This document shows, piece by piece, positions 1 through 64,000 of a DNA stretch of 64,000 nucleotides. Below the pieces are notes generated by a model. It was given only the letters and a program-made list of their open reading frames with translations, ran no database searches and was not told the origin of the DNA. A program made the position numbers and the translations under genes. Source of the stretch: Hoeflea prorocentri (GTDB lineage Bacteria; Pseudomonadota; Alphaproteobacteria; Rhizobiales; Rhizobiaceae); NCBI RefSeq assembly GCF_027944115.1, contig NZ_JAPJZI010000001.1, positions 1,488,001 to 1,552,000 of the forward strand, written 5' to 3'. Numbering within the stretch: position 1 is the stretch's first letter; every line of letters starts with the position of its first letter.

Positions 1-2
1 TG

Positions 3-1526
3 CGTGATGACATGTCCGCCATCGGCCGCTTTGTCATGAGCCCCGAGGCGCAGGATCTTGCCCGAATCGCCAACCAGTCCACGCCACAGCTGAAGACCTT
101 CGATCAGTCCGGCAACCGGATCGACCAGGTTGAGTTCCACCCGGCCTATCACGCCTTGATGCGGCGCTCATGCGCCAGCGGTCTTCATTCGTCCATTTGG
201 GAAGGCCTGCCGGAAGAAAAGGGCATTGCCCATCAGGCTCGCGGTATTCGTTTTTTCCTGACGGCTGGTCTGGAATGCGGGCATCTTTGCCCTGTCACGA
301 TGACACACGCGTCTCTTGCCACCATCCGCATGAACGCGTCCGTTTACAAAATCTGGGCGCCCAAGATCCTTTCGAGAAGCTACGATTCGTCGCAAAAACC
401 CGTCGGCGCCAAAGGCAGCGCGACAATCGGCATGGGCATGACCGAGAAGCAGGGCGGCACGGATGTGCGTGCCAATACAAGCCGGGCGGACAAAGCCGGG
501 GAGGGGGTTTACCGGCTGACCGGGCACAAATGGTTCATGTCCGCACCGATGAGCGATGCATTCCTGATGCTGGCTCAGATGCCTGAAGGTCTGGGTTGCT
601 TTCTGGTGCCGCGCTTTCTTGAGGACGGCAAGACGAACGGCCTTCAGTTCCAGCGGCTGAAAGACAAGCTTGGCAATCGTTCCAACGCCTCTAGCGAGGT
701 GGAGTTTGCCAACTCCTATGGGTACCTGCTTGGCGAACCCGGAAAAGGGGTACGGACAATCCTAGAGATGGTGACGCTGACCCGGCTCGACTGCGCTCTC
801 GCGTCCGCCGGAATCATGCGTGCTTCATTGGCGGAAACCGTTCACCACTGCAGACAGCGGCAGGTCTTCGGCAAGGCGCTGGTCGATCAACCGCTGATGG
901 CGCGCGTTCAGGCCGACATGGCGCTTGACGTAGCGGCGGCCACAGCGCTGGTTCTGCGCCTTGCCCGGGCGTTTGACAATTCCAATCATGATGAACAGGA
1001 AGCGGCCTATGCCAGGGTCATGACGCCGGTGGTGAAATACTGGATATGCAAGATGGCGCCGGCCTTGATCTATGAAGCGATGGAATGCCTTGGCGGCAAT
1101 GGTTATGTCGAGGAACGGGCGCTTGCGCGCCATTACCGCGAAGCGCCGGTGAATGCGATCTGGGAGGGATCGGGCAATGTCATGGCCCTCGATCTCCTGC
1201 GCACGCTGAGCAAGGATGGACGCCAGCTTGAGGCTGTTATCGCGGCTATCGCCGGTGACCTTGGGCCGTTTTCGAAGCGGACGGTCGATGTGCTGACGGC
1301 GGCGGCGGCACTCTGTCAGCGTGACGAGGGCGCTGCCCGCATGTTCGCAGAGCAACTTGCCTATTCTGCCGCGGCGGCGGAACTCTACCGGCTGGGGGCT
1401 GGACGCATAGCGGATGCATTTGCCGAGTCACGCATGGCCGGCGCCTGGCGCACAACCTACGGGATGCTGGATATGCGTTTTGATGCCGGCCAGATTGTCT
1501 CTCTCCTTTATCCCGAGGCGAGATAG
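3..1526 (+). CDS. aidB: AidB-like acyl-CoA dehydrogenase (5' end off window)
   Basis: FAD-dependent acyl-CoA dehydrogenase-fold protein of the AidB branch, linked in E. coli to the adaptive response to DNA alkylation. Numbering from the ATG at base 12, it has the FAD/substrate-loop motif GMGMTEKQGGTD at about 140-151, KWF near 173, KDKLGNRSNAS in the middle, and NAIWEGSGN before the helical C-terminal part. Codons stay open upstream of that ATG to the window edge and still resemble the E. coli AidB N-terminus. The true start therefore lies outside the window and roughly 30-40 residues are missing. The 3' end overlaps the convergent transporter gene by 19 bases. No Ada box is visible because the promoter is not included. 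Confidence 0.88.
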   Translation, partial: RDDMSAIGRFVMSPEAQDLARIANQSTPQLKTFDQSGNRIDQVEFHPAYHALMRRSCASGLHSSIWEGLPEEKGIAHQARGIRFFLTAGLECGHLCPVTMTHASLATIRMNASVYKIWAPKILSRSYDSSQKPVGAKGSATIGMGMTEKQGGTDVRANTSRADKAGEGVYRLTGHKWFMSAPMSDAFLMLAQMPEGLGCFLVPRFLEDGKTNGLQFQRLKDKLGNRSNASSEVEFANSYGYLLGEPGKGVRTILEMVTLTRLDCALASAGIMRASLAETVHHCRQRQVFGKALVDQPLMARVQADMALDVAAATALVLRLARAFDNSNHDEQEAAYARVMTPVVKYWICKMAPALIYEAMECLGGNGYVEERALARHYREAPVNAIWEGSGNVMALDLLRTLSKDGRQLEAVIAAIAGDLGPFSKRTVDVLTAAAALCQRDEGAARMFAEQLAYSAAAAELYRLGAGRIADAFAESRMAGAWRTTYGMLDMRFDAGQIVSLLYPEAR

Positions 1527-2443
1527 CCGGCGGCAAACAGGACCAGCGGTATGGTCAGGAAGGCGGCGGCTGTCTGCAACGTGGCGACGGTTGCATAAAG
1601 TGTTGCATCGCCGCCCATCTGTCTTGCCAACAGATAGCCGTTCATGGCCGTCGGCACGCTGCCACAGATCGCCAGAAGTATAAGCGTTTCTCCCTGGGCG
1701 CCGGCAAGTGCGCCGATCAGGACCATGAGCGCAGGATAGGCGATCAGTTTGAGGAACACCGGCAAGATGGCGATCGGCTTGGGTTTGACAGTGTCGCGGA
1801 TGCGCAGGCCGGCTCCAACCATCAGCAGTCCCATTCCAAGCGCCGCGCTGGCAATGAGATCGATTCCCTGTTCCAGCGGTTCATAGACCGGAATGGAAAA
1901 ATAATTGAACAACAATCCCGCCGCGCAGGACAGTATCAACGGATTGGTTGCCAGTTTGCGGGCAAAAACACGCAGATCGCGGCTGGGGCTGACAAACCAG
2001 ACCAGCATAGCCACGTTGCCGAAATTCAAGGGGATGATCAGCAAGGCCATGACAAGGGCGGTCAGCGCCAACCCCGTATCGCCGTAGAGCTTGTCGGCGA
2101 CAGCAAGGGCAATAAAGCCGTTCCAGCGGGTCGCGGTCTGGAAAACGGTTGAATAGGCGGCGCCGGAGACACCCCTGTGCCGCAAGACCGGCCAGAGCAG
2201 TAACACCAGCGCGAACATCAGAGTAATTGTTGAAAGGGCCGCTATGCTGACTTCTGTGATTTCGAGGCCGCTGAAATCGGCGCGATAGAGTGTCAGGAAG
2301 AGGAGGGCGGGAAACAGGACGAAATAGCCGACTTCCTCCAGTCCGTGCCACACATTCCGGTCGACAATGGGCAAACGTTTGAGGACGACGCCAAGTATGA
2401 CGATCAGAAAGATCGGAAGAATACTCTCGAAGATAGGCAGCAT
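1508..2443 (-). CDS. AEC family (auxin efflux carrier-type) transporter
   Basis: Integral membrane permease of the AEC family (Mem_trans), 311 residues, usual length. Hydrophobic segments run through the whole chain in the two five-helix bundles typical of the fold, starting with a very apolar N-terminus (MLPIFESILPIFLIVILGVV). Such carriers export small organic anions such as malonate or malate. The substrate here cannot be read from sequence. It converges on the aidB-like gene with a 19-base overlap at the stop codons. The ATG at 2441-2443 is the first in frame after the transmembrane start and fits the family. Confidence 0.85.
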   Translation of the reverse strand: MLPIFESILPIFLIVILGVVLKRLPIVDRNVWHGLEEVGYFVLFPALLFLTLYRADFSGLEITEVSIAALSTITLMFALVLLLWPVLRHRGVSGAAYSTVFQTATRWNGFIALAVADKLYGDTGLALTALVMALLIIPLNFGNVAMLVWFVSPSRDLRVFARKLATNPLILSCAAGLLFNYFSIPVYEPLEQGIDLIASAALGMGLLMVGAGLRIRDTVKPKPIAILPVFLKLIAYPALMVLIGALAGAQGETLILLAICGSVPTAMNGYLLARQMGGDATLYATVATLQTAAAFLTIPLVLFAAGYLASG

Positions 2444-2683
2444 GGGTCAATCGCGGCAGGACAGATAGGGTCTCATAACCGCCGCTGGAAGATGGCACAA
2501 GCTGGATAATGGAGGGTTGGAGCGCAAATATTAACCTTAACAAATGGTTTACGTTGCGCTGATCGGCAAATCGCAGCACATTTGAATAGGCGCGTGCGAA
2601 CCGGCGAAAGAACCGCGGTGGTTAAAGCCGGACAAGGCGCATTTGCCCCTTGTTTGACGGGCTTCGAGGCGAGGACAGACCTG

Positions 2684-3043
2684 ATGAAATGGTTCCTGAT
2701 ATTGTGGTTTGTGCCAATCGCATTGATCACATCCTGGTATGGTCTGTCATATCACGACATGCACTTCGGCATTTTCATGCTGACCCGTCAGGTTCATGAC
2801 ATGGTGTTCCAGCTTTACGGGAATATCCTGGGCATAGCGCCCGAAACCATTCCGCCTCTGTTGTTCAAAGCCATTGCAGTCGACAGTCTCATTGTCCTCG
2901 GCATTGCCGCATTTCGCTGGCGCAAGCAGATTGCCGAGTGGATCAGGAAACAGCGGGCACCTTCGGCTACGGAACCGTTGATGGAAACTGCTTATGTCGA
3001 GCTGCCTGTCGAAAGAGATGAGAGCCTGTCCAAGGCTCCCTGA
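2684..3043 (+). CDS. DUF6105 family membrane protein
   Basis: Small protein of 119 residues with two hydrophobic segments (about 2-20 and 60-80) around a conserved-looking [11 protein letters not shown] stretch and a [12 protein letters not shown] segment. This matches my memory of rhizobial DUF6105 proteins, which have no known function. The start was set at 2684: it follows a purine-rich gaggcgagg ribosome site and begins directly with the membrane segment, whereas the longer frame from 2582 adds a basic non-homologous tail. The last 52 coding bases overlap the convergent ruvX gene. Confidence 0.75.
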
Positions 3044-3474
3044 AGGATAAAGGCAGCGGCTGCCGAATCGATACGGTCGGCACGCTTTTTCCGGGAAACA
3101 TCCATCTCCAGAAGTGCCCGTTCCGCCGCGACGGTTGAAAGCCGCTCGTCCCAGAATGCAAATCCCAAATCGGTCTTGTTCTCAAGGTTTCGAACGAACG
3201 CACGGGTCGCCTGAGCCCTGGGGCCCTGACTGCCGTCCATGTTGACGGGCAGTCCGATGACGCAGCCGCCGACGCGTTCGGTCTGCAGGATAGCAAGCAG
3301 CTTTTCGGCGTCTTTGGTAAATCGGGTTCTGCGCAGTACGTCTCGCGGCGTTGCCAGGGACAAACCGAGGTCGCTTACCGCTATACCGATGGTCTTGGTG
3401 CCGAGGTCGAGGCCGGCAAGAACCATCCCCTGCGGCAGGTCCTGCGTCAGTTCCTCCAGCGTCATGACGCTCAT
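2992..3474 (-). CDS. ruvX: Putative pre-16S rRNA nuclease / Holliday junction resolvase YqgF
   Basis: YqgF/RuvX family protein of the RNase H-like fold, 160 residues, implicated in 16S rRNA 5' maturation and annotated historically as a Holliday junction resolvase. The first acidic motif [14 protein letters not shown] sits near residues 22-35, the GLPVNMDG loop in the middle, and the FWDERLST and ADRIDSAAA segments carry the other metal-binding acids. An ATG at 3474 is preferred over a GTG two codons upstream because an aaggat ribosome site lies about ten bases before it. It overlaps the DUF6105 gene tail to tail. Neighbouring gatC/gatA is a common rhizobial arrangement. Confidence 0.9.
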
Positions 3475-3569
3475 AATCACACATCCTTTTTAACCGGGTT
3501 GGTTCTTTTCATCATTGCTGTCAACCCATAAGCTGTCGCTTCAACCCCATCATTCAGCGAGGCATATCC

Positions 3570-4277
3570 ATGAAAATACAGTGGCTGGGACATTCCGCAT
3601 TTCGTTTAGAGACAGCCAAGGCAAACATCCTGATCGATCCGTTCTTTACCGGCAATCCGAGTTTTGAAGGCCAGGATCGCGCCAGTGCAGCCAAGGATGT
3701 CAGCCACATCGTTGTTACACACGGGCATGGCGATCATGTCGGCGACACGGCGGAGATCGCGAAGGAAACCGGCGCGACCGTCATCTCGAATTACGATCTG
3801 TGCATGTGGCTCGGTCATCACGCCGGTGTGGAAAAGCTTGATCCGACGAATACGGGTGGAACCGTCCACCATGACGGTTTTTCCGTTACCTTCGTCAATG
3901 CGCTGCATTCGTCGGCCCATATCACCAGCGACGGCGTGTCTCACTGTCTCGGGAACGCCAATGGCATCGTTGTGCATTTTGACGACGAACCGACGCTTCT
4001 CCACATGGGCGACACAGATATCTTCTCCGATATGGCGCTGATCGAGGAGCTGCATAAGCCGGAGATCGGGATCGTGCCGATCGGCGACCGGTTCACCATG
4101 GGCGGAGCAGTGGCGGCGCTTGCGTGCCGGCGCTATTTCAACTTTTCCAGCGTCATTCCCTGTCACTTCGGCACGTTCCCGATCATCGACCAGACGGCTG
4201 ACAAATTCGTAGCGGCAATGGAAGGCGAAGCCGGGAAAGTCCGCACACAGGATGTCGGTGACTGGCTGGAGTTGTAG
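3570..4277 (+). CDS. UPF0173 metal-dependent hydrolase (metallo-beta-lactamase fold)
   Basis: Metallo-beta-lactamase-fold hydrolase of the UPF0173 family, 235 residues, full length. The zinc-binding motif HGHGDHVGD is at residues 51-59. Further metal ligands are likely the His in the ALHSSAH stretch, the Asp of HMGDTDIF and the His of IPCHFGTFP. The physiological substrate of the family is not established. A gcgagg ribosome site precedes the ATG. It lies between ruvX (divergent) and gatC, 108 bases upstream of the latter, and may share transcription with gatCA. Confidence 0.88.
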
Positions 4278-4385
4278 AGCGAACCCGGGCGGCGGCTTTC
4301 CAAGCTGGCAGTTGGACACTTGCCCTCGCGCTGCACCGCGTTTATAGCCTCGGGCTGAAACCCCAATATTCGGAGCGAAATCCCG

Positions 4386-4673
4386 ATGTCTGTCGATCTT
4401 GCAACGGTCAAACGTGTTGCCCGTCTCGCCCGCATTGCCGTCACCGATGATGAAGCGGTCAAGATGGAAGGTGAACTCAACACGATTTTGGGCTTTGTCG
4501 AACAGCTTAATGAAGTCGATGTCGAGGGCGTGGAGCCGATGACGTCGGTTATGCCCATGCCCATGAAAAAACGCGAGGACGTCGTCAATGATGGCGGCAA
4601 GGCCGACGATATCGTCGCCAATGCCCCGCAAACCGACGAGAACTTTTTCCTTGTTCCCAAGGTTGTCGAATAG
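4386..4673 (+). CDS. gatC: Asp-tRNA(Asn)/Glu-tRNA(Gln) amidotransferase subunit C
   Basis: Small GatC subunit, 95 residues, which holds GatA and GatB together in the amidotransferase that makes Gln-tRNA(Gln) (and Asn-tRNA where needed) from mischarged Glu- or Asp-tRNA. Diagnostic parts are the N-terminal [16 protein letters not shown] segment, [22 protein letters not shown] in two adjacent pieces, and the C-terminal region ending [10 protein letters not shown]. The ggagcg ribosome site lies just before the ATG. gatA follows after 54 bases in the same direction. gatB is not in the window. Confidence 0.95.
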
Positions 4674-4727
4674 CCTGATTGTCAAGGCGCCCGACCAGCC
4701 GATTGCCTGAAGAGTGATATCAAGACT

Positions 4728-6209
4728 ATGAGCGAACTGACACGCCTGACCATCGCGCAAGCGCGTGAAAAACTAAAGGCTGGCGAAATCAAGTCGACCG
4801 AACTGACCGGCGCCTATCTGTCGGCGATCGAGCAGGCAAATCCATCAATCAATGCCTATGTCGCCGTCACGGCGCAGAAGGCTCTGGAACAGGCGGCGAA
4901 GTCGGATGATGCGCTGGCCAAGGGTGAGGGCGGTTCGCTTGAGGGAATCCCGCTCGGCATCAAGGACCTTTTCGGCACGGAAGGCGTGCATACGCAGGCA
5001 TGCAGTCATGTTCTGGACGGTTTCAAACCGCGTTATGAATCCACCGTCACCGCAAATCTTTGGGCCGATGGCGCGGTGATGCTTGGAAAACTGAATATGG
5101 ACGAGTTCGCCATGGGCTCGTCAAACGAGACCTCCTATTACGGCCCGGTCACGAATCCGTGGCGTGGCAATGATAACAACAAGGCCCTGGTGCCGGGCGG
5201 CTCATCAGGCGGATCGGCTGCGGCCGTTGCCGCGCATCTTTGTGCGGCGGCAACTGCGACCGATACCGGCGGTTCTATCCGCCAGCCGGCAGCCTTTACC
5301 GGTACGGTCGGTATCAAGCCGACCTATGGGCGCTGTTCCCGCTGGGGCGTTGTTGCTTTTGCCTCCTCGCTCGATCAGGCCGGGCCGATTGCCCGCGATG
5401 TCCGCGATGCGGCGATCATGCTGAAATCGATGGCCTCCACAGATCCGCGCGACACGACGTCGGTGGATTTGCCGGTTCCCGATTATGAGGCCGCAATCGG
5501 CCAGTCTATCAAGGGTATGCGGATCGGCATTCCCGATGAATACCGTATGGAAGGCATGCCGCAGGAAATCGAGACCTTGTGGCAGAAGGGCATTGCCTGG
5601 ATGAAGGACGCCGGCGCGGAGATCGTGCCGATCTCGCTGCCGCATACCAAATACGCGCTGCCTGCCTATTACATCGTTGCTCCGGCTGAAGCCTCGTCAA
5701 ACCTCGCGCGGTATGACGGCGTGCGTTACGGCTTGCGCAAGCCGGGCGACGACATCGTCGACATGTATGAAAATACACGTGCTGCCGGTTTCGGACCCGA
5801 AGTCAAACGCCGCGTCATGATCGGCACCTATGTGCTGTCGGCGGGTTACTATGATGCCTATTATCTCAGAGCCCAGAAGGTCCGCACGCTGATCAAACGC
5901 GATTTCGAAACCGTGTTCGATCAGGGTGTCGATGCGATCCTGACGCCGGCAACACCGTCGGCGGCCTTTGGCATTGCCGATCAGGATATGGCAGCCGATC
6001 CGGTCAAGATGTACCTGAACGACATCTTCACGGTGACGGTGAACATGGCGGGATTGCCGGGGATCTCGGTTCCGGCCGGACTGGACGATAACGGCTTGCC
6101 GCTTGGTTTGCAGTTGATCGGCAAACCGTTTGAAGAAGAAACGCTGTTTCGCCTTTCCCATGTCATCGAGCAGGCCGCAGGTCATTTTGAAGCCGACAAA
6201 TGGTGGTAG
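4728..6209 (+). CDS. gatA: Asp-tRNA(Asn)/Glu-tRNA(Gln) amidotransferase subunit A
   Basis: Glutaminase subunit of the GatCAB transamidosome, 493 residues, full length. It is an amidase-signature enzyme that releases ammonia from glutamine for transfer to the mischarged tRNA in GatB. The catalytic Lys-Ser-Ser triad is visible: Lys in [10 protein letters not shown] (residue 79), Ser in [11 protein letters not shown] (about 159) and the nucleophile Ser in [10 protein letters not shown] (about 183). It is the second gene of a gatCA pair. The ribosome site gaagag is weak and somewhat distant, suggesting partial dependence on upstream translation. Confidence 0.96.
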
Positions 6210-6259
6210 CCCGCAGGGGCCTCGATGTGTGCCAATCGGGTCGGTGACGGAGCAGGATC

Positions 6260-6676
6260 ATGCATGCGTCAATCCCTGATGGTTTTGTTCCGATTACCCG
6301 CAGCAGCCCGTTTATCGACATGCTCGGTCCGCTTTACTATCGGCTGAGCGATGACGGGCTGGAAATCGGCCTTCTGGCGGAAAAAAAGCATTGCAACTCG
6401 CGCGGGATCGTTCATGGCGGGCTTTTGAGCACGGTCGCCGATATCGCGCTTGGATACAGTGCCGGCGGGTACCCCGACGGAAACCGTCCCATGGTCACAA
6501 CAAGCATCACCATTGACTTTGCCGGCAGCGCAGGCATCGGAGACTGGATTGTCTTCAAGACGGATGTTCAGAAAGTTGGTCGCATGGCCGCCTTCGCCAA
6601 CACCTATGCGCATGTGGGTGACAGGCGCATCGCGCGCGCCAGCGGTATATTCAGTATTCTCGACGGCAAGGCCTGA
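6260..6676 (+). CDS. PaaI-family hotdog-fold thioesterase
   Basis: Hotdog-fold acyl-CoA thioesterase of the PaaI/YdiI type, 138 residues. The family motif is NSRGIVHGGLLSTVADIALG, where the HGG turn and the following Asp form the active site. A typical second strand, TTSITIDFAGSAGIGDWI, follows. Proteins of this kind hydrolyse short aromatic or aliphatic acyl-CoAs. The substrate is not predictable here. A cggagcagg ribosome site lies close to the ATG. It starts 50 bases after gatA and may be transcribed with it. Confidence 0.8.
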   Translation: MHASIPDGFVPITRSSPFIDMLGPLYYRLSDDGLEIGLLAEKKHCNSRGIVHGGLLSTVADIALGYSAGGYPDGNRPMVTTSITIDFAGSAGIGDWIVFKTDVQKVGRMAAFANTYAHVGDRRIARASGIFSILDGKA

Positions 6677-6846
6677 AGCCGTTACGCGGCTTGCCTGCAA
6701 GAAATCTCTCGGTTAGTCTCACCGTGCCGCGCGAGGCGGCACCCTGATCCGCGGAAAGCTGCATCGGCACCTCGACCAAATATCAGACCATCAATCGGTC
6801 GTCTCGAGCCCGGATAGCGGATCGGCGGGCATAAGCGAGGGTACCG

Positions 6847-8376
6847 ATGTCCATCAATATCGACAGATTGCGCCGTGAGGCGAAGACACTGAAACGCGAC
6901 TTTGCCGCTGGAAATCCGGAGGCGAGGAAGCGGGCCGCAGCGCTCTTCGGCAATACCGATGCGCTCAAACACACTCAGGCGCTGCACATTATCGCCAGGG
7001 AGCAAGGTCACAAGAGCTGGCCTCAGCTTAAATTTGCCGCGGAAATCTCAGAAATGAACCGGGAGCAGCGTGCAGACCGGCTTCGTATCGCGCTCTTTTA
7101 CGGCCAGCACTGGGTCACCCGTGCACTTTTGGCACAGGACCCCGATCTGCCCAGTGGCAATCTTGGCCTGCTGATCGCGCTCTATGACAGGGCCGCCGTG
7201 GAAGCGGCCTTGTCGGCCGATCCGGACGCGGGAACCCGGCTGGTCGGCGTTCGCAGTCCGATCCTGCATCTGACTTTTTCCAAACATATTCATGCCGAGC
7301 CTGATCGGTCCGACGACATGATCGCCATTGCCGAACTGCTTTTGGGCGCCGGCGCAGATGTGGATGACAGTTTTCCGTTTGAGCAGGGCGGCGAGCATCG
7401 GCTTTCCGCGCTCTATGGAGCATTGGGGCATGCCGACAATATGGTCCTTGCGCGCTGGCTGCTGGATCATGGCGCTGACCCGAACGACAATGAATCGCTC
7501 TACCACTCGACGGAACTCGGGCATCACGAGGGACTGGCAATGCTTCTGGAGCATGGCGCCAAAACCGATGGAACCAATGCCCTTGCGCGGGCCATGGACT
7601 TTGACGATATCGAAGCCGTCCGGCTCCTGCTCGATGCGGGCGCCGATCCGAATGAAGGGGCCTTGCCGCATCCTTCGGGGCAGCCCTCGCTGGCGATTCC
7701 GTCCTTGCACCAGGCAGCGCGCCGGATGTGTTCGGCACAAATGGCGGAACTGCTGATTTCCCGCGGGGCGGACGGAACCGTGCCTTATCGCGGACATACG
7801 GCCTACGCGCTGGCGCGGATGCGCGGTAATCAGGCAATTACCGGGGCGCTGGAGCGCGCCGGTCAGGCGACACCGCTCGATGCAACAGAGACCCTGCTCG
7901 CCGCTGCGGCAGAGGGGCGTGCCGAGGGACAGGTCGACCCGGCCAAGCTTGACGATGAAACCAAACGCATGATGTGCCGGATCATCGGCTTTTCAGGCAG
8001 GCTTGAACATATTCAGCGGCTTCAGGCGATCGGCATCGATCCCGACTGGACGGATGAGATGGGCATGCCGGCAATTCACATCGCAGGCTGGGAGGGACAT
8101 CCCGATGAGGTTGAATGGCTGCTGACCTTCGATCCCGACCTGTCGCACGAGAATGATTATGGCGGCGATCTGCTCGGCACAATCATTCACGGCGCTGAGT
8201 TTTCTCCTCATCGAAAGTCGCGCGACCACATCAGCTGTGCGCGGCTGACGCTGGAAAAGGGGGCGCCGCTGAGACAACGCGAGATCGATCTTTGCGGTGT
8301 CGAGGAGATGACAGAATTCCTGCTTGATTGGGCGGATGCACACCCTCAGCAGGTCGTCGACGACAGTCCGAAGTAG
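6847..8376 (+). CDS. Ankyrin repeat protein
   Basis: Protein of 509 residues with an N-terminal segment of about 65 residues (basic helix, then HIIAREQGHKSWPQLK) that commonly precedes ankyrin arrays in proteobacterial proteins. It continues with many 30-33 residue ankyrin units, for example AIAELLLGAGADVDD, ARWLLDHGADPNDN, LAMLLEHGAKTDG and AVRLLLDAGADPNEG, and ends AIHIAGWEGHPDEVEWLL. There is no signal peptide or membrane segment, so it should be cytoplasmic and mediate protein binding. The partner is unknown. A gagggta ribosome site precedes the ATG. Confidence 0.85.
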   Translation: MSINIDRLRREAKTLKRDFAAGNPEARKRAAALFGNTDALKHTQALHIIAREQGHKSWPQLKFAAEISEMNREQRADRLRIALFYGQHWVTRALLAQDPDLPSGNLGLLIALYDRAAVEAALSADPDAGTRLVGVRSPILHLTFSKHIHAEPDRSDDMIAIAELLLGAGADVDDSFPFEQGGEHRLSALYGALGHADNMVLARWLLDHGADPNDNESLYHSTELGHHEGLAMLLEHGAKTDGTNALARAMDFDDIEAVRLLLDAGADPNEGALPHPSGQPSLAIPSLHQAARRMCSAQMAELLISRGADGTVPYRGHTAYALARMRGNQAITGALERAGQATPLDATETLLAAAAEGRAEGQVDPAKLDDETKRMMCRIIGFSGRLEHIQRLQAIGIDPDWTDEMGMPAIHIAGWEGHPDEVEWLLTFDPDLSHENDYGGDLLGTIIHGAEFSPHRKSRDHISCARLTLEKGAPLRQREIDLCGVEEMTEFLLDWADAHPQQVVDDSPK

Positions 8377-8421
8377 GAGGATGCTCATAGCGGCGCCGCA
8401 TTCAAACGGCGCCACCGGCAA

Positions 8422-9327
8422 TCAGTTCAGATGTTGCTTGAAGAACGCGATCGTGCGCTCTTCTGCCAGGGCTGCGGCCTCCTGGTCGTAGCGTGGTGTT
8501 GTGTCGTTGTGGAAGCCATGATTGGCGCCGGGATAAAAATGGACGGTGTATGTTTTGCCATTGGTCTTGAGCGCTTCCTCATAGGCCGGCCAGCCCTCAT
8601 TGATGCGCTGATCCAGCTCGCCATAGTGGATCAGCAAGGGTGCCTGGATGCGGGCAACGTCCCCGGCGCGTGGCTGGCGCCCATAGAAGGGAACGGAGGC
8701 GGCGAGTTCCGGGTAGGCGACTGCCAAAGCGTTGCACACGCCGCCACCATAACAAAATCCGACGCAGCCGACCTTACCGGTGCTGTCGTCTCGGGAAACG
8801 AGATATTCATAACCGGCGAAAAAGTCGTTCATCAGTTTTTCGCGGTCAACGGTCCGCTGGAGTGCGCGGCCTTCGTCATCGTTGCCCGGATAGCCGCCGA
8901 CGGATGTCAGCCCGTCCGGCGCCAGCGCCATGAAACCAGCCTTTCCAAGGCGGCGCGTGACGTCCTCAATGTAAGGGTTGAGGCCCCTGTTCTCGTGAAC
9001 CACGAGAACGGCCGGCAACGGGCCGGACGCGTCCGCCGGCCTGACGAGGTAACCGCGCACTTCGCCGTTGCCATTGGGTGAGCTGTAGGTGACGTATTCG
9101 GTGCTTATCGCCGGATCGTTCGGGGCGACTTGCTGTGCCCGCGCATAGTCCGGACTGAGCGTCTTAAGCAGCGCCAGCACTGTGATACCACCAACGGCAA
9201 ATTTGCCGGCCCGGTCGAGGAACTCGCGTTTTGTGATCAGGCCGTGGGCATAGTAGTCATAAAGATCAAGGAGTTCCTGATCGAAGTCCGCCGCAGTCAA
9301 TCGTCTTTCTGCTGTCGATATGCTCAT
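8422..9327 (-). CDS. Dienelactone hydrolase family protein
   Basis: Alpha/beta hydrolase of the dienelactone hydrolase family (YghX-like), 301 residues. The catalytic triad is Cys192 in the GFCYGGG elbow, Asp in [10 protein letters not shown] and His in GANHGFHND near the C-terminus. An N-terminal hydrophobic stretch around residues 38-60 with [12 protein letters not shown] before it resembles a Tat-type leader lacking the twin Arg, so it may be membrane-anchored or exported; this is uncertain. Its ATG overlaps the stop of the upstream DUF1194 gene in an ATGA arrangement, implying translational coupling. The substrate is not known. Confidence 0.85.
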
Positions 9328-10085
9328 TGCCGTTCTCCCTGTTGCAATGCATCGGGGGCATCGTTTGTTCGTGCGTAGCGCGGTTCGGGTGCAAGGCCAC
9401 CGATTTCGAGCACCAGCTTGCGCCGCACCGCGACAGCAAAGTTAGCAGCGTTTTCCGCCGTAATTGTGAAGGAGCCCGGACCGCCGATGATGCGTTCGGT
9501 GAACGCGGCTTCCAGATCGTAGCTGATGGGCCTGCCGCTGCATTGCCGACACAGGATCGCGAGGCCGTTGATGACAATCCCGGCGTCGAGCACCTGCTGC
9601 CGCGCCACGCTGATTGGCGGGCCGTTCCAGTTGTTGGCGCTGTCGGCGGACAGATCGATAACCCGCCGCAGCCCTGTCAGGTCGTTATTTTCAATGAGAT
9701 CCTTGCCGTAAAGGAGCGCCGCGCCGATGGCGTTGCGGCCGCCCGCCCTTCGCGGTGCCGCCATGAGTTTGTCGGCGAAGGATTGCGCGGCCTCAGGACC
9801 ATCGATGATCGTCCATGAAACAACCACGTCCTGAGAAGTATCGTTTCCCCACTCCACATAGGTTACTGCAATGTTTCCGAGCGCATTGTTGCGGATGGCA
9901 TTGAGAACCTGCTGGCTGGTGATTGCCTCCGCGTAGCCGCGGCGTTGAAACAGGATCTCCGCGTTGTCAATGGAGCCGGTTGCGTCGGCCAGCAGCACGA
10001 GTTCCAGGTCGGTCTCCACCTGCGCTGACGCGGCGGTTGGCCATAGCGACAGGTAGAGCAACAAGACAGTCAGAGCATTTTTCAT
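9324..10085 (-). CDS. DUF1194 (von Willebrand factor A-like) secreted protein
   Basis: DUF1194 protein with a VWA-like fold, 253 residues. The start at 10085 gives a classical signal peptide ([21 protein letters not shown]), so it is likely periplasmic. The longer frame from 10256 adds an unrelated basic stretch. A degenerate MIDAS-like motif DATGSID follows LVLLA near residue 33. Later features are [13 protein letters not shown] and CIGG-like loops ending in an [10 protein letters not shown] segment. It is the first gene of a two-gene operon with the hydrolase, overlapping it by four bases. Family function is unknown; VWA-like proteins usually bind proteins or metal. Confidence 0.82.
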
Positions 10086-10199
10086 GGGAATTGAGACTAG
10101 GACAAAGAGCGCCTTCCACCAACTCAAACTTAGTTCAAGGAGACCGGCCGCCGCGGGATGAGCGCTTTCCATCAACGGCAACGGCATTTCGTCGCCAGA

Positions 10200-10217
10200 C
10201 TGTCGCAAAACTGTAAC
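10200..10217 (+). promoter_or_regulatory. PHO box (PhoB binding site) upstream of phoX
   Basis: The sequence ctgtcgcaaaactgtaac is two seven-base direct repeats separated by four A's. It is close to the PhoB consensus CTGTCAT-N4-CTGTCAT, with two differences in the first half and one or two in the second. It points toward phoX and lies 79 bases before its start codon. PhoX genes are commonly phosphate-starvation regulated, so position and orientation both fit. Confidence 0.75.
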
Positions 10218-10295
10218 TGGAATGATTTTAAGTCGAAAGCAGACCGGTTCTACCAATCGGCATGCCGTAATATGTTTAATCGAGAGGAGCCCCGC

Positions 10296-12188
10296 ATGTC
10301 TTCACCGCCCAACGAGTCCTTGTCGTTCGACGATTTCGACGAGGAGATCAATCCGCGTCCGACAGAGACCGATTTTGACCGCATTGTCGAGGCGGCTGTC
10401 AATCGTCGCGGTTTTCTGGGCGGGGCACTGGCATTCGGAAGTTTTGCGATGCTTGGCGGCACGCTGGTCCCGTCCGGCGTGCAGGCCGCGTCCAACCGGT
10501 TTGCCTTTGCCCAGATCCCTGCCAACACCGAGGATGCGGTGACCGTGCCGGAAGGCTACAAGGCTGACATTCTGGTGCGCTGGGGCGACCCGCTCTGGTC
10601 CAACGCGCCTGAATTCGATCACGCCTCGCGTGGCACTGCCGACAGTCAGGCGCTCGCCTTTGGCGACAATATCGACGGCATGGAAGTTTATGCAATTGGC
10701 GACAAGATGGTGCTTGTTGCCAACAACGAGTACACCAACCGCAAGATTATCTGGGGCAACCGTGAGGAAGGCAAAGCGGCCGAAGCCGACGATTTCAACA
10801 AGGGCAAGATGGCCCATGGCGTGTCCGTTGTGGAAATCGCACCTACTGAAAATGGTTGGGCGATAGTCAAGGACAGCCCGCTCAACCGCCGTATTACACC
10901 TGATACCGAGATCGAACTGACCGGCCCGGCCGCCGGTCACGCTCTGCTTAAGACAGCCGCAGACCCAACCGGAACCAAGACGCTTGGTACATGGAACAAT
11001 TGCGGCAACGGCTCGACCCCTTGGGGCACTTACCTTGCCTGCGAAGAAAACTTCAACGGTTACTTCTCCGCCGCCGACGAGGAGCACAAGGTATCGCCGG
11101 AGCTCGACCGCTACAGCGTGTCCTCGAAAGACTGGGGTTACGGCTGGGCCAATGTGGATGAGCGTTTTGACGTCTCCAAACATCCGAACGAGCCAAACCG
11201 TGCTGGTTATGTCGTCGAGATCGATCCGACCGACCCGAACTCGACGCCGAAGAAGCGCACGGCGCTTGGACGTTTCAAGCACGAGAACGCCGAAGTCGTC
11301 ATTAACAATGACGGCCGGGTCGTTGTCTATATGGGCGACGACGAGCGCGGCGAGTTCCTGTACCGTTTCGTGTCCGACGGTGTTTTTGCAACGGGCGGCG
11401 ACACAAGCTCGCTTCTTGACGAAGGCACCCTGTCTGTTGCCAAGTTCTATGACAACGGCACCGGCGAGTGGCTGGAGCTGACGCCGGAGACAACCGGCAT
11501 GGCCAGCAAGGCCGAGATTTGCATCCATTCGCGCCAGGCCGGTTCGGCTGTCGGAGCCACTACGATGGACCGTCCGGAATGGGTGACGTCCAATCCGAAT
11601 ATCGCTGAGGTCTATTGCGCCCTGACCAACAACAAGAACCGCGGCCTCAAGCCCAATAAAGGCGGTGACGAGACCCCGGTTGGCGGACCCAATCCGCGCG
11701 AGGCCAACAACTACGGCCAGATCGTGCGCTGGCGTCCGGCTGATGGCGACCACACTGCCAAGGATTTCACCTGGGATCTGTTTGTGCTTGCCGGCAACCC
11801 GGCGGTTCATCAGGATGCCAACAAAGGATCCGACAATGTCAACGCCGACAATATGTTCAACTCACCTGACGGCCTGAAGTTCGATTCCAACGGACTTCTG
11901 TGGATCCAGACGGATGGCAACTATTCCAATGCCGAAGGCTTTGCCGGCCATGGAAACAACCAGATGCTGGCGGGCGATCCGGTCACCGGCGAAATCCGCC
12001 GTTTCCTCGTTGGTCCGAAAGAATGTGAAGTCACCGGCATGACCTGGAGCCCTGACCGCAAGACCATGTTCGTCGGTATCCAGCATCCGGGTGAGCGAGG
12101 TGACAGCCACTGGCCGGAGGGCGGCAATGCGGTTCCGCGGTCTGCGGTTATCGCGATCACCCGCACAGATGGCGGTGTCATGGGCTGA
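10296..12188 (+). CDS. phoX: PhoX-family alkaline phosphatase (DUF839), Tat-exported
   Basis: Periplasmic phosphomonoesterase of the PhoX type, 630 residues, which needs Ca2+ and Fe3+ in characterised members and releases phosphate from organic esters during phosphate starvation. A twin-arginine leader is present: NRRGFLGG followed by a hydrophobic run ending GVQAA (about residues 37-65). Conserved DUF839 stretches include NNCGNGSTPWGTYLACEENF, GRFKHENAEV and VVYMGDDERGE. The start at 10296 has a gaggag site eight bases upstream; the frame also opens earlier at 10158 but without support. A PHO box lies upstream and a rho-independent terminator directly downstream, so it is probably monocistronic. 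Confidence 0.92.
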   Translation: MSSPPNESLSFDDFDEEINPRPTETDFDRIVEAAVNRRGFLGGALAFGSFAMLGGTLVPSGVQAASNRFAFAQIPANTEDAVTVPEGYKADILVRWGDPLWSNAPEFDHASRGTADSQALAFGDNIDGMEVYAIGDKMVLVANNEYTNRKIIWGNREEGKAAEADDFNKGKMAHGVSVVEIAPTENGWAIVKDSPLNRRITPDTEIELTGPAAGHALLKTAADPTGTKTLGTWNNCGNGSTPWGTYLACEENFNGYFSAADEEHKVSPELDRYSVSSKDWGYGWANVDERFDVSKHPNEPNRAGYVVEIDPTDPNSTPKKRTALGRFKHENAEVVINNDGRVVVYMGDDERGEFLYRFVSDGVFATGGDTSSLLDEGTLSVAKFYDNGTGEWLELTPETTGMASKAEICIHSRQAGSAVGATTMDRPEWVTSNPNIAEVYCALTNNKNRGLKPNKGGDETPVGGPNPREANNYGQIVRWRPADGDHTAKDFTWDLFVLAGNPAVHQDANKGSDNVNADNMFNSPDGLKFDSNGLLWIQTDGNYSNAEGFAGHGNNQMLAGDPVTGEIRRFLVGPKECEVTGMTWSPDRKTMFVGIQHPGERGDSHWPEGGNAVPRSAVIAITRTDGGVMG

Positions 12189-12215
12189 TCGCAGCTTAAA
12201 CCGATCACAACGCAA

Positions 12216-12243
12216 CCCTCGCTCAATTGAGCGGGGGTTTTTT
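12216..12243 (+). terminator. Rho-independent terminator of phoX
   Basis: A nine-base stem ccctcgctc / gagcggggg (one G-T type mismatch) closes an AATT loop and is followed by six T's, 27 bases after the phoX stop. Confidence 0.85.
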
Positions 12244-12328
12244 CTGCTTTGGCTCTCCGGCGAGTGTTCGCGGTTTCTGTCGATGGACAGATCAGGGTAT
12301 GATGCGCGTTGAACAAAGCGGAGCCTTC

Positions 12329-12739
12329 ATGACAGTGACAGTTCAGGCCCAGTGCGGGTGTGGCAGAGTGAAATTCCGATCGGATGCAGAGCCGGTGCTT
12401 CAGGCCGTTTGCCACTGCGCCGATTGTCGCAATGCAACCGGCAATGATTATTCGGAGACCGTTTTCTTTGCCGCGAAAGCAACTGAGGTTGCCGGTGAAC
12501 TGCGGGCGAATCGCTACTTTGCTGCTTCGGGAGCGCAAACGGTCAGGGAGTTCTGCTCGGTATGTGGGACGCCGATGTTTGACAAATCCGACGGGTTTCC
12601 GCAGCTCATCGGTGTTTTCGCGCAGACGATATCAGAGCCCTTCCGGTTTGTGCCGGACTGCCATATGTGGACAAAAGGCAAGTTGGCACATGTTCAGATT
12701 TCAGACGATCTTCGCACCTATGAGGAAGGCATATCCTGA
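12329..12739 (+). CDS. GFA family (glutathione-dependent formaldehyde-activating-like) protein
   Basis: Zinc-binding GFA-domain protein (Mss4-like fold), 136 residues. Cysteine ligands are CGCGRVKF, CHCADCRNATG and FCSVCGTPMF, spaced as in the family. Family members are related to Gfa and CENP-V, but most have no tested activity. The start at 12329 follows a gcggag site; an in-frame ATG nine codons upstream is less favoured. It stands alone between the phoX terminator and the convergent sigma factor gene. Confidence 0.85.
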   Translation: MTVTVQAQCGCGRVKFRSDAEPVLQAVCHCADCRNATGNDYSETVFFAAKATEVAGELRANRYFAASGAQTVREFCSVCGTPMFDKSDGFPQLIGVFAQTISEPFRFVPDCHMWTKGKLAHVQISDDLRTYEEGIS

Positions 12740-12746
12740 ACGCGGC

Positions 12747-13622
12747 CTAGGGCGCATTATATGCCGTCAACTTGTCCGGATTACGCATGACAAGGATCCG
12801 GGCAATCTGCCCGTCCGTGTCGGTTGAAAGGCTTAGGACTGCGTAGACATGACCGCCATCTATCAACGCAAGTCCGGGTAAGCCGTTGATCTTCGTTTGC
12901 TCGATGCTGCCACGTACCCAGTTTTTGCGCCAAAGGCCGGCGAGGAAGCGCGCGACGCGATTTTGTCCGCATACAACGTTCATCGCGGCCAGCACCTTGC
13001 CGCCGCCATCGGCCCAGATCTCAGCATCGCGGCTCAACAATGCTTCAAGCGGCTCCAACTCGCCTGTCTTGATTGCAAGAAGGAACTCACCCAGCAATCG
13101 CTCGCCGGCATCCGTGTCCGCATCAAACCGCTGGCCTTCGGCGCGGGCGCTCTTTCGTGCCCGTGCAACGAGTTGACGGCAGGCAGGCTCGCGCCGTCCG
13201 AGGATGTCGGCGATGCGGGGATAGTCGTAGTCGAACACATCCCGCAGAAGAAGGGCTGCGCGTTCTGCCGGGCTAAGGCGCTCCAGCATGAGGAGAAAAG
13301 CCATGGAGAGCGTGTCGGCAAGTTCAATCCCGGCCTCCGGGGAGGCAACCGGTTCAGGCAACCAGGGGCCAATGTAGTCCGTGCGCGCCCGCTTTGCCGC
13401 GCGCAGCGCATCGATGGCGATACGGGTGCATGTGCGTACGAGCCAGGCTTCCGGATGTGTTATTTGTGACCGGCCTGCCTTCTGCCAGCGCAAATAGGTT
13501 TCCTGTACGACATCGTCGGCCTCTGCCGCCGAGCCAAGCATGCGGTAAGCGATATTCCACAACCGCCTGCGCGCCGCCTCAAAGGGGGCGGCCGGATTTT
13601 CCCGCGTGGCAAAAGAGGCCAT
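12747..13622 (-). CDS. SigJ-type ECF RNA polymerase sigma factor
   Basis: ECF sigma factor of the SigJ (ECF41-like) type, 291 residues. Region 2 is at about 15-80 (RRRLWNIAYRMLGSAAEADDVVQETYL), region 4 at about 110-165 with the helix-turn-helix, and a C-terminal SnoaL-like/NTF2 domain of about 110 residues follows (LLSRDAEIWADGGGK... VYAVLSLSTD). In ECF41 sigmas this extension modulates activity, and the usual neighbour is a carboxymuconolactone decarboxylase-family gene, exactly as here two bases upstream. No anti-sigma factor is present, as expected for this group. Confidence 0.88.
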   Translation of the reverse strand: MASFATRENPAAPFEAARRRLWNIAYRMLGSAAEADDVVQETYLRWQKAGRSQITHPEAWLVRTCTRIAIDALRAAKRARTDYIGPWLPEPVASPEAGIELADTLSMAFLLMLERLSPAERAALLLRDVFDYDYPRIADILGRREPACRQLVARARKSARAEGQRFDADTDAGERLLGEFLLAIKTGELEPLEALLSRDAEIWADGGGKVLAAMNVVCGQNRVARFLAGLWRKNWVRGSIEQTKINGLPGLALIDGGHVYAVLSLSTDTDGQIARILVMRNPDKLTAYNAP

Positions 13623-13624
13623 CG

Positions 13625-14068
13625 TCAGGCCGCCCGCGTTCCATGCGCGCCTATACCGAGCCTGTTCCAGGCGTTGATGGCAGCAATACAGGCGTTGATT
13701 GCGGCAATCTCCTCAATGTCAAAATGGGCTTCGAGATCGGCGAAAATGCGATCGAGATCTGCCCGGCTCGATGCATCCGTCAGGGCTTCCGTCCAGGCGA
13801 GCGCTGCGCGTTCTGCGGGGCTGAAGTGAGATGTGTCCCGCCACACAATGACTGCGGCCAGGCGATCCAGTGTGTCGCCCTCCTGGCGGCCTTCACGGCT
13901 GTGCATTTCAACGCAATAGGCGCAGCCATTTATTTGCGAAGCGCGCAATTTGATCAGGTGTCTGAGTTTGGGCTCGATCTTCGAGCCGGCAATGGCGGTT
14001 TCCATGTCCAGAAGTCCCCGGATGATGTGGGGAGCGCTTTTGCGAATGTTGAAACGTGTAAGGCCCAT
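13625..14068 (-). CDS. Carboxymuconolactone decarboxylase-family (AhpD-like) protein
   Basis: AhpD/CMD-fold protein of 147 residues, partner and probable target of the adjacent SigJ-type sigma. The redox/active-site motif is INGCAYCVEMH (Cys-Ala-Tyr-Cys with nearby His). The start at 14068 is preceded by a ggagat site with good spacing; the frame opens 17 codons earlier without such support. It is the promoter-proximal gene, with the sigma gene beginning two bases after its stop. Members of this family reduce peroxides or act as decarboxylases; the context suggests oxidative stress. Confidence 0.87.
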   Translation of the reverse strand: MGLTRFNIRKSAPHIIRGLLDMETAIAGSKIEPKLRHLIKLRASQINGCAYCVEMHSREGRQEGDTLDRLAAVIVWRDTSHFSPAERAALAWTEALTDASSRADLDRIFADLEAHFDIEEIAAINACIAAINAWNRLGIGAHGTRAA

Positions 14069-14179
14069 CGAAATATCTCCGCTGTTGTGATGTTCATACG
14101 GTGCGAGACGGCACAACACTAAGACGAACGGGCAGGGCGGTTTGTGACAGGACGTTTTAGAATCCGGCGAGAATTTGCG

Positions 14180-15082
14180 TCACGGTACGGGCTGGTTTGT
14201 GCAGGCGCTTCGAAAAACCTCCGCGATTTGAGTGAGTTGATCGGACAAGGGATTTGTTTTGCGCCAGACGAAACCAACCGTTCTGCTGGCCTTTAGACCG
14301 GGCAGGCGGGCGGTAGAAACCGAAGCCGAACGGGTTTCGATCGGCACGGCCATCTCCGGGATGAGGGTGACGCCGATGCCTGCAGCGACCATCTGCACCA
14401 GTGTTGAGAGCGAACTTCCCTCCATCAACTCCGTCGGCGATGACAGTGATATGTTGCAAAAGGACAGGGCCTGATCACGAAAGCAGTGACCTTCTTCGAG
14501 CAGCAGTAAACGCATTTCGCGCAGCATCTCGGGACGTGGCACGGGCTTATCCGCGTCTTCGACCGGGCGAACCAATACAAACTCTTCGTTAAACAGCGGC
14601 AGTTCGTTGAGCAAGGGATCCGAGATCGGCAGGGCGAGTACGGCTGCATCCAGACGCCCGTGCATCAGCTCCATGATGAGCTTCTGGGTGACGGCTTCCC
14701 GCGGCATGATTTCCAGACCGGGAAAATGCGCCGTCAGTCCCTTGATGAACGCCGGTAGGGTGTAGGGCGCGACCGTCGGGATGATACCGATGCGCAACTG
14801 ACCGCCGAGCGGGGTTCTTGACGCGCGGGCGATGCCATCGAGGTCTTCGACGGATTGCAGGATGTTCCTGACATGGTTGGCCAGCTTACGCCCGGTATTG
14901 GTCAACTGGATTTGCCGCCCGCCTCTTTCAACAAGCATGACGGAAAGGATCTCCTCCAGTTCTTTGACCTGAACGGACAGCGCGGGCTGGCTGATTGAAC
15001 ATGCTTCCGCCGCACGGCCGAAGTGGCCGTAACGGGCCAGGGAATCGAAATAGCGAAGGTGTTTCATCGATATGTCAGCCAT
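14180..15082 (-). CDS. oxyR: Hydrogen peroxide-sensing LysR regulator OxyR
   Basis: LysR-family regulator of 300 residues. The N-terminal winged helix-turn-helix spans about 6-65 (FGRAAEACSISQPALSVQVKEL in two parts) and the effector domain follows from about 94. The two redox cysteines of OxyR are both present, Cys200 in LEEGHCFRDQ and Cys209 in ALSFCN, matching E. coli Cys199/Cys208. It is divergent from katG with a 177-base intergenic region, the classic arrangement for OxyR control of catalase. A perfect inverted repeat sits at its own start codon. Confidence 0.93.
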   Translation of the reverse strand: MADISMKHLRYFDSLARYGHFGRAAEACSISQPALSVQVKELEEILSVMLVERGGRQIQLTNTGRKLANHVRNILQSVEDLDGIARASRTPLGGQLRIGIIPTVAPYTLPAFIKGLTAHFPGLEIMPREAVTQKLIMELMHGRLDAAVLALPISDPLLNELPLFNEEFVLVRPVEDADKPVPRPEMLREMRLLLLEEGHCFRDQALSFCNISLSSPTELMEGSSLSTLVQMVAAGIGVTLIPEMAVPIETRSASVSTARLPGLKASRTVGFVWRKTNPLSDQLTQIAEVFRSACTNQPVP

Positions 15083-15095
15083 AAGAAATTCTTAT
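15081..15095. promoter_or_regulatory. Perfect inverted repeat at the oxyR start (candidate OxyR site)
   Basis: ataagaaattcttat is a perfect 7+1+7 inverted repeat that begins within the oxyR start codon and runs into its leader. It contains ATAA-N7-TTAT, close to the ATAG-N7-CTAT half of the E. coli OxyR motif. A looser second pair (ttta-N7-caat) follows at the correct seven-base step toward katG. A regulator bound here would cover the oxyR ribosome site region, consistent with autoregulation. Confidence 0.5.
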
Positions 15096-15232
15096 CGCAT
15101 GTTTTAGAAAATACAATTTCTTTTTATTGAATTTTCTATCTATATTGGTTCCAGACTAGGCGCTTTCGATCCAATGCCACTTACTACGAGATGTGCTGCT
15201 TCGGGAAGCAGGCGACTGTCGGACGATTGTGA

Positions 15233-17431
<2,199 letters not shown>

Positions 17432-17449
17432 TACCAACGACATGGAAGA

Positions 17450-17478
17450 CCCCGCGCACCGGACGCGCGGGGTTTTTT
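17450..17478 (+). terminator. Rho-independent terminator of katG
   Basis: An eight-base GC stem, ccccgcgc / gcgcgggg, around a seven-base loop is followed by six T's, starting 19 bases after the katG stop. Confidence 0.9.
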
Positions 17479-17512
17479 GTTTCCTGATTTGTTCTTTAGA
17501 CAATCGCTCCGG

Positions 17513-18343
17513 CTATTGGGGCAACCAGCCTCGGCTGCTGGCGCGGTATCGCCAGGCCATACATTTGAATGTCGATGTTGTTTTTTCCGATTGGCTCGCG
17601 CGTTTGAAGAGTTCTTCTGAATAAAGCTGTTCGTCCCGCGTTAACTCGCCGCCGAGATTGGTCCATGCCACAAGCGCCGTGCGGTCCAGTTCGAAATCGC
17701 ACCTGTCGGCCATCGTCAAAGCGGTGACGGCGACGGCTATTCTTTCCTTGCGCGCTTCCTTGTCCTGTGCGCCAGCCTGTTTCAATCCACTGCCGGCGGT
17801 TTCCGCGCACCAGGTATTGTTCGAGTATCCTTTTTTGATGGCGAGGCCTTCGCTGACCAGGATCGTGCCAAGGTCATGTGCACCGATGGAAAGGAAAGCG
17901 TAGGCAGGCTGCCCATCGATGCCGAAATCGCCCGGGTTGGTGGAAAAGGGCTGTGAAGACAGCAACTCACTCAGCCGCTGGCGGGCCTCCTTCGCCAGTT
18001 GCCGTTCGGCCTCGCATACGCCGTTTAATCTCGGCGCCTGATAGTTTTTCATGGTGATACGCGTACCCTCGAGGCGGATTGAATTGGCATCAACCACACA
18101 AAAGTCGCGGGTGAAAAGGCCGCAGACCGGCATATCGCGGGAATAGGTTCCCAGCCCCGCCATTCCCATTGAGCCGAATTGAACATTGTCCCAGCGCGCC
18201 GCGAGCGCCTTGCCGGGTGTAAGTGCATCGGGCTTTGCCCATTGGCCTCCGATCATTGAGATAAGCAGGTAATAGGCAACACCGATTACCGCCATGGTCA
18301 GGCCAATCGTTCGAAGCGGGCGGTTTGTATTGTTGGAAGACAT
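17513..18343 (-). CDS. Membrane-anchored SNase-like (thermonuclease-fold) protein
   Basis: Protein of 276 residues with an N-terminal membrane anchor (about 12-31, LTMAVIGVAYYLLISMIGG). Its middle part resembles the staphylococcal nuclease (TNase) fold: RLEGTRITMKNYQAPRLNG followed by C-EAERQLAKEARQRLSELL, then ILVSEGLAIKK. In true nucleases the stretch before the last motif carries a conserved DRYGR-type Arg; here it reads DGQPAYAFLS, so catalysis may be lost. The C-terminal third has no recognisable match and has several Cys. It should face the periplasm. The fold assignment is inferred from motif spacing only. Confidence 0.65.
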   Translation of the reverse strand: MSSNNTNRPLRTIGLTMAVIGVAYYLLISMIGGQWAKPDALTPGKALAARWDNVQFGSMGMAGLGTYSRDMPVCGLFTRDFCVVDANSIRLEGTRITMKNYQAPRLNGVCEAERQLAKEARQRLSELLSSQPFSTNPGDFGIDGQPAYAFLSIGAHDLGTILVSEGLAIKKGYSNNTWCAETAGSGLKQAGAQDKEARKERIAVAVTALTMADRCDFELDRTALVAWTNLGGELTRDEQLYSEELFKRASQSEKTTSTFKCMAWRYRASSRGWLPQ

Positions 18344-18546
18344 GATTTGCCACGCTGGTTGTACATAGTCCTGTATGCATAACCTTAAGCTGTGCCTTTG
18401 AGGGGAACAACCAGCTTTCGCGGAAGCTTTGTTTCTTGGTAAATGTGCGTATCTGGTCGGAGGGTTTTTCTTATTCTTTTGTTTTTAAAGAACTAATAGA
18501 TTTTCCGTTGTCGCGTCAAAGGCGATGTCCGGTATGGTTCAGCGGT

Positions 18547-19953
18547 TCACAGCAAATGCCGGATGGCGTTGGCGTAATAGGCGACAAGCGGCTCATCGCC
18601 CGGCGCGATATGCAATGTGCCATCATCGGCCTCGGTGACGATGCGCCGCAACGTGAGCATGCGCAGGCCGACAGTGACCTCGTAGTCCCGATCCGCTCTT
18701 GGAACGTGAACATGGGCGCCGTTTTCGATCAGCCGGTCGATCAGGGCATCAACGCGTGCTTTCAGGCTCAAACGGTCGGGCGGTTCTTTGCCTGCATCGA
18801 GCAATGCGACTGCGACAAGCGAGACGGGCAGGGCAGGGATCAGCTTTCCCACATCATCCATAAGCCGTGTGCCGAGGTCTTCGGTGAAACCCGTTTGTTC
18901 ATTCTTGTCCATCGCAGCCCAATGTTTGACGCCCCTTTCCGCAAGGAATGCGTTGAGCGATACCGGATGACCGAAAGATACGCTGGCGTAACCGAAACGA
19001 TGCCAGCGTCCTGCGAGGCGCAGTTTCAGGTTCTTCCACAGGAAGGCGAGCGTTGTCGCGGTCTTTTGCGCCGTTGTGCGCGGGGCCTGGCCGCTGTCTG
19101 CGACAATGAGTGAGCGGTCTTCCAGCACGCGGTCATAGTTGAGCCCGACCGGAATGAAGACCGTATCGCGTCCGGCCAGCTCCGGTGCGGAGAGAATATA
19201 GGACAGGAGGCCCAGCCTGACCGGCCTCAGCCGGCCATCATGGGAAAGGCCGCCTTCAAGGAAAATCGCCTGCGTGACGCCGGATTCGGTCGCCATGCGC
19301 ACATAGCTGGCGAGCACGCGGCGATAAAGCCGGTTACGGGCGTTGCGGCGGATGAAGTAAGCGCCGGATGCGCGGATAAGGGTTTGTAATACAGGCAGGC
19401 GCGCCCACTCCCCGACCGCATAGGAAAGGGCTGTCGATGCCGAGGCAAGATAGGTCATGAGCACATAATCCATGTTGGAACGGTGGTTCATGACGAAGAC
19501 GACGGAGGAGTCCGCCGGCACGGCCGCGAGTGCTTCGGTGTCCGAATAACCAAGACGTACCCGGTAAATCGCCGTCGACAGCCAGCGGCACAGGCGCGTT
19601 CCTATGCGGAAATAGATATAGGCGTTGAAGGCGGGTACGATTTCGCGTGCGTAGCGTTCAGCCATATCCATGGCCACTTCAACGGGCATGCCTTCTTCGC
19701 GTGCATGTTCTTCTGCCGCGGCCAGGACGTCCGGGTCGTGCGCCACGCGATCGACGACGATGCGCCGGCCCGTTGTCCCGAACGGGCGGATCTTCAGTTT
19801 CAGCCTTGTGTTGAGTTCGTCGATGGCGCGGTTGGCACGCCGATGCAGGAACCAGCGCACGGAAGGCGTCAACAGCCGGTCGATCAGCGCGATCAGCGCC
19901 AGAACGCCTGCAAGCACCACAAGCCACAAAGGAAGCTCGATTGTTTCCCCCAT
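18547..19953 (-). CDS. PlsB-like glycerol-3-phosphate acyltransferase family protein
   Basis: Membrane-associated acyltransferase of 468 residues in the PlsB/PlsC superfamily. One N-terminal transmembrane helix (about 8-27) precedes a helical region and the acyltransferase domain. The H-X4-D catalytic motif is NHRSNMDY (His157, Asp162). The phosphate-binding motif FLEGGLSHDGRLR is near 231-243, followed by VFIPVGLNYDRVLED. It is much shorter than E. coli PlsB (about 800 residues) but keeps the PlsB-type EGGLSHDGR block, so it probably acylates glycerol-3-phosphate or lysophosphatidate in phospholipid synthesis. Confidence 0.82.
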   Translation of the reverse strand: MGETIELPLWLVVLAGVLALIALIDRLLTPSVRWFLHRRANRAIDELNTRLKLKIRPFGTTGRRIVVDRVAHDPDVLAAAEEHAREEGMPVEVAMDMAERYAREIVPAFNAYIYFRIGTRLCRWLSTAIYRVRLGYSDTEALAAVPADSSVVFVMNHRSNMDYVLMTYLASASTALSYAVGEWARLPVLQTLIRASGAYFIRRNARNRLYRRVLASYVRMATESGVTQAIFLEGGLSHDGRLRPVRLGLLSYILSAPELAGRDTVFIPVGLNYDRVLEDRSLIVADSGQAPRTTAQKTATTLAFLWKNLKLRLAGRWHRFGYASVSFGHPVSLNAFLAERGVKHWAAMDKNEQTGFTEDLGTRLMDDVGKLIPALPVSLVAVALLDAGKEPPDRLSLKARVDALIDRLIENGAHVHVPRADRDYEVTVGLRMLTLRRIVTEADDGTLHIAPGDEPLVAYYANAIRHLL

Positions 19954-20175
19954 CAGCGTATTGTCTGCGAGAGGGATGAGTTTGGCAACCGGACCGGTGT
20001 CGGAACCATGTTCGGAAGGAGATCGTAGAAGCCCCTTTCCTGGAAGTGCTCAATCCTGCGAAGACGAAAGACAGGTCGCGAAATTGGCGTGGCACATCGC
20101 CCTATTGCCGGTAAAGGCGGGCAGACACATATCGACACACAGGTTTGACATGACTCAAACAGCAGGAGCGGTGCG

Positions 20176-20475
20176 ATGAGAGTTTTAACAATGGCTATTG
20201 CGACTTTGACGGCCGGAGCGAGCGGCTTGATGGCAACGGAGTACGCGGCGGCCCAGCAACTGACAAATTCGATGACCTGTGAGATGGCGAAAAGTGTCTA
20301 TGCCAGTCAGGGACGGGTTCAGACGCGGACACGGTCCGGGGTGGTCTTGCCGATCTATGGCGGGGTTCCAGAGGCCAAGGGCCGCTCGCTTATGTGCGGC
20401 CGTGATCGCTCACGCCGACCGGTGCAGGTGATCACCAGCGACAATCCGCGCTGTACGATCGCCTATAAGTGCTAA
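20176..20475 (+). CDS. Small secreted protein, function unknown
   Basis: Protein of 99 residues with a signal peptide (cleavage after about residue 26, ...ATEYAAAQQ). The mature part has four cysteines (MTCEMA, LMCGRD, PRCTIAYKC), suggesting two disulfides in the periplasm. It is not recognised as a known family; it resembles small Cys-rich exported rhizobial proteins only in general make-up. A caggagcg ribosome site supports the start. It overlaps the convergent CAP-domain gene by four bases at the stop codons. Confidence 0.65.
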   Translation: MRVLTMAIATLTAGASGLMATEYAAAQQLTNSMTCEMAKSVYASQGRVQTRTRSGVVLPIYGGVPEAKGRSLMCGRDRSRRPVQVITSDNPRCTIAYKC

Positions 20476-20933
20476 CGCGCCAGGATCATGGTCCAATAGG
20501 GCCGGTTTCCAGTTGCGGGATCGCGGGCGACGGCGACACCGACACGGCTGAAGTTGCCAAGCATATTGCGCCGGTGTCCGCGCGAGTTCTGCCATGCGGC
20601 GATGACGGATGCGATGTCAGGTTGGCCCATGGCGACGTTTTCTGCCGCCGCGCCTCGTATGCCGAAACTGCGCAGGCGCGACCGGAACTTAGCATGGCTG
20701 AGCCGGCCGGATTTCGCCATTGCCTTTGAATGGGCGAGGGCCGCGCGCCCAAGTGCCTGATCGGAGGCGAGGTTGGGGCGTTTTTTGCTGCGCCGATAGG
20801 TGTTGACCCGGCCAAGCGCCCTGCCGGTGACGATGCTTGCGGCGGCGTTGGCCGGTACATTTGTCCATGTCAGGGCCGTCAGGCAAAGAGCAGCACCGCC
20901 GCCTGTTATCAAAAAACCGCGTCTTTGGATCAT
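20472..20933 (-). CDS. CAP-superfamily (SCP-like) exported protein
   Basis: CAP/SCP-domain protein of 153 residues. The chosen start gives a Tat-like leader, QRRGFLITGGGAAL, followed by a hydrophobic stretch to about residue 32. The CAP fold is seen in LGRVNTYRRSKKRPNL, ALAHSKAMAKSGRLSHAKF, ENVAMGQPDIASVIAAWQNS and GHRRNMLGNFSRVGVAVA. The His and Glu that line the CAP cavity are in SHAKF, AENVA and SRGHRRNML. Bacterial CAP proteins are extracytoplasmic with mostly unknown roles. Two further in-frame start codons upstream (20990, 21005) are possible; none has a strong ribosome site. Confidence 0.82.
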   Translation of the reverse strand: MIQRRGFLITGGGAALCLTALTWTNVPANAAASIVTGRALGRVNTYRRSKKRPNLASDQALGRAALAHSKAMAKSGRLSHAKFRSRLRSFGIRGAAAENVAMGQPDIASVIAAWQNSRGHRRNMLGNFSRVGVAVARDPATGNRPYWTMILAR

Positions 20934-21239
20934 CGGTCGTCGTTCCCGGGCTCGTGAGACTGAGTCGCCTTCATACCTGCGATCAGTCATTTGGTGCCGA
21001 GGCATCGGTCATTGTCAATTGCGCGTTGCCGAGGGCTCCCTGATCGTCTTTCAAAACAGTATGAAGTTGAGCGTGTAAGCATCTGGCCAAAAACAGGAAA
21101 CAGGCAGCACTGTCTAGAGTGCAGCGCTCGCGGATATGTGATGGGATTGCGTCAAGTTTGCCGTCCGGCGCTGATCGACCGATTGTAAGGTAGATACCGT
21201 GCTCTGCGCGTCATCCTCATAAACCCAGAAGGATAAGCC

Positions 21240-21716
21240 ATGCGTTTTCTGATCTGCGGCCTGATCACCCTGTTCCTGTCATCGGCTCTTGCCAACGCTC
21301 AGTCGGTCATGCCGAGGGAAGGCTGGCAGGTGTTTAAGACCGATATTGCCTATTCCGCGCTTATTGAGCGGCTTGCAGCAGCCATCAAGGCGGAAAAGAT
21401 GGGGCTTGTTACACAGGCAAGCGCTTCTGTGGGAGCGGAGGCGCAGGGTTTCACGATTCCAGGCAACCGTGTGATCGGCGTCTATCGCAACGATTATGCG
21501 CGGCGCATGCTCGCCGCCAGTGTTGCTGCCGGTATCGAAGCACCCATCCGCTTTTATGTGACCGAAGATGAAGGCGGTGGGGCGACACTCTCCTGGAAAA
21601 CGCCGAGCTTCGTTTTCGCGCCCTATATGGATGAAGGCGGGGATGATCTCAAAGCGCTGGCGGCGGAGCTTGACGGGGTCTTTGACAGTATCGCGGAAAG
21701 GGCGCTTGGCGACTAA
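21240..21716 (+). CDS. DUF302 domain periplasmic protein
   Basis: Protein of 158 residues with a signal peptide (MRFLICGLITLFLSSALANA). The mature part fits DUF302: a GWQVFKTDIAYSALIERLAAAIKAEKMGLV helix-strand block in two parts, the GNRVIGVYRNDYARRML segment, and the ending TLSWKTPSFVF. Function is not known; DUF302 proteins are small exported alpha/beta proteins. It stands alone, 114 bases before an SDR gene in the same direction. A cagaaggataag sequence serves as ribosome site. Confidence 0.82.
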   Translation: MRFLICGLITLFLSSALANAQSVMPREGWQVFKTDIAYSALIERLAAAIKAEKMGLVTQASASVGAEAQGFTIPGNRVIGVYRNDYARRMLAASVAAGIEAPIRFYVTEDEGGGATLSWKTPSFVFAPYMDEGGDDLKALAAELDGVFDSIAERALGD

Positions 21717-21830
21717 GGGTCTATCCGGGTTTGCTCTGAAGGCTTCTGTTCCTACATTTTAAGCAGGTAACCCGTTGACGGGCGCTTTGTCGTCTGGATC
21801 TGCGGCAATAAAACAGGGGAGAGCCAATCC

Positions 21831-22604
21831 ATGTCCAATATCGCCCTCATTACCGGCGCATCGTCCGGCATCGGCGCTGAATTTGCCCGCTACCACGCCT
21901 CAAAAGGCGGCGATGTGATCCTTGTTGCCCGGCGTGAAGAGGCGCTCAATCTGCTGAAGGCCGAACTTGAGGAGAGCAGCAAGATCTCCGCTCATGTCCA
22001 CGCTGCGGACCTTGGCGCCGCGGGCGCGGCCGATCAGCTTTACGAGACCGTCAAGACAGCCGGCCAGCAGGTGAATATCCTGATCAACAATGCTGGGTTC
22101 GGCGGTCATGGCGTGCATACAGAGCGCGATCTGGCCGAGGAAATGGCGATGATTGATCTCAACGTTAAAGCCCTTGTGACACTCACATATCTGTTCGCCA
22201 AGGACATGGCGGCGCGTGGCGGCGGAAAAATCCTCAATGTGGGCTCGACGGCGGGTTTCATGCCGGGGCCGTTGCAGTCTGTCTATTTCGCCACAAAGGC
22301 GTTCGTAAACTCCTACAGCCAGGCCGTGGACCAGGAGTTGAAGTCCAAAGGTGTATCCTGCTCTGTGCTTGCGCCCGGCTATGTGGAAACCGAGTTCGCG
22401 CAGGTTGCCAGTCTTGAAGGCACGGATCTCGTAAAGAAGGGCGCGACGGCCAAGGAAGTGGCACAGTTCGGCTATGATGCGATGATGCGGGGTCAACTGG
22501 TCAGCATCAATGACAAGCAACTAAGCTTCTTGATGAACTGGATGATCCCGCTGCTGCCGCGCCGCACGGTTCTCAAGATGGTCAACAAGATGCAGGCGAA
22601 ATAG
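21831..22604 (+). CDS. Short-chain dehydrogenase/reductase family oxidoreductase
   Basis: Classical SDR of 257 residues (YqjQ/DltE-like branch). The NAD(P)-binding motif TGASSGIGAEFARY begins at about residue 8, the NNAG motif is in ILINNAGFGGHG, the catalytic Ser in VGSTAGFM, and the YxxxK motif in YFATKAFV. The Arg after the second strand (VARREEAL) favours NADP. The substrate is not predictable. The ggggagag ribosome site lies eight bases before the ATG. Confidence 0.9.
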   Translation: MSNIALITGASSGIGAEFARYHASKGGDVILVARREEALNLLKAELEESSKISAHVHAADLGAAGAADQLYETVKTAGQQVNILINNAGFGGHGVHTERDLAEEMAMIDLNVKALVTLTYLFAKDMAARGGGKILNVGSTAGFMPGPLQSVYFATKAFVNSYSQAVDQELKSKGVSCSVLAPGYVETEFAQVASLEGTDLVKKGATAKEVAQFGYDAMMRGQLVSINDKQLSFLMNWMIPLLPRRTVLKMVNKMQAK

Positions 22605-22656
22605 GGGCGGCTATCCGCACCTGTATCAGGATTGCCTCACGTCATCCGGCGTGTGC

Positions 22657-22863
22657 TCACGGCTGACAGGGGCCGCCGCGGTAATCATGCCGGCCGCTGG
22701 CCGTAACGGACATCACATCTGTCCAGGCGGTGCCCGTATCGGTTACAGTCAGCAGACGCCGCGTATCGATGCCCCTTCGTTGGCAGGCACCGGCCATTAC
22801 GCCGCTCGGTGCGCGGGGCCTGTTCGCGGCGTTTCCTATCTCACACCGCGACGGATCTGTCAT
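22657..22863 (-). CDS. Possible small protein, 68 residues
   Basis: Small open frame in an otherwise empty 446-base interval. Its support is a well-placed agagga ribosome site seven bases before the ATG and a codon pattern not unlike the neighbours. The product has three Cys, no signal peptide and no membrane segment, and I do not recognise a family. It may be a real small gene or chance. The rest of 22605-23050 shows no other gene. Confidence 0.3.
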   Translation of the reverse strand: MTDPSRCEIGNAANRPRAPSGVMAGACQRRGIDTRRLLTVTDTGTAWTDVMSVTASGRHDYRGGPCQP

Positions 22864-23050
22864 TGCGTCCTCTCTGGTCGTCCCGATGTAGGAGCTGGCT
22901 TCCTGCGGACCCGTTGAAGCCCATTGCGTGCCGCAACATCATGGAAGGAGCAGGGCGCTTCTTATCTATTGACGCTTGACCACACCGAGAGCTTTACTGA
23001 GGTCGGCGCGGGTATCATGGGGATACAAATGTCGGCAGTGGGGGGACTTT

Positions 23051-23542
23051 ATGGGCAATGAATTCGACGCGCTGAATCAAGCTGTTGTGTATGCTGACAA
23101 AATGCTTGATTGGTATGAAACACATGCCTACTGGAAGATGATTGCCTTTCGCACCACGGGCGTAGTGACCATATTGGCGACCATTGCGATCACCTATATT
23201 TCTGCGTCTTTAAGCGAGCAATCGCAGACAATCCTGGGTTACCAAAAAAAGCATCTGATCACCGGACTTGCGGTGTTGAGCGCGATTACCGTTGCGCTTC
23301 CAGCTTTCTTTGGCTGGCAAAACGCCTGGGAAAGCCACCGGGTGGCGCAGTTTCGGATCGAGGCGGCGATCGTAGAGGCCAAAATCAGGCGGGCTGCCCT
23401 GTTGGGGACTGCGCGGCGCACCGAAATGACACTTGAGGCGCAGCATCTGACGCAAACGGTCAGAGACATCGTGCTTTCCGAAACGGACAAGTTTTATCGG
23501 GGGATCGGAAAGCCTACCGGCAAACCGCAGCCTGACGACTGA
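23051..23542 (+). CDS. DUF4231-like two-transmembrane protein
   Basis: Protein of 163 residues: an N-terminal helix, two transmembrane segments (about 34-53 and 73-91) with a short loop, then a C-terminal amphipathic helical region rich in Arg and Glu. This layout resembles DUF4231, which is related to the SLATT membrane domains predicted to act as effector pores in nucleotide-signalling conflict systems. Here no cyclase, sensor or toxin gene is adjacent, so a defence role is not supported. The start at 23051 follows a run of six G's. Confidence 0.6.
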   Translation: MGNEFDALNQAVVYADKMLDWYETHAYWKMIAFRTTGVVTILATIAITYISASLSEQSQTILGYQKKHLITGLAVLSAITVALPAFFGWQNAWESHRVAQFRIEAAIVEAKIRRAALLGTARRTEMTLEAQHLTQTVRDIVLSETDKFYRGIGKPTGKPQPDD

Positions 23543-23574
23543 TCAGCCGGGCGGCCTGAGAAGATGCACTCTAG

Positions 23575-24231
23575 TCAGGCTGTCGCCGTTGTTGCCTTCG
23601 CATCCTGCTCGACTTGTCCCCAGGCCGTGCGTCGCCGCCGGCTCCGGCCGAGGATCATCGCCAGGACAATCGAGCCTTTCAGGGTGAACAGGTAGACCGG
23701 ATAGGCAAGCAGGATCGGGTCGAGGCCGCCGACCGACAGCATGGCACAGACTGAGGCGATGAGGGAAACGGCCCAGGTGACCATCGTCTCGCTGCCGGGA
23801 TCGCGATAGGCTTTGAGAACCGTGGCGCTGCCGCCAAGCAGGCTGATCGAAATCGTGATCGCCAGCGCGTAGGCGGCGTTATCGGTGTTGTACCACAGCA
23901 AAAGCCCGGCGGCGGCGCAGGCAAGGATCATGTAGTCGGATCTTTTCAGATAGCCTCCGACGCCGACGCGGATCGACAGGCAGAAAATGATGACTGTTCC
24001 CGAGACCTGCACACCGGCGAACCACAAAGATCCGCTTGCGCCTTCATAGACCTGCGAGAAGAACGCGATTGTGCCGAGCACGGACCAAATCAGCCAGGAC
24101 GCGCGTTGCGGTCTCGTGCGGCGGCGTGAGATGTCCAGAATATAGGGAATGTAGGCGAAGGTGGCGAGGATGCCCGACAGGAGGCCGAGGATTGTCAGGC
24201 TTGTCATTGTTTCGAAGAATTCACTGCTCAT
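23575..24231 (-). CDS. Seven-TM-like membrane protein of SWEET/PQ-loop type, function unknown
   Basis: Membrane protein of 218 residues with about six to seven hydrophobic segments and a basic C-terminal tail. The opening LLSGILATFAYIPYILDISRR, followed by RASWLIWSVLG, resembles the PQ-loop/SemiSWEET repeat (with P and W-L-I-W positions), and a second related repeat may follow at about 110-140 (GGSATVLKAYRDPGSETMVTW in parts). A sugar-transporter role is only a guess. Alternative starts exist at 24207 and further upstream; 24231 keeps a short hydrophilic N-terminus. Confidence 0.6.
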   Translation of the reverse strand: MSSEFFETMTSLTILGLLSGILATFAYIPYILDISRRRTRPQRASWLIWSVLGTIAFFSQVYEGASGSLWFAGVQVSGTVIIFCLSIRVGVGGYLKRSDYMILACAAAGLLLWYNTDNAAYALAITISISLLGGSATVLKAYRDPGSETMVTWAVSLIASVCAMLSVGGLDPILLAYPVYLFTLKGSIVLAMILGRSRRRRTAWGQVEQDAKATTATA

Positions 24232-24715
24232 CTGTGCCGCATGCCTTGACTGGACGGCCCTTCGGCCGCGCTGGATCGTTGCGCATAGGTTCTCCGCTCG
24301 CCGGCGGGGTTTGACCCTGCCGGTCGTCTTGCGGTCCCAATGCAATGTCTGTGGGTGGATCCTGTTATTCGTTACCCGGCTTCATTCCTGCGGTATCGCC
24401 CTTTGAACCATTCCCGGTGACCGGGGAGAGCCATGGGGACATACTGCAATCTTACATGTTCTATTGAAGCTCTGTTTGCCTGTTTTTTATGTAGTGAAAG
24501 CTACAAATACTTCTAAAAACGAGTATTGAAATCGAAATATTAGTAACTATGGGCGATCCGCGTGGACGAATATTGGCAAGCAGCGGGGCGGTTTGCGCGC
24601 ATCCATTGCGTTGCTGACAGAATCGCGGGACGACCGGGCATGAAACCAAAAGGGGTGTTCGCCGATGGCATTCGCGGCAATAATCAATGCGCGACAATGA
24701 TCGTATGGGGGCAGG
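24232..24715. other. Gene-free interval of 484 bases
   Basis: No supported gene. The only clear structure is a perfect 6+1+6 inverted repeat, cccggtgaccggg, at 24413-24425. Bases from about 24440 to 24550 are AT-rich, unlike the flanks, and may hold the promoter of the following formyltransferase-like gene. No terminator T-run follows the inverted repeat. Confidence 0.4.
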
Positions 24716-25555
24716 ATGAACATCGTCATACTGACTTATGATTTGCCGGAGGCCAATGTCGTCACCCATGAACTGCTTCGCCAACTGGGCGATGAGGTGA
24801 AGGGCATTGTCTGCTCGACATCGATGATCGGCGGAAAGAGCGATGCCGAGGCGATCCGCCAGCTTGGACGGCAGATGGGATGGCGCTATGGCGGCGGCTG
24901 GCTCATTCATTTGTGGATGGCCAAGCTGGGAGCCTTGAGCCTGAGGCTTCGGGGAAAAACCGCCGGCTTCGGTTCGCTGAAAGCGCTGGCGCGGGAAGCT
25001 GGTGTCCCGGTGGTTGCGACCGCCAGGCCTCATAGTGAGCAGGTGCTTGCAAAGATCAGGTCGTGGGCGCCCGATCTGATCGTGTCAAACTATTTCAACC
25101 AGGTCATCCGCCAGCCGATCCTTGAGATGCCGCCGCGCGGCACCATCAATATGCATCCGGCGCTGCTGCCGAGGAACCGCGGCCTGATGCCGTGTTTCTG
25201 GGCGGTGGCTAATGGCGATGAGACCACCGGTGCGACGGTTCACTGGGTGGATGAGGCACTTGATACGGGGAACATCCTTTCTCAGGGCACCGTTCCGATC
25301 GAAAAGGGGGACTCGGTGATTTCCCTGTCGCAGAAATGCAGCGATTGCGGGGCCGGTCTGCTGCTGGAATGCATCGACATGCTTCGCAAGGGCCACGTGC
25401 CGGGCCGCCAGCAGGATGAAACGCAAAGGAGCTACTATTCCTGGCCGACCGGTGGCGGCATAAGGCGCCTTTACCGGCGTGGCCACTGCTACGGCTCGCT
25501 TGTCGAGATGTGGCGGCAGGTCGGAAGGGCGCAGGCGCGGCTTGCCAAGCGGTGA
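24716..25555 (+). CDS. Formyltransferase-family protein
   Basis: Protein of 279 residues with the formyl-transferase fold seen in methionyl-tRNA and GAR formyltransferases. Catalytic-type motifs are the Asn-x-His in TINMHPALLPRNRG and the Asp in VHWVDEALDTGNIL. The C-terminal tRNA-binding domain of Fmt is absent, so it is not Fmt itself. Related stand-alone enzymes formylate nucleotide sugars or amino acids using 10-formyl-tetrahydrofolate. The substrate is unknown. A gggggcagg ribosome site directly precedes the ATG. Confidence 0.78.
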   Translation: MNIVILTYDLPEANVVTHELLRQLGDEVKGIVCSTSMIGGKSDAEAIRQLGRQMGWRYGGGWLIHLWMAKLGALSLRLRGKTAGFGSLKALAREAGVPVVATARPHSEQVLAKIRSWAPDLIVSNYFNQVIRQPILEMPPRGTINMHPALLPRNRGLMPCFWAVANGDETTGATVHWVDEALDTGNILSQGTVPIEKGDSVISLSQKCSDCGAGLLLECIDMLRKGHVPGRQQDETQRSYYSWPTGGGIRRLYRRGHCYGSLVEMWRQVGRAQARLAKR

Positions 25556-25649
25556 GGTGCTTGCAGCGGGTGCGCAATCGCGATCGATCAGTCGCCAGGC
25601 AGTCTCACAAAGCAGTCCTGGTGGGTTATGGGTTAAGGTCTATCCTGTC

Positions 25650-26366
25650 CTAGGGACGCAGCGGCGAGAGTCGCAGGGTGACGCCTGTCTGCGGATTGGA
25701 AAGCGCCAGCTCATCAGAAAACGGGCTGAACACAATGTCAATCCGGCCCTGAAGCGCGGCGAGGATTGTCTTTTCCTGGGTCGCCAGCGCCTCGTCTGGG
25801 CAGGCCTTTCTCGTCATCATGACCGGTCCCTTGATGAACAACGCGTTGCTGTCGATACTGCCAGCGGTTGTGAACTGATTGCAGCCGGTTGATCCGGACA
25901 CCGAGCCGTCAGGAGCGAAGGTCACAAAGGCTTCTGCGTTCGGGGGCTGCCCGTTGATCTTCAGCAGGGCCCAGCGCACCGGCTCTGAGACCGCCGCGTT
26001 CGCGACCGGTTCGGACCCTTCCGTCAGGAACCGTCCGGCAACCCATCCCACGATGCCGTCATAGGCAATCCGGCACCAGACGCGGCGCTCCGACGCATCG
26101 CGCTCCGCTTCCGTCGCCTCAAGCCATTCGGCAAAGCTCAGCCCGCCCTCGCATCCAAGGTTCTGGATGCCGTCGCCGTCCGGCGGTATCTCGCCGATCT
26201 TCTGTGCCCTCGGGTTCGGCTCAGTGCGGATATTGAGGACATCATTGGCGGCGACATCGCGCACCATGAAAAAATCCGGCCCGTCTGCGGTGGCGTGTGC
26301 GCCGGATGCCGCCGCCAGCAGCATGCCGATGCTCAGTGCAATGTTTGCCGCAAATCTGATTTCCAT
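25650..26366 (-). CDS. Exported SH3b-META domain protein
   Basis: Protein of 238 residues with a signal peptide (MEIRFAANIALSIGMLLAAA, ending ...GAHA). It has an SH3-like domain at about 35-120 (FMVRDVAANDVLNIRTEPNP, AYDGIVGWVAGRFL) followed by a META/HslJ-like domain at about 130-238 (WALLKINGQPPNAEAFVTF, GSTGCNQFTTAGSI, MMTRKACP). META proteins are periplasmic or lipoprotein-like and linked to stress or drug tolerance; no enzyme activity is known. An aagagg ribosome site supports the 26366 start. It follows the amidohydrolase gene after about 50 bases and may be cotranscribed. Confidence 0.82.
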   Translation of the reverse strand: MEIRFAANIALSIGMLLAAASGAHATADGPDFFMVRDVAANDVLNIRTEPNPRAQKIGEIPPDGDGIQNLGCEGGLSFAEWLEATEAERDASERRVWCRIAYDGIVGWVAGRFLTEGSEPVANAAVSEPVRWALLKINGQPPNAEAFVTFAPDGSVSGSTGCNQFTTAGSIDSNALFIKGPVMMTRKACPDEALATQEKTILAALQGRIDIVFSPFSDELALSNPQTGVTLRLSPLRP

Positions 26367-26419
26367 GATTCTGCCTCTTCCCGTGTGTGGCGCGGTATGG
26401 CTCAGGAGGCGAACCGACC

Positions 26420-27184
26420 TCAAGCCGGGCACTGGAGTGAAATGCCGTAAAACCCGGCCGCATTCTCGCGCAGGATGCGCGCTCTGTCCCGGGTTGAGAA
26501 ATTGTCGAGAACGAGATCGACGTCCTCGACGCGAAACGGTCTCTTGGCCCGGGTGGATGGGAGGTCGGTTCCGAACATAAGCGCATGCGGGTTCTCGTCA
26601 TGAATTTTGCGCAGTGCGCCCAATGGGTCAAAGTCCAGCCGGCCAAAACCTGTTGCCTTGACCTTTACTCCGCGCTCTACCAAGCGGAGCAGATGCGGCA
26701 GGCCGTCCTCGGACAGGCCCAGATGGTCGATGCTGGCTTTCGGCAGGCCTGACAATACCGGCATCAGGTCGGGAAGATCCTTTGCATCGATATAGAGTTC
26801 CACATGCCAGCCTGCGAGGTCGAAGACCCGCTGGCCTAGGGGCTCGATCTGGTCAAGCGTTGCCGACCCGCCGCGCCGGACATTGAAACGAACTGCGCGC
26901 ACACCTTCCCGGTCCAGTGCAAGGATCTCTTCGTCAGTCAGCGAAGGGGGAATCTGCGCCACGCCGACGAAACCGGGCCCCAGATGCGCAAGGGCATGCA
27001 AAAGGTAGCTGGTGTCGAAGCCCTGCATCGAACCTGAGACGACCGCGCCTCCGCAGACATGCAGGTTGTTCCGCCATGTGTCATAATTGCTCAAGGTGAA
27101 GGGCTGCGGCAGATACCCGTTGTTTTCGTGCATCGGAAAACCGGGTTCGAAGATGTGAAAATGCGCATCGAACAGGTCTGTCAT
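26420..27184 (-). CDS. Amidohydrolase_2-family metal-dependent hydrolase
   Basis: TIM-barrel amidohydrolase of 254 residues, similar to 2-pyrone-4,6-dicarboxylate lactonase-type enzymes. Key residues are the HxH motif in FDAHFHIF near the N-terminus, His in ASIDHLGLS and Asp in LMFGTDLPSTR near the C-terminus, all in the expected places for a mononuclear metal site. The substrate is unknown. Two start codons four codons apart are possible; 27184 has ggggaaa just upstream. Confidence 0.83.
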   Translation of the reverse strand: MTDLFDAHFHIFEPGFPMHENNGYLPQPFTLSNYDTWRNNLHVCGGAVVSGSMQGFDTSYLLHALAHLGPGFVGVAQIPPSLTDEEILALDREGVRAVRFNVRRGGSATLDQIEPLGQRVFDLAGWHVELYIDAKDLPDLMPVLSGLPKASIDHLGLSEDGLPHLLRLVERGVKVKATGFGRLDFDPLGALRKIHDENPHALMFGTDLPSTRAKRPFRVEDVDLVLDNFSTRDRARILRENAAGFYGISLQCPA

Positions 27185-27295
27185 TGCTTTCCCCATGCAT
27201 AAATCCGCTGACCCGGGCCCTTAGGGCAGTGTCTTGTCGGGGCCGCTTCACTCACAACGTCGTATCACAATCCAGGCCTGATGCTGTAGCTCAAA

Positions 27296-27333
27296 GCCCC
27301 GGCGGCGCGCTACACGTGCCGCCGGGGCCTTTC
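27296..27333 (-). terminator. GC-rich hairpin, probable zinT terminator
   Basis: An eleven-base perfect stem, gccccggcggc / gccgccggggc, with an eleven-base loop lies 30-odd bases downstream of the zinT stop. The T-run on the minus strand is short (ttt), so termination may be partial. Confidence 0.55.
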
Positions 27334-27361
27334 AGGTCTGTCGCGTATCAGGTTCGGAATA

Positions 27362-28036
27362 TCAGTGGGCCATCATGGCGTGGGCGATGTCGTCGCCGCT
27401 CATGCTTACCGGGAAATAGGTCGGCCAGTTGGTGAGTTCCTCAAGGATTTTCGCCCGGTCGTCTCCCCAGTAGAGGTGATAGTGATCCGACTTTTCCGGG
27501 GCGATCCTGTGGTCGCTGAACTGGATGTAGAGCGGTGCATCTTCATCGCCCTCAGCCTTCTTGAAGATAAAGCGGACGCCGCGATTTCCCTTCTTGTATG
27601 TCAGGATTTCATAGCCGTCATCTTCGTAGCGCGCTTCCAGCGGCTTGCCGTCGCGGTAGAATGTGACGCTGCCGTCCGCAATGACGATGCGGTCCACATC
27701 GGTGCGATAGCCGACTTCGTAATAGGCGCGATATTCATCGGCGGTCCTGTCGCCGCCTTCAGCCTTGTGCGCCATGACCTTGTCCAGCGTGCCGTCCTGG
27801 AGATGCGGATAAAGGCTCTGCCAGTCGCCTTGCCAGTCGGCAAGGGTGCGGGGTTTGATCTGATCGTCCTCGAAATAGCCTTTGTAGACGGTCTTTTCGT
27901 CGCCGTGGTCATGCTTGTGGCTGTGACTGTGGGCTGATGTCTTGTCCTTCGTCTCGGCCGCAACGGGCAGGGCCGTCGTCAGCAGCGCGCCGCCGACAAG
28001 AAACGCGCAGGAAATTTTGGCAAAGCTTTTACGCAT
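27362..28036 (-). CDS. zinT: ZinT family periplasmic zinc-binding protein
   Basis: ZinT/YodA protein of 224 residues, a periplasmic zinc carrier that helps ZnuABC under zinc starvation. It has a signal peptide (MRKSFAKISCAFLVGGALL, ending about ...PVAAE), a His-rich low-complexity stretch (SHSHKHDHGD, about 38-47), then the calycin-like ZinT domain with FEDDQIKPRTLADWQGDWQS in parts and the ligand-containing FSDHRIAPEKSDHYHLYWGD. ATG 28036 is preferred over an in-frame TTG at 28051, with gagg upstream. A Zur site lies 31 bases upstream, so zinc repression is expected. Confidence 0.93.
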   Translation of the reverse strand: MRKSFAKISCAFLVGGALLTTALPVAAETKDKTSAHSHSHKHDHGDEKTVYKGYFEDDQIKPRTLADWQGDWQSLYPHLQDGTLDKVMAHKAEGGDRTADEYRAYYEVGYRTDVDRIVIADGSVTFYRDGKPLEARYEDDGYEILTYKKGNRGVRFIFKKAEGDEDAPLYIQFSDHRIAPEKSDHYHLYWGDDRAKILEELTNWPTYFPVSMSGDDIAHAMMAH

Positions 28037-28066
28037 GATTTTCAACCTCAATTGGTTTTTCAGTAG

Positions 28067-28089
28067 GTAATGTTACAACATAACATTAC
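28067..28089 (-). promoter_or_regulatory. Zur box upstream of zinT
   Basis: Perfect nine-base inverted repeat gtaatgtta / taacattac with a five-base spacer, centred 42 bases before the zinT ATG. This closely matches proteobacterial Zur operators (core ATGTTA...TAACAT). It should block transcription of zinT when zinc is sufficient. Confidence 0.85.
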
Positions 28090-28359
28090 GGGATCGGGTC
28101 ATATTGGAGTTTGGGTGCGCGGGCAAGGGCAAGAATGCGTCCGGGGTCAAATTAACAGCGGCGACGGACTGTTTGGCCCCGTGTGCCATGAGCGAGACCC
28201 TCACCGCACTCGGGATTTGGCGCGTTGTCGCCCGTAATCCGGTGCGATCCACGTGCGGGCCTGGTTTCTTGATCCACCGGTTTCGCACCGGTAGTCTTCG
28301 GTCTGGGCTGGCCGTGCGGCGGGCCCCAATGCGGAACGCCAACAGGGGCCGAAACGCGC
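28090..28359. other. Gene-free interval between zinT and the ATP-grasp gene
   Basis: No supported gene in about 270 bases. A short inverted repeat ccggtttcgcaccgg (28278-28292) is the only structure noted. The promoters of the two divergent genes should lie here. Confidence 0.4.
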
Positions 28360-29706
28360 ATGAGCCTTGTTCGTCAAGTCACCGACCGCTGGGATGAAGA
28401 GCTGGCGAAAGCCGGCGCACAGGACATGGAACGCCTGCTGGCTGCGCAGCGAGACGAACGGCTGCTGATCCGCGACCGTCCGCTCTGCACCGTCGCGCGG
28501 CCGCATTTTGTCTCCGGCAGCGAGTTGGAGCGGCACGGTCATGTTGTCACCGTCCTTTCGGGTGCCATTGCGCGCGCCCGCGACCATGTGGTCGCCAACC
28601 GTGAGCGGGAGGCCGATCATCTCGGGCGTTTCTATGACTGGATCGGCGATCTCATGCATCTGGAACCGGCGGGCGCCGACCACGGTGCAATCACGCGGCT
28701 TGACGGGTTCCGGGCAGAAGCCGGGCTCAACTTCATCGAGCTGAATGCCGATTGCCCGGGCGGCGCCGGCCATAGCGACCGCCTGGCGGCGGTTTTTCAG
28801 ACGCTGGAGACATTTCAGGCCGTCAGCAGCGATTTTGCGCTCAGGCCGTTAAAGCTTCAGCCGGCCGTGGGCAAGGCGCTGATGGATGCCTGGCGCGATT
28901 GGGGCGGCAGCCATGCGCCGACCGTCGGCGTGATCGGATGGTTCAGGAATTTCGGCACCACCGCCAAGGCCGTTGCCGAGGATAATGCCCCGCTGCGCGA
29001 GGCCGGGATTGCCGACATTGTCGCGGAGGTGCCTGAAGCGCTGGAATTCGACGGCCATCGCTTGCGCGCCGGCGGGCTAGAGGTCGATCTCGTCTACCGC
29101 CTGATGCTGACACGCGATGTGCTGGCCGCGCGCGATACGCTCAAGCCGTTGCTCGATGCGCTCCAGCAAAATGCCGTTTGCATGGTGAACCCGTTCCGCG
29201 CCGAACTGATGGGCCACAAGGCGCTTTTTGCCCTCATCACCGATCCGGATGTCGATCTCGGCCTGTCGGCGGCGGAGCAAGCGATTATCCGGGATCATGT
29301 GCCCTGGGGCCGGCTGGTGCGGGAGGGCAAGATGCTGGACGCCGAGGGTCGCCGGGTCGATCTCATCGATCATGTGCTTTCCAATCGGGAGAGCCTGGTC
29401 TTGAAACCCACCCATGCGGCCAAGGGCGACGGGGTCGAACTCGGCTGGCATCACGATGCCTCGTCATGGGAGGCGGCGGTTCGCGTCGCGCTTGCCGGGG
29501 ATTTCATCGTCCAGGAACGCGTTCCGACAAAGAGCATCCTCTATCCCGCCGCCGAGCCTGGCCTGCCGCCACGCGCCATGTTCGAAGATACCGACCCGCT
29601 GGTCGCGCGCGGCGAACTTGCCGGCTATCTCACCCGCGTCTCGGAAATGGAGATCGTCAATGTGGCGAAACAGGGCAACGTCGTGCCGTCCTTTGTTGTG
29701 GGGTGA
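28360..29706 (+). CDS. ATP-grasp-like protein, circularly permuted type
   Basis: Protein of 448 residues with features of circularly permuted ATP-grasp or glutathionylspermidine synthase-like ligases: GLNFIELNADCPGGAGHSD near 125-143 (acidic nucleotide/metal strand), VLKPTHAAKGDGVELG near 345-360 (Lys and Gly-rich loop) and GDFIVQERVPTK near 380. Such enzymes join a carboxylate to an amine with ATP. The usual partner genes (alpha-E domain protein, transglutaminase) are absent, so pathway and substrate are unknown. The ribosome site is weak. A repeat-like sequence lies 42 bases after the stop. Confidence 0.65.
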   Translation: MSLVRQVTDRWDEELAKAGAQDMERLLAAQRDERLLIRDRPLCTVARPHFVSGSELERHGHVVTVLSGAIARARDHVVANREREADHLGRFYDWIGDLMHLEPAGADHGAITRLDGFRAEAGLNFIELNADCPGGAGHSDRLAAVFQTLETFQAVSSDFALRPLKLQPAVGKALMDAWRDWGGSHAPTVGVIGWFRNFGTTAKAVAEDNAPLREAGIADIVAEVPEALEFDGHRLRAGGLEVDLVYRLMLTRDVLAARDTLKPLLDALQQNAVCMVNPFRAELMGHKALFALITDPDVDLGLSAAEQAIIRDHVPWGRLVREGKMLDAEGRRVDLIDHVLSNRESLVLKPTHAAKGDGVELGWHHDASSWEAAVRVALAGDFIVQERVPTKSILYPAAEPGLPPRAMFEDTDPLVARGELAGYLTRVSEMEIVNVAKQGNVVPSFVVG

Positions 29707-29747
29707 GGGGCATTTGCGGACGCCGTACCGTCCGGAACTGGGAAACT

Positions 29748-29767
29748 GGTGAACTGTTACCGTAATT
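29748..29767 (+). repeat. Degenerate copy of the 20-base RAYT-associated repeat
   Basis: ggtgaactgttaccgtaatt matches the repeat agtaaactgtcaccgtaatt at 17 of 20 positions. It lies just after the ATP-grasp gene, 2.9 kb before the cluster of exact copies. Confidence 0.6.
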
Positions 29768-29887
29768 GATTGGCCATGCCGGGGGCGGACGCGTGATGTT
29801 TGCGCTTGTCGCGTTTTCGAAACGCGGGCATTGTGGTTGCCGGGGCGAAAAACTGGAGCTGAGAACCAGCCGAGAGGGATCGATCAC

Positions 29888-30139
29888 ATGAGAAAACTTC
29901 TGATTGTTGCGTCCACCGCCGCGATGATGATGGCCAGCCTGATCAGCGCATGGGCGGCGGAAATCACCGCCAGCATCACCTATATCGACGTTCAGGCGCG
30001 GATCATCGTGATCGACCACCGCGCCTTTCATATTCCCAAATCCATCAAAATCGGTGCATTCAAGGTCGGTGATCAGGTCACCGTTGTCTATGAAATCGTC
30101 AACGGACAACTGAAGGTCGTTTCGATCAGGGTCGGGTGA
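29888..30139 (+). CDS. DUF1344 small periplasmic protein
   Basis: Protein of 83 residues with a signal peptide (MRKLLIVASTAAMMMASLIS, cleavage near AWAAE) and a short beta-rich mature domain, ITASITYIDVQARIIVIDHR ... FKVGDQVTVVYEIVNGQLKV. This is the DUF1344 pattern common in rhizobia; the function is unknown. The start follows a gagaggg site. The longer frame from 29831 would bury the signal peptide. Confidence 0.8.
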   Translation: MRKLLIVASTAAMMMASLISAWAAEITASITYIDVQARIIVIDHRAFHIPKSIKIGAFKVGDQVTVVYEIVNGQLKVVSIRVG

Positions 30140-30237
30140 TCCCCGGCCGGTCGGCCTTTGACGCTTGCAGACGCCCTAGGACCACGCAATAGGCTGGCAT
30201 AGGATGACCCCACGCAATTCTGTGAGGGGTCGAAAGC

Positions 30238-30903
30238 ATGTTCGGGCTGGATGTCTTGGTGAGCGTCGCCAACGTTGTCTATCTCTTTTCCTATTCGGTC
30301 AGGGACATATTGTGGTTGCGCATCCTGACCGTTGCCGGCGCGACGCTGCTCATGCCCTATTATTATTTCCAGGCCGCGCCGCTTTGGGCTCCGATCGGCT
30401 GGAATATCGTCTTTATCGCGATCAACATCTTCTGGATCACGAAGCTTGCGCTCGATCGCAGACCCGTGCCCTTTACCGACGAGGAAAGGCGGATATACCA
30501 GCTCGCATTCCGCAATATCCGCGAACGCGAGGCTTTCAGGCTGTTTCGCACGGGCACCTGGTCCGTTGTTCCGACCGGCACAAAGCTGCTCAGTCAGGGC
30601 GACGCGGTCGAGCATCTCACGGTCATTGTCGACGGGCAGGTCGATGTCGAGATGGACGGGAATGTCGTCGACAGCCTGGGCAAGGGCCGCTTTCTTGGCG
30701 GGGCGGCATTCCTGAACAGGGGCAAGGACTACACCGCACCGGTCACCGTCACGGCAAGGGAGGAGAATCGCGTCATCGCCTGGCGGTTTGCGGAGCTGGA
30801 AGCCCTGTTCGAGAAAGACCTGCCGCTTGAGGTCGATATCGAGGCGAGCCTCGGGCTGGAGCTCTCACGCTTCCTGCAAACCGCAAGAGCGCGGCTGGTG
30901 TGA
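30238..30903 (+). CDS. Popeye (POPDC)-like membrane protein with cyclic nucleotide-binding fold
   Basis: Protein of 221 residues. The N-terminal third has three hydrophobic segments (about 5-22, 30-48, 52-72). The remainder is a cNMP-binding-like beta barrel: GTKLLSQGDAVEHLTVIVDG, DVEMDGNVVDSLGKGRFLG, TVTAREENRVIAW. This three-helix plus cyclic-nucleotide fold is the Popeye domain layout known from animals and also found in bacteria. The bacterial role is unknown. The phosphate-binding cassette of CRP (RxxxAA) is not evident, so ligand binding is uncertain. A gagggg ribosome site precedes the ATG. Confidence 0.72.
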   Translation: MFGLDVLVSVANVVYLFSYSVRDILWLRILTVAGATLLMPYYYFQAAPLWAPIGWNIVFIAINIFWITKLALDRRPVPFTDEERRIYQLAFRNIREREAFRLFRTGTWSVVPTGTKLLSQGDAVEHLTVIVDGQVDVEMDGNVVDSLGKGRFLGGAAFLNRGKDYTAPVTVTAREENRVIAWRFAELEALFEKDLPLEVDIEASLGLELSRFLQTARARLV

Positions 30904-30912
30904 GCCGCCTTA

Positions 30913-31755
30913 TCAGCCGCTGGTTTCCATCGGGTTGTCCGGGTCTTCAAGCCATTCCTGCAGCGAGCCCATATAGACGGCGACATCCTTGAAGCCGAGG
31001 CGCGACATGATGAAGGCATTGGAGGAGGCCATGACGCCCGCGCCGCAATAGGTTATCTGGCGCTCCTGTTTATCCCCGGTGACCAGCTTGGCGAGCGCGT
31101 CTTCGGGCAGATACCGGCCGGCTTCGTCGACAAGCGCGCCGGCAAAGAGGTTCGCCGCGCCGGGGATGTGGCCGGGCCGGCCGTAGAGGCTCTCTTCGCC
31201 GGAAAAATGCGCCTCCGGCAAGGTGTCGATCAGGCAGGCGCCGCCAGCGGCCACCACCGATTTGACCTCCTCCGCATCGGCCACCAGTCCGGGTCTGAGG
31301 TTGAGTGTCAATGTCTGTTCTGGATGCCTGTCGGCATCGGTGGAGAGCGGCCGCCCTTCCACTTCCCAACGGGGAAAGCCGCCGTCGAGGATCGCTGCAT
31401 TGTCGAAACCGACCCATTTCAGCATCCACCAGACCCGCGCGGCCCAGATCGACATCAGCCCGTCATAAAGCACGACGCGCGAACGGTCGCCGACGCCGAG
31501 AGCGCCCATGGCGGCGCAGAATTGTTCCGGAGCCGGGAGCGCAAACGCGCCCGGTCTGTGGGCGACGGAGAGATCGCCCATCAGATCGGCGAAGCCGGCG
31601 GAGGGAATGTGCCCCGCGTCATAAGCTGCGCGCGCGCTTTCGCAACGAAAGCCGCTCTCGCCATGGGGCTCCATGTGGACCCGGCAGTCGAGCACAACCA
31701 GATCCGGCTCACCGATATTGCGGCTCAACCAGTCCGTTGAAACGAGGCTTTCCAT
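30913..31755 (-). CDS. Sulfurtransferase, mercaptopyruvate/thiosulfate type (first paralog)
   Basis: Two-rhodanese-domain sulfurtransferase of 280 residues. The N-terminal inactive domain includes ARVWWMLKWVGFDNAAILDGG. The C-terminal active loop is ITYCGAGVMASS, whose Cys takes up sulfur. The loop CGAGVM differs from both classic mercaptopyruvate (CGSGVT) and thiosulfate (CRKGVT) loops, so donor preference is open. A second paralog with CGSGVTA is at 58515-59384. An aaggag site lies six bases before the ATG. It converges on the Popeye-like gene with nine bases between stops. Confidence 0.88.
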   Translation of the reverse strand: MESLVSTDWLSRNIGEPDLVVLDCRVHMEPHGESGFRCESARAAYDAGHIPSAGFADLMGDLSVAHRPGAFALPAPEQFCAAMGALGVGDRSRVVLYDGLMSIWAARVWWMLKWVGFDNAAILDGGFPRWEVEGRPLSTDADRHPEQTLTLNLRPGLVADAEEVKSVVAAGGACLIDTLPEAHFSGEESLYGRPGHIPGAANLFAGALVDEAGRYLPEDALAKLVTGDKQERQITYCGAGVMASSNAFIMSRLGFKDVAVYMGSLQEWLEDPDNPMETSG

Positions 31756-31982
31756 GGGCGGCTCCTTTGTTTGCTGGGCGCATGATCGGGTTCAGGACCG
31801 GGTTGTCAATGGCGTGCGTTGCTCCCGGACCAGCCGCCGTGACCTCATGGCCGCTCGCCGGGGCAAGATTGGCCATGGGCATTGAGCAATCCGCCACCCC
31901 GTGCCAAGCTGCTTTGCCCGGGCATGAACCGGCATGGAAGACCGGCAATCCTGCCGCTTCCGTAACACGAGACAGAAAGACC

Positions 31983-32660
31983 ATGATGCAATCTTCAGGA
32001 CATATCCGCCCCGCATACAGCCGCGCCGAGCGGCTTAGCGATGGTGTGGTTCATGTTGTTGGGGTTTTCCTGGCGATGATCGCGGTGCCGTTGCTGATCG
32101 TGCTCACGGTCCTGTTCCGTATGGAGCCGGCTCCCATTGTCGGGGTGACGGTCTACGGGGTGACGCTGATCGCGATGCTGTCCTGTTCGGCGCTTTACAA
32201 CATGGTCGACAGCGCAAAATGGACGGGCCTCCTGCGCCGGCTCGACCATTCGGCGATCTACATGAAAATCGCCGGAACCTATACGCCCTTCGTGCTCGTC
32301 TCCGGTGTGTCGGCGACCGGGCTTCTGGCGGGCCTTTGGGGCGCCGCGACCGTCGGCTCGCTTTTGAAGATGCTCGCACCCCACAGGTTCAAATGGTTTT
32401 CGTTGATGCTCTATCTCGTCATGGGCTGGGCCGTGCTGCTCGCCGGCGGGCCGATCATCGCCGGGCTTTCCCCGGCGGTCTTCTGGATGGTTGCGGCCGG
32501 CGGCATCGTCTACACATTGGGGGTCGGATTTCACCTGGCGGCGCGGTTGCCGTTCCACAACACGATCTGGCACGTCTTCGTGCTGGCCGGCAGCGTGCTG
32601 TTTTTCATCGCCGTCGCGGTGCTGATCGCCGGACTGCCGATGGGCGGGAATGTGATCTGA
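31983..32660 (+). CDS. Hemolysin III (YqfA/TrhA) family membrane protein
   Basis: Seven-transmembrane protein of 225 residues in the HlyIII/PAQR superfamily. Motifs include LSDGVVHVVGVF with a conserved His, SALYNM, LDHSAIYMKIAGTYTP (His and Tyr of the family) and NTIWHVFVLAGSVLFF with a conserved His near the C-terminus. Bacterial TrhA tunes membrane energetics; haemolysis is not established here. The start at 31983 (or ATG 31986) fits; a long upstream extension in the same frame is out-of-family. The 3' end is partly duplicated at 33266-33370 and a RAYT repeat lies 12 bases after the stop. Confidence 0.88.
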   Translation: MMQSSGHIRPAYSRAERLSDGVVHVVGVFLAMIAVPLLIVLTVLFRMEPAPIVGVTVYGVTLIAMLSCSALYNMVDSAKWTGLLRRLDHSAIYMKIAGTYTPFVLVSGVSATGLLAGLWGAATVGSLLKMLAPHRFKWFSLMLYLVMGWAVLLAGGPIIAGLSPAVFWMVAAGGIVYTLGVGFHLAARLPFHNTIWHVFVLAGSVLFFIAVAVLIAGLPMGGNVI

Positions 32661-32671
32661 ATTGCGGATTT

Positions 32672-32691
32672 AGTAAACTGTCACCGTAATT
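32672..32691 (+). repeat. RAYT-associated 20-base repeat, copy 1
   Basis: Exact copy of agtaaactgtcaccgtaatt, 12 bases after the hemolysin III-family stop. A partial copy of its right half (accgtaattc) follows at 32708-32717. Confidence 0.85.
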
Positions 32692-32742
32692 CCCAATGGG
32701 TGACGGACCGTAATTCGTCTGCTCTTGATGGTTCAGTATTGC

Positions 32743-33024
32743 TTACAAACGCCCACGGATCACATTCAGGAGCACGGAAGCAAGGAGGCCCAACAAAATG
32801 CCGATAATCGTTGTCACGGTGACGACTCCATAGATCCAGAGTGCGCCTATGTGCCCAAAATCGTCACCGGCAGGAATACTCAAGAAGTAGGCGATCGCCA
32901 GCACATTGAAGACAGCTGCCGCTATCGCAGCCCCAAAGAGGCCGGATCGCATGGCGACTGCAAAACAAATAATCGCTGGTATGAACAACAGAAATTGCGA
33001 TAAATGCGCCAATAGGCCAGACAT
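32743..33024 (-). CDS. Small three-TM membrane protein, unknown
   Basis: Protein of 93 residues with three hydrophobic segments (about 8-24, 28-46, 60-90). No family is recognised. The ribosome site is weak, so the start is uncertain. It lies within the repeat-bounded segment 32672-34115, upstream of a decayed RAYT fragment, and is likely accessory. The frame shows no internal damage. Confidence 0.5.
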   Translation of the reverse strand: MSGLLAHLSQFLLFIPAIICFAVAMRSGLFGAAIAAAVFNVLAIAYFLSIPAGDDFGHIGALWIYGVVTVTTIIGILLGLLASVLLNVIRGRL

Positions 33025-33142
33025 TCAGGAAGCCCGTAACCAAACTGCTTGTGCTAACAACTCCATCAATAGGTTCAACTTAGGCGCGCGGCAAATACCA
33101 AAATTCAATTAGGTAAACGGTTTACCAAATGACCGTGCAAGA

Positions 33143-33248
33143 ACGGTGACCGACGGTGCGGATGGACGAAGGTCCGCTGTAGGCCGTCCTCGTCCTACGG
33201 AACAAGGATGACATGCACGTGGCTAGGTATCAGGCAGAAGCCCAGACC
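33143..33248 (-). pseudogene. Decayed RAYT transposase fragment
   Basis: Read on the minus strand, with one missing base after VWA, this gives CLIPSHVHVILVP, a stop, then DEDGLQRTFVHPHRR. This aligns with CLMPNHVHIILVP-S-DEYGLRRTFADLHRR of the intact transposase at 34847-35521. The fragment carries the HUH (HVH) region only. One base is deleted and a stop replaces the Ser codon, so it is dead. It directly abuts the duplicated hemolysin III-family tail. Confidence 0.8.
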
Positions 33249-33265
33249 GCCGGTCGGGGGCGGGC

Positions 33266-33370
33266 GCTCCTTTCCGCAATACGATTTGGCACGTCTTCGT
33301 GCTGGCGGGCAGTGTGCTGTTTTTTATCGCCGTCGCGGTGCTGATCGCCGGGCTGCCGACGGGCGGGTAG
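33266..33370 (+). pseudogene. Duplicated 3' fragment of the hemolysin III-family gene
   Basis: Thirty-odd codons read PFRNTIWHVFVLAGSVLFF and then IAVAVLIAGLPTGG followed by a stop. They are nearly identical to the last 35 codons of the intact gene at 31983-32660 (PFHNTIWHVFVLAGSVLFF...). The flanks differ on both sides. There is no start codon or the rest of the gene, so it is a remnant made by duplication or replacement next to the RAYT fragment. Confidence 0.85.
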
Positions 33371-33475
33371 AGTCGGGGACTTGGCGGACAGTCTCCGTCG
33401 ATATAGTTGCAAGTAATAGTTGGGTATGATTAAGGTTGTATAGAGGCGACGAAGTCATTAAACGGGCAGTGAGCC

Positions 33476-34075
33476 ATGAAATCGAGCGCGGATTCAGATG
33501 AACTAAAACGCCTGAGCTTCAAGGACAAGTCGGACATCGTCACATCCTGGCTCGGAGTTTTGTCCATCATCATTGCAGCCGTTGCCTTCCTGTACACATA
33601 TCGCGGGGATCTGGAGGACAGGCGTACCGCGCAGCAGTCTGCATCCTTTGAAATGTTTGATCTCTACACAACCAGTCTGGTTGACGAACGTGAGGCATTC
33701 TATGTTGCGCGGCGGAAGGCGAATGATGCCGTCCAACATCTGGCAAACGCAACGCACGGCTCTTCGGGTATTACAGACGCAATTCACAAAGGGCGCCAAG
33801 AAGCCTTTTCGGATGCCGTGAAGGAAAATGGTCGCGGTGCGAAAATTGACCTGCTTGTGGTTTTCTTTGACAGCCTTCATGCCTGTAACTCTACGCAGCA
33901 TTGCGATGAAGAACTGTCCGTCGCGCTATTCGGAATTGAATCAGAAACCATCTTCGAATTTTTGGCCACGCATATTCAGGAGCGACGCAAGGTTCAACCC
34001 AAATATGGAGATGGAATGATGAAGCTGCGATGCCAATATCTGAAGCGCGCGCAATCTGATAAGAACTGCGGTTGA
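33476..34075 (+). CDS. Membrane-anchored protein of unknown function in repeat-bounded segment
   Basis: Protein of 199 residues with one transmembrane segment (about 23-41, VTSWLGVLSIIIAAVAFLYTY) after a charged N-terminus. A helical domain follows with Cys in DSLHACNSTQHCDEEL and further Cys near the C-terminus (KLRCQYLKRA, KNCG). No family is recognised. Its stop lies 20 bases before repeat copy 2. The single anchor plus soluble helical domain is reminiscent of sensors or effectors in mobile cassettes, but nothing proves a function. Confidence 0.6.
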   Translation: MKSSADSDELKRLSFKDKSDIVTSWLGVLSIIIAAVAFLYTYRGDLEDRRTAQQSASFEMFDLYTTSLVDEREAFYVARRKANDAVQHLANATHGSSGITDAIHKGRQEAFSDAVKENGRGAKIDLLVVFFDSLHACNSTQHCDEELSVALFGIESETIFEFLATHIQERRKVQPKYGDGMMKLRCQYLKRAQSDKNCG

Positions 34076-34095
34076 ACTCTTTGTGGCGGGAATTT

Positions 34096-34115
34096 AGTAA
34101 ACTGTCACCGTAATT
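34096..34115 (+). repeat. RAYT-associated 20-base repeat, copy 2
   Basis: Exact copy of agtaaactgtcaccgtaatt between two unknown genes. Together with the inverted copy at 34832-34851 it brackets exactly one gene. Confidence 0.85.
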
Positions 34116-34126
34116 CCTTGACTGTT

Positions 34127-34837
34127 TTAGCTTATGGTCGAAGCGCTTGCGCTCGCCAGTGCCCGGTAGTACTCAGCGTACTCGTCAATTTGCCGCTTTA
34201 TTTCGTCTGTTTTCTGGTCAATCAACCCATTTGATATCGAAAATCCGTAGCCGTTTTTCCAACAGTCAAAGTGCATGTATCTTGCAAGAACATCAGACTT
34301 AGTTAACCTGTTTTTGAGACCGTCGAGATCTTTCACGCGAATGCCGATTAGTCTGTGTTTGTAGCTGTTTGTGTAGATTTCGCAGCTAGCAAACTCGGAC
34401 CAGTTGATCGTCACAGGTTTGCCAACTGCGTAACCCTCGTATTCAATACCTCGGGAAGACAAGACAAGGACATTGGTCAAAAATATCGAGCGCTTCAAGA
34501 AATAGATTGAAAGTAGCGCAAAAAAAGGTAGCCCAACGTGGCTGACCACAACGGCGGGCCGGTACATTATGGTCGATGTGCCACCGGTCAGCCCTTGAAA
34601 AAACAACAAGTCCCATCCGTATTCATGACTTAGTATTCCGAGCATCATGCATACACCGATCGTAAAAAAGCACAGAATTGCTATCGCTTTCCCTCGGAAT
34701 GCTGGAAAAACCTTATTTTCAATTGCTGGGTCGTTTGTTCCGGCTGGCGAATTCAATGTCTTTGACGGACTTAAGGATTGTCCCTGCAGTTTACTGACGT
34801 TGCGAGCCACTTCAACCCATGGTTTGCAAACAATCAC
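34127..34837 (-). CDS. Two-TM membrane protein of unknown function, single-gene repeat-bounded segment
   Basis: Protein of up to 236 residues: a soluble N-terminus of about 48 residues, two transmembrane segments (about 50-70 and 88-112), then a basic soluble domain of about 120 residues (NWSEFASCEIYTNSYKHR, IRVKDLDGLKNRL, ARYMHFDCWKNGYGFSISNG). The latter resembles PH-like bacterial domains that follow two-TM anchors, but I cannot assign one firmly. The first possible start is a GTG inside the flanking repeat, so the repeat may supply the N-terminus. The stop is 11 bases from repeat copy 2. The base composition is AT-rich. Confidence 0.6.
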   Translation of the reverse strand: MIVCKPWVEVARNVSKLQGQSLSPSKTLNSPAGTNDPAIENKVFPAFRGKAIAILCFFTIGVCMMLGILSHEYGWDLLFFQGLTGGTSTIMYRPAVVVSHVGLPFFALLSIYFLKRSIFLTNVLVLSSRGIEYEGYAVGKPVTINWSEFASCEIYTNSYKHRLIGIRVKDLDGLKNRLTKSDVLARYMHFDCWKNGYGFSISNGLIDQKTDEIKRQIDEYAEYYRALASASASTIS

Positions 34838-34851
34838 GGTGACAGTTTACT
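34832..34851 (-). repeat. RAYT-associated 20-base repeat, inverted copy 3
   Basis: On the minus strand it reads agtaaactgtcaccgtgatt, one mismatch from the other copies. It contains the stop codon (TAA) of the RAYT gene and the GTG start of the neighbouring 236-residue frame. Confidence 0.85.
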
Positions 34852-35521
34852 CAATCCCTTTTTTCATTGGTTTTCTGCCCCGCTTGCGCGCAGAAAGCGT
34901 CCGTCCAGTCTGCTGCTCAAGCCTCTTTAGCCAATCAGTATCTCCGATCGGTCGGCCGACGGTTTCGGCGCGGCGCAAGGCGCCATAGGCTTTTGCCTCA
35001 TCGACCGGTTCATCCAGAAATGCCTTGAACCTGCCGGTTCGCTCAAGGACAGGGGCAACGGTGACGACATCATCGTCCTTTCCCGCAAGATGAGCCCTGG
35101 CGCTTGACCATTTCCAGTCCCGGGCACGCTTGACGAGCTTTGCCCGTACGGGATTGAGCGTCACATAGCGGACAGCATTCAGCAGGTGTCCTTCATCCAT
35201 GACCACGGAGCCATAGCGCCCCTGCCACAGATGGCCGGTGACACGCGCCCGTGCATTGATGAAACCGGTGTAGCGGCGATGCAGATCGGCGAATGTGCGG
35301 CGTAGTCCGTACTCGTCCGACGGCACCAAAATGATGTGCACATGATTGGGCATCAGGCAGTAGGCCCAGACCTTTGTTTGGGCTCTGGCGCTGCTTTCAG
35401 CGAGAAGATCAAGATAGAGCGCATAGTCGCCGTCTTCGAAGAACGTCCTCTCCCGCTTGTTGCCCCTTTGGGTGACGTGATGGGGAAGACCGGGAACGAC
35501 GATGCGAGCGAGGCGTGCCAT
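34847..35521 (-). CDS. REP-associated tyrosine transposase (RAYT, IS200-like Y1 transposase)
   Basis: Y1 HUH single-strand transposase of 224 residues. It has the N-terminal HHVTQRGNKRERTFF block, the HUH motif in LMPNHVHIILVP, Tyr candidates in LHRRYTGFIN, GHLWQGRYGS, and the hallmark YVTLNPVRAKLVKRARDWKWSS. The basic C-terminus (KRGRKPMKKG) ends inside the flanking repeat. RAYT enzymes cut and join repeats with single-stranded DNA chemistry, so the 20-base copies around it are its probable substrates. The gene looks intact. A dead relative lies 1.6 kb away. Confidence 0.92.
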   Translation of the reverse strand: MARLARIVVPGLPHHVTQRGNKRERTFFEDGDYALYLDLLAESSARAQTKVWAYCLMPNHVHIILVPSDEYGLRRTFADLHRRYTGFINARARVTGHLWQGRYGSVVMDEGHLLNAVRYVTLNPVRAKLVKRARDWKWSSARAHLAGKDDDVVTVAPVLERTGRFKAFLDEPVDEAKAYGALRRAETVGRPIGDTDWLKRLEQQTGRTLSARKRGRKPMKKGIE

Positions 35522-35548
35522 AGGTGGAGTTTGATCTAAATTGGAGAT

Positions 35549-37291
35549 TTAGTAAACTGTCACCGTAATTAATTTAGATATGAGCAATAGAAGGTATGGG
35601 TTTGTGAGGAAACAGATAGCTTCATGTAGATTTCCAAAGAACTTGAGAACACCCAGTAGATCGCGTCCTTTGTCTGATACTGTTACCGAATCAATTCGTG
35701 CATATGGCAGTTTCCCGTGATGAGATTTGTACTCGGCCTTTGTATTTGGGTGTTGCATCCTTAGTGCTCGGCAGAATGCATCGATGTCCTGAGGGATTCT
35801 AATAACTGGGCGTCTCCATTGCGGATCATCCCAAAGGCAAAGTTCCCCTCTTTCAGTTGGCCGTAAAGTCGGGCGAAGGGCCATATGACGTTGCCCGTGG
35901 TTTTCGACTTCTATGGCGTTGTGAAGTGCAAGTCGCCGCGGAAACATCCATCGATGGATAATATTGGAAAATCTACTGTGGTCCTCAGTACGTTCGATGC
36001 TTAAATCGCAGAACCAAGCGCCAACTGTGACGGGACTAAGCGGAAATTCTTCTGTGTGCTTGGGCTTCGTACATGGAAGATCTACCTCGTTTTGCTCAAT
36101 GCGGACTGTTGCGGTATTTCGATAGTGCTGCCAACTCCATGCTTGCCACAGGAAATGGCTGTGCCGATATTTGGTTCGGGGATTTGTTTTGGAAAGTGGC
36201 TCGAAAACATCGGGAGCTGCCATTTTGTCGCTGGACGACATTACATGGCCACTGTTTTTAATGTTATTTGAGATTGTTTTGAGTTGCTCTGCGTCAACGG
36301 AACTTGACACAATCCGTATGTGCGATGCGCCGTTACCGCGCAAACGACGCATATTTGTTGCGCCGCTACACAGTTGCTCTATCCAGGGTGGTAGCCCATG
36401 CTGAAATCGCGATTTATCAAAACGAAATATTTGATTACTTCTGAAGGTGTCCAAAGATGCATATCTGTGAATCGCGTTCCAAAATAGAATGCGGTCTTCG
36501 GCGCAATCTCCAACAACAATGGTGAGTTGTTCCTCCCAGCTAGTGTCGTATTCCTGTAGTATGTTCAAATATGGACAAAACATGTCGGACATTTGAGCGG
36601 GTACGTGAATTTGACGATCACTAGCAAGGCGATTTTCAAGCTCCTCTACATCAGAGATATATGAGATTACATCATCCCCATTGAAACGCGGTGCATATCT
36701 CTCGTTTCCACGTTGTCGGAAGCTTAGTCTTTTAGCGTATGGAGACAGCCTGATATCGACCATCGAGTTGCTCAGAAACCCGAAAGAGTCAATCAAATCC
36801 CTCCCTAACTCGCTTCCTCTTTCCTTGTCTAAGGCTAAAATTGTTGAGCCGCCCCCGATTTCTTGATTTCTCGAAATCTGAGGAAGGACCGATACCGACT
36901 TTAGTGCCCATCTAAGTTCATCAGCTTCAGGTCGGTAGCTCCGATGGTCATTTAGTTCGTCAACAGCTGGATGTACTTTGATCGAATAGGGAGACAGGCA
37001 GTATGCAATTCTGTCGTGAAGCTGGTCTTCAAGCGTAACATAACTGTAGATGATATCAGCGTCCCATAAGTCGAGAAGAGTCCATTCAACATCTCTGATA
37101 GTTGCACCATCTGTTATGATTACTGGTGTTCTCCGACCACCCCATCGAGACATCGACTCATCAAAAATGGTATCCAGAAGTGTGTGGTCAGGATTTGAAG
37201 GCACTAGGTAAGCTACACGGAGTGGACGAGGAGAGATTCTAGCTCTGCGCGTTTTGTCTGTGGTCCACATTGATTCAGTACCCAAATCCAC
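35549..37291 (-). CDS. Unknown protein, probably truncated at its C-terminus by a RAYT repeat
   Basis: Frame of 580 residues with no recognised family. The N-terminal part (RPLRVAYLVPSNPDHTLLD, SMSRWGGRRTPVIITDGA, WDADIIYSYVTLEDQL) looks like a Rossmann-like alpha/beta domain; the rest is mixed with no membrane segment. The last residues, LITVTVY, are encoded by the 20-base RAYT repeat, so the native C-terminus has been replaced. First start is GTG at 37291; an ATG at 37270 is also possible. It is divergent from the AIPR gene with a short promoter gap and shares its AT-rich composition, suggesting one acquired unit. Confidence 0.6.
   Translation of the reverse strand: MDLGTESMWTTDKTRRARISPRPLRVAYLVPSNPDHTLLDTIFDESMSRWGGRRTPVIITDGATIRDVEWTLLDLWDADIIYSYVTLEDQLHDRIAYCLSPYSIKVHPAVDELNDHRSYRPEADELRWALKSVSVLPQISRNQEIGGGSTILALDKERGSELGRDLIDSFGFLSNSMVDIRLSPYAKRLSFRQRGNERYAPRFNGDDVISYISDVEELENRLASDRQIHVPAQMSDMFCPYLNILQEYDTSWEEQLTIVVGDCAEDRILFWNAIHRYASLDTFRSNQIFRFDKSRFQHGLPPWIEQLCSGATNMRRLRGNGASHIRIVSSSVDAEQLKTISNNIKNSGHVMSSSDKMAAPDVFEPLSKTNPRTKYRHSHFLWQAWSWQHYRNTATVRIEQNEVDLPCTKPKHTEEFPLSPVTVGAWFCDLSIERTEDHSRFSNIIHRWMFPRRLALHNAIEVENHGQRHMALRPTLRPTERGELCLWDDPQWRRPVIRIPQDIDAFCRALRMQHPNTKAEYKSHHGKLPYARIDSVTVSDKGRDLLGVLKFFGNLHEAICFLTNPYLLLLISKLITVTVY
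35551..35570 (+). repeat. RAYT-associated 20-base repeat, copy 4
   Basis: Exact copy of agtaaactgtcaccgtaatt. On the minus strand its bases encode the last residues (ITVTVY and stop) of the 580-residue frame, showing that the repeat sits inside that reading frame. Confidence 0.85.
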
Positions 37292-37416
37292 TCAAAAACT
37301 GGTTCATCGTTGCTTCGGTTAAATGCAAAGCTGTTGACATTCTGCAGGAATGCGAATTCGAAATGCGCCTGCTCGAAAAGAGCCTTTGGCAACCGGTACC
37401 GCGCTTCTACTTCCAC
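37213..37416 (-). CDS. Small overlapping frame upstream of the 580-residue ORF
   Basis: A 67-codon frame starting with GTG at 37416 that overlaps the 580-residue frame by 79 bases in another phase. The product (FEQAHFEFAFLQNVNSFAF, EPVFEWIWVLNQ) looks protein-like, not random. It may be a separate small gene, or the original N-terminus of the 580-residue protein separated by a frameshift. No good ribosome site is seen. Confidence 0.35.
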   Translation of the reverse strand: MEVEARYRLPKALFEQAHFEFAFLQNVNSFAFNRSNDEPVFEWIWVLNQCGPQTKRAELESLLVHSV

Positions 37417-37487
37417 GTCGCTGTTAAACTATAAGCTGTAGTGCTAATTATGAGAAACAGGTATCTGAAACTCGGAGGTGCGGCAAA

Positions 37488-39218
37488 ATGGATTCCGTCA
37501 CACGGTCTTTGGTAAAAGAGTTTTCGGATAGCAACAATTTTTCTGAATTAGGTGCCGGTAAACAATTCGAGCATTTCGCGGCTTTCAGTATCTTATTCGC
37601 TCGATTTCCTGACGAAATCGCAACCGAAGAACATGTGGTCGGTGACGGTGGTGATTTGAACATTGATGCTTACGCGGTCAAGGTCAACGGAAGGTTGGTG
37701 CTTGATGCGGAGAATGTGGATGATCTGCTCGAGTTAAATGGCTCATTAGATGTTGAGTTCATAATCATTCAGGCAAAATCATCGGATAGTTTCGATGGTG
37801 CTGCAATACTGGCGTTGGGTGACAATCTAGCAAAGGAGGTTTTCTCGGAAAGTCCCAACCTGCCTGTTAATGACGATGTTAGGCGGTTTATGGAGATAAA
37901 AAATAGGGTGTTCGAAAACGCCGCTAAACTCAAAGACAATCCTATATGTAGGGTCTTTTACGCCTGCACTGGAAACTGGAAAAACGATGACTACCTGACG
38001 AAAATTATTGACCGTAAAAGGGACGAAATACTCGATACCAATTTGTTCTCTGAAGTCTCATTTGAGCCCCTTGGGGCGCGTGAATTACAACAGCTATTTA
38101 GGCGTACAAAAACAAGTATATCTCGTACAATTCGCATCGACAGCTTGGTTACTCTTCCGACGATTAAAGACGTGGAAGCCGCCTATCTTGGCATATTGCC
38201 AGCATCGGAGTTCTTGAAGTTACTCATCGACGATGATGGTGACATAATGAAGTCAGTGTTTGTTGACAATGTCAGAGATTTTCAAGGGCAGAATCCAGTA
38301 AATTTGGACATTGCTAAGACGATTCAAGAGGGTGATTTCGACCAATTCGTGCTTCGAAATAACGGCATAACCATCGTCGCGAAGAGCATCAGACCGACAT
38401 CTAGTCAGTATCGTCTCGAGGAGTATCAGATTGTAAATGGTTGCCAAACGAGTCATGTGATTTACGAAAACAAAGAGATACTTGGCGACGGGCTTTTTGT
38501 TCCGGTTAAACTGATCCACACTGAAGATGAAGAAGTAGCCCAAGCAATTGTAAAGTCTACTAATAAGCAGACCCTTGTGGACGAAAACGACCTACTGGCC
38601 TTCACTCCGTTTCAACATGGTTTGGAAGACTTTTATGGATCTATGGATTCTGAATATAAGCTATACTACGAGCGTCGAGGCAAGCAATTTGCTCGAACCG
38701 AGGGAATTGAGAAAGGTCGCATCGTTACCAAGGGTATTCAGTTGAAGACATACGCTTCAATGTTCTGTGACTTGCCTCATCAGGCTGGGAGATACCAAGG
38801 AACTCTTTTGAAGACGGTCAGGGATCGTGTATTCCGGGAAGATCATCGACCCGATGCCTACTATACCTCGGCTTTCACAAATTATCGATTTGAGATTGCA
38901 ATCAGACGACTCCCAATCGATGAGAGGGTTATTCGATCATTCAAGTTCTATCTTTTACTCGCATTTCGATATCGTTTTGAAAGACAAATGTTCCCAGGTG
39001 CAGGGAACAGAAAATCTGACGCTTATTGCAGGGAGTTACTAGAAAACCTGGGTACCGTCACCAGCTCGAAAGAGGCGTTTGATGAATGTGTCTCGATTAT
39101 TCAACAGTCATTGAAGAATCTTGGCATTCCTTTTGAGCGAGACAGTGCAAAGTCGCGGCCTTTAGTTGATGAGGTCATGTGTGTTGCTAAAAATCGAAAT
39201 CCAATTTATTGCGAATGA
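37488..39218 (+). CDS. AIPR family (abortive phage infection-type) protein
   Basis: AIPR-domain protein of 576 residues. The N-terminal part resembles a restriction-endonuclease-like fold (GGDLNIDAYAV ... VEFIIIQAKSSDS, fitting D...QxK variants). The AIPR core follows: FVLRNNGITIVAKSIRP, YQIVNGCQTSHVIYEN, AIVKSTNKQTLVDENDL. AIPR proteins were first linked to phage abortive infection and are frequent near restriction systems. Here a GGAGG site precedes the ATG, the gene is AT-rich, and a strong terminator ends it. The divergent 580-residue frame is the likely partner. The defence role is inference. Confidence 0.83.
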   Translation: MDSVTRSLVKEFSDSNNFSELGAGKQFEHFAAFSILFARFPDEIATEEHVVGDGGDLNIDAYAVKVNGRLVLDAENVDDLLELNGSLDVEFIIIQAKSSDSFDGAAILALGDNLAKEVFSESPNLPVNDDVRRFMEIKNRVFENAAKLKDNPICRVFYACTGNWKNDDYLTKIIDRKRDEILDTNLFSEVSFEPLGARELQQLFRRTKTSISRTIRIDSLVTLPTIKDVEAAYLGILPASEFLKLLIDDDGDIMKSVFVDNVRDFQGQNPVNLDIAKTIQEGDFDQFVLRNNGITIVAKSIRPTSSQYRLEEYQIVNGCQTSHVIYENKEILGDGLFVPVKLIHTEDEEVAQAIVKSTNKQTLVDENDLLAFTPFQHGLEDFYGSMDSEYKLYYERRGKQFARTEGIEKGRIVTKGIQLKTYASMFCDLPHQAGRYQGTLLKTVRDRVFREDHRPDAYYTSAFTNYRFEIAIRRLPIDERVIRSFKFYLLLAFRYRFERQMFPGAGNRKSDAYCRELLENLGTVTSSKEAFDECVSIIQQSLKNLGIPFERDSAKSRPLVDEVMCVAKNRNPIYCE

Positions 39219-39222
39219 ATAA

Positions 39223-39249
39223 CCCCCACGTTGCCGTGGGGGTTTCTTC
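39223..39249. terminator. Bidirectional terminator between AIPR gene and nrdJ
   Basis: Perfect eight-base stem cccccacg / cgtggggg with a four-base loop, followed by ttt-c-tt on the plus strand. It lies 4 bases after the AIPR stop and 22 bases before the nrdJ stop. Confidence 0.8.
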
Positions 39250-39270
39250 TTTACTGCATTCAGCACCGGA

Positions 39271-42200
39271 TCAACTACACCCGCTCGTGCTCCCGCACGT
39301 GTCGCACTTCAGACACGTCCCGTTCCGCACCATCGTGAAGTTGGAGCACTCAGAACAGGCATCGCCCGTATAGCCCTGCATGATCGCCTTGGCGCGGCGG
39401 TCGGCTTCGACGCTCTTGGCATCGGCGCGGGCCTCTTCCGCCGTGTCAGCGTCGAAGAGTTCGTCGGTGTCTTCCTCGGCGATTTCCTCTGAGAGCTGTT
39501 TGGCGCGTTCTTCGTAGTCGCGTTTGAAGGCGGTGGCTTCTTTGGCGTTGGCCTGGGCGACGGCTTCGGAGACGACGGCTGCGCCGCCGGAGATCGCCGT
39601 CACGTTGGAGCCGCCGCTGCCGGCCGGTGCGCCGCCCATGGGCTGGCCGCCGGGGGCGATGAGTTCCAGCTTGTGGCCGCGGGTCCAGCCTTTTGAGACA
39701 GGCGCGGTCTTGCCTTCCTTGATGCCCTTGCCCAATGCCGTGTTGGAGAAATCCGACGTGTCGATATGGGCAAGGTCGTGGCGCTCCAGATAGGAGACGG
39801 CAAGCTCGCGGAACACATAGTCGAGGATCGACGTCGCGTTCTTGATCGCGTCATTGCCCATGACCATGCCGGCCGGCTCGAACTTGGTAAAGGTGAAGGC
39901 CTCCACATATTCGTCCAGCGGCACGCCATATTGCAGGCCGAGCGAGATGGCGATGGCAAAATTGTTCATCATGGCGCGGAAGGCGGCGCCTTCCTTGTGC
40001 ATGTCGATGAAGATCTCGCCGAGGCGGCCATCGTCGAATTCGCCGGTGCGCAAATAAACCTTGTGTCCGCCGACCACGGCCTTCTGGGTGTAGCCCTTGC
40101 GCCGGTTGGGCAGCTTCTCGCGGTCGCGGATGACCTTCTCGACCACGCGCTCGACGATCTTCTCCGTCACGGCAACGGCCTTGGCGGCGGCGGGGGCCTC
40201 GAGCAGTTCCTCGAGCGCATCCTCGTCCTCGTCGTCCTCGATGAGCGAGGCGTTGAGCGGCTGGGAGAGCTTTGAGCCGTCGCGGTAAAGCGCGTTGGCC
40301 TTCAGCGCCAGTTTCCAGGAGAGCATATAGGCGGATTTGCAATCCTCGATATCGGCCTCGTTGGGCATGTTGATCGTCTTGGAGATCGCGCCCGAGATGA
40401 AGGGCTGGGCCGCCGCCATCATGCGGATGTGGCTGTCGGTGGAAAGATAACGCTTGCCGATCTTGCCGCAGGGGTTGGCGCAATCGAAGACGGCGAGGTG
40501 CTCGTCTTTGATATCCGGCGCGCCTTCCAGCGTCATCGCACCGCAGATGTGGATATTGGCGGCGTCGATGTCCTGCTTCGAAAAGCCGAGGAATTCCAGC
40601 ATGTTGAACTCCATGTCGTTCAACTGCTCATCGGAAATCTCCAGCACCTCCTTGCAGAAATCCGCGCCCAGGGTCCACTGGTTGAAGGCGAATTTGATGT
40701 CGAAGGCGGAGGCGAGCGCGCCGTTCAGCGCCTCGATCTTCTCGTCGGTGAAGCCCTTGGCCTTCAAGGAGCCGGGATTGACCGCCGGGGCTTGATTGAG
40801 ATTGCCGTGGCCGACGGCATAGGCCTCGATCTCGCCGATCTGGCTTTCCGAATAGCCGAGGGTGCGGAGGGCTTCCGGCACGGCGCGGTTGATGATCTTG
40901 AAATAGCCGCCGCCGGCGAGCTTCTTGAACTTCACCAGCGCGAAGTCGGGTTCGATGCCGGTGGTGTCGCAGTCCATGACAAGGCCTATCGTGCCGGTTG
41001 GCGCGATGACGGTGGCCTGGGCGTTGCGGTAGCCGTGTTTCTCGCCGAGTTTGACGGCGTTGTCCCAGGCGGCGGTGGCGTGTTCGACCAGCTCCGCATC
41101 CGGGCAGTCGTCGTGAATGAGCGCGACCGGGTTGGTCGAGAGCTTCTCATAGCCCGCCGTTTCGCCATGGGCGGCGCGGCGGTGGTTGCGCATGACGCGC
41201 AGCATGTTGGCCTTGTTGGGCTTATAGCCGGGGAAGGGGCCGAGCTCGCCCGCCATCTCGGCGGAGGTGGCGTAGGAGACGCCGGTCATGATGGCGGTGA
41301 TGGCGCCGCAGATGGCGCGGCCGGCATCGGAATCGTAAGGGATACCGGAGGTCATCAAGAGGCCGCCAATATTGGCGTAGCCGAGGCCGAGCGTGCGGTA
41401 TTTATAGGAGAGTTCGGCGATCTGTTTCGACGGGAACTGCGCCATCATCACCGAGATTTCGAGCACCATGGTCCAAAGGCGCACACCGTGTTCGAATTCA
41501 CCGACGAGGAACTTGTTGGTCTTCTTCTCCATGAACTGAAGCAGGTTCAGCGAGGCAAGGTTACAAGCCGTATCGTCGAGGAACATATATTCCGAGCACG
41601 GGTTGGAGGCGCGGATCGGGCCGGCCGCCGGGCAGGTGTGCCAGTCGTTCATCGTGGTGTTGAAATGGAGGCCCGGATCGGCGGAGGCCCAGGCGGCGTG
41701 GCCGATACTGTCCCAAAGCTCGCGGGCCTTGACCGTCTTCGTCACCTTGCCGTCGATGCGGCCGATCAGGTCCCAGTCGCCATCGGCCTCGACGGCGTTG
41801 AGGAAATCGTCCTTGATCGAGACCGAGTTGTTGGAGTTCTGGCCGGAGACGGTGAGGTAAGCTTCCGAATCCCAGTCGGTGTCATAGGTGGTGAACTCGA
41901 TATCCTTGTGGCCCTGGCGGGCGAACTGGATGACGCGCTTGACGTAGTTCTCCGGAACCTGCGCCTTCTTGGCGGCGCGGATCTCGCGTTTCAGGGCCGG
42001 GTTCTTTTTCGGGTCGAAGCAATCGCCGTCCGGGCCTTCGCAGTTGACGCAGGCCTTCATGATGGCTTTGAGGTGGGTGTTGACGACCTTGGAGCCGGTC
42101 ACCAGCGCGGCGACCTTCTGCTCTTCTTTCACCTTCCAGTTGATATAGGCCTCGATATCGGGGTGGTCGATGTCGACGACGACCATTTTGGCGGCTCTAC

Positions 42201-43023
42201 GGGTGGTGCCGCCCGATTTGATGGCGCCGGCGGCGCGGTCGCCTATTTTCAGGAAGGACATGAGGCCGGAGGAGCGGCCGCCGCCCGACAGCGTTTCGCC
42301 TTCGCCGCGCAGATGCGAGAAGTTGGAGCCGGTGCCGGAGCCGTATTTAAAGAGACGCGCCTCGCGGACCCAAAGGTCCATAATGCCGTTCTCATTGACG
42401 AGATCGTCCTCGACCGACTGGATGAAGCAGGCATGGGGCTGCGGGTGCTCGTAGGAGGATTTCGATTTCACCAGCTTGTTCGTGAACGGGTCGACATAGA
42501 AATGGCCCTGGCCGGGACCGTCAATGCCATAGGCCCAGTGCAGGCCGGTGTTGAACCATTGCGGGCTGTTGGGCGCGACGCGCTGGGTGGCGAGCATATA
42601 GGCAAGCTCGTCATAGAAGGCGCGGGCGTCTTCCTCACCCTCGAAATAGCCGCCCTTCCAGCCCCAATAGGTCCAGGTGCCGGCAAGGCGCGAAAAGACC
42701 TGGCGCGCATCGGTCTCGGAGCCGTAGCGCTCATTCTCGGGCAGCTTTTCAAGCGCCTCAAGGTCGGCGGTCGAACGCCAGAGCCAGGACGGAACGTCGT
42801 TTTCCTCAACTTTTTTCAGACATGCGGGGACGCCGGCCTTGCGGAAATATTTCTGCGCAAGGATATCGCTCGCCACCTGCGAGAACTGAACGGGGACGTC
42901 GATGTTTTCCAGGCGGAACACCACGGAGCCATCAGGGTTCTTGATTTCGCTCGTCGCCTTGCGAAACTCGATTGCCGCGTATGGCGATTTTCCTGCTTTT
43001 GTAAAACGACGCTCAATGCGCAT
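39271..43023 (-). CDS. nrdJ: Vitamin B12-dependent class II ribonucleotide reductase
   Basis: Adenosylcobalamin-dependent ribonucleotide reductase of 1250 residues, the usual length of the long rhizobial NrdJ. It makes deoxyribonucleotides from ribonucleoside diphosphates independently of oxygen. Seen are the substrate/active-site block [20 protein letters not shown], the finger-loop region [21 protein letters not shown], and the C-terminal Cys-rich zinc-like tail ([21 protein letters not shown] in parts), which shuttles reducing equivalents. The ATG follows a cgagg site. Tandem NrdR-like boxes lie upstream, so NrdR repression is expected. Confidence 0.97.
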
Positions 43024-43158
43024 GCTTTTTCCTCGTTTCCTACCGCCCTGCCGCCGCCCATTGCCGGCAAGGCGTAATTTCCCCGTTCCCGCGTGCCTCG
43101 CATGTGCAGCAGGTCTCGAACTTCATGTCAGCGTTTTCGCGATGTCCCCTCGCTAATG

Positions 43159-43174
43159 ACGCTATATCTTGTGC
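43159..43174 (-). promoter_or_regulatory. NrdR-box-like site, proximal copy
   Basis: acgctatatcttgtgc matches the NrdR box consensus ACACTATATATAGTGT at 12 of 16 positions. It is exactly 31 bases from the second copy, the spacing used by NrdR tandem boxes, and lies upstream of nrdJ. Confidence 0.6.
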
Positions 43175-43189
43175 CGATATTTGCTGCAA

Positions 43190-43205
43190 ACACTAAAGAT
43201 AGTAT
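43190..43205 (-). promoter_or_regulatory. NrdR-box-like site, distal copy
   Basis: acactaaagatagtat keeps both palindromic ends ACACTA / TAGT-T of the NrdR box with one mismatch in the outer arms. It forms the tandem pair with 43159-43174. Confidence 0.65.
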
Positions 43206-43660
43206 TAACAGCCTTTTTACGCCAATCACATTTTTCCAGCAGAAACGCTGCAAACCGCGCGGAATTCCCCTTCATCCCGTACAAGAAAAACCACCTGCAA
43301 GGGACTTCATGTCCTGACGCTTTACAACTGAGTGGGATCTGACAGAAACGCACAGACCGCGCTGCTGGAACAACGTTCGCACAGTAGAACGCGACTCGTT
43401 TTCGACCGTCAAGGGATTGTTTGCGTCAGATTTGTGAACACCAGATGTTGTGGGTCGCAAATGTGGAAACTGGGGAAAGCGCAATGCCTTGAAAAGCCCG
43501 CACTTAGCTGTGCGTCAAGCAAAAATGCCCGTCGATGTGTTGGTCGAAAAAAATTCGTGACGCATCCGTTGCGTCCGCGCACTTGACAGGCAATTCGTGA
43601 TTCGCGGCGAATCGGCCGGTTGCCGATTCGACTTATTGGGGCGAAGACGGGGCGGGCTCT
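43206..43660. other. Long non-coding interval with consecutive hairpins
   Basis: About 450 bases without a supported gene. Bases 43488-43630 contain several inverted repeats in a row: cttga...tcaag with inner gcac/gtgc (43488-43519), gacgca/tgcgtc (43559-43575), and gattcg/cgaatc (43599-43613), which shares its right arm with the nine-base perfect stem cgaatcggc/gccgattcg (43608-43630). This could be a structured RNA, an attenuator-like element, or the dehalogenase 3' end. No family is recognised. Confidence 0.4.
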
Positions 43661-44575
43661 TCACTCTTTGCGCGCAAATGAAACGAGTTTTTCGGCAAGC
43701 AGCGGTCCGGCATCCTCCTGCAGGAAGTGGCCGGCGTTCTCGGTGATGAAATGATTCTCACCGGCAGCACCGGGAATCAGCTTCTTGAATACCTTCTCGC
43801 CGCCGCGCATGATCATGTCCTTGTCGGAAAAACAGGTCAGGAACGGTTTTTCGAATCGCCGCAGGCTTTCCCAGGCGGCGCGCTGGGCGGCCGTTGCCGG
43901 ATCGTCGGGGCTCGCCGGCACCAGCATCGGAAAGGCGCGGGCGCCGGCCTTGTATTCTTCTGAGGGGTAGGGCGCGTCATAAGCGGCCGCCACGGCCTCA
44001 TCCATGCCACGCGCCGTTCCGCGCGAGACGATGCCGCCGATGTTGAAAGTCGGCGTCGTCTGACTGTATTCGCGCCATTGCTTGAAGGCCTCGCCGAGAT
44101 CCTGATCGCCGGTCGGAAGGCCGGTATTGCCGATCATGACGCGGGCGAAGAGATCCGGCGCCTCGGCGACGAGGCGCAGGCCGATAAGCCCGCCCCAGTC
44201 CTGACCGAAATAGGTGATGGCCTTCAGCCCCAGCCTGTCGATAAAGGCCTTCATCCAGTTCACATGGGCAAGATAGGAATAGGCCCCGCGCTCGGCGATC
44301 TTGTCGGACTTGCCGAAGCCGATGAAATCCGGCGCGACGACACGCATGCCGGCCGCGGTGATCGGCGGGATCATTTTGCGGTAGAGAAAAGACCAGGTCG
44401 GCTCGCCATGCAGCAGAAGGACCACAGGCCCGTCCTTCGGTCCTTCGTCGACATAGTGCATGCGCAAGGGGCCGTATTCGCCGCCGTCGACGGTCTCGTA
44501 ATGGGGTTGGAAGGGGTAATCCGGCAGATCGGCAAAACGCTCCTCCGGCGTGCGCAATACCTTTTCATGAGCCAT
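43661..44575 (-). CDS. Haloalkane dehalogenase (subfamily I-like)
   Basis: Alpha/beta hydrolase of 304 residues that hydrolyses haloalkanes to alcohol and halide. The HGEPTW oxyanion motif is at 56-61, the nucleophile is Asp126 in GQDWGG with Trp127 as halide-binding residue, and the C-terminal His is in ITENAGHFLQED. The acid is probably the Asp in CFSDKDM. The cap domain spans about 155-225. Family members include DhlA-like and DhmA enzymes; some homologs have other substrates. No good neighbouring pathway is present. Confidence 0.88.
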   Translation of the reverse strand: MAHEKVLRTPEERFADLPDYPFQPHYETVDGGEYGPLRMHYVDEGPKDGPVVLLLHGEPTWSFLYRKMIPPITAAGMRVVAPDFIGFGKSDKIAERGAYSYLAHVNWMKAFIDRLGLKAITYFGQDWGGLIGLRLVAEAPDLFARVMIGNTGLPTGDQDLGEAFKQWREYSQTTPTFNIGGIVSRGTARGMDEAVAAAYDAPYPSEEYKAGARAFPMLVPASPDDPATAAQRAAWESLRRFEKPFLTCFSDKDMIMRGGEKVFKKLIPGAAGENHFITENAGHFLQEDAGPLLAEKLVSFARKE

Positions 44576-44655
44576 GACTGTCCTCCCGCAACTTGTTCAA
44601 GCCTGAAACGATAGGCCGAAACGATACGTGATGCCAGCCTGTGTCTGGCGAGGTG

Positions 44656-45153
44656 TCAGCCGGCCGGGTCCTTGTTGATGGGTTCCTGATAGGTAAAGCC
44701 CATGTCCCAGGGAAAGTAGATCCAGGTGTCCTGGCTGACCTCGGTGATGAACGTGTCCACCAGCGGGCGGCCCTTCGGTTTGGCGTAGACGGTGGCAAAA
44801 TGGGCTTTCGGCAACATGGCGCGTACGACTTCGGCTGTCTTGCCGGTGTCTGTCAGGTCGTCGACGATGAGGACATCCTCGCCTTCCGAGGCAAGCAGCT
44901 CTTCATTGACTTCCTTGATGACCGACATTTTCCCCTGGTTGGCGTAGTCATGATAGGACGCAACGCATACGGTCTCGATGAGACGGATATTGAGTTCGCG
45001 TGAGACGATGGCCGCCGGCACGAGGCCGCCGCGCGTGATGCAAACAATGCCCCGCCACTCCTTGTCGGATCCTGCAATGCGCCAGGCAAGGGCCCTGGCG
45101 TCACGGTGAAACTGATCCCAAGAGACGGGAAAGGCTTTGTCTGGAAGGGACAT
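44656..45153 (-). CDS. gpt: Xanthine (xanthine-guanine) phosphoribosyltransferase
   Basis: Purine salvage enzyme of 165 residues, which converts xanthine or guanine with PRPP to XMP or GMP. The PRPP-binding motif is [37 protein letters not shown] matches the N-terminal loop of Gpt, and [14 protein letters not shown] the C-terminus. ATG 45153 is chosen: it has aaggag upstream and the family-typical [12 protein letters not shown] start. The frame extends further upstream without homology. Confidence 0.92.
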
Positions 45154-45285
45154 TGGTGCGGGTACTCCTTGCGGGCCGATCATGCGGCGTGTGTTCCTGC
45201 AGCATCTTCGTACTGCTCGCCGGCGGTCATAGCTGGGCCAGGCATTGCAATGCAAGAGGGCGGGTGATGCAAGGGGTGGACAATG

Positions 45286-45319
45286 AAAAGGGCGGTCATG
45301 CCAACTGCGCGACCACCCT
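45286..45319 (-). terminator. Hairpin terminator of the universal stress protein gene
   Basis: Eight-base stem gggtggtc / gaccgccc (one T-G pair) on the minus strand, with a thirteen-base loop and a following tttt, lying about 25 bases downstream of the stop. Confidence 0.65.
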
Positions 45320-45344
45320 TTGATGCCGTCTTCTGCGTGATGGA

Positions 45345-46184
45345 TCAGCGAGACATCAGCGTCAGGTTCGGCATGGATTGAAGCATGGTTCGGGTGACGC
45401 CACCGAACAGGTATTCGCGGAGGCGTGAGCGGCTGTAAGCACCCATGACCAGAAGATCGGCGCCGGTGTCGGCAAGCCGGTTCTGGATGATCGCGGCGGC
45501 GGGAAGCCCGTCGGATATCTCCGTTTTGATCGACACTTTGATGCCGTGGCGGGTGAGGGCGGATGCGACCTCGGCGCCGGCCATGGACTTGCTCTGCTCG
45601 GCATTGTCCTCCGGATCAACACACAAAATTTCGACTTCGTCGGCAGACTTCAGAAGGGGCAGAGCATCAAACACGGCGCGCGCGGATTCGCGTGTGGCAT
45701 TCCAGCCGATGATGGCGCGCTTAATCGGGCTTGCTTTGCGGGCAACATAGGGAACGAAAAGAACCGGCCGTCCGCTTTCAAGCACGAGGGCTTCAAGATC
45801 GGTGAAATCGTCTTCCTTTTCCTCTTCATTCTGACGCACCACAACGAGGTCCGCACAACGGGCGCTCGATAGCGCTGACAAGGCATTGTCGCCGGACAGC
45901 GAGCGTATCGGGCGCCATTCCCAGGATACGCCCCGGTGCTCGCTTTTGTGCTTGAAGGCTTCCGCGACGTCCATCATACGCAGATCGACGTCTTCCTGAT
46001 CCGATTTGAAAACGGCCGCATCCGGTATTTCGATGGGCGCTGCATAGGAAACCTTCATTGCAGGTTCGGCATGCAGCCCTATCAGGTGACTGTCAAAGGC
46101 CTCGGTCAATAGCAGCGCCGTATCGAGAACATTCTCGCAGTCTTTCTTGTTGCGCAGTACGGCCAGGATGGTCTTGTAGGACAT
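45345..46184 (-). CDS. Tandem-domain universal stress protein (UspA family)
   Basis: Protein of 279 residues with two Usp domains. The first is at about 1-140 ([21 protein letters not shown]), the second at about 150-279 ([23 protein letters not shown]). The second ends with the ATP-binding loop G-x2-G-x9-G-(S/T): [21 protein letters not shown]. The first domain lacks this clear loop. Cytoplasmic stress-survival proteins of this type bind ATP. ATG 46184 has ggaga with ideal spacing; another ATG is four codons upstream. Confidence 0.9.
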
Positions 46185-46478
46185 GCTTGTCTCCATCGGT
46201 CTTTGAATTCAGCCGGCGCCTCTCATCCTGCCAGCCCTGTAACAAGGCCACTATGGCAGGCCGGCGGCGGCCCGGCGTTGATTTCCATCAAATGAACGTC
46301 CGTTCGTATAATGCTTTCGTCGAATGGGGCTTCCTGCCGGGATGATCCTGTCTGCCGGTCATTGTGCATTGCAATATTGCAAGGCTCCAATGCTTAATTG
46401 TCACTTTTCCCGGGCGCCGCCATCACCATATGCGAGTGGCAAGAAAGCAAACATGTCCTCTGTATGTGGAGCGAGATA

Positions 46479-46631
46479 ATGAAATCTGTATTTAAGACAC
46501 TGCAAGCAAGCCGGGCGCACAGCAAGGCATGCAACGAACTCAGCCGGCTTTCCGATCGGGAACTCGCCGATCTGGGAATCTATCGCGCTGATATTCCGAG
46601 CGTTGTCGCCGGGCACAGACGCCTGGACTAG
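46479..46631 (+). CDS. DUF1127 small protein
   Basis: Fifty-residue protein with the DUF1127 (YjiS-like) core LSRLSDRELADLGIYRADIPSV. Arg-rich proteins of this group bind RNA or affect phosphate and envelope metabolism in some alphaproteobacteria. The start follows a ggagcgag site. A strong terminator follows, so it is a single-gene unit. Confidence 0.88.
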   Translation: MKSVFKTLQASRAHSKACNELSRLSDRELADLGIYRADIPSVVAGHRRLD

Positions 46632-46666
46632 ATTTCACTCCTCCCGATCCTGTTTTGCAGACGCAG

Positions 46667-46700
46667 GCGGTCTCCCGGTTTTTCCGGGGACCGCTTTTTT
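46667..46700 (+). terminator. Rho-independent terminator after the DUF1127 gene
   Basis: Stem gcggtctcccgg / ccggggaccgc (one bulge) with a five-base T-rich loop and six T's. It also lies 17 bases from the convergent CinA-like gene's stop. Confidence 0.85.
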
Positions 46701-46716
46701 GTGCCTGTGGCGAGAT

Positions 46717-47466
46717 TTACGCCGGGTTTTCTTCCGCTATCTCAACAAGCATGGCATTGACTGCTTTGACGGCGCGCTGAATGGCTTGCGTGTCGCGGCT
46801 GCGCACAACGATCTGGGTTGAGTAGTTCTTACCGTCAAATTTCGGATAAGAACCGATGACGGTATCGGGATGGGCGTTTTGTATGTCTTCCAGTCCTTCT
46901 CCAACGGTACCTTCGCCATAGGGGCAGTCGACGGTTTCGGAATGAATGATCGCTCCGGTTTCAAGACGGGGTAGCAGCCAGTCGAGCATGGCCTGGAATA
47001 TGGACGGCACGCCGGCCATGACATGCACATTGCCGATTGTGAAACCCGGCGCGACCGACACACGGTTGCGAATATGACTGGCGCCGCGTGGCATGCGCGC
47101 CATTCGCTTTCGAGCGTCGGTAAACTCGATGTTTCGGGACTGGAAAACAGCGCCCAGCATGTCGAGGGCTTCCCGGTCGTGTTCGCAGGGCAGATCAAAC
47201 GCCCTGGAAATCGCGTCCGCCGTTATGTCGTCATGTGTCGGGCCAATCCCGCCTGACGTAAACACGTAGGAATAGCGTGTCCGCAATGCATTGACGGCTT
47301 CGACGATGGCGTCCGTTTCGTCTGCGACGATGCGCACTTCCTTCAGCTCAATACCCGCCGTTGTCAGCATGTCGGCGAGATGGGCGATGTTCCTGTCCTT
47401 GGTCTTGCCGGACAGAAGTTCGTCGCCAATCGCAACCATTCCCGCCGTGACAATTTTTTCCGACAT
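46717..47466 (-). CDS. Competence/damage-inducible protein CinA-like, MoCF domain only
   Basis: Molybdopterin-binding (MoCF)-fold protein of 249 residues, the COG1058-like N-terminal half of CinA. The segment SYVFTSGGIGPTHDDITADAISRAF contains the family GGxGPTxDD motif. CinA-type domains hydrolyse ADP-ribose or recycle damaged nucleotides. The C-terminal nicotinamide mononucleotide deamidase domain of full CinA is absent, as usual in alphaproteobacteria. The ATG is the natural start. Confidence 0.88.
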   Translation of the reverse strand: MSEKIVTAGMVAIGDELLSGKTKDRNIAHLADMLTTAGIELKEVRIVADETDAIVEAVNALRTRYSYVFTSGGIGPTHDDITADAISRAFDLPCEHDREALDMLGAVFQSRNIEFTDARKRMARMPRGASHIRNRVSVAPGFTIGNVHVMAGVPSIFQAMLDWLLPRLETGAIIHSETVDCPYGEGTVGEGLEDIQNAHPDTVIGSYPKFDGKNYSTQIVVRSRDTQAIQRAVKAVNAMLVEIAEENPA

Positions 47467-47637
47467 GCCCTGACCTCTTCAACCGTTCGACCCACAGGTA
47501 GCGCGCAACGCAATCAGCTGCAAGGCGCGCACTGACACCCCGGCCGCATGGACTTTCGACGATGGCAGGCTTTTCACACCGGTCCCCCACACCGGTTTTC
47601 CTAACGCAATACATCAAATTGAAACCATTGTGTTTTC

Positions 47638-47652
47638 TATGCATTGTGCATA
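47638..47652. promoter_or_regulatory. Operator-like palindrome upstream of the GNAT gene
   Basis: tatgcattgtgcata is a perfect 6+3+6 inverted repeat, 90 bases before the GNAT start. Its core hexamers recur upstream of the XRE regulator at 49702-49716, and both sites share TATGCACAAT on one strand. Confidence 0.5.
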
Positions 47653-47742
47653 ATCAAGCTTAACTTCAAGCTTTAACGCGGCGGAAATTGTCTGTGTGTA
47701 GGCCTCTGACTATACTTTTGGCGTACACATACGGAAGAGATT

Positions 47743-48474
47743 ATGCACGAATTTCTGGAACCGATGAACCGCGTCGCGGCGCACTATCGAGCAAAGATCG
47801 AGAGCAAGGACCTCGAACTACGGCATTCGACGGACTTTCACTTGCTTGACGAGGAAACCGAGGCGATGGGCTTTGAGGTCACACCGCACTTTTCACCGCG
47901 TTTCAATGCGTTTTTTCGTGACGAGGCCTTTTGGGTTGGCATCTATGACCGGGCAAAATGCGTTGCAACAGCTGCCTGTAAACGGCAACCGCTCGGTTCG
48001 GAAACATTGGCAAGCTATGCCAAACGCTCGTGGATTCGTTATTACACGCCTGATTCGGAAAACCCGGTCGTGTTCCACAATCAGCAAAAACCGTTCCTGG
48101 AAAGGACCGGAGGCAATCTTTGCTATTGTGGTGAATACCGCGTTCTGCCGAAATACCAGAAGCAGGGGATTGGCCAGTTGCTTGCAGCCTATGTCAAGCC
48201 GGCGGCCTGGATAAGGTGGCCCGATACCGATCTGTTTTACATCTATATGGAAAACAAGGATGTGCGCAGCGGCCTGATGGCGGCGATCGAGCTGACTACG
48301 CAGATAAAGAATGCTTTGCAATGGGTGCAGCATCCGAGCCAAGCAAAACATGACTACTGGCTTGGCGCGATGAGCCGGGGCGAGTTTTCAGGCTGGTTGA
48401 AGGACGAAGTGCGTAGTCAAGCTGTTCAAGCTCCGAGTATGTCGCCAGAAATGGAAAACCTTTTGGTGTCTTGA
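47743..48474 (+). CDS. GNAT-family acetyltransferase
   Basis: Protein of 243 residues with a GNAT domain. The acetyl-CoA-binding motif A is YRVLPKYQKQGIGQLLAAY (about 134-152), preceded by the expected beta strand. The substrate is unknown. The last 179 bases overlap the convergent PAS-like gene, an unusually long overlap; the family C-terminus may end earlier, near GWLKDEV. The TATGCA palindrome upstream links it to the nearby XRE regulator. Confidence 0.75.
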   Translation: MHEFLEPMNRVAAHYRAKIESKDLELRHSTDFHLLDEETEAMGFEVTPHFSPRFNAFFRDEAFWVGIYDRAKCVATAACKRQPLGSETLASYAKRSWIRYYTPDSENPVVFHNQQKPFLERTGGNLCYCGEYRVLPKYQKQGIGQLLAAYVKPAAWIRWPDTDLFYIYMENKDVRSGLMAAIELTTQIKNALQWVQHPSQAKHDYWLGAMSRGEFSGWLKDEVRSQAVQAPSMSPEMENLLVS

Positions 48475-48874
48475 CCATCAGCACAAGCCGTTTGTAGGCA
48501 AGCTGAACCTGCTTGCCGTTGCGGCTTGTCTCGTAGGTTACATGCTCAAGAACCGGCTCCCCATCGCATGCCTTCAGGTAGGCCGCGGCAACGGCATCGT
48601 TGCCGCCTGCCGCCTGAAGATCCGTGCGCCAGCCCGTTCCCATAACCCGACCTGCCAACGAGCGGGCGCCGACATGGGTTATATCCGGAATTGCGGACTG
48701 GTGCGGCATACCGAATAAGACGAGTTCGTCGGCCATGTGAAGCAGGTTTGCGTGAAGCCGCTCATCTGCCTGGCCGCCGGCCAGTTCCCACGCCCTGAAC
48801 AGCAATTGCTGGGTCGCGGAAACGTCCGGCGTGTCGAACACGCTGTCATCCAGAATTTTAGTGTGAACGGCCAT
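48296..48874 (-). CDS. PAS-like domain protein of unknown function
   Basis: Protein of 192 residues. The middle (LQAAGGNDAVAAAYLKACDGEPVLEHVTYET, in parts) resembles the PAS-like family found next to HTH regulators in alphaproteobacteria; a strand FPFLATYSELEQLDYAL follows. The C-terminal tail (after about residue 150) has low complexity and overlaps the convergent GNAT gene, so the natural stop may be lost. ATG 48874 has a gaag-gccgg site; an in-frame TTG lies upstream. It overlaps the preceding 94-residue gene by 17 bases. Confidence 0.6.
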   Translation of the reverse strand: MAVHTKILDDSVFDTPDVSATQQLLFRAWELAGGQADERLHANLLHMADELVLFGMPHQSAIPDITHVGARSLAGRVMGTGWRTDLQAAGGNDAVAAAYLKACDGEPVLEHVTYETSRNGKQVQLAYKRLVLMVKTPKGFPFLATYSELEQLDYALRPSTSLKTRPGSSRQASSHVLLGSDAAPIAKHSLSA

Positions 48875-49142
48875 ACCCGGCTTCTTCGGCAGCGACAAAT
48901 TGTGCGATCACCCTGCCGAACAACGCTGCGAATCTGTCCCACTCTTCAGTGGTGAAATGATCGACATCGGTGTGGTTGGCGACGGTGACAGCGATGATAT
49001 CCCGGGACAGATGGCAGCCATAGTGCTCGCACATGGCGTGAAGGTATTCCCGGTCATTGGCGTAGCGGTCGGGCGCATCGATAATCGACTGAACGGATGG
49101 AAGGTCAATGCCGACCATGTTCAGGTTTATCGTTTTCATCAT
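48858..49142 (-). CDS. Small protein in XRE operon, unknown
   Basis: Protein of 94 residues without signal peptide or membrane segment; not recognised. It is acidic and His-rich at its middle (CEHYGCHL, ANHTDVDHFTTEEWDRF). It follows the XRE gene after about 60 bases and overlaps the PAS-like gene, forming a three-gene operon. Two adjacent ATG codons (49142, 49139) share a gggg-aag ribosome site. Confidence 0.6.
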   Translation of the reverse strand: MMKTINLNMVGIDLPSVQSIIDAPDRYANDREYLHAMCEHYGCHLSRDIIAVTVANHTDVDHFTTEEWDRFAALFGRVIAQFVAAEEAGYGRSH

Positions 49143-49203
49143 TGATTGTTCTTCCCCTGATTCTTGCAATGATTGCATTCACGCCTGGATTGTATCGTGT
49201 TTT

Positions 49204-49644
49204 CTAGCCTTTGTCCTTAACAAGATTCTTGGACTTCAAGGCGCGCAGCCGATGGTATTGCTGCTGTATCAGTTTGTGCCGTTTTTCAAGGGATACCTGC
49301 CGGCCGTAATCCTCAATGATCATGTCTGCAGCCTGCGTGGCCTGGTCGAACAGATCGAGGTCGAGTTCCATATCCGGGTTCTTTGACGAAACAAGAGTGG
49401 TGTTGGTTTGGGGCAGCACATCATCATCATCGGGGCCGCCACCTCTGCCGGAAAGCAGCCAGTCTGTGGTGACCTTGAACCGTTTGGCATATTGCGTAAG
49501 GGCCGGACGGCTGACACCGCGCGAGCCGTTTTCATGCGAGGCGTATGTGGAGTAGCTGACACCAAGAGCCTCCGCCGCTATTGTCGCGGTCCTGTAACCG
49601 GCTGCTTCCCTTGCTGCTTTCAGTCTGGAGCTAAGATGTGCCAT
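49204..49644 (-). CDS. XRE-family HTH transcriptional regulator
   Basis: Regulator of 146 residues. The Cro/CI-type helix-turn-helix spans about 6-60 (LKAAREAAGYRTATIAAEAL, YSTYASHENGSRGVSRPALTQYAK in parts). The C-terminal part is helical with no known ligand domain. It heads an operon with two unknown proteins. An inverted-repeat operator lies about 60 bases upstream and a sequence TATAAT 24-30 bases upstream of the ATG looks like a -10 element, so autoregulation is likely. No strong ribosome site precedes the ATG. Confidence 0.85.
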   Translation of the reverse strand: MAHLSSRLKAAREAAGYRTATIAAEALGVSYSTYASHENGSRGVSRPALTQYAKRFKVTTDWLLSGRGGGPDDDDVLPQTNTTLVSSKNPDMELDLDLFDQATQAADMIIEDYGRQVSLEKRHKLIQQQYHRLRALKSKNLVKDKG

Positions 49645-49701
49645 GGCGGAATTATGAAGCTCTCGATTATACAGTTGGCGTTCGCATGAGATTACACATT
49701 A

Positions 49702-49716
49702 TGCATATCCTATGCA
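49702..49716. promoter_or_regulatory. Operator-like palindrome upstream of the XRE gene
   Basis: tgcatatcctatgca is a perfect 6+3+6 inverted repeat, about 60 bases upstream of the XRE start. It uses the same hexamers as the palindrome near the GNAT gene at 47638-47652, with the outward and inward halves exchanged. Confidence 0.55.
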
Positions 49717-49881
49717 CAATAATCGGCGATGTAAATTATAATAACCAGTCGTTTTCGACAAATATCCATAGATTCTTATGGTGCCTATGCCGGTGCAGTG
49801 ATCTCAACGGCATGATCCGAATAGCACGTGCAAAGCCAAAGGGCTTGCATTCTGCAACGGGATATTTACCAGTAAGCGCGT

Positions 49882-49968
49882 GCCCCCTTGGCGAAATTGG
49901 TATACGCAACAGACTTAAAATCTGTCACCCGAATGGGTTTGCCGGTTCAAGTCCGGCAGGGGGCACCA
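49882..49968 (+). tRNA. tRNA-Leu (anticodon TAA)
   Basis: The acceptor stem gccccct pairs with agggggc, then discriminator A and encoded CCA follow. The anticodon stem-loop acaga-cttaaaa-tctgt places TAA at the anticodon. A long variable arm (cacccgaatgggt) and the T-loop ggttcaagtcc give the typical type II tRNA-Leu fold, 87 bases. Confidence 0.96.
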
Positions 49969-50036
49969 GCTTGTATTCTCGTTTGTGTTCTTGTTGGCTG
50001 TATTCGCGACATCCGCAGCCGGGTTCGGTGCTGACA

Positions 50037-50720
50037 TCATAAGGCCGCCACGGGCTCTATGAGGTCCGGCTGCTTGTTCTTCACGCTCCCGACTTCTTGA
50101 CTGACTGCATAAAACTCAAGATCCGAACCCCGGTTTTTCTGAAGTAGTGCCAGCGCGTCCTCTTTTCCCGTTTCCTTATCCATCCATGTTTTCAGTACGT
50201 CCGGTTTCAGGATTGCGGGCACGCGACTGTGAATGTGCTTGATATTGTCTGTTGCGGGCAGGGTGATAATGGCAAATGTTGTCGTGTCGAGTTTCTCGTT
50301 GCGTGACATGATGCCGGCGAACGTGAAAGGCTCAAACAGCGGCATTTCGCCTGGCAGATGAATAAGCCAGGGCTGCTTGTCTCCCTTCGATCCTGTCCAT
50401 TCGTAATAACCGGTGGCCGCAATCAGGCAGCGATTGTGTTCGAAGCCTGCCTTGAAGAACCCGGAACCCTCGGCAAGCTTTTCAACGGTCGCGTTTATGG
50501 ACCTGAATTTCGCTTCTTTTGCCCATAGGGGAATGAAACCCCATTCCACCGGCTCGATGCCGATCTGACCGTCATGGCTTGTAATGATGTCGAGCGTGGA
50601 CGTAGGCGCAGTGTTGTAGTTCGGCTCCGGTCCGTTGAGCTTTTCTATTTCCGGCGGAAGTATTGACATATATTTCCGATATTCGGCCCAAGTCCCGGTT
50701 GTGATAAATCGACCGCACAT
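50037..50720 (-). CDS. SOS response-associated peptidase (SRAP, YedK/HMCES-like)
   Basis: SRAP protein of 227 residues, which forms a covalent cross-link to abasic sites in single-stranded DNA through Cys2. Catalytic residues are Cys2 in MCGRF, Asn76 in RSINATVE, Glu107 in GYYEWTG and His164 in HIHSRVPAI. No obvious LexA box was seen in the short upstream region. It is divergent from a small unknown gene. Confidence 0.93.
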   Translation of the reverse strand: MCGRFITTGTWAEYRKYMSILPPEIEKLNGPEPNYNTAPTSTLDIITSHDGQIGIEPVEWGFIPLWAKEAKFRSINATVEKLAEGSGFFKAGFEHNRCLIAATGYYEWTGSKGDKQPWLIHLPGEMPLFEPFTFAGIMSRNEKLDTTTFAIITLPATDNIKHIHSRVPAILKPDVLKTWMDKETGKEDALALLQKNRGSDLEFYAVSQEVGSVKNKQPDLIEPVAAL

Positions 50721-50818
50721 CCGCTGATCCCTTCACGTGTAAACAATCGTATACTAAATCGCGGTGAGGGCACGGCGGCAAGTACTGATTCTCTGTCGGG
50801 GAGAAAGACAGGTGTTAG

Positions 50819-51028
50819 ATGTCCAAAGGCCGAAGGTCCGCATTCTGCAAGGAAGAAGTGCTTGATAAACTGCGCGTTGGCCGCGATGGCGCAATGATGG
50901 TTTGTGCCGGCGCACAGCCATTCAAGGATCGCTACAACAAGGCAAATGCCATACTCAGGTCTATAGATGACCTTACTGAAGACCTTACCGGTGACCGTGA
51001 GTATTTCTGGGTAAAACCTCACGGGTAG
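50819..51028 (+). CDS. Small conserved-looking protein, unknown
   Basis: Protein of 69 residues, basic, no signal peptide or TM segment. The pattern (SAFCKEEVLDKLRVGRDGAMM, ending DREYFWVKPHG) looks like a conserved small rhizobial protein but cannot be named. A ggagaaag site lies upstream of the ATG. It is the only frame that fits between the SRAP gene and ilvA. Confidence 0.62.
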   Translation: MSKGRRSAFCKEEVLDKLRVGRDGAMMVCAGAQPFKDRYNKANAILRSIDDLTEDLTGDREYFWVKPHG

Positions 51029-51247
51029 ACGTCTGTGAGACGCTGACATTGGCCCATGTTGCAGGCTTCGGCATATTCAGCCGGAGCGAAGTGAGAACAG
51101 CAACGGTGTTGTTCTTGGCTTTGTTTTTGTAACTTGGATGTAAGACCCATTTGCCCGGGGGGACGACAAGATTGGACAGAGATTTGTTATGATAGGGGGC
51201 ATAGACAAACGGTTTGGGATTCGGGTTGATTTGAGGTCCTGAAAGCC

Positions 51248-52498
51248 ATGATGAAAAATGCTGTTGATCATTCCGCGGAGGTGCTGCGTTCACTGTTTCC
51301 GCCCACGCCGCTTCAGCACAATGTACATCTGAGCGACACGTACGGTGCGCGCATATTCCTCAAACGGGAGGATCTTTCGCCCGTGCGTTCTTACAAGATC
51401 CGCGGTGCGTTCAACTTTTTCCGCAAGGCTCTGACCGGCGAACAGCAGACGGAGCGCTTTGTTTGCGCGTCCGCTGGCAATCATGCCCAGGGTTTCGCCT
51501 TTGTCTGCCGTCATTTCAAGAAGCCGGGTGTTGTCTTCATGCCGGTTACGACGCCGCCACAGAAGATCGGTAAAACCGAATCCTTCGGGGCAGGCTTTAT
51601 CGAGGTGCGGCTTGTCGGCGATATTTTCGACGACTGCTACGCCGCCGCGATGGCTTATGCAGACGAAACGAACGCGTTGATGGTGCCGCCTTTCGACCAT
51701 GACGACATCATCGAGGGCCAGGCGACGGTGGCTGCCGAGATCGTCAGCCAACTGCCGGAGCGCGCCGACGTCGATCTCGTGGTCATACCGGCAGGCGGAG
51801 GCGGACTGGCGGCTGGTATGACCAGTTATCTGGCAGGGCGCGTGGATCGCGATGCATTCCTTTTTTGCGAGCCGGAGGGGGCGCCGAGCCTCAAGCGAAG
51901 CCTGGAAGAGGGCAAACGCGTCAAACTCGAACGGGTCGACAACTTTGTCGACGGGGCGGCTGTTGCCCAGATCGGCGAACGTAACTTTGACGCGCTGAAG
52001 GGGTTTCGGGCCGATCAGGTCATGCTGGTGCCGGAAAATGCGGTCTGTGTCACGATTTCTGAACTGCTCAATATAGAGGGCATGGTGCTGGAGCCGGCCG
52101 GGGCATTGGCGATCAGTGCACTTGATCGGCTGGATAAGGTGCGTCTGGCGGGCAAGACCATTGTGGTCGTTGTCTCCGGCGGCAATTTCGACTTCGAGCG
52201 CCTGCCTGACGTGAAGGAGCGGGCGATGCGCTATTCCGGGGTCAAGAAATACTACATTCTGCGTATGGCGCAGAGGCCGGGCGCACTACGCGATTTTCTC
52301 AATATGCTGGGCCCTGAGGACGATATTGCGCGGTTTGAGTATCTGAAGAAATCGGCGCGCAATTTCGGATCCGTGCTGATCGGCATAGAGACCAAGCGGC
52401 CGGAAAATTTTACCGCTCTGACCCGTGCCTTCGAGGCGGCGGGTTTGCGCTATGAAGACATTACCGATAATGAAGTTCTTTCCAGCCTGATTATCTAA
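51248..52498 (+). CDS. ilvA: Threonine ammonia-lyase
   Basis: PLP-dependent threonine deaminase of 416 residues, first step of isoleucine synthesis (threonine to 2-oxobutyrate). The PLP-binding Lys50 is in VRSYKIRGAF. The Gly-rich phosphate loop is IPAGGGGLAAGM. The C-terminal ACT-like regulatory domain is of the short single-copy type (about 325-416, KKYYILRMAQRPGALRDFL). Biosynthetic or catabolic roles cannot be fully separated by sequence. It begins with ATG-ATG; a weak gaaagcc site precedes it. Confidence 0.92.
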   Translation: MMKNAVDHSAEVLRSLFPPTPLQHNVHLSDTYGARIFLKREDLSPVRSYKIRGAFNFFRKALTGEQQTERFVCASAGNHAQGFAFVCRHFKKPGVVFMPVTTPPQKIGKTESFGAGFIEVRLVGDIFDDCYAAAMAYADETNALMVPPFDHDDIIEGQATVAAEIVSQLPERADVDLVVIPAGGGGLAAGMTSYLAGRVDRDAFLFCEPEGAPSLKRSLEEGKRVKLERVDNFVDGAAVAQIGERNFDALKGFRADQVMLVPENAVCVTISELLNIEGMVLEPAGALAISALDRLDKVRLAGKTIVVVVSGGNFDFERLPDVKERAMRYSGVKKYYILRMAQRPGALRDFLNMLGPEDDIARFEYLKKSARNFGSVLIGIETKRPENFTALTRAFEAAGLRYEDITDNEVLSSLII

Positions 52499-52530
52499 TG
52501 GCGGCATTCCATATTTCGGAGGGGAACTGC

Positions 52531-52581
52531 ATGCTCAGCAACCGGACTGCGGCGCAAACAGCGCTGCCCGCCAGCATATGA
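52531..52581 (+). CDS. Sixteen-codon leader ORF coupled to the MFS gene
   Basis: ATG at 52531 has an excellent cggaggggaac ribosome site, and 16 codons follow (MLSNRTAAQTALPASI, stop TGA). The TGA overlaps the first ATG of the MFS gene (ATGA). The MFS gene has no ribosome site of its own, so translation of this leader is probably needed for it. Alternatively it is the true MFS N-terminus, separated by a one-base shift. Confidence 0.5.
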   Translation: MLSNRTAAQTALPASI

Positions 52582-53768
52582 TGGCCGGCATTGCCGCGCT
52601 TGCCGCGGCCTATATCTTTTCGCAGTTCTACCGGTCTTTCCTTGCGGTGCTGACACCGGTGCTGATCGAGGAGCTGGGAGCCGGCAAGGCGGATCTCTCG
52701 GTTGCTTCGGGTATATGGTTTCTGACATTCGCTCTCATGCAGTTCGTTGTCGGCATATCGCTGGACCGGTTTGGTCCGAGGCGTACGGCGGCCTTCCTTT
52801 TTGCGGCGGGAACCGGGGGTGGCGCCCTGCTTTTTGCGATTGCCACCACGCCGCTCGAAATCATCATCGCCATGGCGATGATCGGCATCGGCTGTTCGCC
52901 GGTCCTGATGGCTGCATTCTTTATTTTCGCCCATCACTTCCCGGCGGCCCGATTTGCCATTGCCTCGTCATGGTTCGTCGCCCTCGGAACAGCCGGCAAT
53001 GTCATCGGCGCAAAACCGCTGGCCATTGCTGTGGAGAGTTTCGGCTGGCGTGAAACCATGCTTGGTCTTGGTTTGGTGTCATTGCTGACCGCCCTTGCAA
53101 TCTACCGGTTTGTAAAGGACCCCGAGATCGAAAGGACAGACGCCCCGGACAGTGGCCTGTCTGGATATTGGGCGCTGCTGAAAATGCCGGCATTGTGGCT
53201 GATTATTCCGCTGATTGCGGTCAATTATGCGCCGGCGGCTGGTGTGCGCGGATTATGGGCCGGGCCGTATCTGGCGGATGTTTTCGGTGCATCAACGCAG
53301 TTGATTGGAACGGTCACGCTGTTCATGGCCATCTCCATGATAATCGGCAGCGTGATCTACGGGCCACTCGATACGCTGTTCAAGACCCGTAAATGGGTTG
53401 CATTTGTCGGCAATTGTGGCGGCGCAATCGCGCTCTTTGCCCTGGCGCTCTATCCGATTCAGCCAATCTGGCAGGTGACGGTGCTGCTTTTCGCGGTCGG
53501 TTTGTGCGGTGCCAGCTACGGGGTGCTGATGGCTCACGCGCGCGCTTATTTCCCCAAACACCTGACAGGGCGTGGCGTTACGCTGATGAACTTTTTCACG
53601 ATCGGCGGCGTCGGATTCTTTCAATTCATCACCGGGCAGATGGCCGAGGCGAGCTACAATCCGGCTATGCCGGAAGAAACTTATTCGCTGCTGTTTGGAA
53701 CTTATGCGGTTTTGTTGACGGTGACCGTGATCATCTATCTGTTTTCCACCGACCGCAAACCGGACTAA
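52578..53768 (+). CDS. MFS transporter
   Basis: Major facilitator of 396 residues with about twelve transmembrane segments. The N-terminal half starts IAALAAAYIFSQFYRSFLAV and carries the loop SLDRFGPRRTAAF matching the MFS motif A (G-x-x-x-D-R-x-G-x-R). The substrate is unknown; the FSQFYRSF start is shared with a group of alphaproteobacterial MFS carriers. It begins 79 bases after ilvA in the same direction, with the start overlapping the coupled leader ORF. Confidence 0.87.
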   Translation: MMAGIAALAAAYIFSQFYRSFLAVLTPVLIEELGAGKADLSVASGIWFLTFALMQFVVGISLDRFGPRRTAAFLFAAGTGGGALLFAIATTPLEIIIAMAMIGIGCSPVLMAAFFIFAHHFPAARFAIASSWFVALGTAGNVIGAKPLAIAVESFGWRETMLGLGLVSLLTALAIYRFVKDPEIERTDAPDSGLSGYWALLKMPALWLIIPLIAVNYAPAAGVRGLWAGPYLADVFGASTQLIGTVTLFMAISMIIGSVIYGPLDTLFKTRKWVAFVGNCGGAIALFALALYPIQPIWQVTVLLFAVGLCGASYGVLMAHARAYFPKHLTGRGVTLMNFFTIGGVGFFQFITGQMAEASYNPAMPEETYSLLFGTYAVLLTVTVIIYLFSTDRKPD

Positions 53769-54760
53769 CGGCTTTCGGGAAGCTGCCCGATCCATTCGGC
53801 GATGGCGTCGGCCACGCGTTGGGTGTTCGATGGTGACAGTGCGTCTCCGGCGACAACGTGATTGTCCTTGTCGTCGCTCTCCTCGATCAGAACGGTCCGG
53901 ACATCCGCGCCCCATGTGGCGGCTATGATCTCAGTTTCTTCCGCGCGCACAATCCGGTCGTCAGGCGAGTAGATAAAGAGTGCGGGAATATCCGCTTGCC
54001 CGAGATCGGCCTCGCGCGTGATCCTGACGATTTTGGCCATCGGCAGCAGTGCCTGCGACGGGTATTCGTAGGTCCAGTTGTGACGGTGATAGTCGTTGAC
54101 CGTTTCAAAAGAGCGCCTTTCGCCCATCACCAGCCCCAGAACCTGCTTTGCCCAGGGAATAGTCAGCAAAAAGGAGCCGGCGGCGTTGACGCCGAAATTG
54201 GGCGAGATGTTTACAATGCCCGCGACATCATCCGTCAGGCCGGGCTGGGTGGCGGCCCATGAAATCAGGGTTCCGCCGGTAGACGTACCGACGAGTACGA
54301 CCTTTTCTCCCAGTTCACGGCCGACCGCGATCGCCTCGGCCACGTCATTGACCCAGGCTTCGACCGTTGCCTCGCCCATGGCGTCACTGCTGCGGCCGTG
54401 GCCGGCGAGGCGGGTATAATAAAGATTGGCGCCGAGATCGCGTGCGACAATGTCCATAACAGGGCGGATTTCGCCGGAGGATGCGGAAAACCCGTGTATG
54501 TAGACCAGCGAGACCGGTGTGCGTGCCCTTGAGTTTGGATAGGCCCAGACAATCTGTTTGCCGAGCCCTTCGCGTATGTCCGAATAACGAGCCTCGACAC
54601 GATCGAGATAGGCTTCAACGTCGTCTCCGATTGCTGCGGGATCGAACCGGATTTGTGTTGAGACGGCGGTGCGCGGACCAATATAGAAGATGATGGCTGC
54701 CGCACAGATGAGCAGCAGAATAAGGTAGACCAGTCTGCGCCGTTTGAACCGTTTTGCCAT
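53765..54760 (-). CDS. Membrane-anchored alpha/beta hydrolase
   Basis: Protein of 331 residues with a single N-terminal membrane helix (about 10-28) after a basic KRFKRRR stretch. The hydrolase core includes VYIHGFSASSGEIRPV, the nucleophile elbow VGTSTGGTL with Ser, Asp in YSPDDRIVRAEE and His in NHVVAGD. It resembles lysophospholipase-type lipases; it may face the periplasm. The ATG at 54760 has a cggag site, better than an upstream GTG. It overlaps the MFS stop by four bases. Confidence 0.82.
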   Translation of the reverse strand: MAKRFKRRRLVYLILLLICAAAIIFYIGPRTAVSTQIRFDPAAIGDDVEAYLDRVEARYSDIREGLGKQIVWAYPNSRARTPVSLVYIHGFSASSGEIRPVMDIVARDLGANLYYTRLAGHGRSSDAMGEATVEAWVNDVAEAIAVGRELGEKVVLVGTSTGGTLISWAATQPGLTDDVAGIVNISPNFGVNAAGSFLLTIPWAKQVLGLVMGERRSFETVNDYHRHNWTYEYPSQALLPMAKIVRITREADLGQADIPALFIYSPDDRIVRAEETEIIAATWGADVRTVLIEESDDKDNHVVAGDALSPSNTQRVADAIAEWIGQLPESR

Positions 54761-54803
54761 CGAATGCTCCGCCTTCACAATATGTGCAGCCTATGCCCGA
54801 AGG

Positions 54804-55274
54804 TCACCGCATATCAATGTCGATGTTCGGGCGGTCGATCACCTCGCGAAGCGCGAAGGACGAGTTGATGCGGACCACATGGGGAAGGGCCGATAGCCAT
54901 TCCTTGTGGATGCGTTCATAATCCTGCAGATCCCTGGCTGCGACGCGCAGGATGTAATCATATTCGCCTGACATGAGATAGCAGACCAGCACATTCGGGC
55001 AGCGTTTGACCGCGGCCTCGAATTCGCTGAGGGTTTTTTCGAACTGGCCCGACAGCGAGATATGGACAATCGCCGTCATCTTATGGTCCAGCGCCTTGTT
55101 TGACAGGCGCGCGTGATAACCTCGGATTACACTTGATTTCTCGAGGATATCGAGCCGTCTGGAGCAGGCTGACGGAGACAGGCCGACCCGCTCCGCCAGG
55201 TTCGCATTGGAGATTCGACCATTTTCCTGAAGCGTCTTCAGAATAGCGATATCAATCGTATCAAGGTTTTCCAT
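54804..55274 (-). CDS. Lrp/AsnC-family regulator, probable AldR type
   Basis: Lrp-family regulator of 156 residues: N-terminal HTH (about 4-60, IAILKTLQENGRISNANLAERV) and C-terminal RAM/ACT-like effector domain (about 65-150, MTAIVHISLSGQF...). It is divergent from alanine dehydrogenase; such pairs are known to use alanine or other amino acids as co-effectors and regulate ald. The 157-base intergenic region should hold both promoters. Confidence 0.88.
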   Translation of the reverse strand: MENLDTIDIAILKTLQENGRISNANLAERVGLSPSACSRRLDILEKSSVIRGYHARLSNKALDHKMTAIVHISLSGQFEKTLSEFEAAVKRCPNVLVCYLMSGEYDYILRVAARDLQDYERIHKEWLSALPHVVRINSSFALREVIDRPNIDIDMR

Positions 55275-55431
55275 TCGAATATTCTTCTGTTTATTTCCAC
55301 ATTACGCAATTTTATACGAAATCTGACGGTGATTCAATTCGACTTCGCAAGGACATTTCGCGACCTGTGTGTTGAAATGATTGCAACAATGAATTGCGCC
55401 TTCGGGCGCATCTTATTTTGGAGAAACGCCC

Positions 55432-56550
55432 ATGCGTGTCGGATGTCCGAAGGAAATCAAGAACAACGAGTACCGGGTAGGACTGACGCCCGGTTCCGTG
55501 CGTGAATATATCGCGCACGGTCACGAGGTGATTGTCGAGACCAATGCCGGCGTCGCGATCGACGCCGATGACGGTGTCTATCAGGCTGCAGGCGCAAAGA
55601 TCGTGCCGACGGCGAAGGATGTGTTCGACCAGTCGGACATGATCGTAAAGGTGAAAGAGCCGCAGCCGAGCGAATGGGCGATGCTGCGCGAAGGGCAGAT
55701 CCTTTATACCTATCTGCACCTGGCGCCTGATCCCGAGCAGACCAAGGGGCTGGTTGAGTCGGGCTGCACGGCGGTCGCCTATGAAACAGTGACGGATGAC
55801 CGGGGCGGTCTGCCACTGCTAGCTCCGATGTCAGAGGTTGCCGGGCGGCTTTCCATTCAGGCCGGTGCCACCGCCTTGCAAAAGGCAAATGGCGGTCGCG
55901 GCGTCCTGCTTGGCGGCGTTCCCGGCGTTCTTCCCGGCAAGGTGACGATTATCGGCGGCGGTGTCGTCGGCATCAACGCGGCGAAAATGGCCGTCGGGCT
56001 TGGCGCGGACGTGACGATCCTCGACCGTTCGATTCCGCGGCTTCGCCAATTGGACGATATCTTCAACGGTCGCATTCACACCCGCTATTCGACGATTGAA
56101 GCACTGGAAAACGAGGTATTCTCAGCCGATGTTGTTGTTGGCGCGGTCCTTATTCCGGGTGCGGCAGCCCCCAAACTCGTTACACGCGAGATGCTTTCGG
56201 GCATGAAGAAGGGCGCCGTGATCGTTGACGTGGCGATCGATCAGGGCGGCTGCTTTGAGACGTCGCATGCAACCACACATTCCGAACCGACCTACGAGGT
56301 CGACGGCATTATCCACTACTGCGTTGCGAATATGCCCGGCGCCGTGCCGGTGACGTCGGCCCATGCGCTTAACAACGCAACGCTGCACTACGGTCTGCAA
56401 TTGGCTGACAAGGGTCTGAAGGCAATCGCTGAAGACCGGCACCTGCGCGCCGGCCTGAATGTACATCGTGGCCGTATCACCAACGCACCTGTTGCAGATG
56501 CGCTCGGTTATGAACTTGCTGAGCCAGACGCGGTTCTCCAGGTCGCCTGA
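55432..56550 (+). CDS. ald: Alanine dehydrogenase
   Basis: NAD-dependent L-alanine dehydrogenase of 372 residues, full length, for alanine breakdown to pyruvate and ammonia or the reverse. It has the family start [20 protein letters not shown], the substrate Lys in the [10 protein letters not shown] block, the His in [11 protein letters not shown] and the nucleotide loop [17 protein letters not shown] divergent Lrp-type regulator and a terminator after the stop mark it as a single-gene unit. Confidence 0.96.
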
Positions 56551-56574
56551 CCAACCAGTCCAGGCAGTTTGAAA

Positions 56575-56602
56575 CCGCTCGCCAATCGGCGGGCGGTTTT
56601 TT
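56575..56602 (+). terminator. Rho-independent terminator of ald
   Basis: Stem ccgctcgcc / ggcgggcgg with an AATC loop and six T's, starting 24 bases after the ald stop. Confidence 0.9.
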
Positions 56603-56774
56603 CATGCACGCGCTGTGGAAGATTGCCGTGTGTCTACAATACCCTTTGCGCCGCATTTGCCGGAAGTGTATGGAATCCTGAAATAATTTCTGTTGAATTT
56701 TATCAAATTCCTCAATCGGACTGAAATCCTGTTCATGTACAAATATGTGAACTGAAAGTTGGGGGGCTTGTCAG

Positions 56775-57149
56775 GTGAATACTGGATCATTTGTGATTGC
56801 CGGCGTTTTTGGTGTGGCCTTGTTTGGTGCTATGGCCAATATGCAGCCGAGCATTTTGACCCAAGAGGACTATGAACGGCTGGTGGCGCCGTCGGATGAT
56901 TTCGGGCAACATGGACCAGCCTTTGCCGGTGCAGCCCGCTGGCTGATCGAGGCAGGCATCTGCGCCGAGAACGACCTGCGGGTTAATGGCGGCTGGGTGA
57001 CATCCTGGACCCATAGCGATCAGCCGATCTATTTTACCTATTGTGGCGGATCGAACCTGGCGGACAGAGTGTATTTCAACGCTGAATCCATGGAGTTTTA
57101 CGGCCGCGCCAGAGGTACGGGCGACAATGTCAGGTTGGTGGATATTTGA
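56775..57149 (+). CDS. Hypothetical membrane-anchored or secreted protein
   Basis: Protein of 124 residues with a hydrophobic N-terminus (about 6-22, VIAGVFGVALFGAMA), probably a signal or anchor. The remainder has two Cys pairs (IEAGICAEND, FTYCGGSN) and an acidic tail. Not recognised. The start is GTG after a run of G's. Confidence 0.6.
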   Translation: MNTGSFVIAGVFGVALFGAMANMQPSILTQEDYERLVAPSDDFGQHGPAFAGAARWLIEAGICAENDLRVNGGWVTSWTHSDQPIYFTYCGGSNLADRVYFNAESMEFYGRARGTGDNVRLVDI

Positions 57150-57173
57150 CCGCCGGCCGATTCTGAACCGGGC

Positions 57174-57201
57174 GTCCGCGCCGCTCATAGGCCGCGCGGA
57201 C
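57174..57201. terminator. Hairpin between two convergent genes
   Basis: Perfect eight-base stem gtccgcgc / gcgcggac with a twelve-base loop, followed by tgctttt on the plus strand. It sits between the 56775 gene and the OmpA-domain gene and may stop both. Confidence 0.45.
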
Positions 57202-57211
57202 TGCTTTTGCG

Positions 57212-57838
57212 CTATTGATAGATGATATCGGTGATCCGGCGCAGCGTGACACGGCGATTGCGCCAATCTGCATGGGGTGTCGGCACAAGAAGGTCATCCT
57301 CTCCATATCCGACGGTCTCAAGCGCGTGATCGGGCACGCCGAAATATTCCGACAGGACCCGGTAGAGCGAGTAGGCGCGCCGTTCAGACAGATATTGATT
57401 GCTTTCAAAGGATCCGACGGCATCGGTATGGCCCTCGATGAGGAACACCTCATTTGGGTTGTTGCCCAGCATATTGTGCATCGCCATGGCAATCTGTTCG
57501 ACTTTCCAGTGCTGGCTGGAATGAATGCGCGGTGAACCGAATGCGAAGTTGATGGCCTGGATTTCTATCGATGGCGCAATGTGACGCAGGGCCTTGCGGC
57601 GTTTGACGTCCTTGATGCTTCCCTTCATGGATGGCTTGATCTTTACCTTGGGCGGCGCCTTGAGACTTTTCTCGATTGTCAGAGCGGATGGTGCCTTCTT
57701 GTTGTACTTCTGCGCGATGAAGGCGGGTTTGACCGGCGTATCGGTCCCGACGGACAGCTTGAGCTGGCTGGCCGAGGCGGCTGTGATCGGTGCTGCCGCC
57801 AGAGCGGCAAGGGCTGTGATGAATGTGCGGCGCTTCAT
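57212..57838 (-). CDS. OmpA-family peptidoglycan-binding protein
   Basis: Protein of 208 residues with a signal peptide (about 1-24, RRTFITALAALAAAPITAASA). A basic linker follows, then a C-terminal OmpA domain (about 85-208) with HTDAVGSFESNQYLSERRAYS and the RNRRVTLRR end that fit peptidoglycan binding. It has no outer-membrane barrel, so it is likely a periplasmic or anchored cell-wall protein. Confidence 0.85.
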   Translation of the reverse strand: MKRRTFITALAALAAAPITAASASQLKLSVGTDTPVKPAFIAQKYNKKAPSALTIEKSLKAPPKVKIKPSMKGSIKDVKRRKALRHIAPSIEIQAINFAFGSPRIHSSQHWKVEQIAMAMHNMLGNNPNEVFLIEGHTDAVGSFESNQYLSERRAYSLYRVLSEYFGVPDHALETVGYGEDDLLVPTPHADWRNRRVTLRRITDIIYQ

Positions 57839-57954
57839 GACGGTTGTCCTTCTTTTGCGGATCCGAAGCGCTGGAGCGCTTTGGATGAGAGGACGTTAGT
57901 CTTGCGCCGCTGAAGCCAGGATGAACGGCCTGTTCAGACAATTGACGGGATGCA

Positions 57955-58515
57955 TCAAGGTGATTTTGCGGTGCGCAGGAGATCGGCGTCGGTCAGGGGA
58001 TGGAGAAAGGTTTCACTTTGACCGATCGGATCAAAGCCGAGCTTTTGATAAAGCGGCAGCGCAGCGGGGTGATCCAGCGTGCAAGTGTTGACGGTCACCT
58101 TTGACGGGCTGTTCTCCCACGCGGATTCCAGTGCCTGGGAAAGCAGCCAGCGGCCGAGACCGCGCCCATGGGCATGGGGCATCAGGCCGAAATACTCCAG
58201 ATTGACCGTTTCCTTATTTGTCTGACAGAGTTCAAAAAAACCTGAAGGCGCGCCATTGAGATAAAGCACATTGATGGACGTTTCCGGTGCGTGGACGATT
58301 TTTGCCAGTGCGTCATCGTCCAGCCGCAACCTGGCAACCCAATGCCACTCCCGGCCCGTACGGTAGTGCAGGTAGCGGTAAAAATGCAGCGGGATATCCT
58401 GCTGCTTCATCAACGCCACATGAAGATTTACGGGCATCGGACACAAAAGCGCCGGGCGTTGCCTTTGTTCAAGATAGGTGACGACCGCTTTAAGCGGCGC
58501 GCGGCCTTTTGGCAT
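57955..58515 (-). CDS. GNAT-family acetyltransferase in the cysK operon
   Basis: Protein of 186 residues with a GNAT fold. Motif A is FGLMPHAHGRGLGRWLLSQAL (in part) and the C-terminal PLYQKLGFDPIGQ is typical. The start at 58515 overlaps the sseA stop by one base (TGATG), so it is coupled. Substrate unknown; last gene of a four-gene operon. Confidence 0.83.
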   Translation of the reverse strand: MPKGRAPLKAVVTYLEQRQRPALLCPMPVNLHVALMKQQDIPLHFYRYLHYRTGREWHWVARLRLDDDALAKIVHAPETSINVLYLNGAPSGFFELCQTNKETVNLEYFGLMPHAHGRGLGRWLLSQALESAWENSPSKVTVNTCTLDHPAALPLYQKLGFDPIGQSETFLHPLTDADLLRTAKSP

Positions 58516-59384
58516 CACTCTTCTCCGGTGACGACGGGTGTATCCTTGCGGGCGCCCCATTCTGACCAGGATCCGTCATAGAGCTGCGTGTCTTCATTGC
58601 CAAGCGAATGCAGCGCAAGTGTGATCACCGCAGCCGTCACACCAGAGCCGCATGTGGTGATGACGGGGCCATTCGGGTCAATTCCGGCCTCTTCAAGCGT
58701 CGCCCGTAAATCTTCGAGGGATTTGAGCTCTCCGTCTTGCGAAAGCGAAAAAACGGGCACGTTCCGGGCACCGGGCATATGACCGCATCGCATGCCCTCG
58801 CGTGGCTCCGGCTCATCGCCGGTAAAGCGCCCCGGACTGCGCGCATCGGCGATCTGACTTGAGCCGTTTCCGGCAACCTCGAGGACGCGCTCAAGGTCTG
58901 CCGCCCAACCGTCCCTGAAAACGGCTTTGAACGTGCCGCGGGCGTATTCGGGGATCTCGGTCGTTACAGGTCTGCCATCGGCCTTCCAGCGATCAAAGCC
59001 GCCATCGAGAACAAAGACGTTCGGCGCGCCCATCGCTCTGAACATCCACCACACGCGCGGTGCGGTGAACATGCCCGGACCGTCATAAACGACGATCGTG
59101 TCGTCGGTTGATATACCAAGACCGGAGACCTGCCCGGCAAAATGTTCAGGGCCGGGCAGGGCATGGGGAAGGTCCATGTCCGGATCGACCACGACATCCT
59201 GGTCAAAAAACACCGCTCCCAAGATATGCCCGCTCTCATATTCCGAGCGGGCGTTGCGCCCCTGCGCCGGCAGATACCAGGACGCATCGACGATCTTCAG
59301 TCCGGTGTTCCCAATGCGTTCCTGCAGCCAGTCCGCCGATACAACAAAAGCGCTTTTTTCAGCCATGGATTTTGCGCGGATCAT
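58515..59384 (-). CDS. sseA: 3-mercaptopyruvate sulfurtransferase
   Basis: Two-rhodanese sulfurtransferase of 289 residues. The active loop CGSGVTA in ITTCGSGVTAAV is the mercaptopyruvate type. The enzyme takes sulfur from 3-mercaptopyruvate, itself from cysteine, and passes it to a thiol acceptor. The start ATGA overlaps the stop of alaX; an ATG six codons later is also possible. It is distinct from the paralog at 30913. Confidence 0.93.
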   Translation of the reverse strand: MIRAKSMAEKSAFVVSADWLQERIGNTGLKIVDASWYLPAQGRNARSEYESGHILGAVFFDQDVVVDPDMDLPHALPGPEHFAGQVSGLGISTDDTIVVYDGPGMFTAPRVWWMFRAMGAPNVFVLDGGFDRWKADGRPVTTEIPEYARGTFKAVFRDGWAADLERVLEVAGNGSSQIADARSPGRFTGDEPEPREGMRCGHMPGARNVPVFSLSQDGELKSLEDLRATLEEAGIDPNGPVITTCGSGVTAAVITLALHSLGNEDTQLYDGSWSEWGARKDTPVVTGEE

Positions 59385-60115
59385 TGCGGCATATCGCCGA
59401 AGCGAATGCGGAACCGTCTGTTCTCGCGCCCTTTCTTTTCAATCTTGCCAATGTGTATGGCGCCTACTTCGCCGGTTTCGGACACATGTGTTCCGCCACA
59501 GGGTTGGCTGTCTATGGCCGCGTCTTCGCCGATGCAAATCAGCCTGATGCGCCCGCTGCCCTGTGGCGGCCGCACATTCTTGGATTTGACGAGGCCAGGA
59601 TTGGCTTCGAGTTCGCTCTCGTTGATCCAGTTTGAAAAGACCGGATGATTGGCGTTGACCAGCTCCATGAGTTTTTCGGTCACGGAAACCTTATCGGTTG
59701 CTTCACTCATGTCGAAATCGACGCGGCTTTCGTTTTCACCGACGGAAGCGCCGGTGATCGGAAAAGGGCACACGACGGTGAGCAGATGACATGCGGTGTG
59801 CATGCGCATCAAACGGTAGCGCCGCTCCCAGTCGATATGCAGGACCAGCGGTTCGCCTATTTCGGGTACGGCCTGTTCATTCGACGGAACGTGGACGATT
59901 TCCGACTTGCTCTGTCCGTTGACTGTTGCGGCGATCTCGATCTTCGAGCCGTCCTCGCGTTCAAAAAAGCCGATATCACCAGGTTGGCCTCCCGATGTTG
60001 CGTAGAAACAGGTCTGATCGAGAAGGATGCCGCCGCGGTCATTAACGGCCGTGACCTTTCCCTCGGCGGTCGAGAGGTAAGCGTCTTCAATGAACAGCGG
60101 ATGTGTTTGTGACAA
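59381..60115 (-). CDS. alaX: Alanyl-tRNA editing protein (AlaX type)
   Basis: Trans-editing enzyme of 244 residues that removes Ser or Gly from mischarged tRNA-Ala. The zinc-binding HxxxH is His106 and His110 in RMHTACHLL. The second motif is SQPCGGTHVSE with Cys and His. It lacks the alanyl-tRNA synthetase catalytic core. It lies within the cysK-sseA operon, coupled to sseA by a four-base overlap and three bases from cysK. Confidence 0.9.
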   Translation of the reverse strand: MSQTHPLFIEDAYLSTAEGKVTAVNDRGGILLDQTCFYATSGGQPGDIGFFEREDGSKIEIAATVNGQSKSEIVHVPSNEQAVPEIGEPLVLHIDWERRYRLMRMHTACHLLTVVCPFPITGASVGENESRVDFDMSEATDKVSVTEKLMELVNANHPVFSNWINESELEANPGLVKSKNVRPPQGSGRIRLICIGEDAAIDSQPCGGTHVSETGEVGAIHIGKIEKKGRENRRFRIRFGDMPQ

Positions 60116-60118
60116 GGC

Positions 60119-61156
60119 TCAAACCTCTTCAAAGGGGATGGATATATCCGGCACGGTTTCCATCCATTCAGGAACCGGCAGATCCTTGGAGCGAAGGAAT
60201 TCCGGGTTGAACAGTTTTGACTGATAGCGATTTCCGTAGTCACAAAGGATGGTGACGATGGTATGACCCGGCCCCATGTCACGGGCCATTTTCATAGCGC
60301 CGGCGATGTTGATGGCCGACGAGCCGCCAAGGCACATGCCTTCCTCCTCAATCAGCCGGTAGATATACGGAAACGATTCCGCGTCGGAGACCTGGTAGGC
60401 AAAATCCGGCGTGAAACCCTCAAGGTTTGCCGTTATGCGTCCCTGGCCGATTCCTTCAGTGATCGAACTGCCTTCGGATTTCAGTTCGCCGTTCTTGTAG
60501 TGATTGTAAAGCGCGGCGCCCTGCGGGTCGGCTATGCCTATCTTGACGCCCGGGTTGCGTTCGCGAAGCCCGACCGCGACACCCGCCAGCGTTCCACCCG
60601 AGCCGCAAGCGCAGATGAAGCCATCGACTTTGCCGTCGGTATCGTTCCAGATTTCCGGCGCGGTGGTCTCGATATGGGCCTGTCGGTTTATCGTGTTGTC
60701 GAACTGGTTGGCCCAAATGGCGCCGTTGGGATCCTCTTTCGCCAGTTGCTCGGCAAGGCGGCCGGACAGGCGGACATAATTATTGGGATTGCGATAGGGC
60801 AGGGCCGGCACTTCGATCAACTCAGCGCCCAGCAGGCGCAGGGCATCTTTCTTCTCTTCGCTCTGCGTTTCGGGAATGACGATGACCGTGCGATATCCAA
60901 GAGCCTTTGCAACCATGGAGAGGCCGATTCCGGTATTGCCGGCGGTGCCTTCCACAATCACGCCGCCCGGTGCCAGCTTGCCGCTTTTGATCGCATCACG
61001 AATAATGAACAGTGCGGCGCGATCCTTGACAGACTGGCCGGGATTAAGGAACTCGGCCTTGCCAAAAATAGTGCAGCCGGTTTCCTCCGATGCTCTTTTC
61101 AGTTTAATCAGCGGTGTGTTGCCGATGCCATCCAGTACGGATTGTAAAATAGTCAT
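60119..61156 (-). CDS. cysK: Cysteine synthase A-type O-acetylserine sulfhydrylase
   Basis: PLP-dependent enzyme of 345 residues that forms cysteine from O-acetylserine and sulfide. PLP-Lys44 is in NPGQSVKDRAAL, the substrate loop EGTAGNTGIGLSMVA, and the phosphate-binding loop CGSGGTLAGVAVG. It is longer than E. coli CysK (about 323) by a C-terminal extension. It is the first gene of the operon cysK-alaX-sseA-GNAT. Confidence 0.93.
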   Translation of the reverse strand: MTILQSVLDGIGNTPLIKLKRASEETGCTIFGKAEFLNPGQSVKDRAALFIIRDAIKSGKLAPGGVIVEGTAGNTGIGLSMVAKALGYRTVIVIPETQSEEKKDALRLLGAELIEVPALPYRNPNNYVRLSGRLAEQLAKEDPNGAIWANQFDNTINRQAHIETTAPEIWNDTDGKVDGFICACGSGGTLAGVAVGLRERNPGVKIGIADPQGAALYNHYKNGELKSEGSSITEGIGQGRITANLEGFTPDFAYQVSDAESFPYIYRLIEEEGMCLGGSSAINIAGAMKMARDMGPGHTIVTILCDYGNRYQSKLFNPEFLRSKDLPVPEWMETVPDISIPFEEV

Positions 61157-61331
61157 TTCCTGGCCCCGATTGAGTTGCTGCGACAGTATTTTGCCGGTTG
61201 TGCATTATCAACACGGCCGGTGGCAAGAAATGCCATTTGCCGAAGGCATTTACCGGAAAAATTCTATTCCAGCCTCTGCGCGGGCGGTTTTGTCTGCGGC
61301 TGCTGTTGACGGGCGCGAATTGCGAAACCGC

Positions 61332-62597
61332 TCAGCTTGAATTTCTCTGGTAGACGATCTGGCGCACATTGATGTTTTCGGCGCGAAAGCCGGCTTCACA
61401 GTAGTGAAGGTAGAATTCCCACAGCCGCTTGAACCGGTCGTCAAATCCCATCGGCCGAATACTCGGCCACGCATCCCAGAACCTTGTGCACCATTCGGAC
61501 AGGGTGCGGGCGTAGTCCTGAGCGAATGCCCGGTGACCGGCAAGCTTCAGGTTTGCCTTGCGCCCCAGGTCCTCGAGTATCTCGTAGGTCGGCAGCATGC
61601 CGCCCGGGAAGACGTAGCGTTGGATAAAATCCGGGTTGCGGCGATAATTCTCGTAGGCATCCTCGTGGATCGTAATGATCTGAAGACCGGCGCGGCCACC
61701 CGGTTTGAGGCACTGGTGAATCTTGTCGAAATAGCCTGACCAGTATTTCTCCCCCACCGCCTCGAACATCTCTATCGACGCGACGTGGTCATAAACGCCC
61801 TGCTCATCGCGATAATCCTGGAACTTTAGATTGACCCGGTCCGACAGGCCGGCCTTTTCCATTCGCTTTGTTGCATAATCGAGCTGTTCGCGGCTGATGG
61901 TCAGGCCGGTTACACGCGCGCCGATTTCGCCAGCCGCATACTCCGCGAAGCCACCCCAGCCACAACCGATTTCAAGGACGTGACTGTCTCGCGTGATGCC
62001 GATTGCATCCGCGAGCGCCTTGTATTTGGCCTTCTGGCCGCTTTGCAGATCGTTTGCGCCCGTCTGAAACAGCGCTGAAGAATAGGTCATGCTCGGGTCG
62101 AGCCATTTTTCATAGAAGGCATTGCCGAGATCGTAATGGGCGGAAATGTTCTTCCTGGCCTGCGACTTTGTATTTGACCGGAACAGGTGCCGCAGCTTTT
62201 CAATGATGCTCGCAATGCCTTGCGCGCCGCTTGCAACATGATTTCCGATGTCGGTATTGACCAGGAAAAGCTCCAGGAAGGTCGGGATGTCCGGGCTTTC
62301 CCAGTCACCATCCATATAGCTTTCCGCAACGCCGATCGTCCCACGGCGGAACGCGCTATAGGGCAGGTTCCAGTTGTTGAGGGTGATTTCGGCGCGGGGT
62401 CCCGACTCCTGTCCCTCAATGCGGATATGCCTGCCGTCGGGCAAGTTCATGTCCAGGGCGCCGCGCCTCAGCTCGGAAATCGCCCGCAAGGCCAGTTGAG
62501 CCTTGAAGGGAAGGCCCCTGGAGATATCACCGACATTGTCTGCCGATACGATTTCTACTGCGTTTTTCACGCCTTCATTTTTGTCCGTGATGTTCAT
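61332..62597 (-). CDS. cfa: Cyclopropane-fatty-acyl-phospholipid synthase
   Basis: SAM-dependent methyltransferase of 421 residues that cyclopropanates unsaturated fatty acyl chains in membrane phospholipids. The SAM motif is VLEIGCGWGGFAEYAA; ISAHYDLGNAFYEKWLDPSM and VASIEMFEAVGEKYW are CFA-specific. The start at 62597 has a strong ggagg site; a longer frame is out-of-family. Confidence 0.93.
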   Translation of the reverse strand: MNITDKNEGVKNAVEIVSADNVGDISRGLPFKAQLALRAISELRRGALDMNLPDGRHIRIEGQESGPRAEITLNNWNLPYSAFRRGTIGVAESYMDGDWESPDIPTFLELFLVNTDIGNHVASGAQGIASIIEKLRHLFRSNTKSQARKNISAHYDLGNAFYEKWLDPSMTYSSALFQTGANDLQSGQKAKYKALADAIGITRDSHVLEIGCGWGGFAEYAAGEIGARVTGLTISREQLDYATKRMEKAGLSDRVNLKFQDYRDEQGVYDHVASIEMFEAVGEKYWSGYFDKIHQCLKPGGRAGLQIITIHEDAYENYRRNPDFIQRYVFPGGMLPTYEILEDLGRKANLKLAGHRAFAQDYARTLSEWCTRFWDAWPSIRPMGFDDRFKRLWEFYLHYCEAGFRAENINVRQIVYQRNSS

Positions 62598-62855
62598 TCG
62601 AGTGCCTCCGGTGCGCCTCCAGACGATCCCGCTATGAATAATCGTTACAGACGGAACAATCATTCGTACGGAGCAGGCGCTACATCCACCCATATTGTTC
62701 ATCCACCGGCACAGTTATGCAAGTGTGAAGAAACTTCAAGAGCTTAAGAAAACTGTGAGCAGTGGAATTAGCCGGTTATCTTTCGCGCCGGAACCGGAAT
62801 TTCGGCATTGAACCCGGCATATGCGGGCCGGATTCAATGCTGTGTGACGCCAGGC

Positions 62856-63038
62856 TCAACTGACATGTGGCGGGCGCATTTCATGAATGGCCGCTCGAAC
62901 ACGCCGCCAGTTTTCCGCGTCTTCGACTTTGCCCTTCGCATCCAGGTCAATCGCTTTTTGCGCTGCTTCGGCTTCTGCACGGTCACCATGTGCGTCCAGA
63001 AGTTGACGGGCATGTTCGACAATCTTGGTGGCTTTCAT
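62856..63038 (-). CDS. Small conserved-looking protein, 60 residues
   Basis: Protein rich in Ala and charged residues (VEHARQLLDAHGDRAEAEAAQK ... ENWRRVRAAIHEMR, in parts), probably helical and soluble. It resembles short conserved rhizobial proteins without known function. A ggaggag site sits just before two ATG codons, giving 63038 or 63041 as start. Confidence 0.65.
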   Translation of the reverse strand: MKATKIVEHARQLLDAHGDRAEAEAAQKAIDLDAKGKVEDAENWRRVRAAIHEMRPPHVS

Positions 63039-63388
63039 CATCTCCTCCATTGCTGGATAGGTATCATGTTCCAACCGGAGCCGCAGATCTTGACGCAGGT
63101 CAATCTGTTGGTCATTGCCGCACCCTCATGGCGCGCGTGCCGGAAACAAACACGCCACTTGCGACCATAGGTCCGCTTCTCAGGCCTACTACCATTAGTT
63201 TAGGGCAGTGTTCGCACCGCCGCCACTAAGCATATAGCTGGCGGCATGCTCAAACGCCTCCTTTGCCGGCCGCGAACTCATCAGGATTCATGTGTTGAGC
63301 GGCGGGCTGTGATGTGGGATGACGTCATTGGCGCTAACTTGCGGAAACAGCGATTCAATGACGCAACAAAGGATACTGGAGAACGCCT
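63039..63388. other. Gene-free interval of 350 bases
   Basis: No supported gene, RNA or clear hairpin was seen between the small minus-strand gene and the exported acidic protein. Promoters for both probably lie here. Confidence 0.4.
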
Positions 63389-63823
63389 TTGAAAAGGATA
63401 TCGAGCACATTTGCGCTGCTGGTTCTGTCGACGCAGATCGCTTGGGCCGACCGACCTGTGACTGCTGAGGAGCATGCAAGGATCAATTCGGTGATTGCCG
63501 CCTTCGGCTGCTTTGCAACCGATATCGAGTTCGATGATGACGACAATCGATATGAGATTGACGACGCGGATTGTGGTGGCCGGGAGCGCTACGACATGGA
63601 GTTGAACACGTCATTTGAGATTGTTGACGGCGAGCGCCCGGTAACGCCGCTGGAAAGGCAATTGATCGACGCGGCGCTGGAGAAACTGGGCTGTAGCGGC
63701 GGGACCGCCGAGTTCGAATTTGACGACAAATATTTCGAGATTGAAGATGTAAGATGCGATGGCGGGCGCTATGAGGTGAAGTTGACCCAGGATTTCGACT
63801 TCATCCAGAAATCGCCGGACTAG
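63389..63823 (+). CDS. Exported acidic protein with two internal repeats
   Basis: Protein of 144 residues with a signal peptide (MKRISSTFALLVLSTQIAWA). The mature part is a duplication of a roughly 55-residue unit: RPVTAEEHARINSVIAAFGC... and RPVTPLERQLIDAALEKLGC..., each followed by acidic strands (EFDDDDNRYEIDDADC; EFDDKYFEIEDVRC). This resembles PepSY-like units, but the match is weak. The acidic surface suggests cation binding. The start is TTG with a tggag site. Confidence 0.7.
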   Translation: MKRISSTFALLVLSTQIAWADRPVTAEEHARINSVIAAFGCFATDIEFDDDDNRYEIDDADCGGRERYDMELNTSFEIVDGERPVTPLERQLIDAALEKLGCSGGTAEFEFDDKYFEIEDVRCDGGRYEVKLTQDFDFIQKSPD

Positions 63824-64000
63824 CCATTGGCTTTGCCATGATCAACAGCAACAGCGCGGCTACCCGGACGTGGCCGCGACCAATTTGTACGTTCGATATG
63901 AGGCGCCGATTTCCGGCTGAGTGCGCGTAGCCGCTAGGTGTTGCCCGGAGGCGTAAACGGAATGAACTTTGGCGCTCCGGACACTGTCAGCTTGGCTGTT

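Follow-up and report, generated by a model that had tools for sequence, protein, structure and literature searches.

A TIRtron-like RAYT element and its remnants in an accessory-gene hotspot of Hoeflea prorocentri

Introduction

TIRtrons (TIRYT) consist of a RAYT-like gene placed between long terminal inverted repeats (TIRs), some of which overlap the 3' end of the gene. The repeats also occur as single, dimeric or grouped copies, and a GGGGWSAS motif was reported for only some of them, according to the passages describing these elements (Di Nocera 2013, PMC3733652). Subclass 2.1 of the TnpA-Y1 transposases, with a median length of 238 aa, was linked to TIRYT in the corresponding excerpts of a later survey (Quentin 2018, PMC6006769). 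Literature listings that combine RAYTs with cargo, genomic islands or hotspots contained nothing on RAYT cassettes.

The window analysed here is a stretch of 64,000 nucleotides from Hoeflea prorocentri (NZ_JAPJZI010000001.1, positions 1,488,001 to 1,552,000), and all positions below refer to it. It contains a RAYT gene amid copies of a 20-mer. A preliminary description had read the genes between these copies as cassettes, moved or exchanged one at a time by the RAYT. The repeated 20-mer is the TIR of a compact TIR-RAYT-TIR element of ~740 bp, a layout already known as the TIRtron arrangement.

Results

The 20-mer is present at 32672, 34096 and 35551 as exact forward copies and at 34832 as an inverted copy with one mismatch, as the preliminary description had located them, at a chance expectation of 0.00. 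A degraded fifth match (29748, forward, 3 mismatches) lies within sequence common to the relative G001, the counterpart of which is devoid of the TIR. The TIR is not palindromic by inspection. The RAYT gene (Table 1) ends within the 34832 copy, and its translation carries the motifs NHVH and YVTLNP, recognized by eye. It affiliates with TnpArep (PDB: 4er8) at E=0.0048 and scores 72.2 bits, under the cut-off of 80, with the NCBIfam model REP_Tyr_transpos. In a domain scan at E<=1, Y1_Tnp alone was matched and no C-terminal HTH was found.

Table 1 Features of the hotspot, with positions in the window
Feature	Position	Strand	Basis
HlyIII gene, left hotspot border	31995..32660	+	Pfam HlyIII; 88% orthologues in G001, G002
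Left-end remnant: 25 inner bases and TIR 32672-32691, joined to final HlyIII codons	32647..32691	+	Inner bases 20/25 match unit left end
93-aa ORF	32743..33024	-	No family over cut-off
RAYT relic, residues 52-83	33150..33245	-	tblastn 62.5% identity; repeat family D2
Second HlyIII 3' end, with TAG stop	33256..33370	+	87% identity with own HlyIII across 112 nt (33256-33367)
199-aa ORF	33476..34075	+	None found in family searches
Solo TIR; inner flank resembles neither unit end, 10/25 bases each	34096..34115	+	Flank comparison
236-aa ORF, STM3941 family (residues 95-220)	34127..34837	-	NCBIfam NF041635 41.5 bits, cut-off 40
Complete TIR-RAYT-TIR unit (TIRtron)	34832..35570	-	94% identity to second unit of own genome
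Right-end TIR, overlaps RAYT stop, one mismatch	34832..34851	-	Repeat search and ORF list
RAYT gene, 224 aa, Y1_Tnp	34847..35521	-	Pfam PF01797 1.2e-08, above cut-off
Left-end TIR, 5' of RAYT, outer side rightward	35551..35570	+	Exact 20-mer; left ends also in relatives
580-aa ORF, runs into left TIR (35551 copy)	35549..37291	-	Found in 1/397 genomes of the order (own)
AIPR/AbiU-like putative phage-resistance gene within hotspot	37488..39218	+	PADLOC AbiU 3.8e-120; Pfam AIPR 1.3e-42
Ribonucleotide-reductase-like gene, right hotspot border	39271..43023	-	Conserved in G001, G002

Similar to the TIRtrons as portrayed in the passages of Di Nocera (2013), the Y1 RAYT-like gene is flanked by long TIRs instead of GTAG REP hairpins, and TIRs are also found single, dimeric or grouped. 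In contrast to them, the repeat is AGTAAACTGTCACCGTAATT, in which GGGGWSAS is absent as such and GGTGACAG is seen by inspection; the self-nesting and the siting at tRNA genes and a hotspot observed here were not met in those passages. With subclass 2.1, as covered by the excerpts of Quentin (2018), the RAYT shares the NHVH and Y--LNP motifs, the length of 224 aa and the lack of REP hairpins, but it gave no C-terminal DnaA/HTH-like match. A RAYT accompanied by short inverted repeats resembles REPtrons and REPINs, as do the tight inverted TIR pairs of genome G004; the one pair submitted to folding forms a 28-bp stem. Unlike in REPtrons, no GTAG-tagged palindrome was seen, and the own genome holds just 9 copies (<=3 mismatches). 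The Y1 transposase and the compact unit recall IS200/IS605, yet the four folded ends had no consistent subterminal hairpin (z-scores -2.5, 0.5, 0.9 and -1.0), and neither a target-site consensus nor a common target tetranucleotide was seen by eye at 12 junctions. Unlike common insertion sequences, relatives of the RAYT were absent from the plasmid (E<=1e-30) and phage (E<=1e-10) collections, and the exact 18-mer of the TIR had no match in viral contigs.

For most ends of the segments between the repeats, the source is a unit in decay, a RAYT inserted into another one or a piece of a bordering gene. The left-end remnant belongs to repeat family D3 (89% over 45 nt) and takes the place of the TAG stop present in HlyIII of G001 and G002 and in the second HlyIII copy; the 3' end of the latter matches HlyIII of G001 and G002 at 86-88% over 102 nt. 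Five non-RAYT segments have a GC content of 0.44-0.50, versus 0.61 in the left and 0.56 in the right flank. The left-end remnant at the HlyIII stop, the RAYT relic and the second HlyIII 3' end had been absent from the preliminary description.

That description had also pointed to coding regions beginning or ending inside the repeats, among them one ORF touching repeats at both ends. This holds for the RAYT, for the 580-aa ORF, which ends at the 35551 copy, and for the GTG start of the 236-aa ORF, a codon created by the mismatch of the 34832 copy in which it sits; the stop of the 236-aa ORF lies outside, separated by 11 bp from the copy at 34096. The start of this ORF is itself doubtful, since the family match covers residues 95-220 only, and the ORF was found in 2 of 397 genomes of the order, the own one and one with a weak partial match. 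The TIR carries stop codons in two of three frames outward and, inward, in two of three (left end) or one of three (right end), so that ORFs terminating inside it are to be expected.

The repeat-bearing segments lie in a variable hotspot, located between the HlyIII gene and the ribonucleotide-reductase-like gene (presumably nrdJ), that gathers foreign genes. In G001 the same site holds different genes and two RAYT units, and in G002 different accessory genes and no TIR. Gene content at the hotspot does vary between relatives, but in G002 it varies in the absence of any repeat. The TIR copies of the own genome are grouped in two multi-gene stretches, the second of which contains the other unit and begins 3.2 kb from a tRNA-Thr; a copy of most of this tRNA-Thr is located at L009 6951-7014. 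The 18-mer occurs in 8/151 genomes of the family and 5/289 of the class, the own genome included, and genomes of the genus have 1 to 15 TIRs each at <=2 mismatches.

At least one TIR (<=3 mismatches) was detected at 56 of 77 related RAYT loci. Left ends (71) and right ends (62) of RAYT genes were identified among 207 TIRs, which, together with the clustering in the own genome, supports the tie between repeat and RAYT proposed earlier. Neighbouring TIRs at the RAYT loci examined form 135 pairs, 55 of them in bracketing orientation: 42 contain a RAYT at 640-800 bp, one a shortened RAYT, and 12 are spaced by <=146 bp. No bracketing pair spans more than 800 bp. TIRs lie within 1 kb downstream of tRNA genes at 8 of 71 loci and upstream at none, a count of 8 being reached by 22 of 2000 circular shifts.

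RAYT coding sequence is found within 6 bp beyond the outer edge of 12 of the 207 TIRs; a RAYT piece beside an outer edge has the orientation of the unit in all 9 typable cases, and in the 8 of these 9 that were examined the older RAYT has lost its second half. At L056, a RAYT piece is situated 64 bp from a left end in opposite orientation. Beyond the TIR itself, 8 of 10 solo TIRs compared (34096 included) are without clear likeness to a unit end. Near-identical element copies (98.5%) are present in one contig at L094, where a group II intron start had been suspected and was given no support by Rfam. Among the compared loci, none represents a perfect empty site carrying the two flanks of a single unit. 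A direct-repeat sequence beside the RAYT of L106 presumably represents the end of another insertion sequence. Genes of L088/L094 may be of the toxin-antitoxin (DUF433/DUF5615), AAA-ATPase and PIN kinds; NCBIfam found none of these.

A scan for defence genes covered 110 of 193 ORFs classed as near and 110 of 199 classed as far. PADLOC returned 106 families near versus 13 far (IetA, mad3, SoFic, Vsr and others); among the 25 of the 106 near families that were listed, most are GajA/GajB models, each matching one member. For Pfam, 119 families in the far set compare with 83 in the near set. As families and not proteins were counted, a defence-island enrichment cannot be claimed.

Discussion

We consider it probable that an element of the TIRtron kind was inserted repeatedly in an accessory hotspot and decayed there, and that the intervening genes are not cassettes borne by the RAYT. 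This reading draws on the observed anatomy of the unit, the clustering, the hotspot variation, the relics and the nested junctions. The element would have landed several times between the HlyIII gene and the ribonucleotide-reductase side, and the landed units would have decayed, with solo ends, relics and fragmentary pieces left behind. The intervening genes of low GC content probably arrived by island accretion or by exchange at the hotspot. Judging from its Y1/HUH family, the RAYT is likely to act on TIR DNA in single-stranded form by cutting and joining, and in this way it would move its own unit and perhaps also short TIR-TIR foldbacks. Frequent insertion into resident RAYT copies would produce nested and tandem ends, and nested copies would collapse by homologous recombination, a step assumed because the older RAYT lacks its other half at the examined nested junctions. 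The low GC content of the non-RAYT segments and the position of TIRs downstream of tRNA genes also fit this reading. Counting against it are the missing perfect empty site and older RAYT halves, the RAYT piece in opposite orientation at L056, the solo TIRs that have no clear likeness to a unit end, and the absence of RAYT relatives from the plasmid and phage collections.

It is rather improbable that the RAYT instead links a single TIR edge, in most cases the left one, to foreign sequence and leaves the other end unused, in which case nearby DNA would be duplicated, deleted or replaced and islands would grow around RAYT units. Some left TIR edges do adjoin broken sequence whose remaining part is missing, as is the case for a gene fragment in G001 (L044:11990) that we take to be ZinT-like. 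A sequence continuous in L099 and L106 breaks off at position 9944 of L105, where different DNA follows past the unit, and N-terminal pieces of RAYT lie at left TIR edges of 7 loci, the piece in L099 being 99.7% identical to the adjoining unit. Nonetheless, nested insertion followed by recombination between repeats yields the same RAYT-in-RAYT products, and both the ZinT-like and the L105 case could be the outcome of insertion and subsequent deletion. The L105 match is thin, 25-27 bp by the TIR behind a gap of ~320-370 bp, and the DNA past this unit is in part similar to sequence close to RAYTs of L108, L114 and L136. To our knowledge, no Y1 enzyme joins DNA in a one-ended manner, which also counts against such a mechanism.

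Gene cassettes, that is, TIR-bounded gene segments excised and inserted by the RAYT, are harder still to credit. The TIR copies split the stretch into short gene segments, and the genome has a second array. L094 and L088 (about 98% identical) have a common 383-bp gene segment with RAYT units on different sides, and a few small non-RAYT stretches reappear next to RAYTs of loci that have little else in common: L055/L057 share 149 bp at 92%, and L105/L114 share two such stretches of 105 and 58 bp. The reading was nevertheless rejected, mainly on the geometry of the bracketing pairs: 0/55 enclose gene cargo, or anything beyond a RAYT or the short spacer, and cargo is confined to other intervals. 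When the 2-kb sequences flanking RAYT units were masked and compared (131 flanks), no whole cargo gene recurred beside RAYTs of otherwise unlike loci and, the close pair L088/L094 excepted, such loci had no common piece >149 bp. In the 397 genomes of the order, the 580-aa ORF did not recur outside the own genome, and the 236-aa ORF did so only as one weak partial match. Cargo at the G002 hotspot varies although TIRs are absent. Precise gain or loss of segments from repeat to repeat, named as a check in the preliminary description, was not found in a sampling of mostly one genome per species, which rare exchange could escape. A search for such events between loci gave, among the matches listed, mostly RAYT-in-RAYT alignments, and homology ends precisely at TIR edges in few cases (L044, L088/L094, L102 and the common L107/L111 TIR).

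Least probable is a domesticated RAYT with a host function, its TIRs being old substrates that cluster passively, since the few copies per genome and the absence from plasmids and phages would suit such a role, but the near-identical copies within L094, the nested insertions and the patchy presence of the 18-mer point to a mobile element.

With repeated insertion and decay as the preferred explanation, what looks like a gene cassette between short repeats can in fact be left over from a RAYT element that nests in its own copies at an integration hotspot. Were one-ended joining true, accessory and defence-like genes would have a new route of accumulation: islands would grow from RAYT units, at which genes are trimmed, adjacent DNA is replaced and segments are stacked, and this growth would require no site-specific integrase and no second transposon end. 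The clean TIR family with its many junctions provides material for testing this little-studied class of RAYTs.

Repeat copies and their distribution

The four copies of the 20-mer AGTAAACTGTCACCGTAATT that the preliminary description had claimed for the window, three exact and one with one mismatch, were all confirmed at a chance expectation of zero. Searching the whole genome (5.04 Mb) with ≤3 mismatches returned nine matches, five in the window and four in a second cluster, examined as locus L009. With ≤2 mismatches the 20-mer was present in 8/8 genus genomes, and the 18-base core (≤1 mismatch) in 8/151 family and 5/289 class genomes, own genome included in each. The reversed control pattern gave zero matches in the own-genome, genus and one wider search of the 20-mer/18-mer; a second 18-mer search gave one match apiece in two genomes. 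Searches of plasmids (E ≤ 1e-30) and phages (E ≤ 1e-10) found no RAYT relatives.

Coordinates of the features (bare numbers refer to the window; L, RAYT/TIR loci; G000, own genome)
Feature	Location	Strand	Remark
20-mer copies, exact	32672, 34096, 35551	+
20-mer copy, one mismatch	34832	-
RAYT unit	34832-35570
Non-bracketing interval with cargo	34116-34831
236-aa ORF	34127-34837	-
580-aa ORF	35549-37291	-
HlyIII 3' duplication	32537-32648, 33256-33367
Degraded TIR-like match	29748-29767		3 mismatches, outside the array, sequence conserved with G001
Second cluster	C1:3589127-3593344		four matches
tRNA-Thr to partial copy	L009:1882-7014 (G000:C1:3585881-3591013)		SIR2, HerA, RAYT unit, 268-aa ORF
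Partial tRNA-Thr copy	L009:6951-7014
TIR after partial copy	L009:7054
Inverted TIR pairs, G004	L050:9456-10234, L051:4730-10048, L053:10140-10198		39-41 bp apart, REPIN-like
Regular tandem TIR copies	G586 C44:416-497, C73:52972-53043		32-bp and 27-bp spacing, respectively
Dispersed repeat, ~300 bp	L047:6890-7195		numerous copies across genus genomes
Three RAYT copies	L094:1-5092

The RAYT unit

In both own-genome clusters the RAYT gene is flanked by two inverted copies of the repeat (TIR), the left-end TIR lying ≤50 bases upstream of the ATG and the right-end TIR overlapping the stop; the two units share 94% identity. The protein matches Pfam Y1_Tnp, reaches 72.2 bits against the NCBIfam RAYT model (under its 80-bit cut-off) and has a weak match (E 0.0048) to the solved structure of E. 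coli TnpA-REP. A scan of genome contigs retained 77 RAYT loci from Rhizobiaceae, Bradyrhizobium, Sphingomonads, Nitrosomonas, Mariprofundaceae and others, with at least one TIR (≤3 mismatches) at 56 and zero at 21. Scan and genus loci together, same-contig copies removed, yielded 207 TIRs, of which 71 form left ends and 62 form right ends; 61 are solo, and another 13 solo TIRs have a RAYT piece on the inside. These counts support the tie between repeat and RAYT made in the preliminary description and identify the repeat as the TIR (terminal inverted repeat) of this RAYT lineage. Its layout matches the TIRtron of Di Nocera (2013; PMC3733652), which Quentin (2018; PMC6006769) connects with subclass 2.1. 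Four unit ends that were folded did not form consistent hairpins. The repeats and the RAYT are real and belong to a known kind.

Proposed cassette exchange

It had also been proposed that the RAYT moves or exchanges single genes as repeat-bounded cassettes. If TIRs bracket genes as they bracket the RAYT, cargo is predicted between a left-facing and a right-facing end. Among all adjacent TIR pairs (≤3 mismatches) of the analysed loci, same-contig copies removed and related species (e.g. L107/L111) counted separately, 55/135 had this orientation. Forty-two of them, spaced 640-800 bp apart, overlap with a RAYT match, one holds an internally deleted RAYT (564 bp) and 12 lack a RAYT (six at ≤60 bp, six at 76-146 bp). 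RAYT-driven cassette exchange is not supported, as 0/55 bracketing pairs span >800 bp and cargo is confined to the other intervals.

A search of 397 genomes of the order located the 236-aa ORF in the own genome, with a weak and partial match (E 1.3e-4) in one other; the 580-aa ORF was not found outside the own genome. Comparison of 131 RAYT-unit flanks (≤2 kb each, RAYT and TIRs masked) revealed only short pieces in common between otherwise unlike loci: a 149-bp non-RAYT piece (92% identity) in the right-end flank of L055 and the left-end flank of L057 (near 15140), 105-bp and 58-bp pieces in L105 and L114, plus dispersed ones of 29-78 bp. More flank DNA was common to the close pair L088/L094. 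Apart from the short recurring pieces, this analysis gave no sign of DNA being carried along with RAYTs.

Probable debris, nesting and junctions

In the window, a left-end remnant (20/25 inner bases match) takes the place of the HlyIII stop, which is TAG both in relatives and in the gene's second copy. A RAYT piece (residues 52-83) adjoins the second of the two HlyIII 3' ends. The start-to-start distance of this duplication, 719, equals the spacing of the unit's two TIRs (719), which is probably a coincidence.

RAYT coding sequence lies ≤6 bp from the outer edge of 12/207 TIRs (seven left ends with N-terminal pieces, two right ends with C-terminal pieces, three solo); its orientation, typable at nine, was the same as that of the unit in 9/9. 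Five further TIRs have RAYT sequence 64-204 bp outward, and at one of these (L056) it is opposite in orientation. Among the RAYT matches listed for eight of the nine typed junctions (L075 left out), the older gene's other half was not found beyond the unit. Seven pieces compared with the neighbouring unit showed 80.7-99.7% identity. Two of ten solo ends compared resemble left ends, win32672 (20/25) and L009_9326 (18/25), the remainder matching at 10-15/25 inner bases; not every solo end is a clear unit remnant. The genus relative G004 holds five tight inverted TIR pairs, the one folded giving a 28-bp stem, and therefore short foldback forms exist too. At L053 the inverted symmetry extends past the TIRs into the flanks, with GAATGGGT on either side.

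A fragment of a ZinT-like gene is cut by the left TIR edge of one unit in the genus relative G001; the full gene lies next to this extra copy. The left TIR of Bradyrhizobium L105 cuts sequence continuing uninterrupted in L099 and L106. The match immediately beside this TIR is limited to 25-27 bp and lies behind a gap of about 320-370 bp; on the far side of the unit, roughly 1 kb of DNA differs from L099. The loci L094 and L088 (about 98% identity where aligned) have RAYT units joined to different sides of one 383-bp segment. The three near-identical RAYT copies of L094 (two partial) share one orientation, with other genes between, which we take to be toxin-antitoxin-like, ATPase-like and PIN-like; L088 has one RAYT unit at the corresponding place. 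Insertion with later recombination or deletion fits all these junctions, and one-ended joining also fits them.

Genomic siting and turnover

The L009 cluster lies behind a tRNA-Thr with matching position in 8/8 genus genomes, has SIR2 and HerA genes alongside and encloses a caspase-like gene. A copy of about 63/75 tRNA-Thr bases, without a call in tRNA or Rfam scans, precedes a TIR by ~40 bp. Since no integrase was among the ORFs searched between tRNA and partial copy, this island may be integrase-free. TIRs occur ≤1 kb downstream of a tRNA at 8/71 TIR-bearing loci and ≤1 kb upstream at 0/71 (L164, chosen via the hotspot, excluded); circular shifts gave expectations of 3.4 and 3.3, and 8 downstream was reached in 22/2000 shifts.

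The window array occupies a hotspot between HlyIII (88% orthologues in G001 and in a second relative, G002) and a presumed ribonucleotide-reductase-like gene. From HlyIII, with a ZinT-like gene, to the reductase-like gene, G001 carries two RAYT units and other ORFs including an HD-domain protein; the hotspot in G002 is free of TIRs and carries different ORFs (HNH, radical SAM); the window has an AbiU/AIPR-like gene. With contents differing among the three and G002 lacking a TIR, turnover therefore occurs both with and without repeats. GC is 0.44-0.50 in five non-RAYT array segments and 0.57 in the RAYT unit; the left flank has 0.61, the reductase-like gene 0.62 and the DNA farther right 0.56. 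The window segments are most plausibly element debris within a gene-collecting hotspot.
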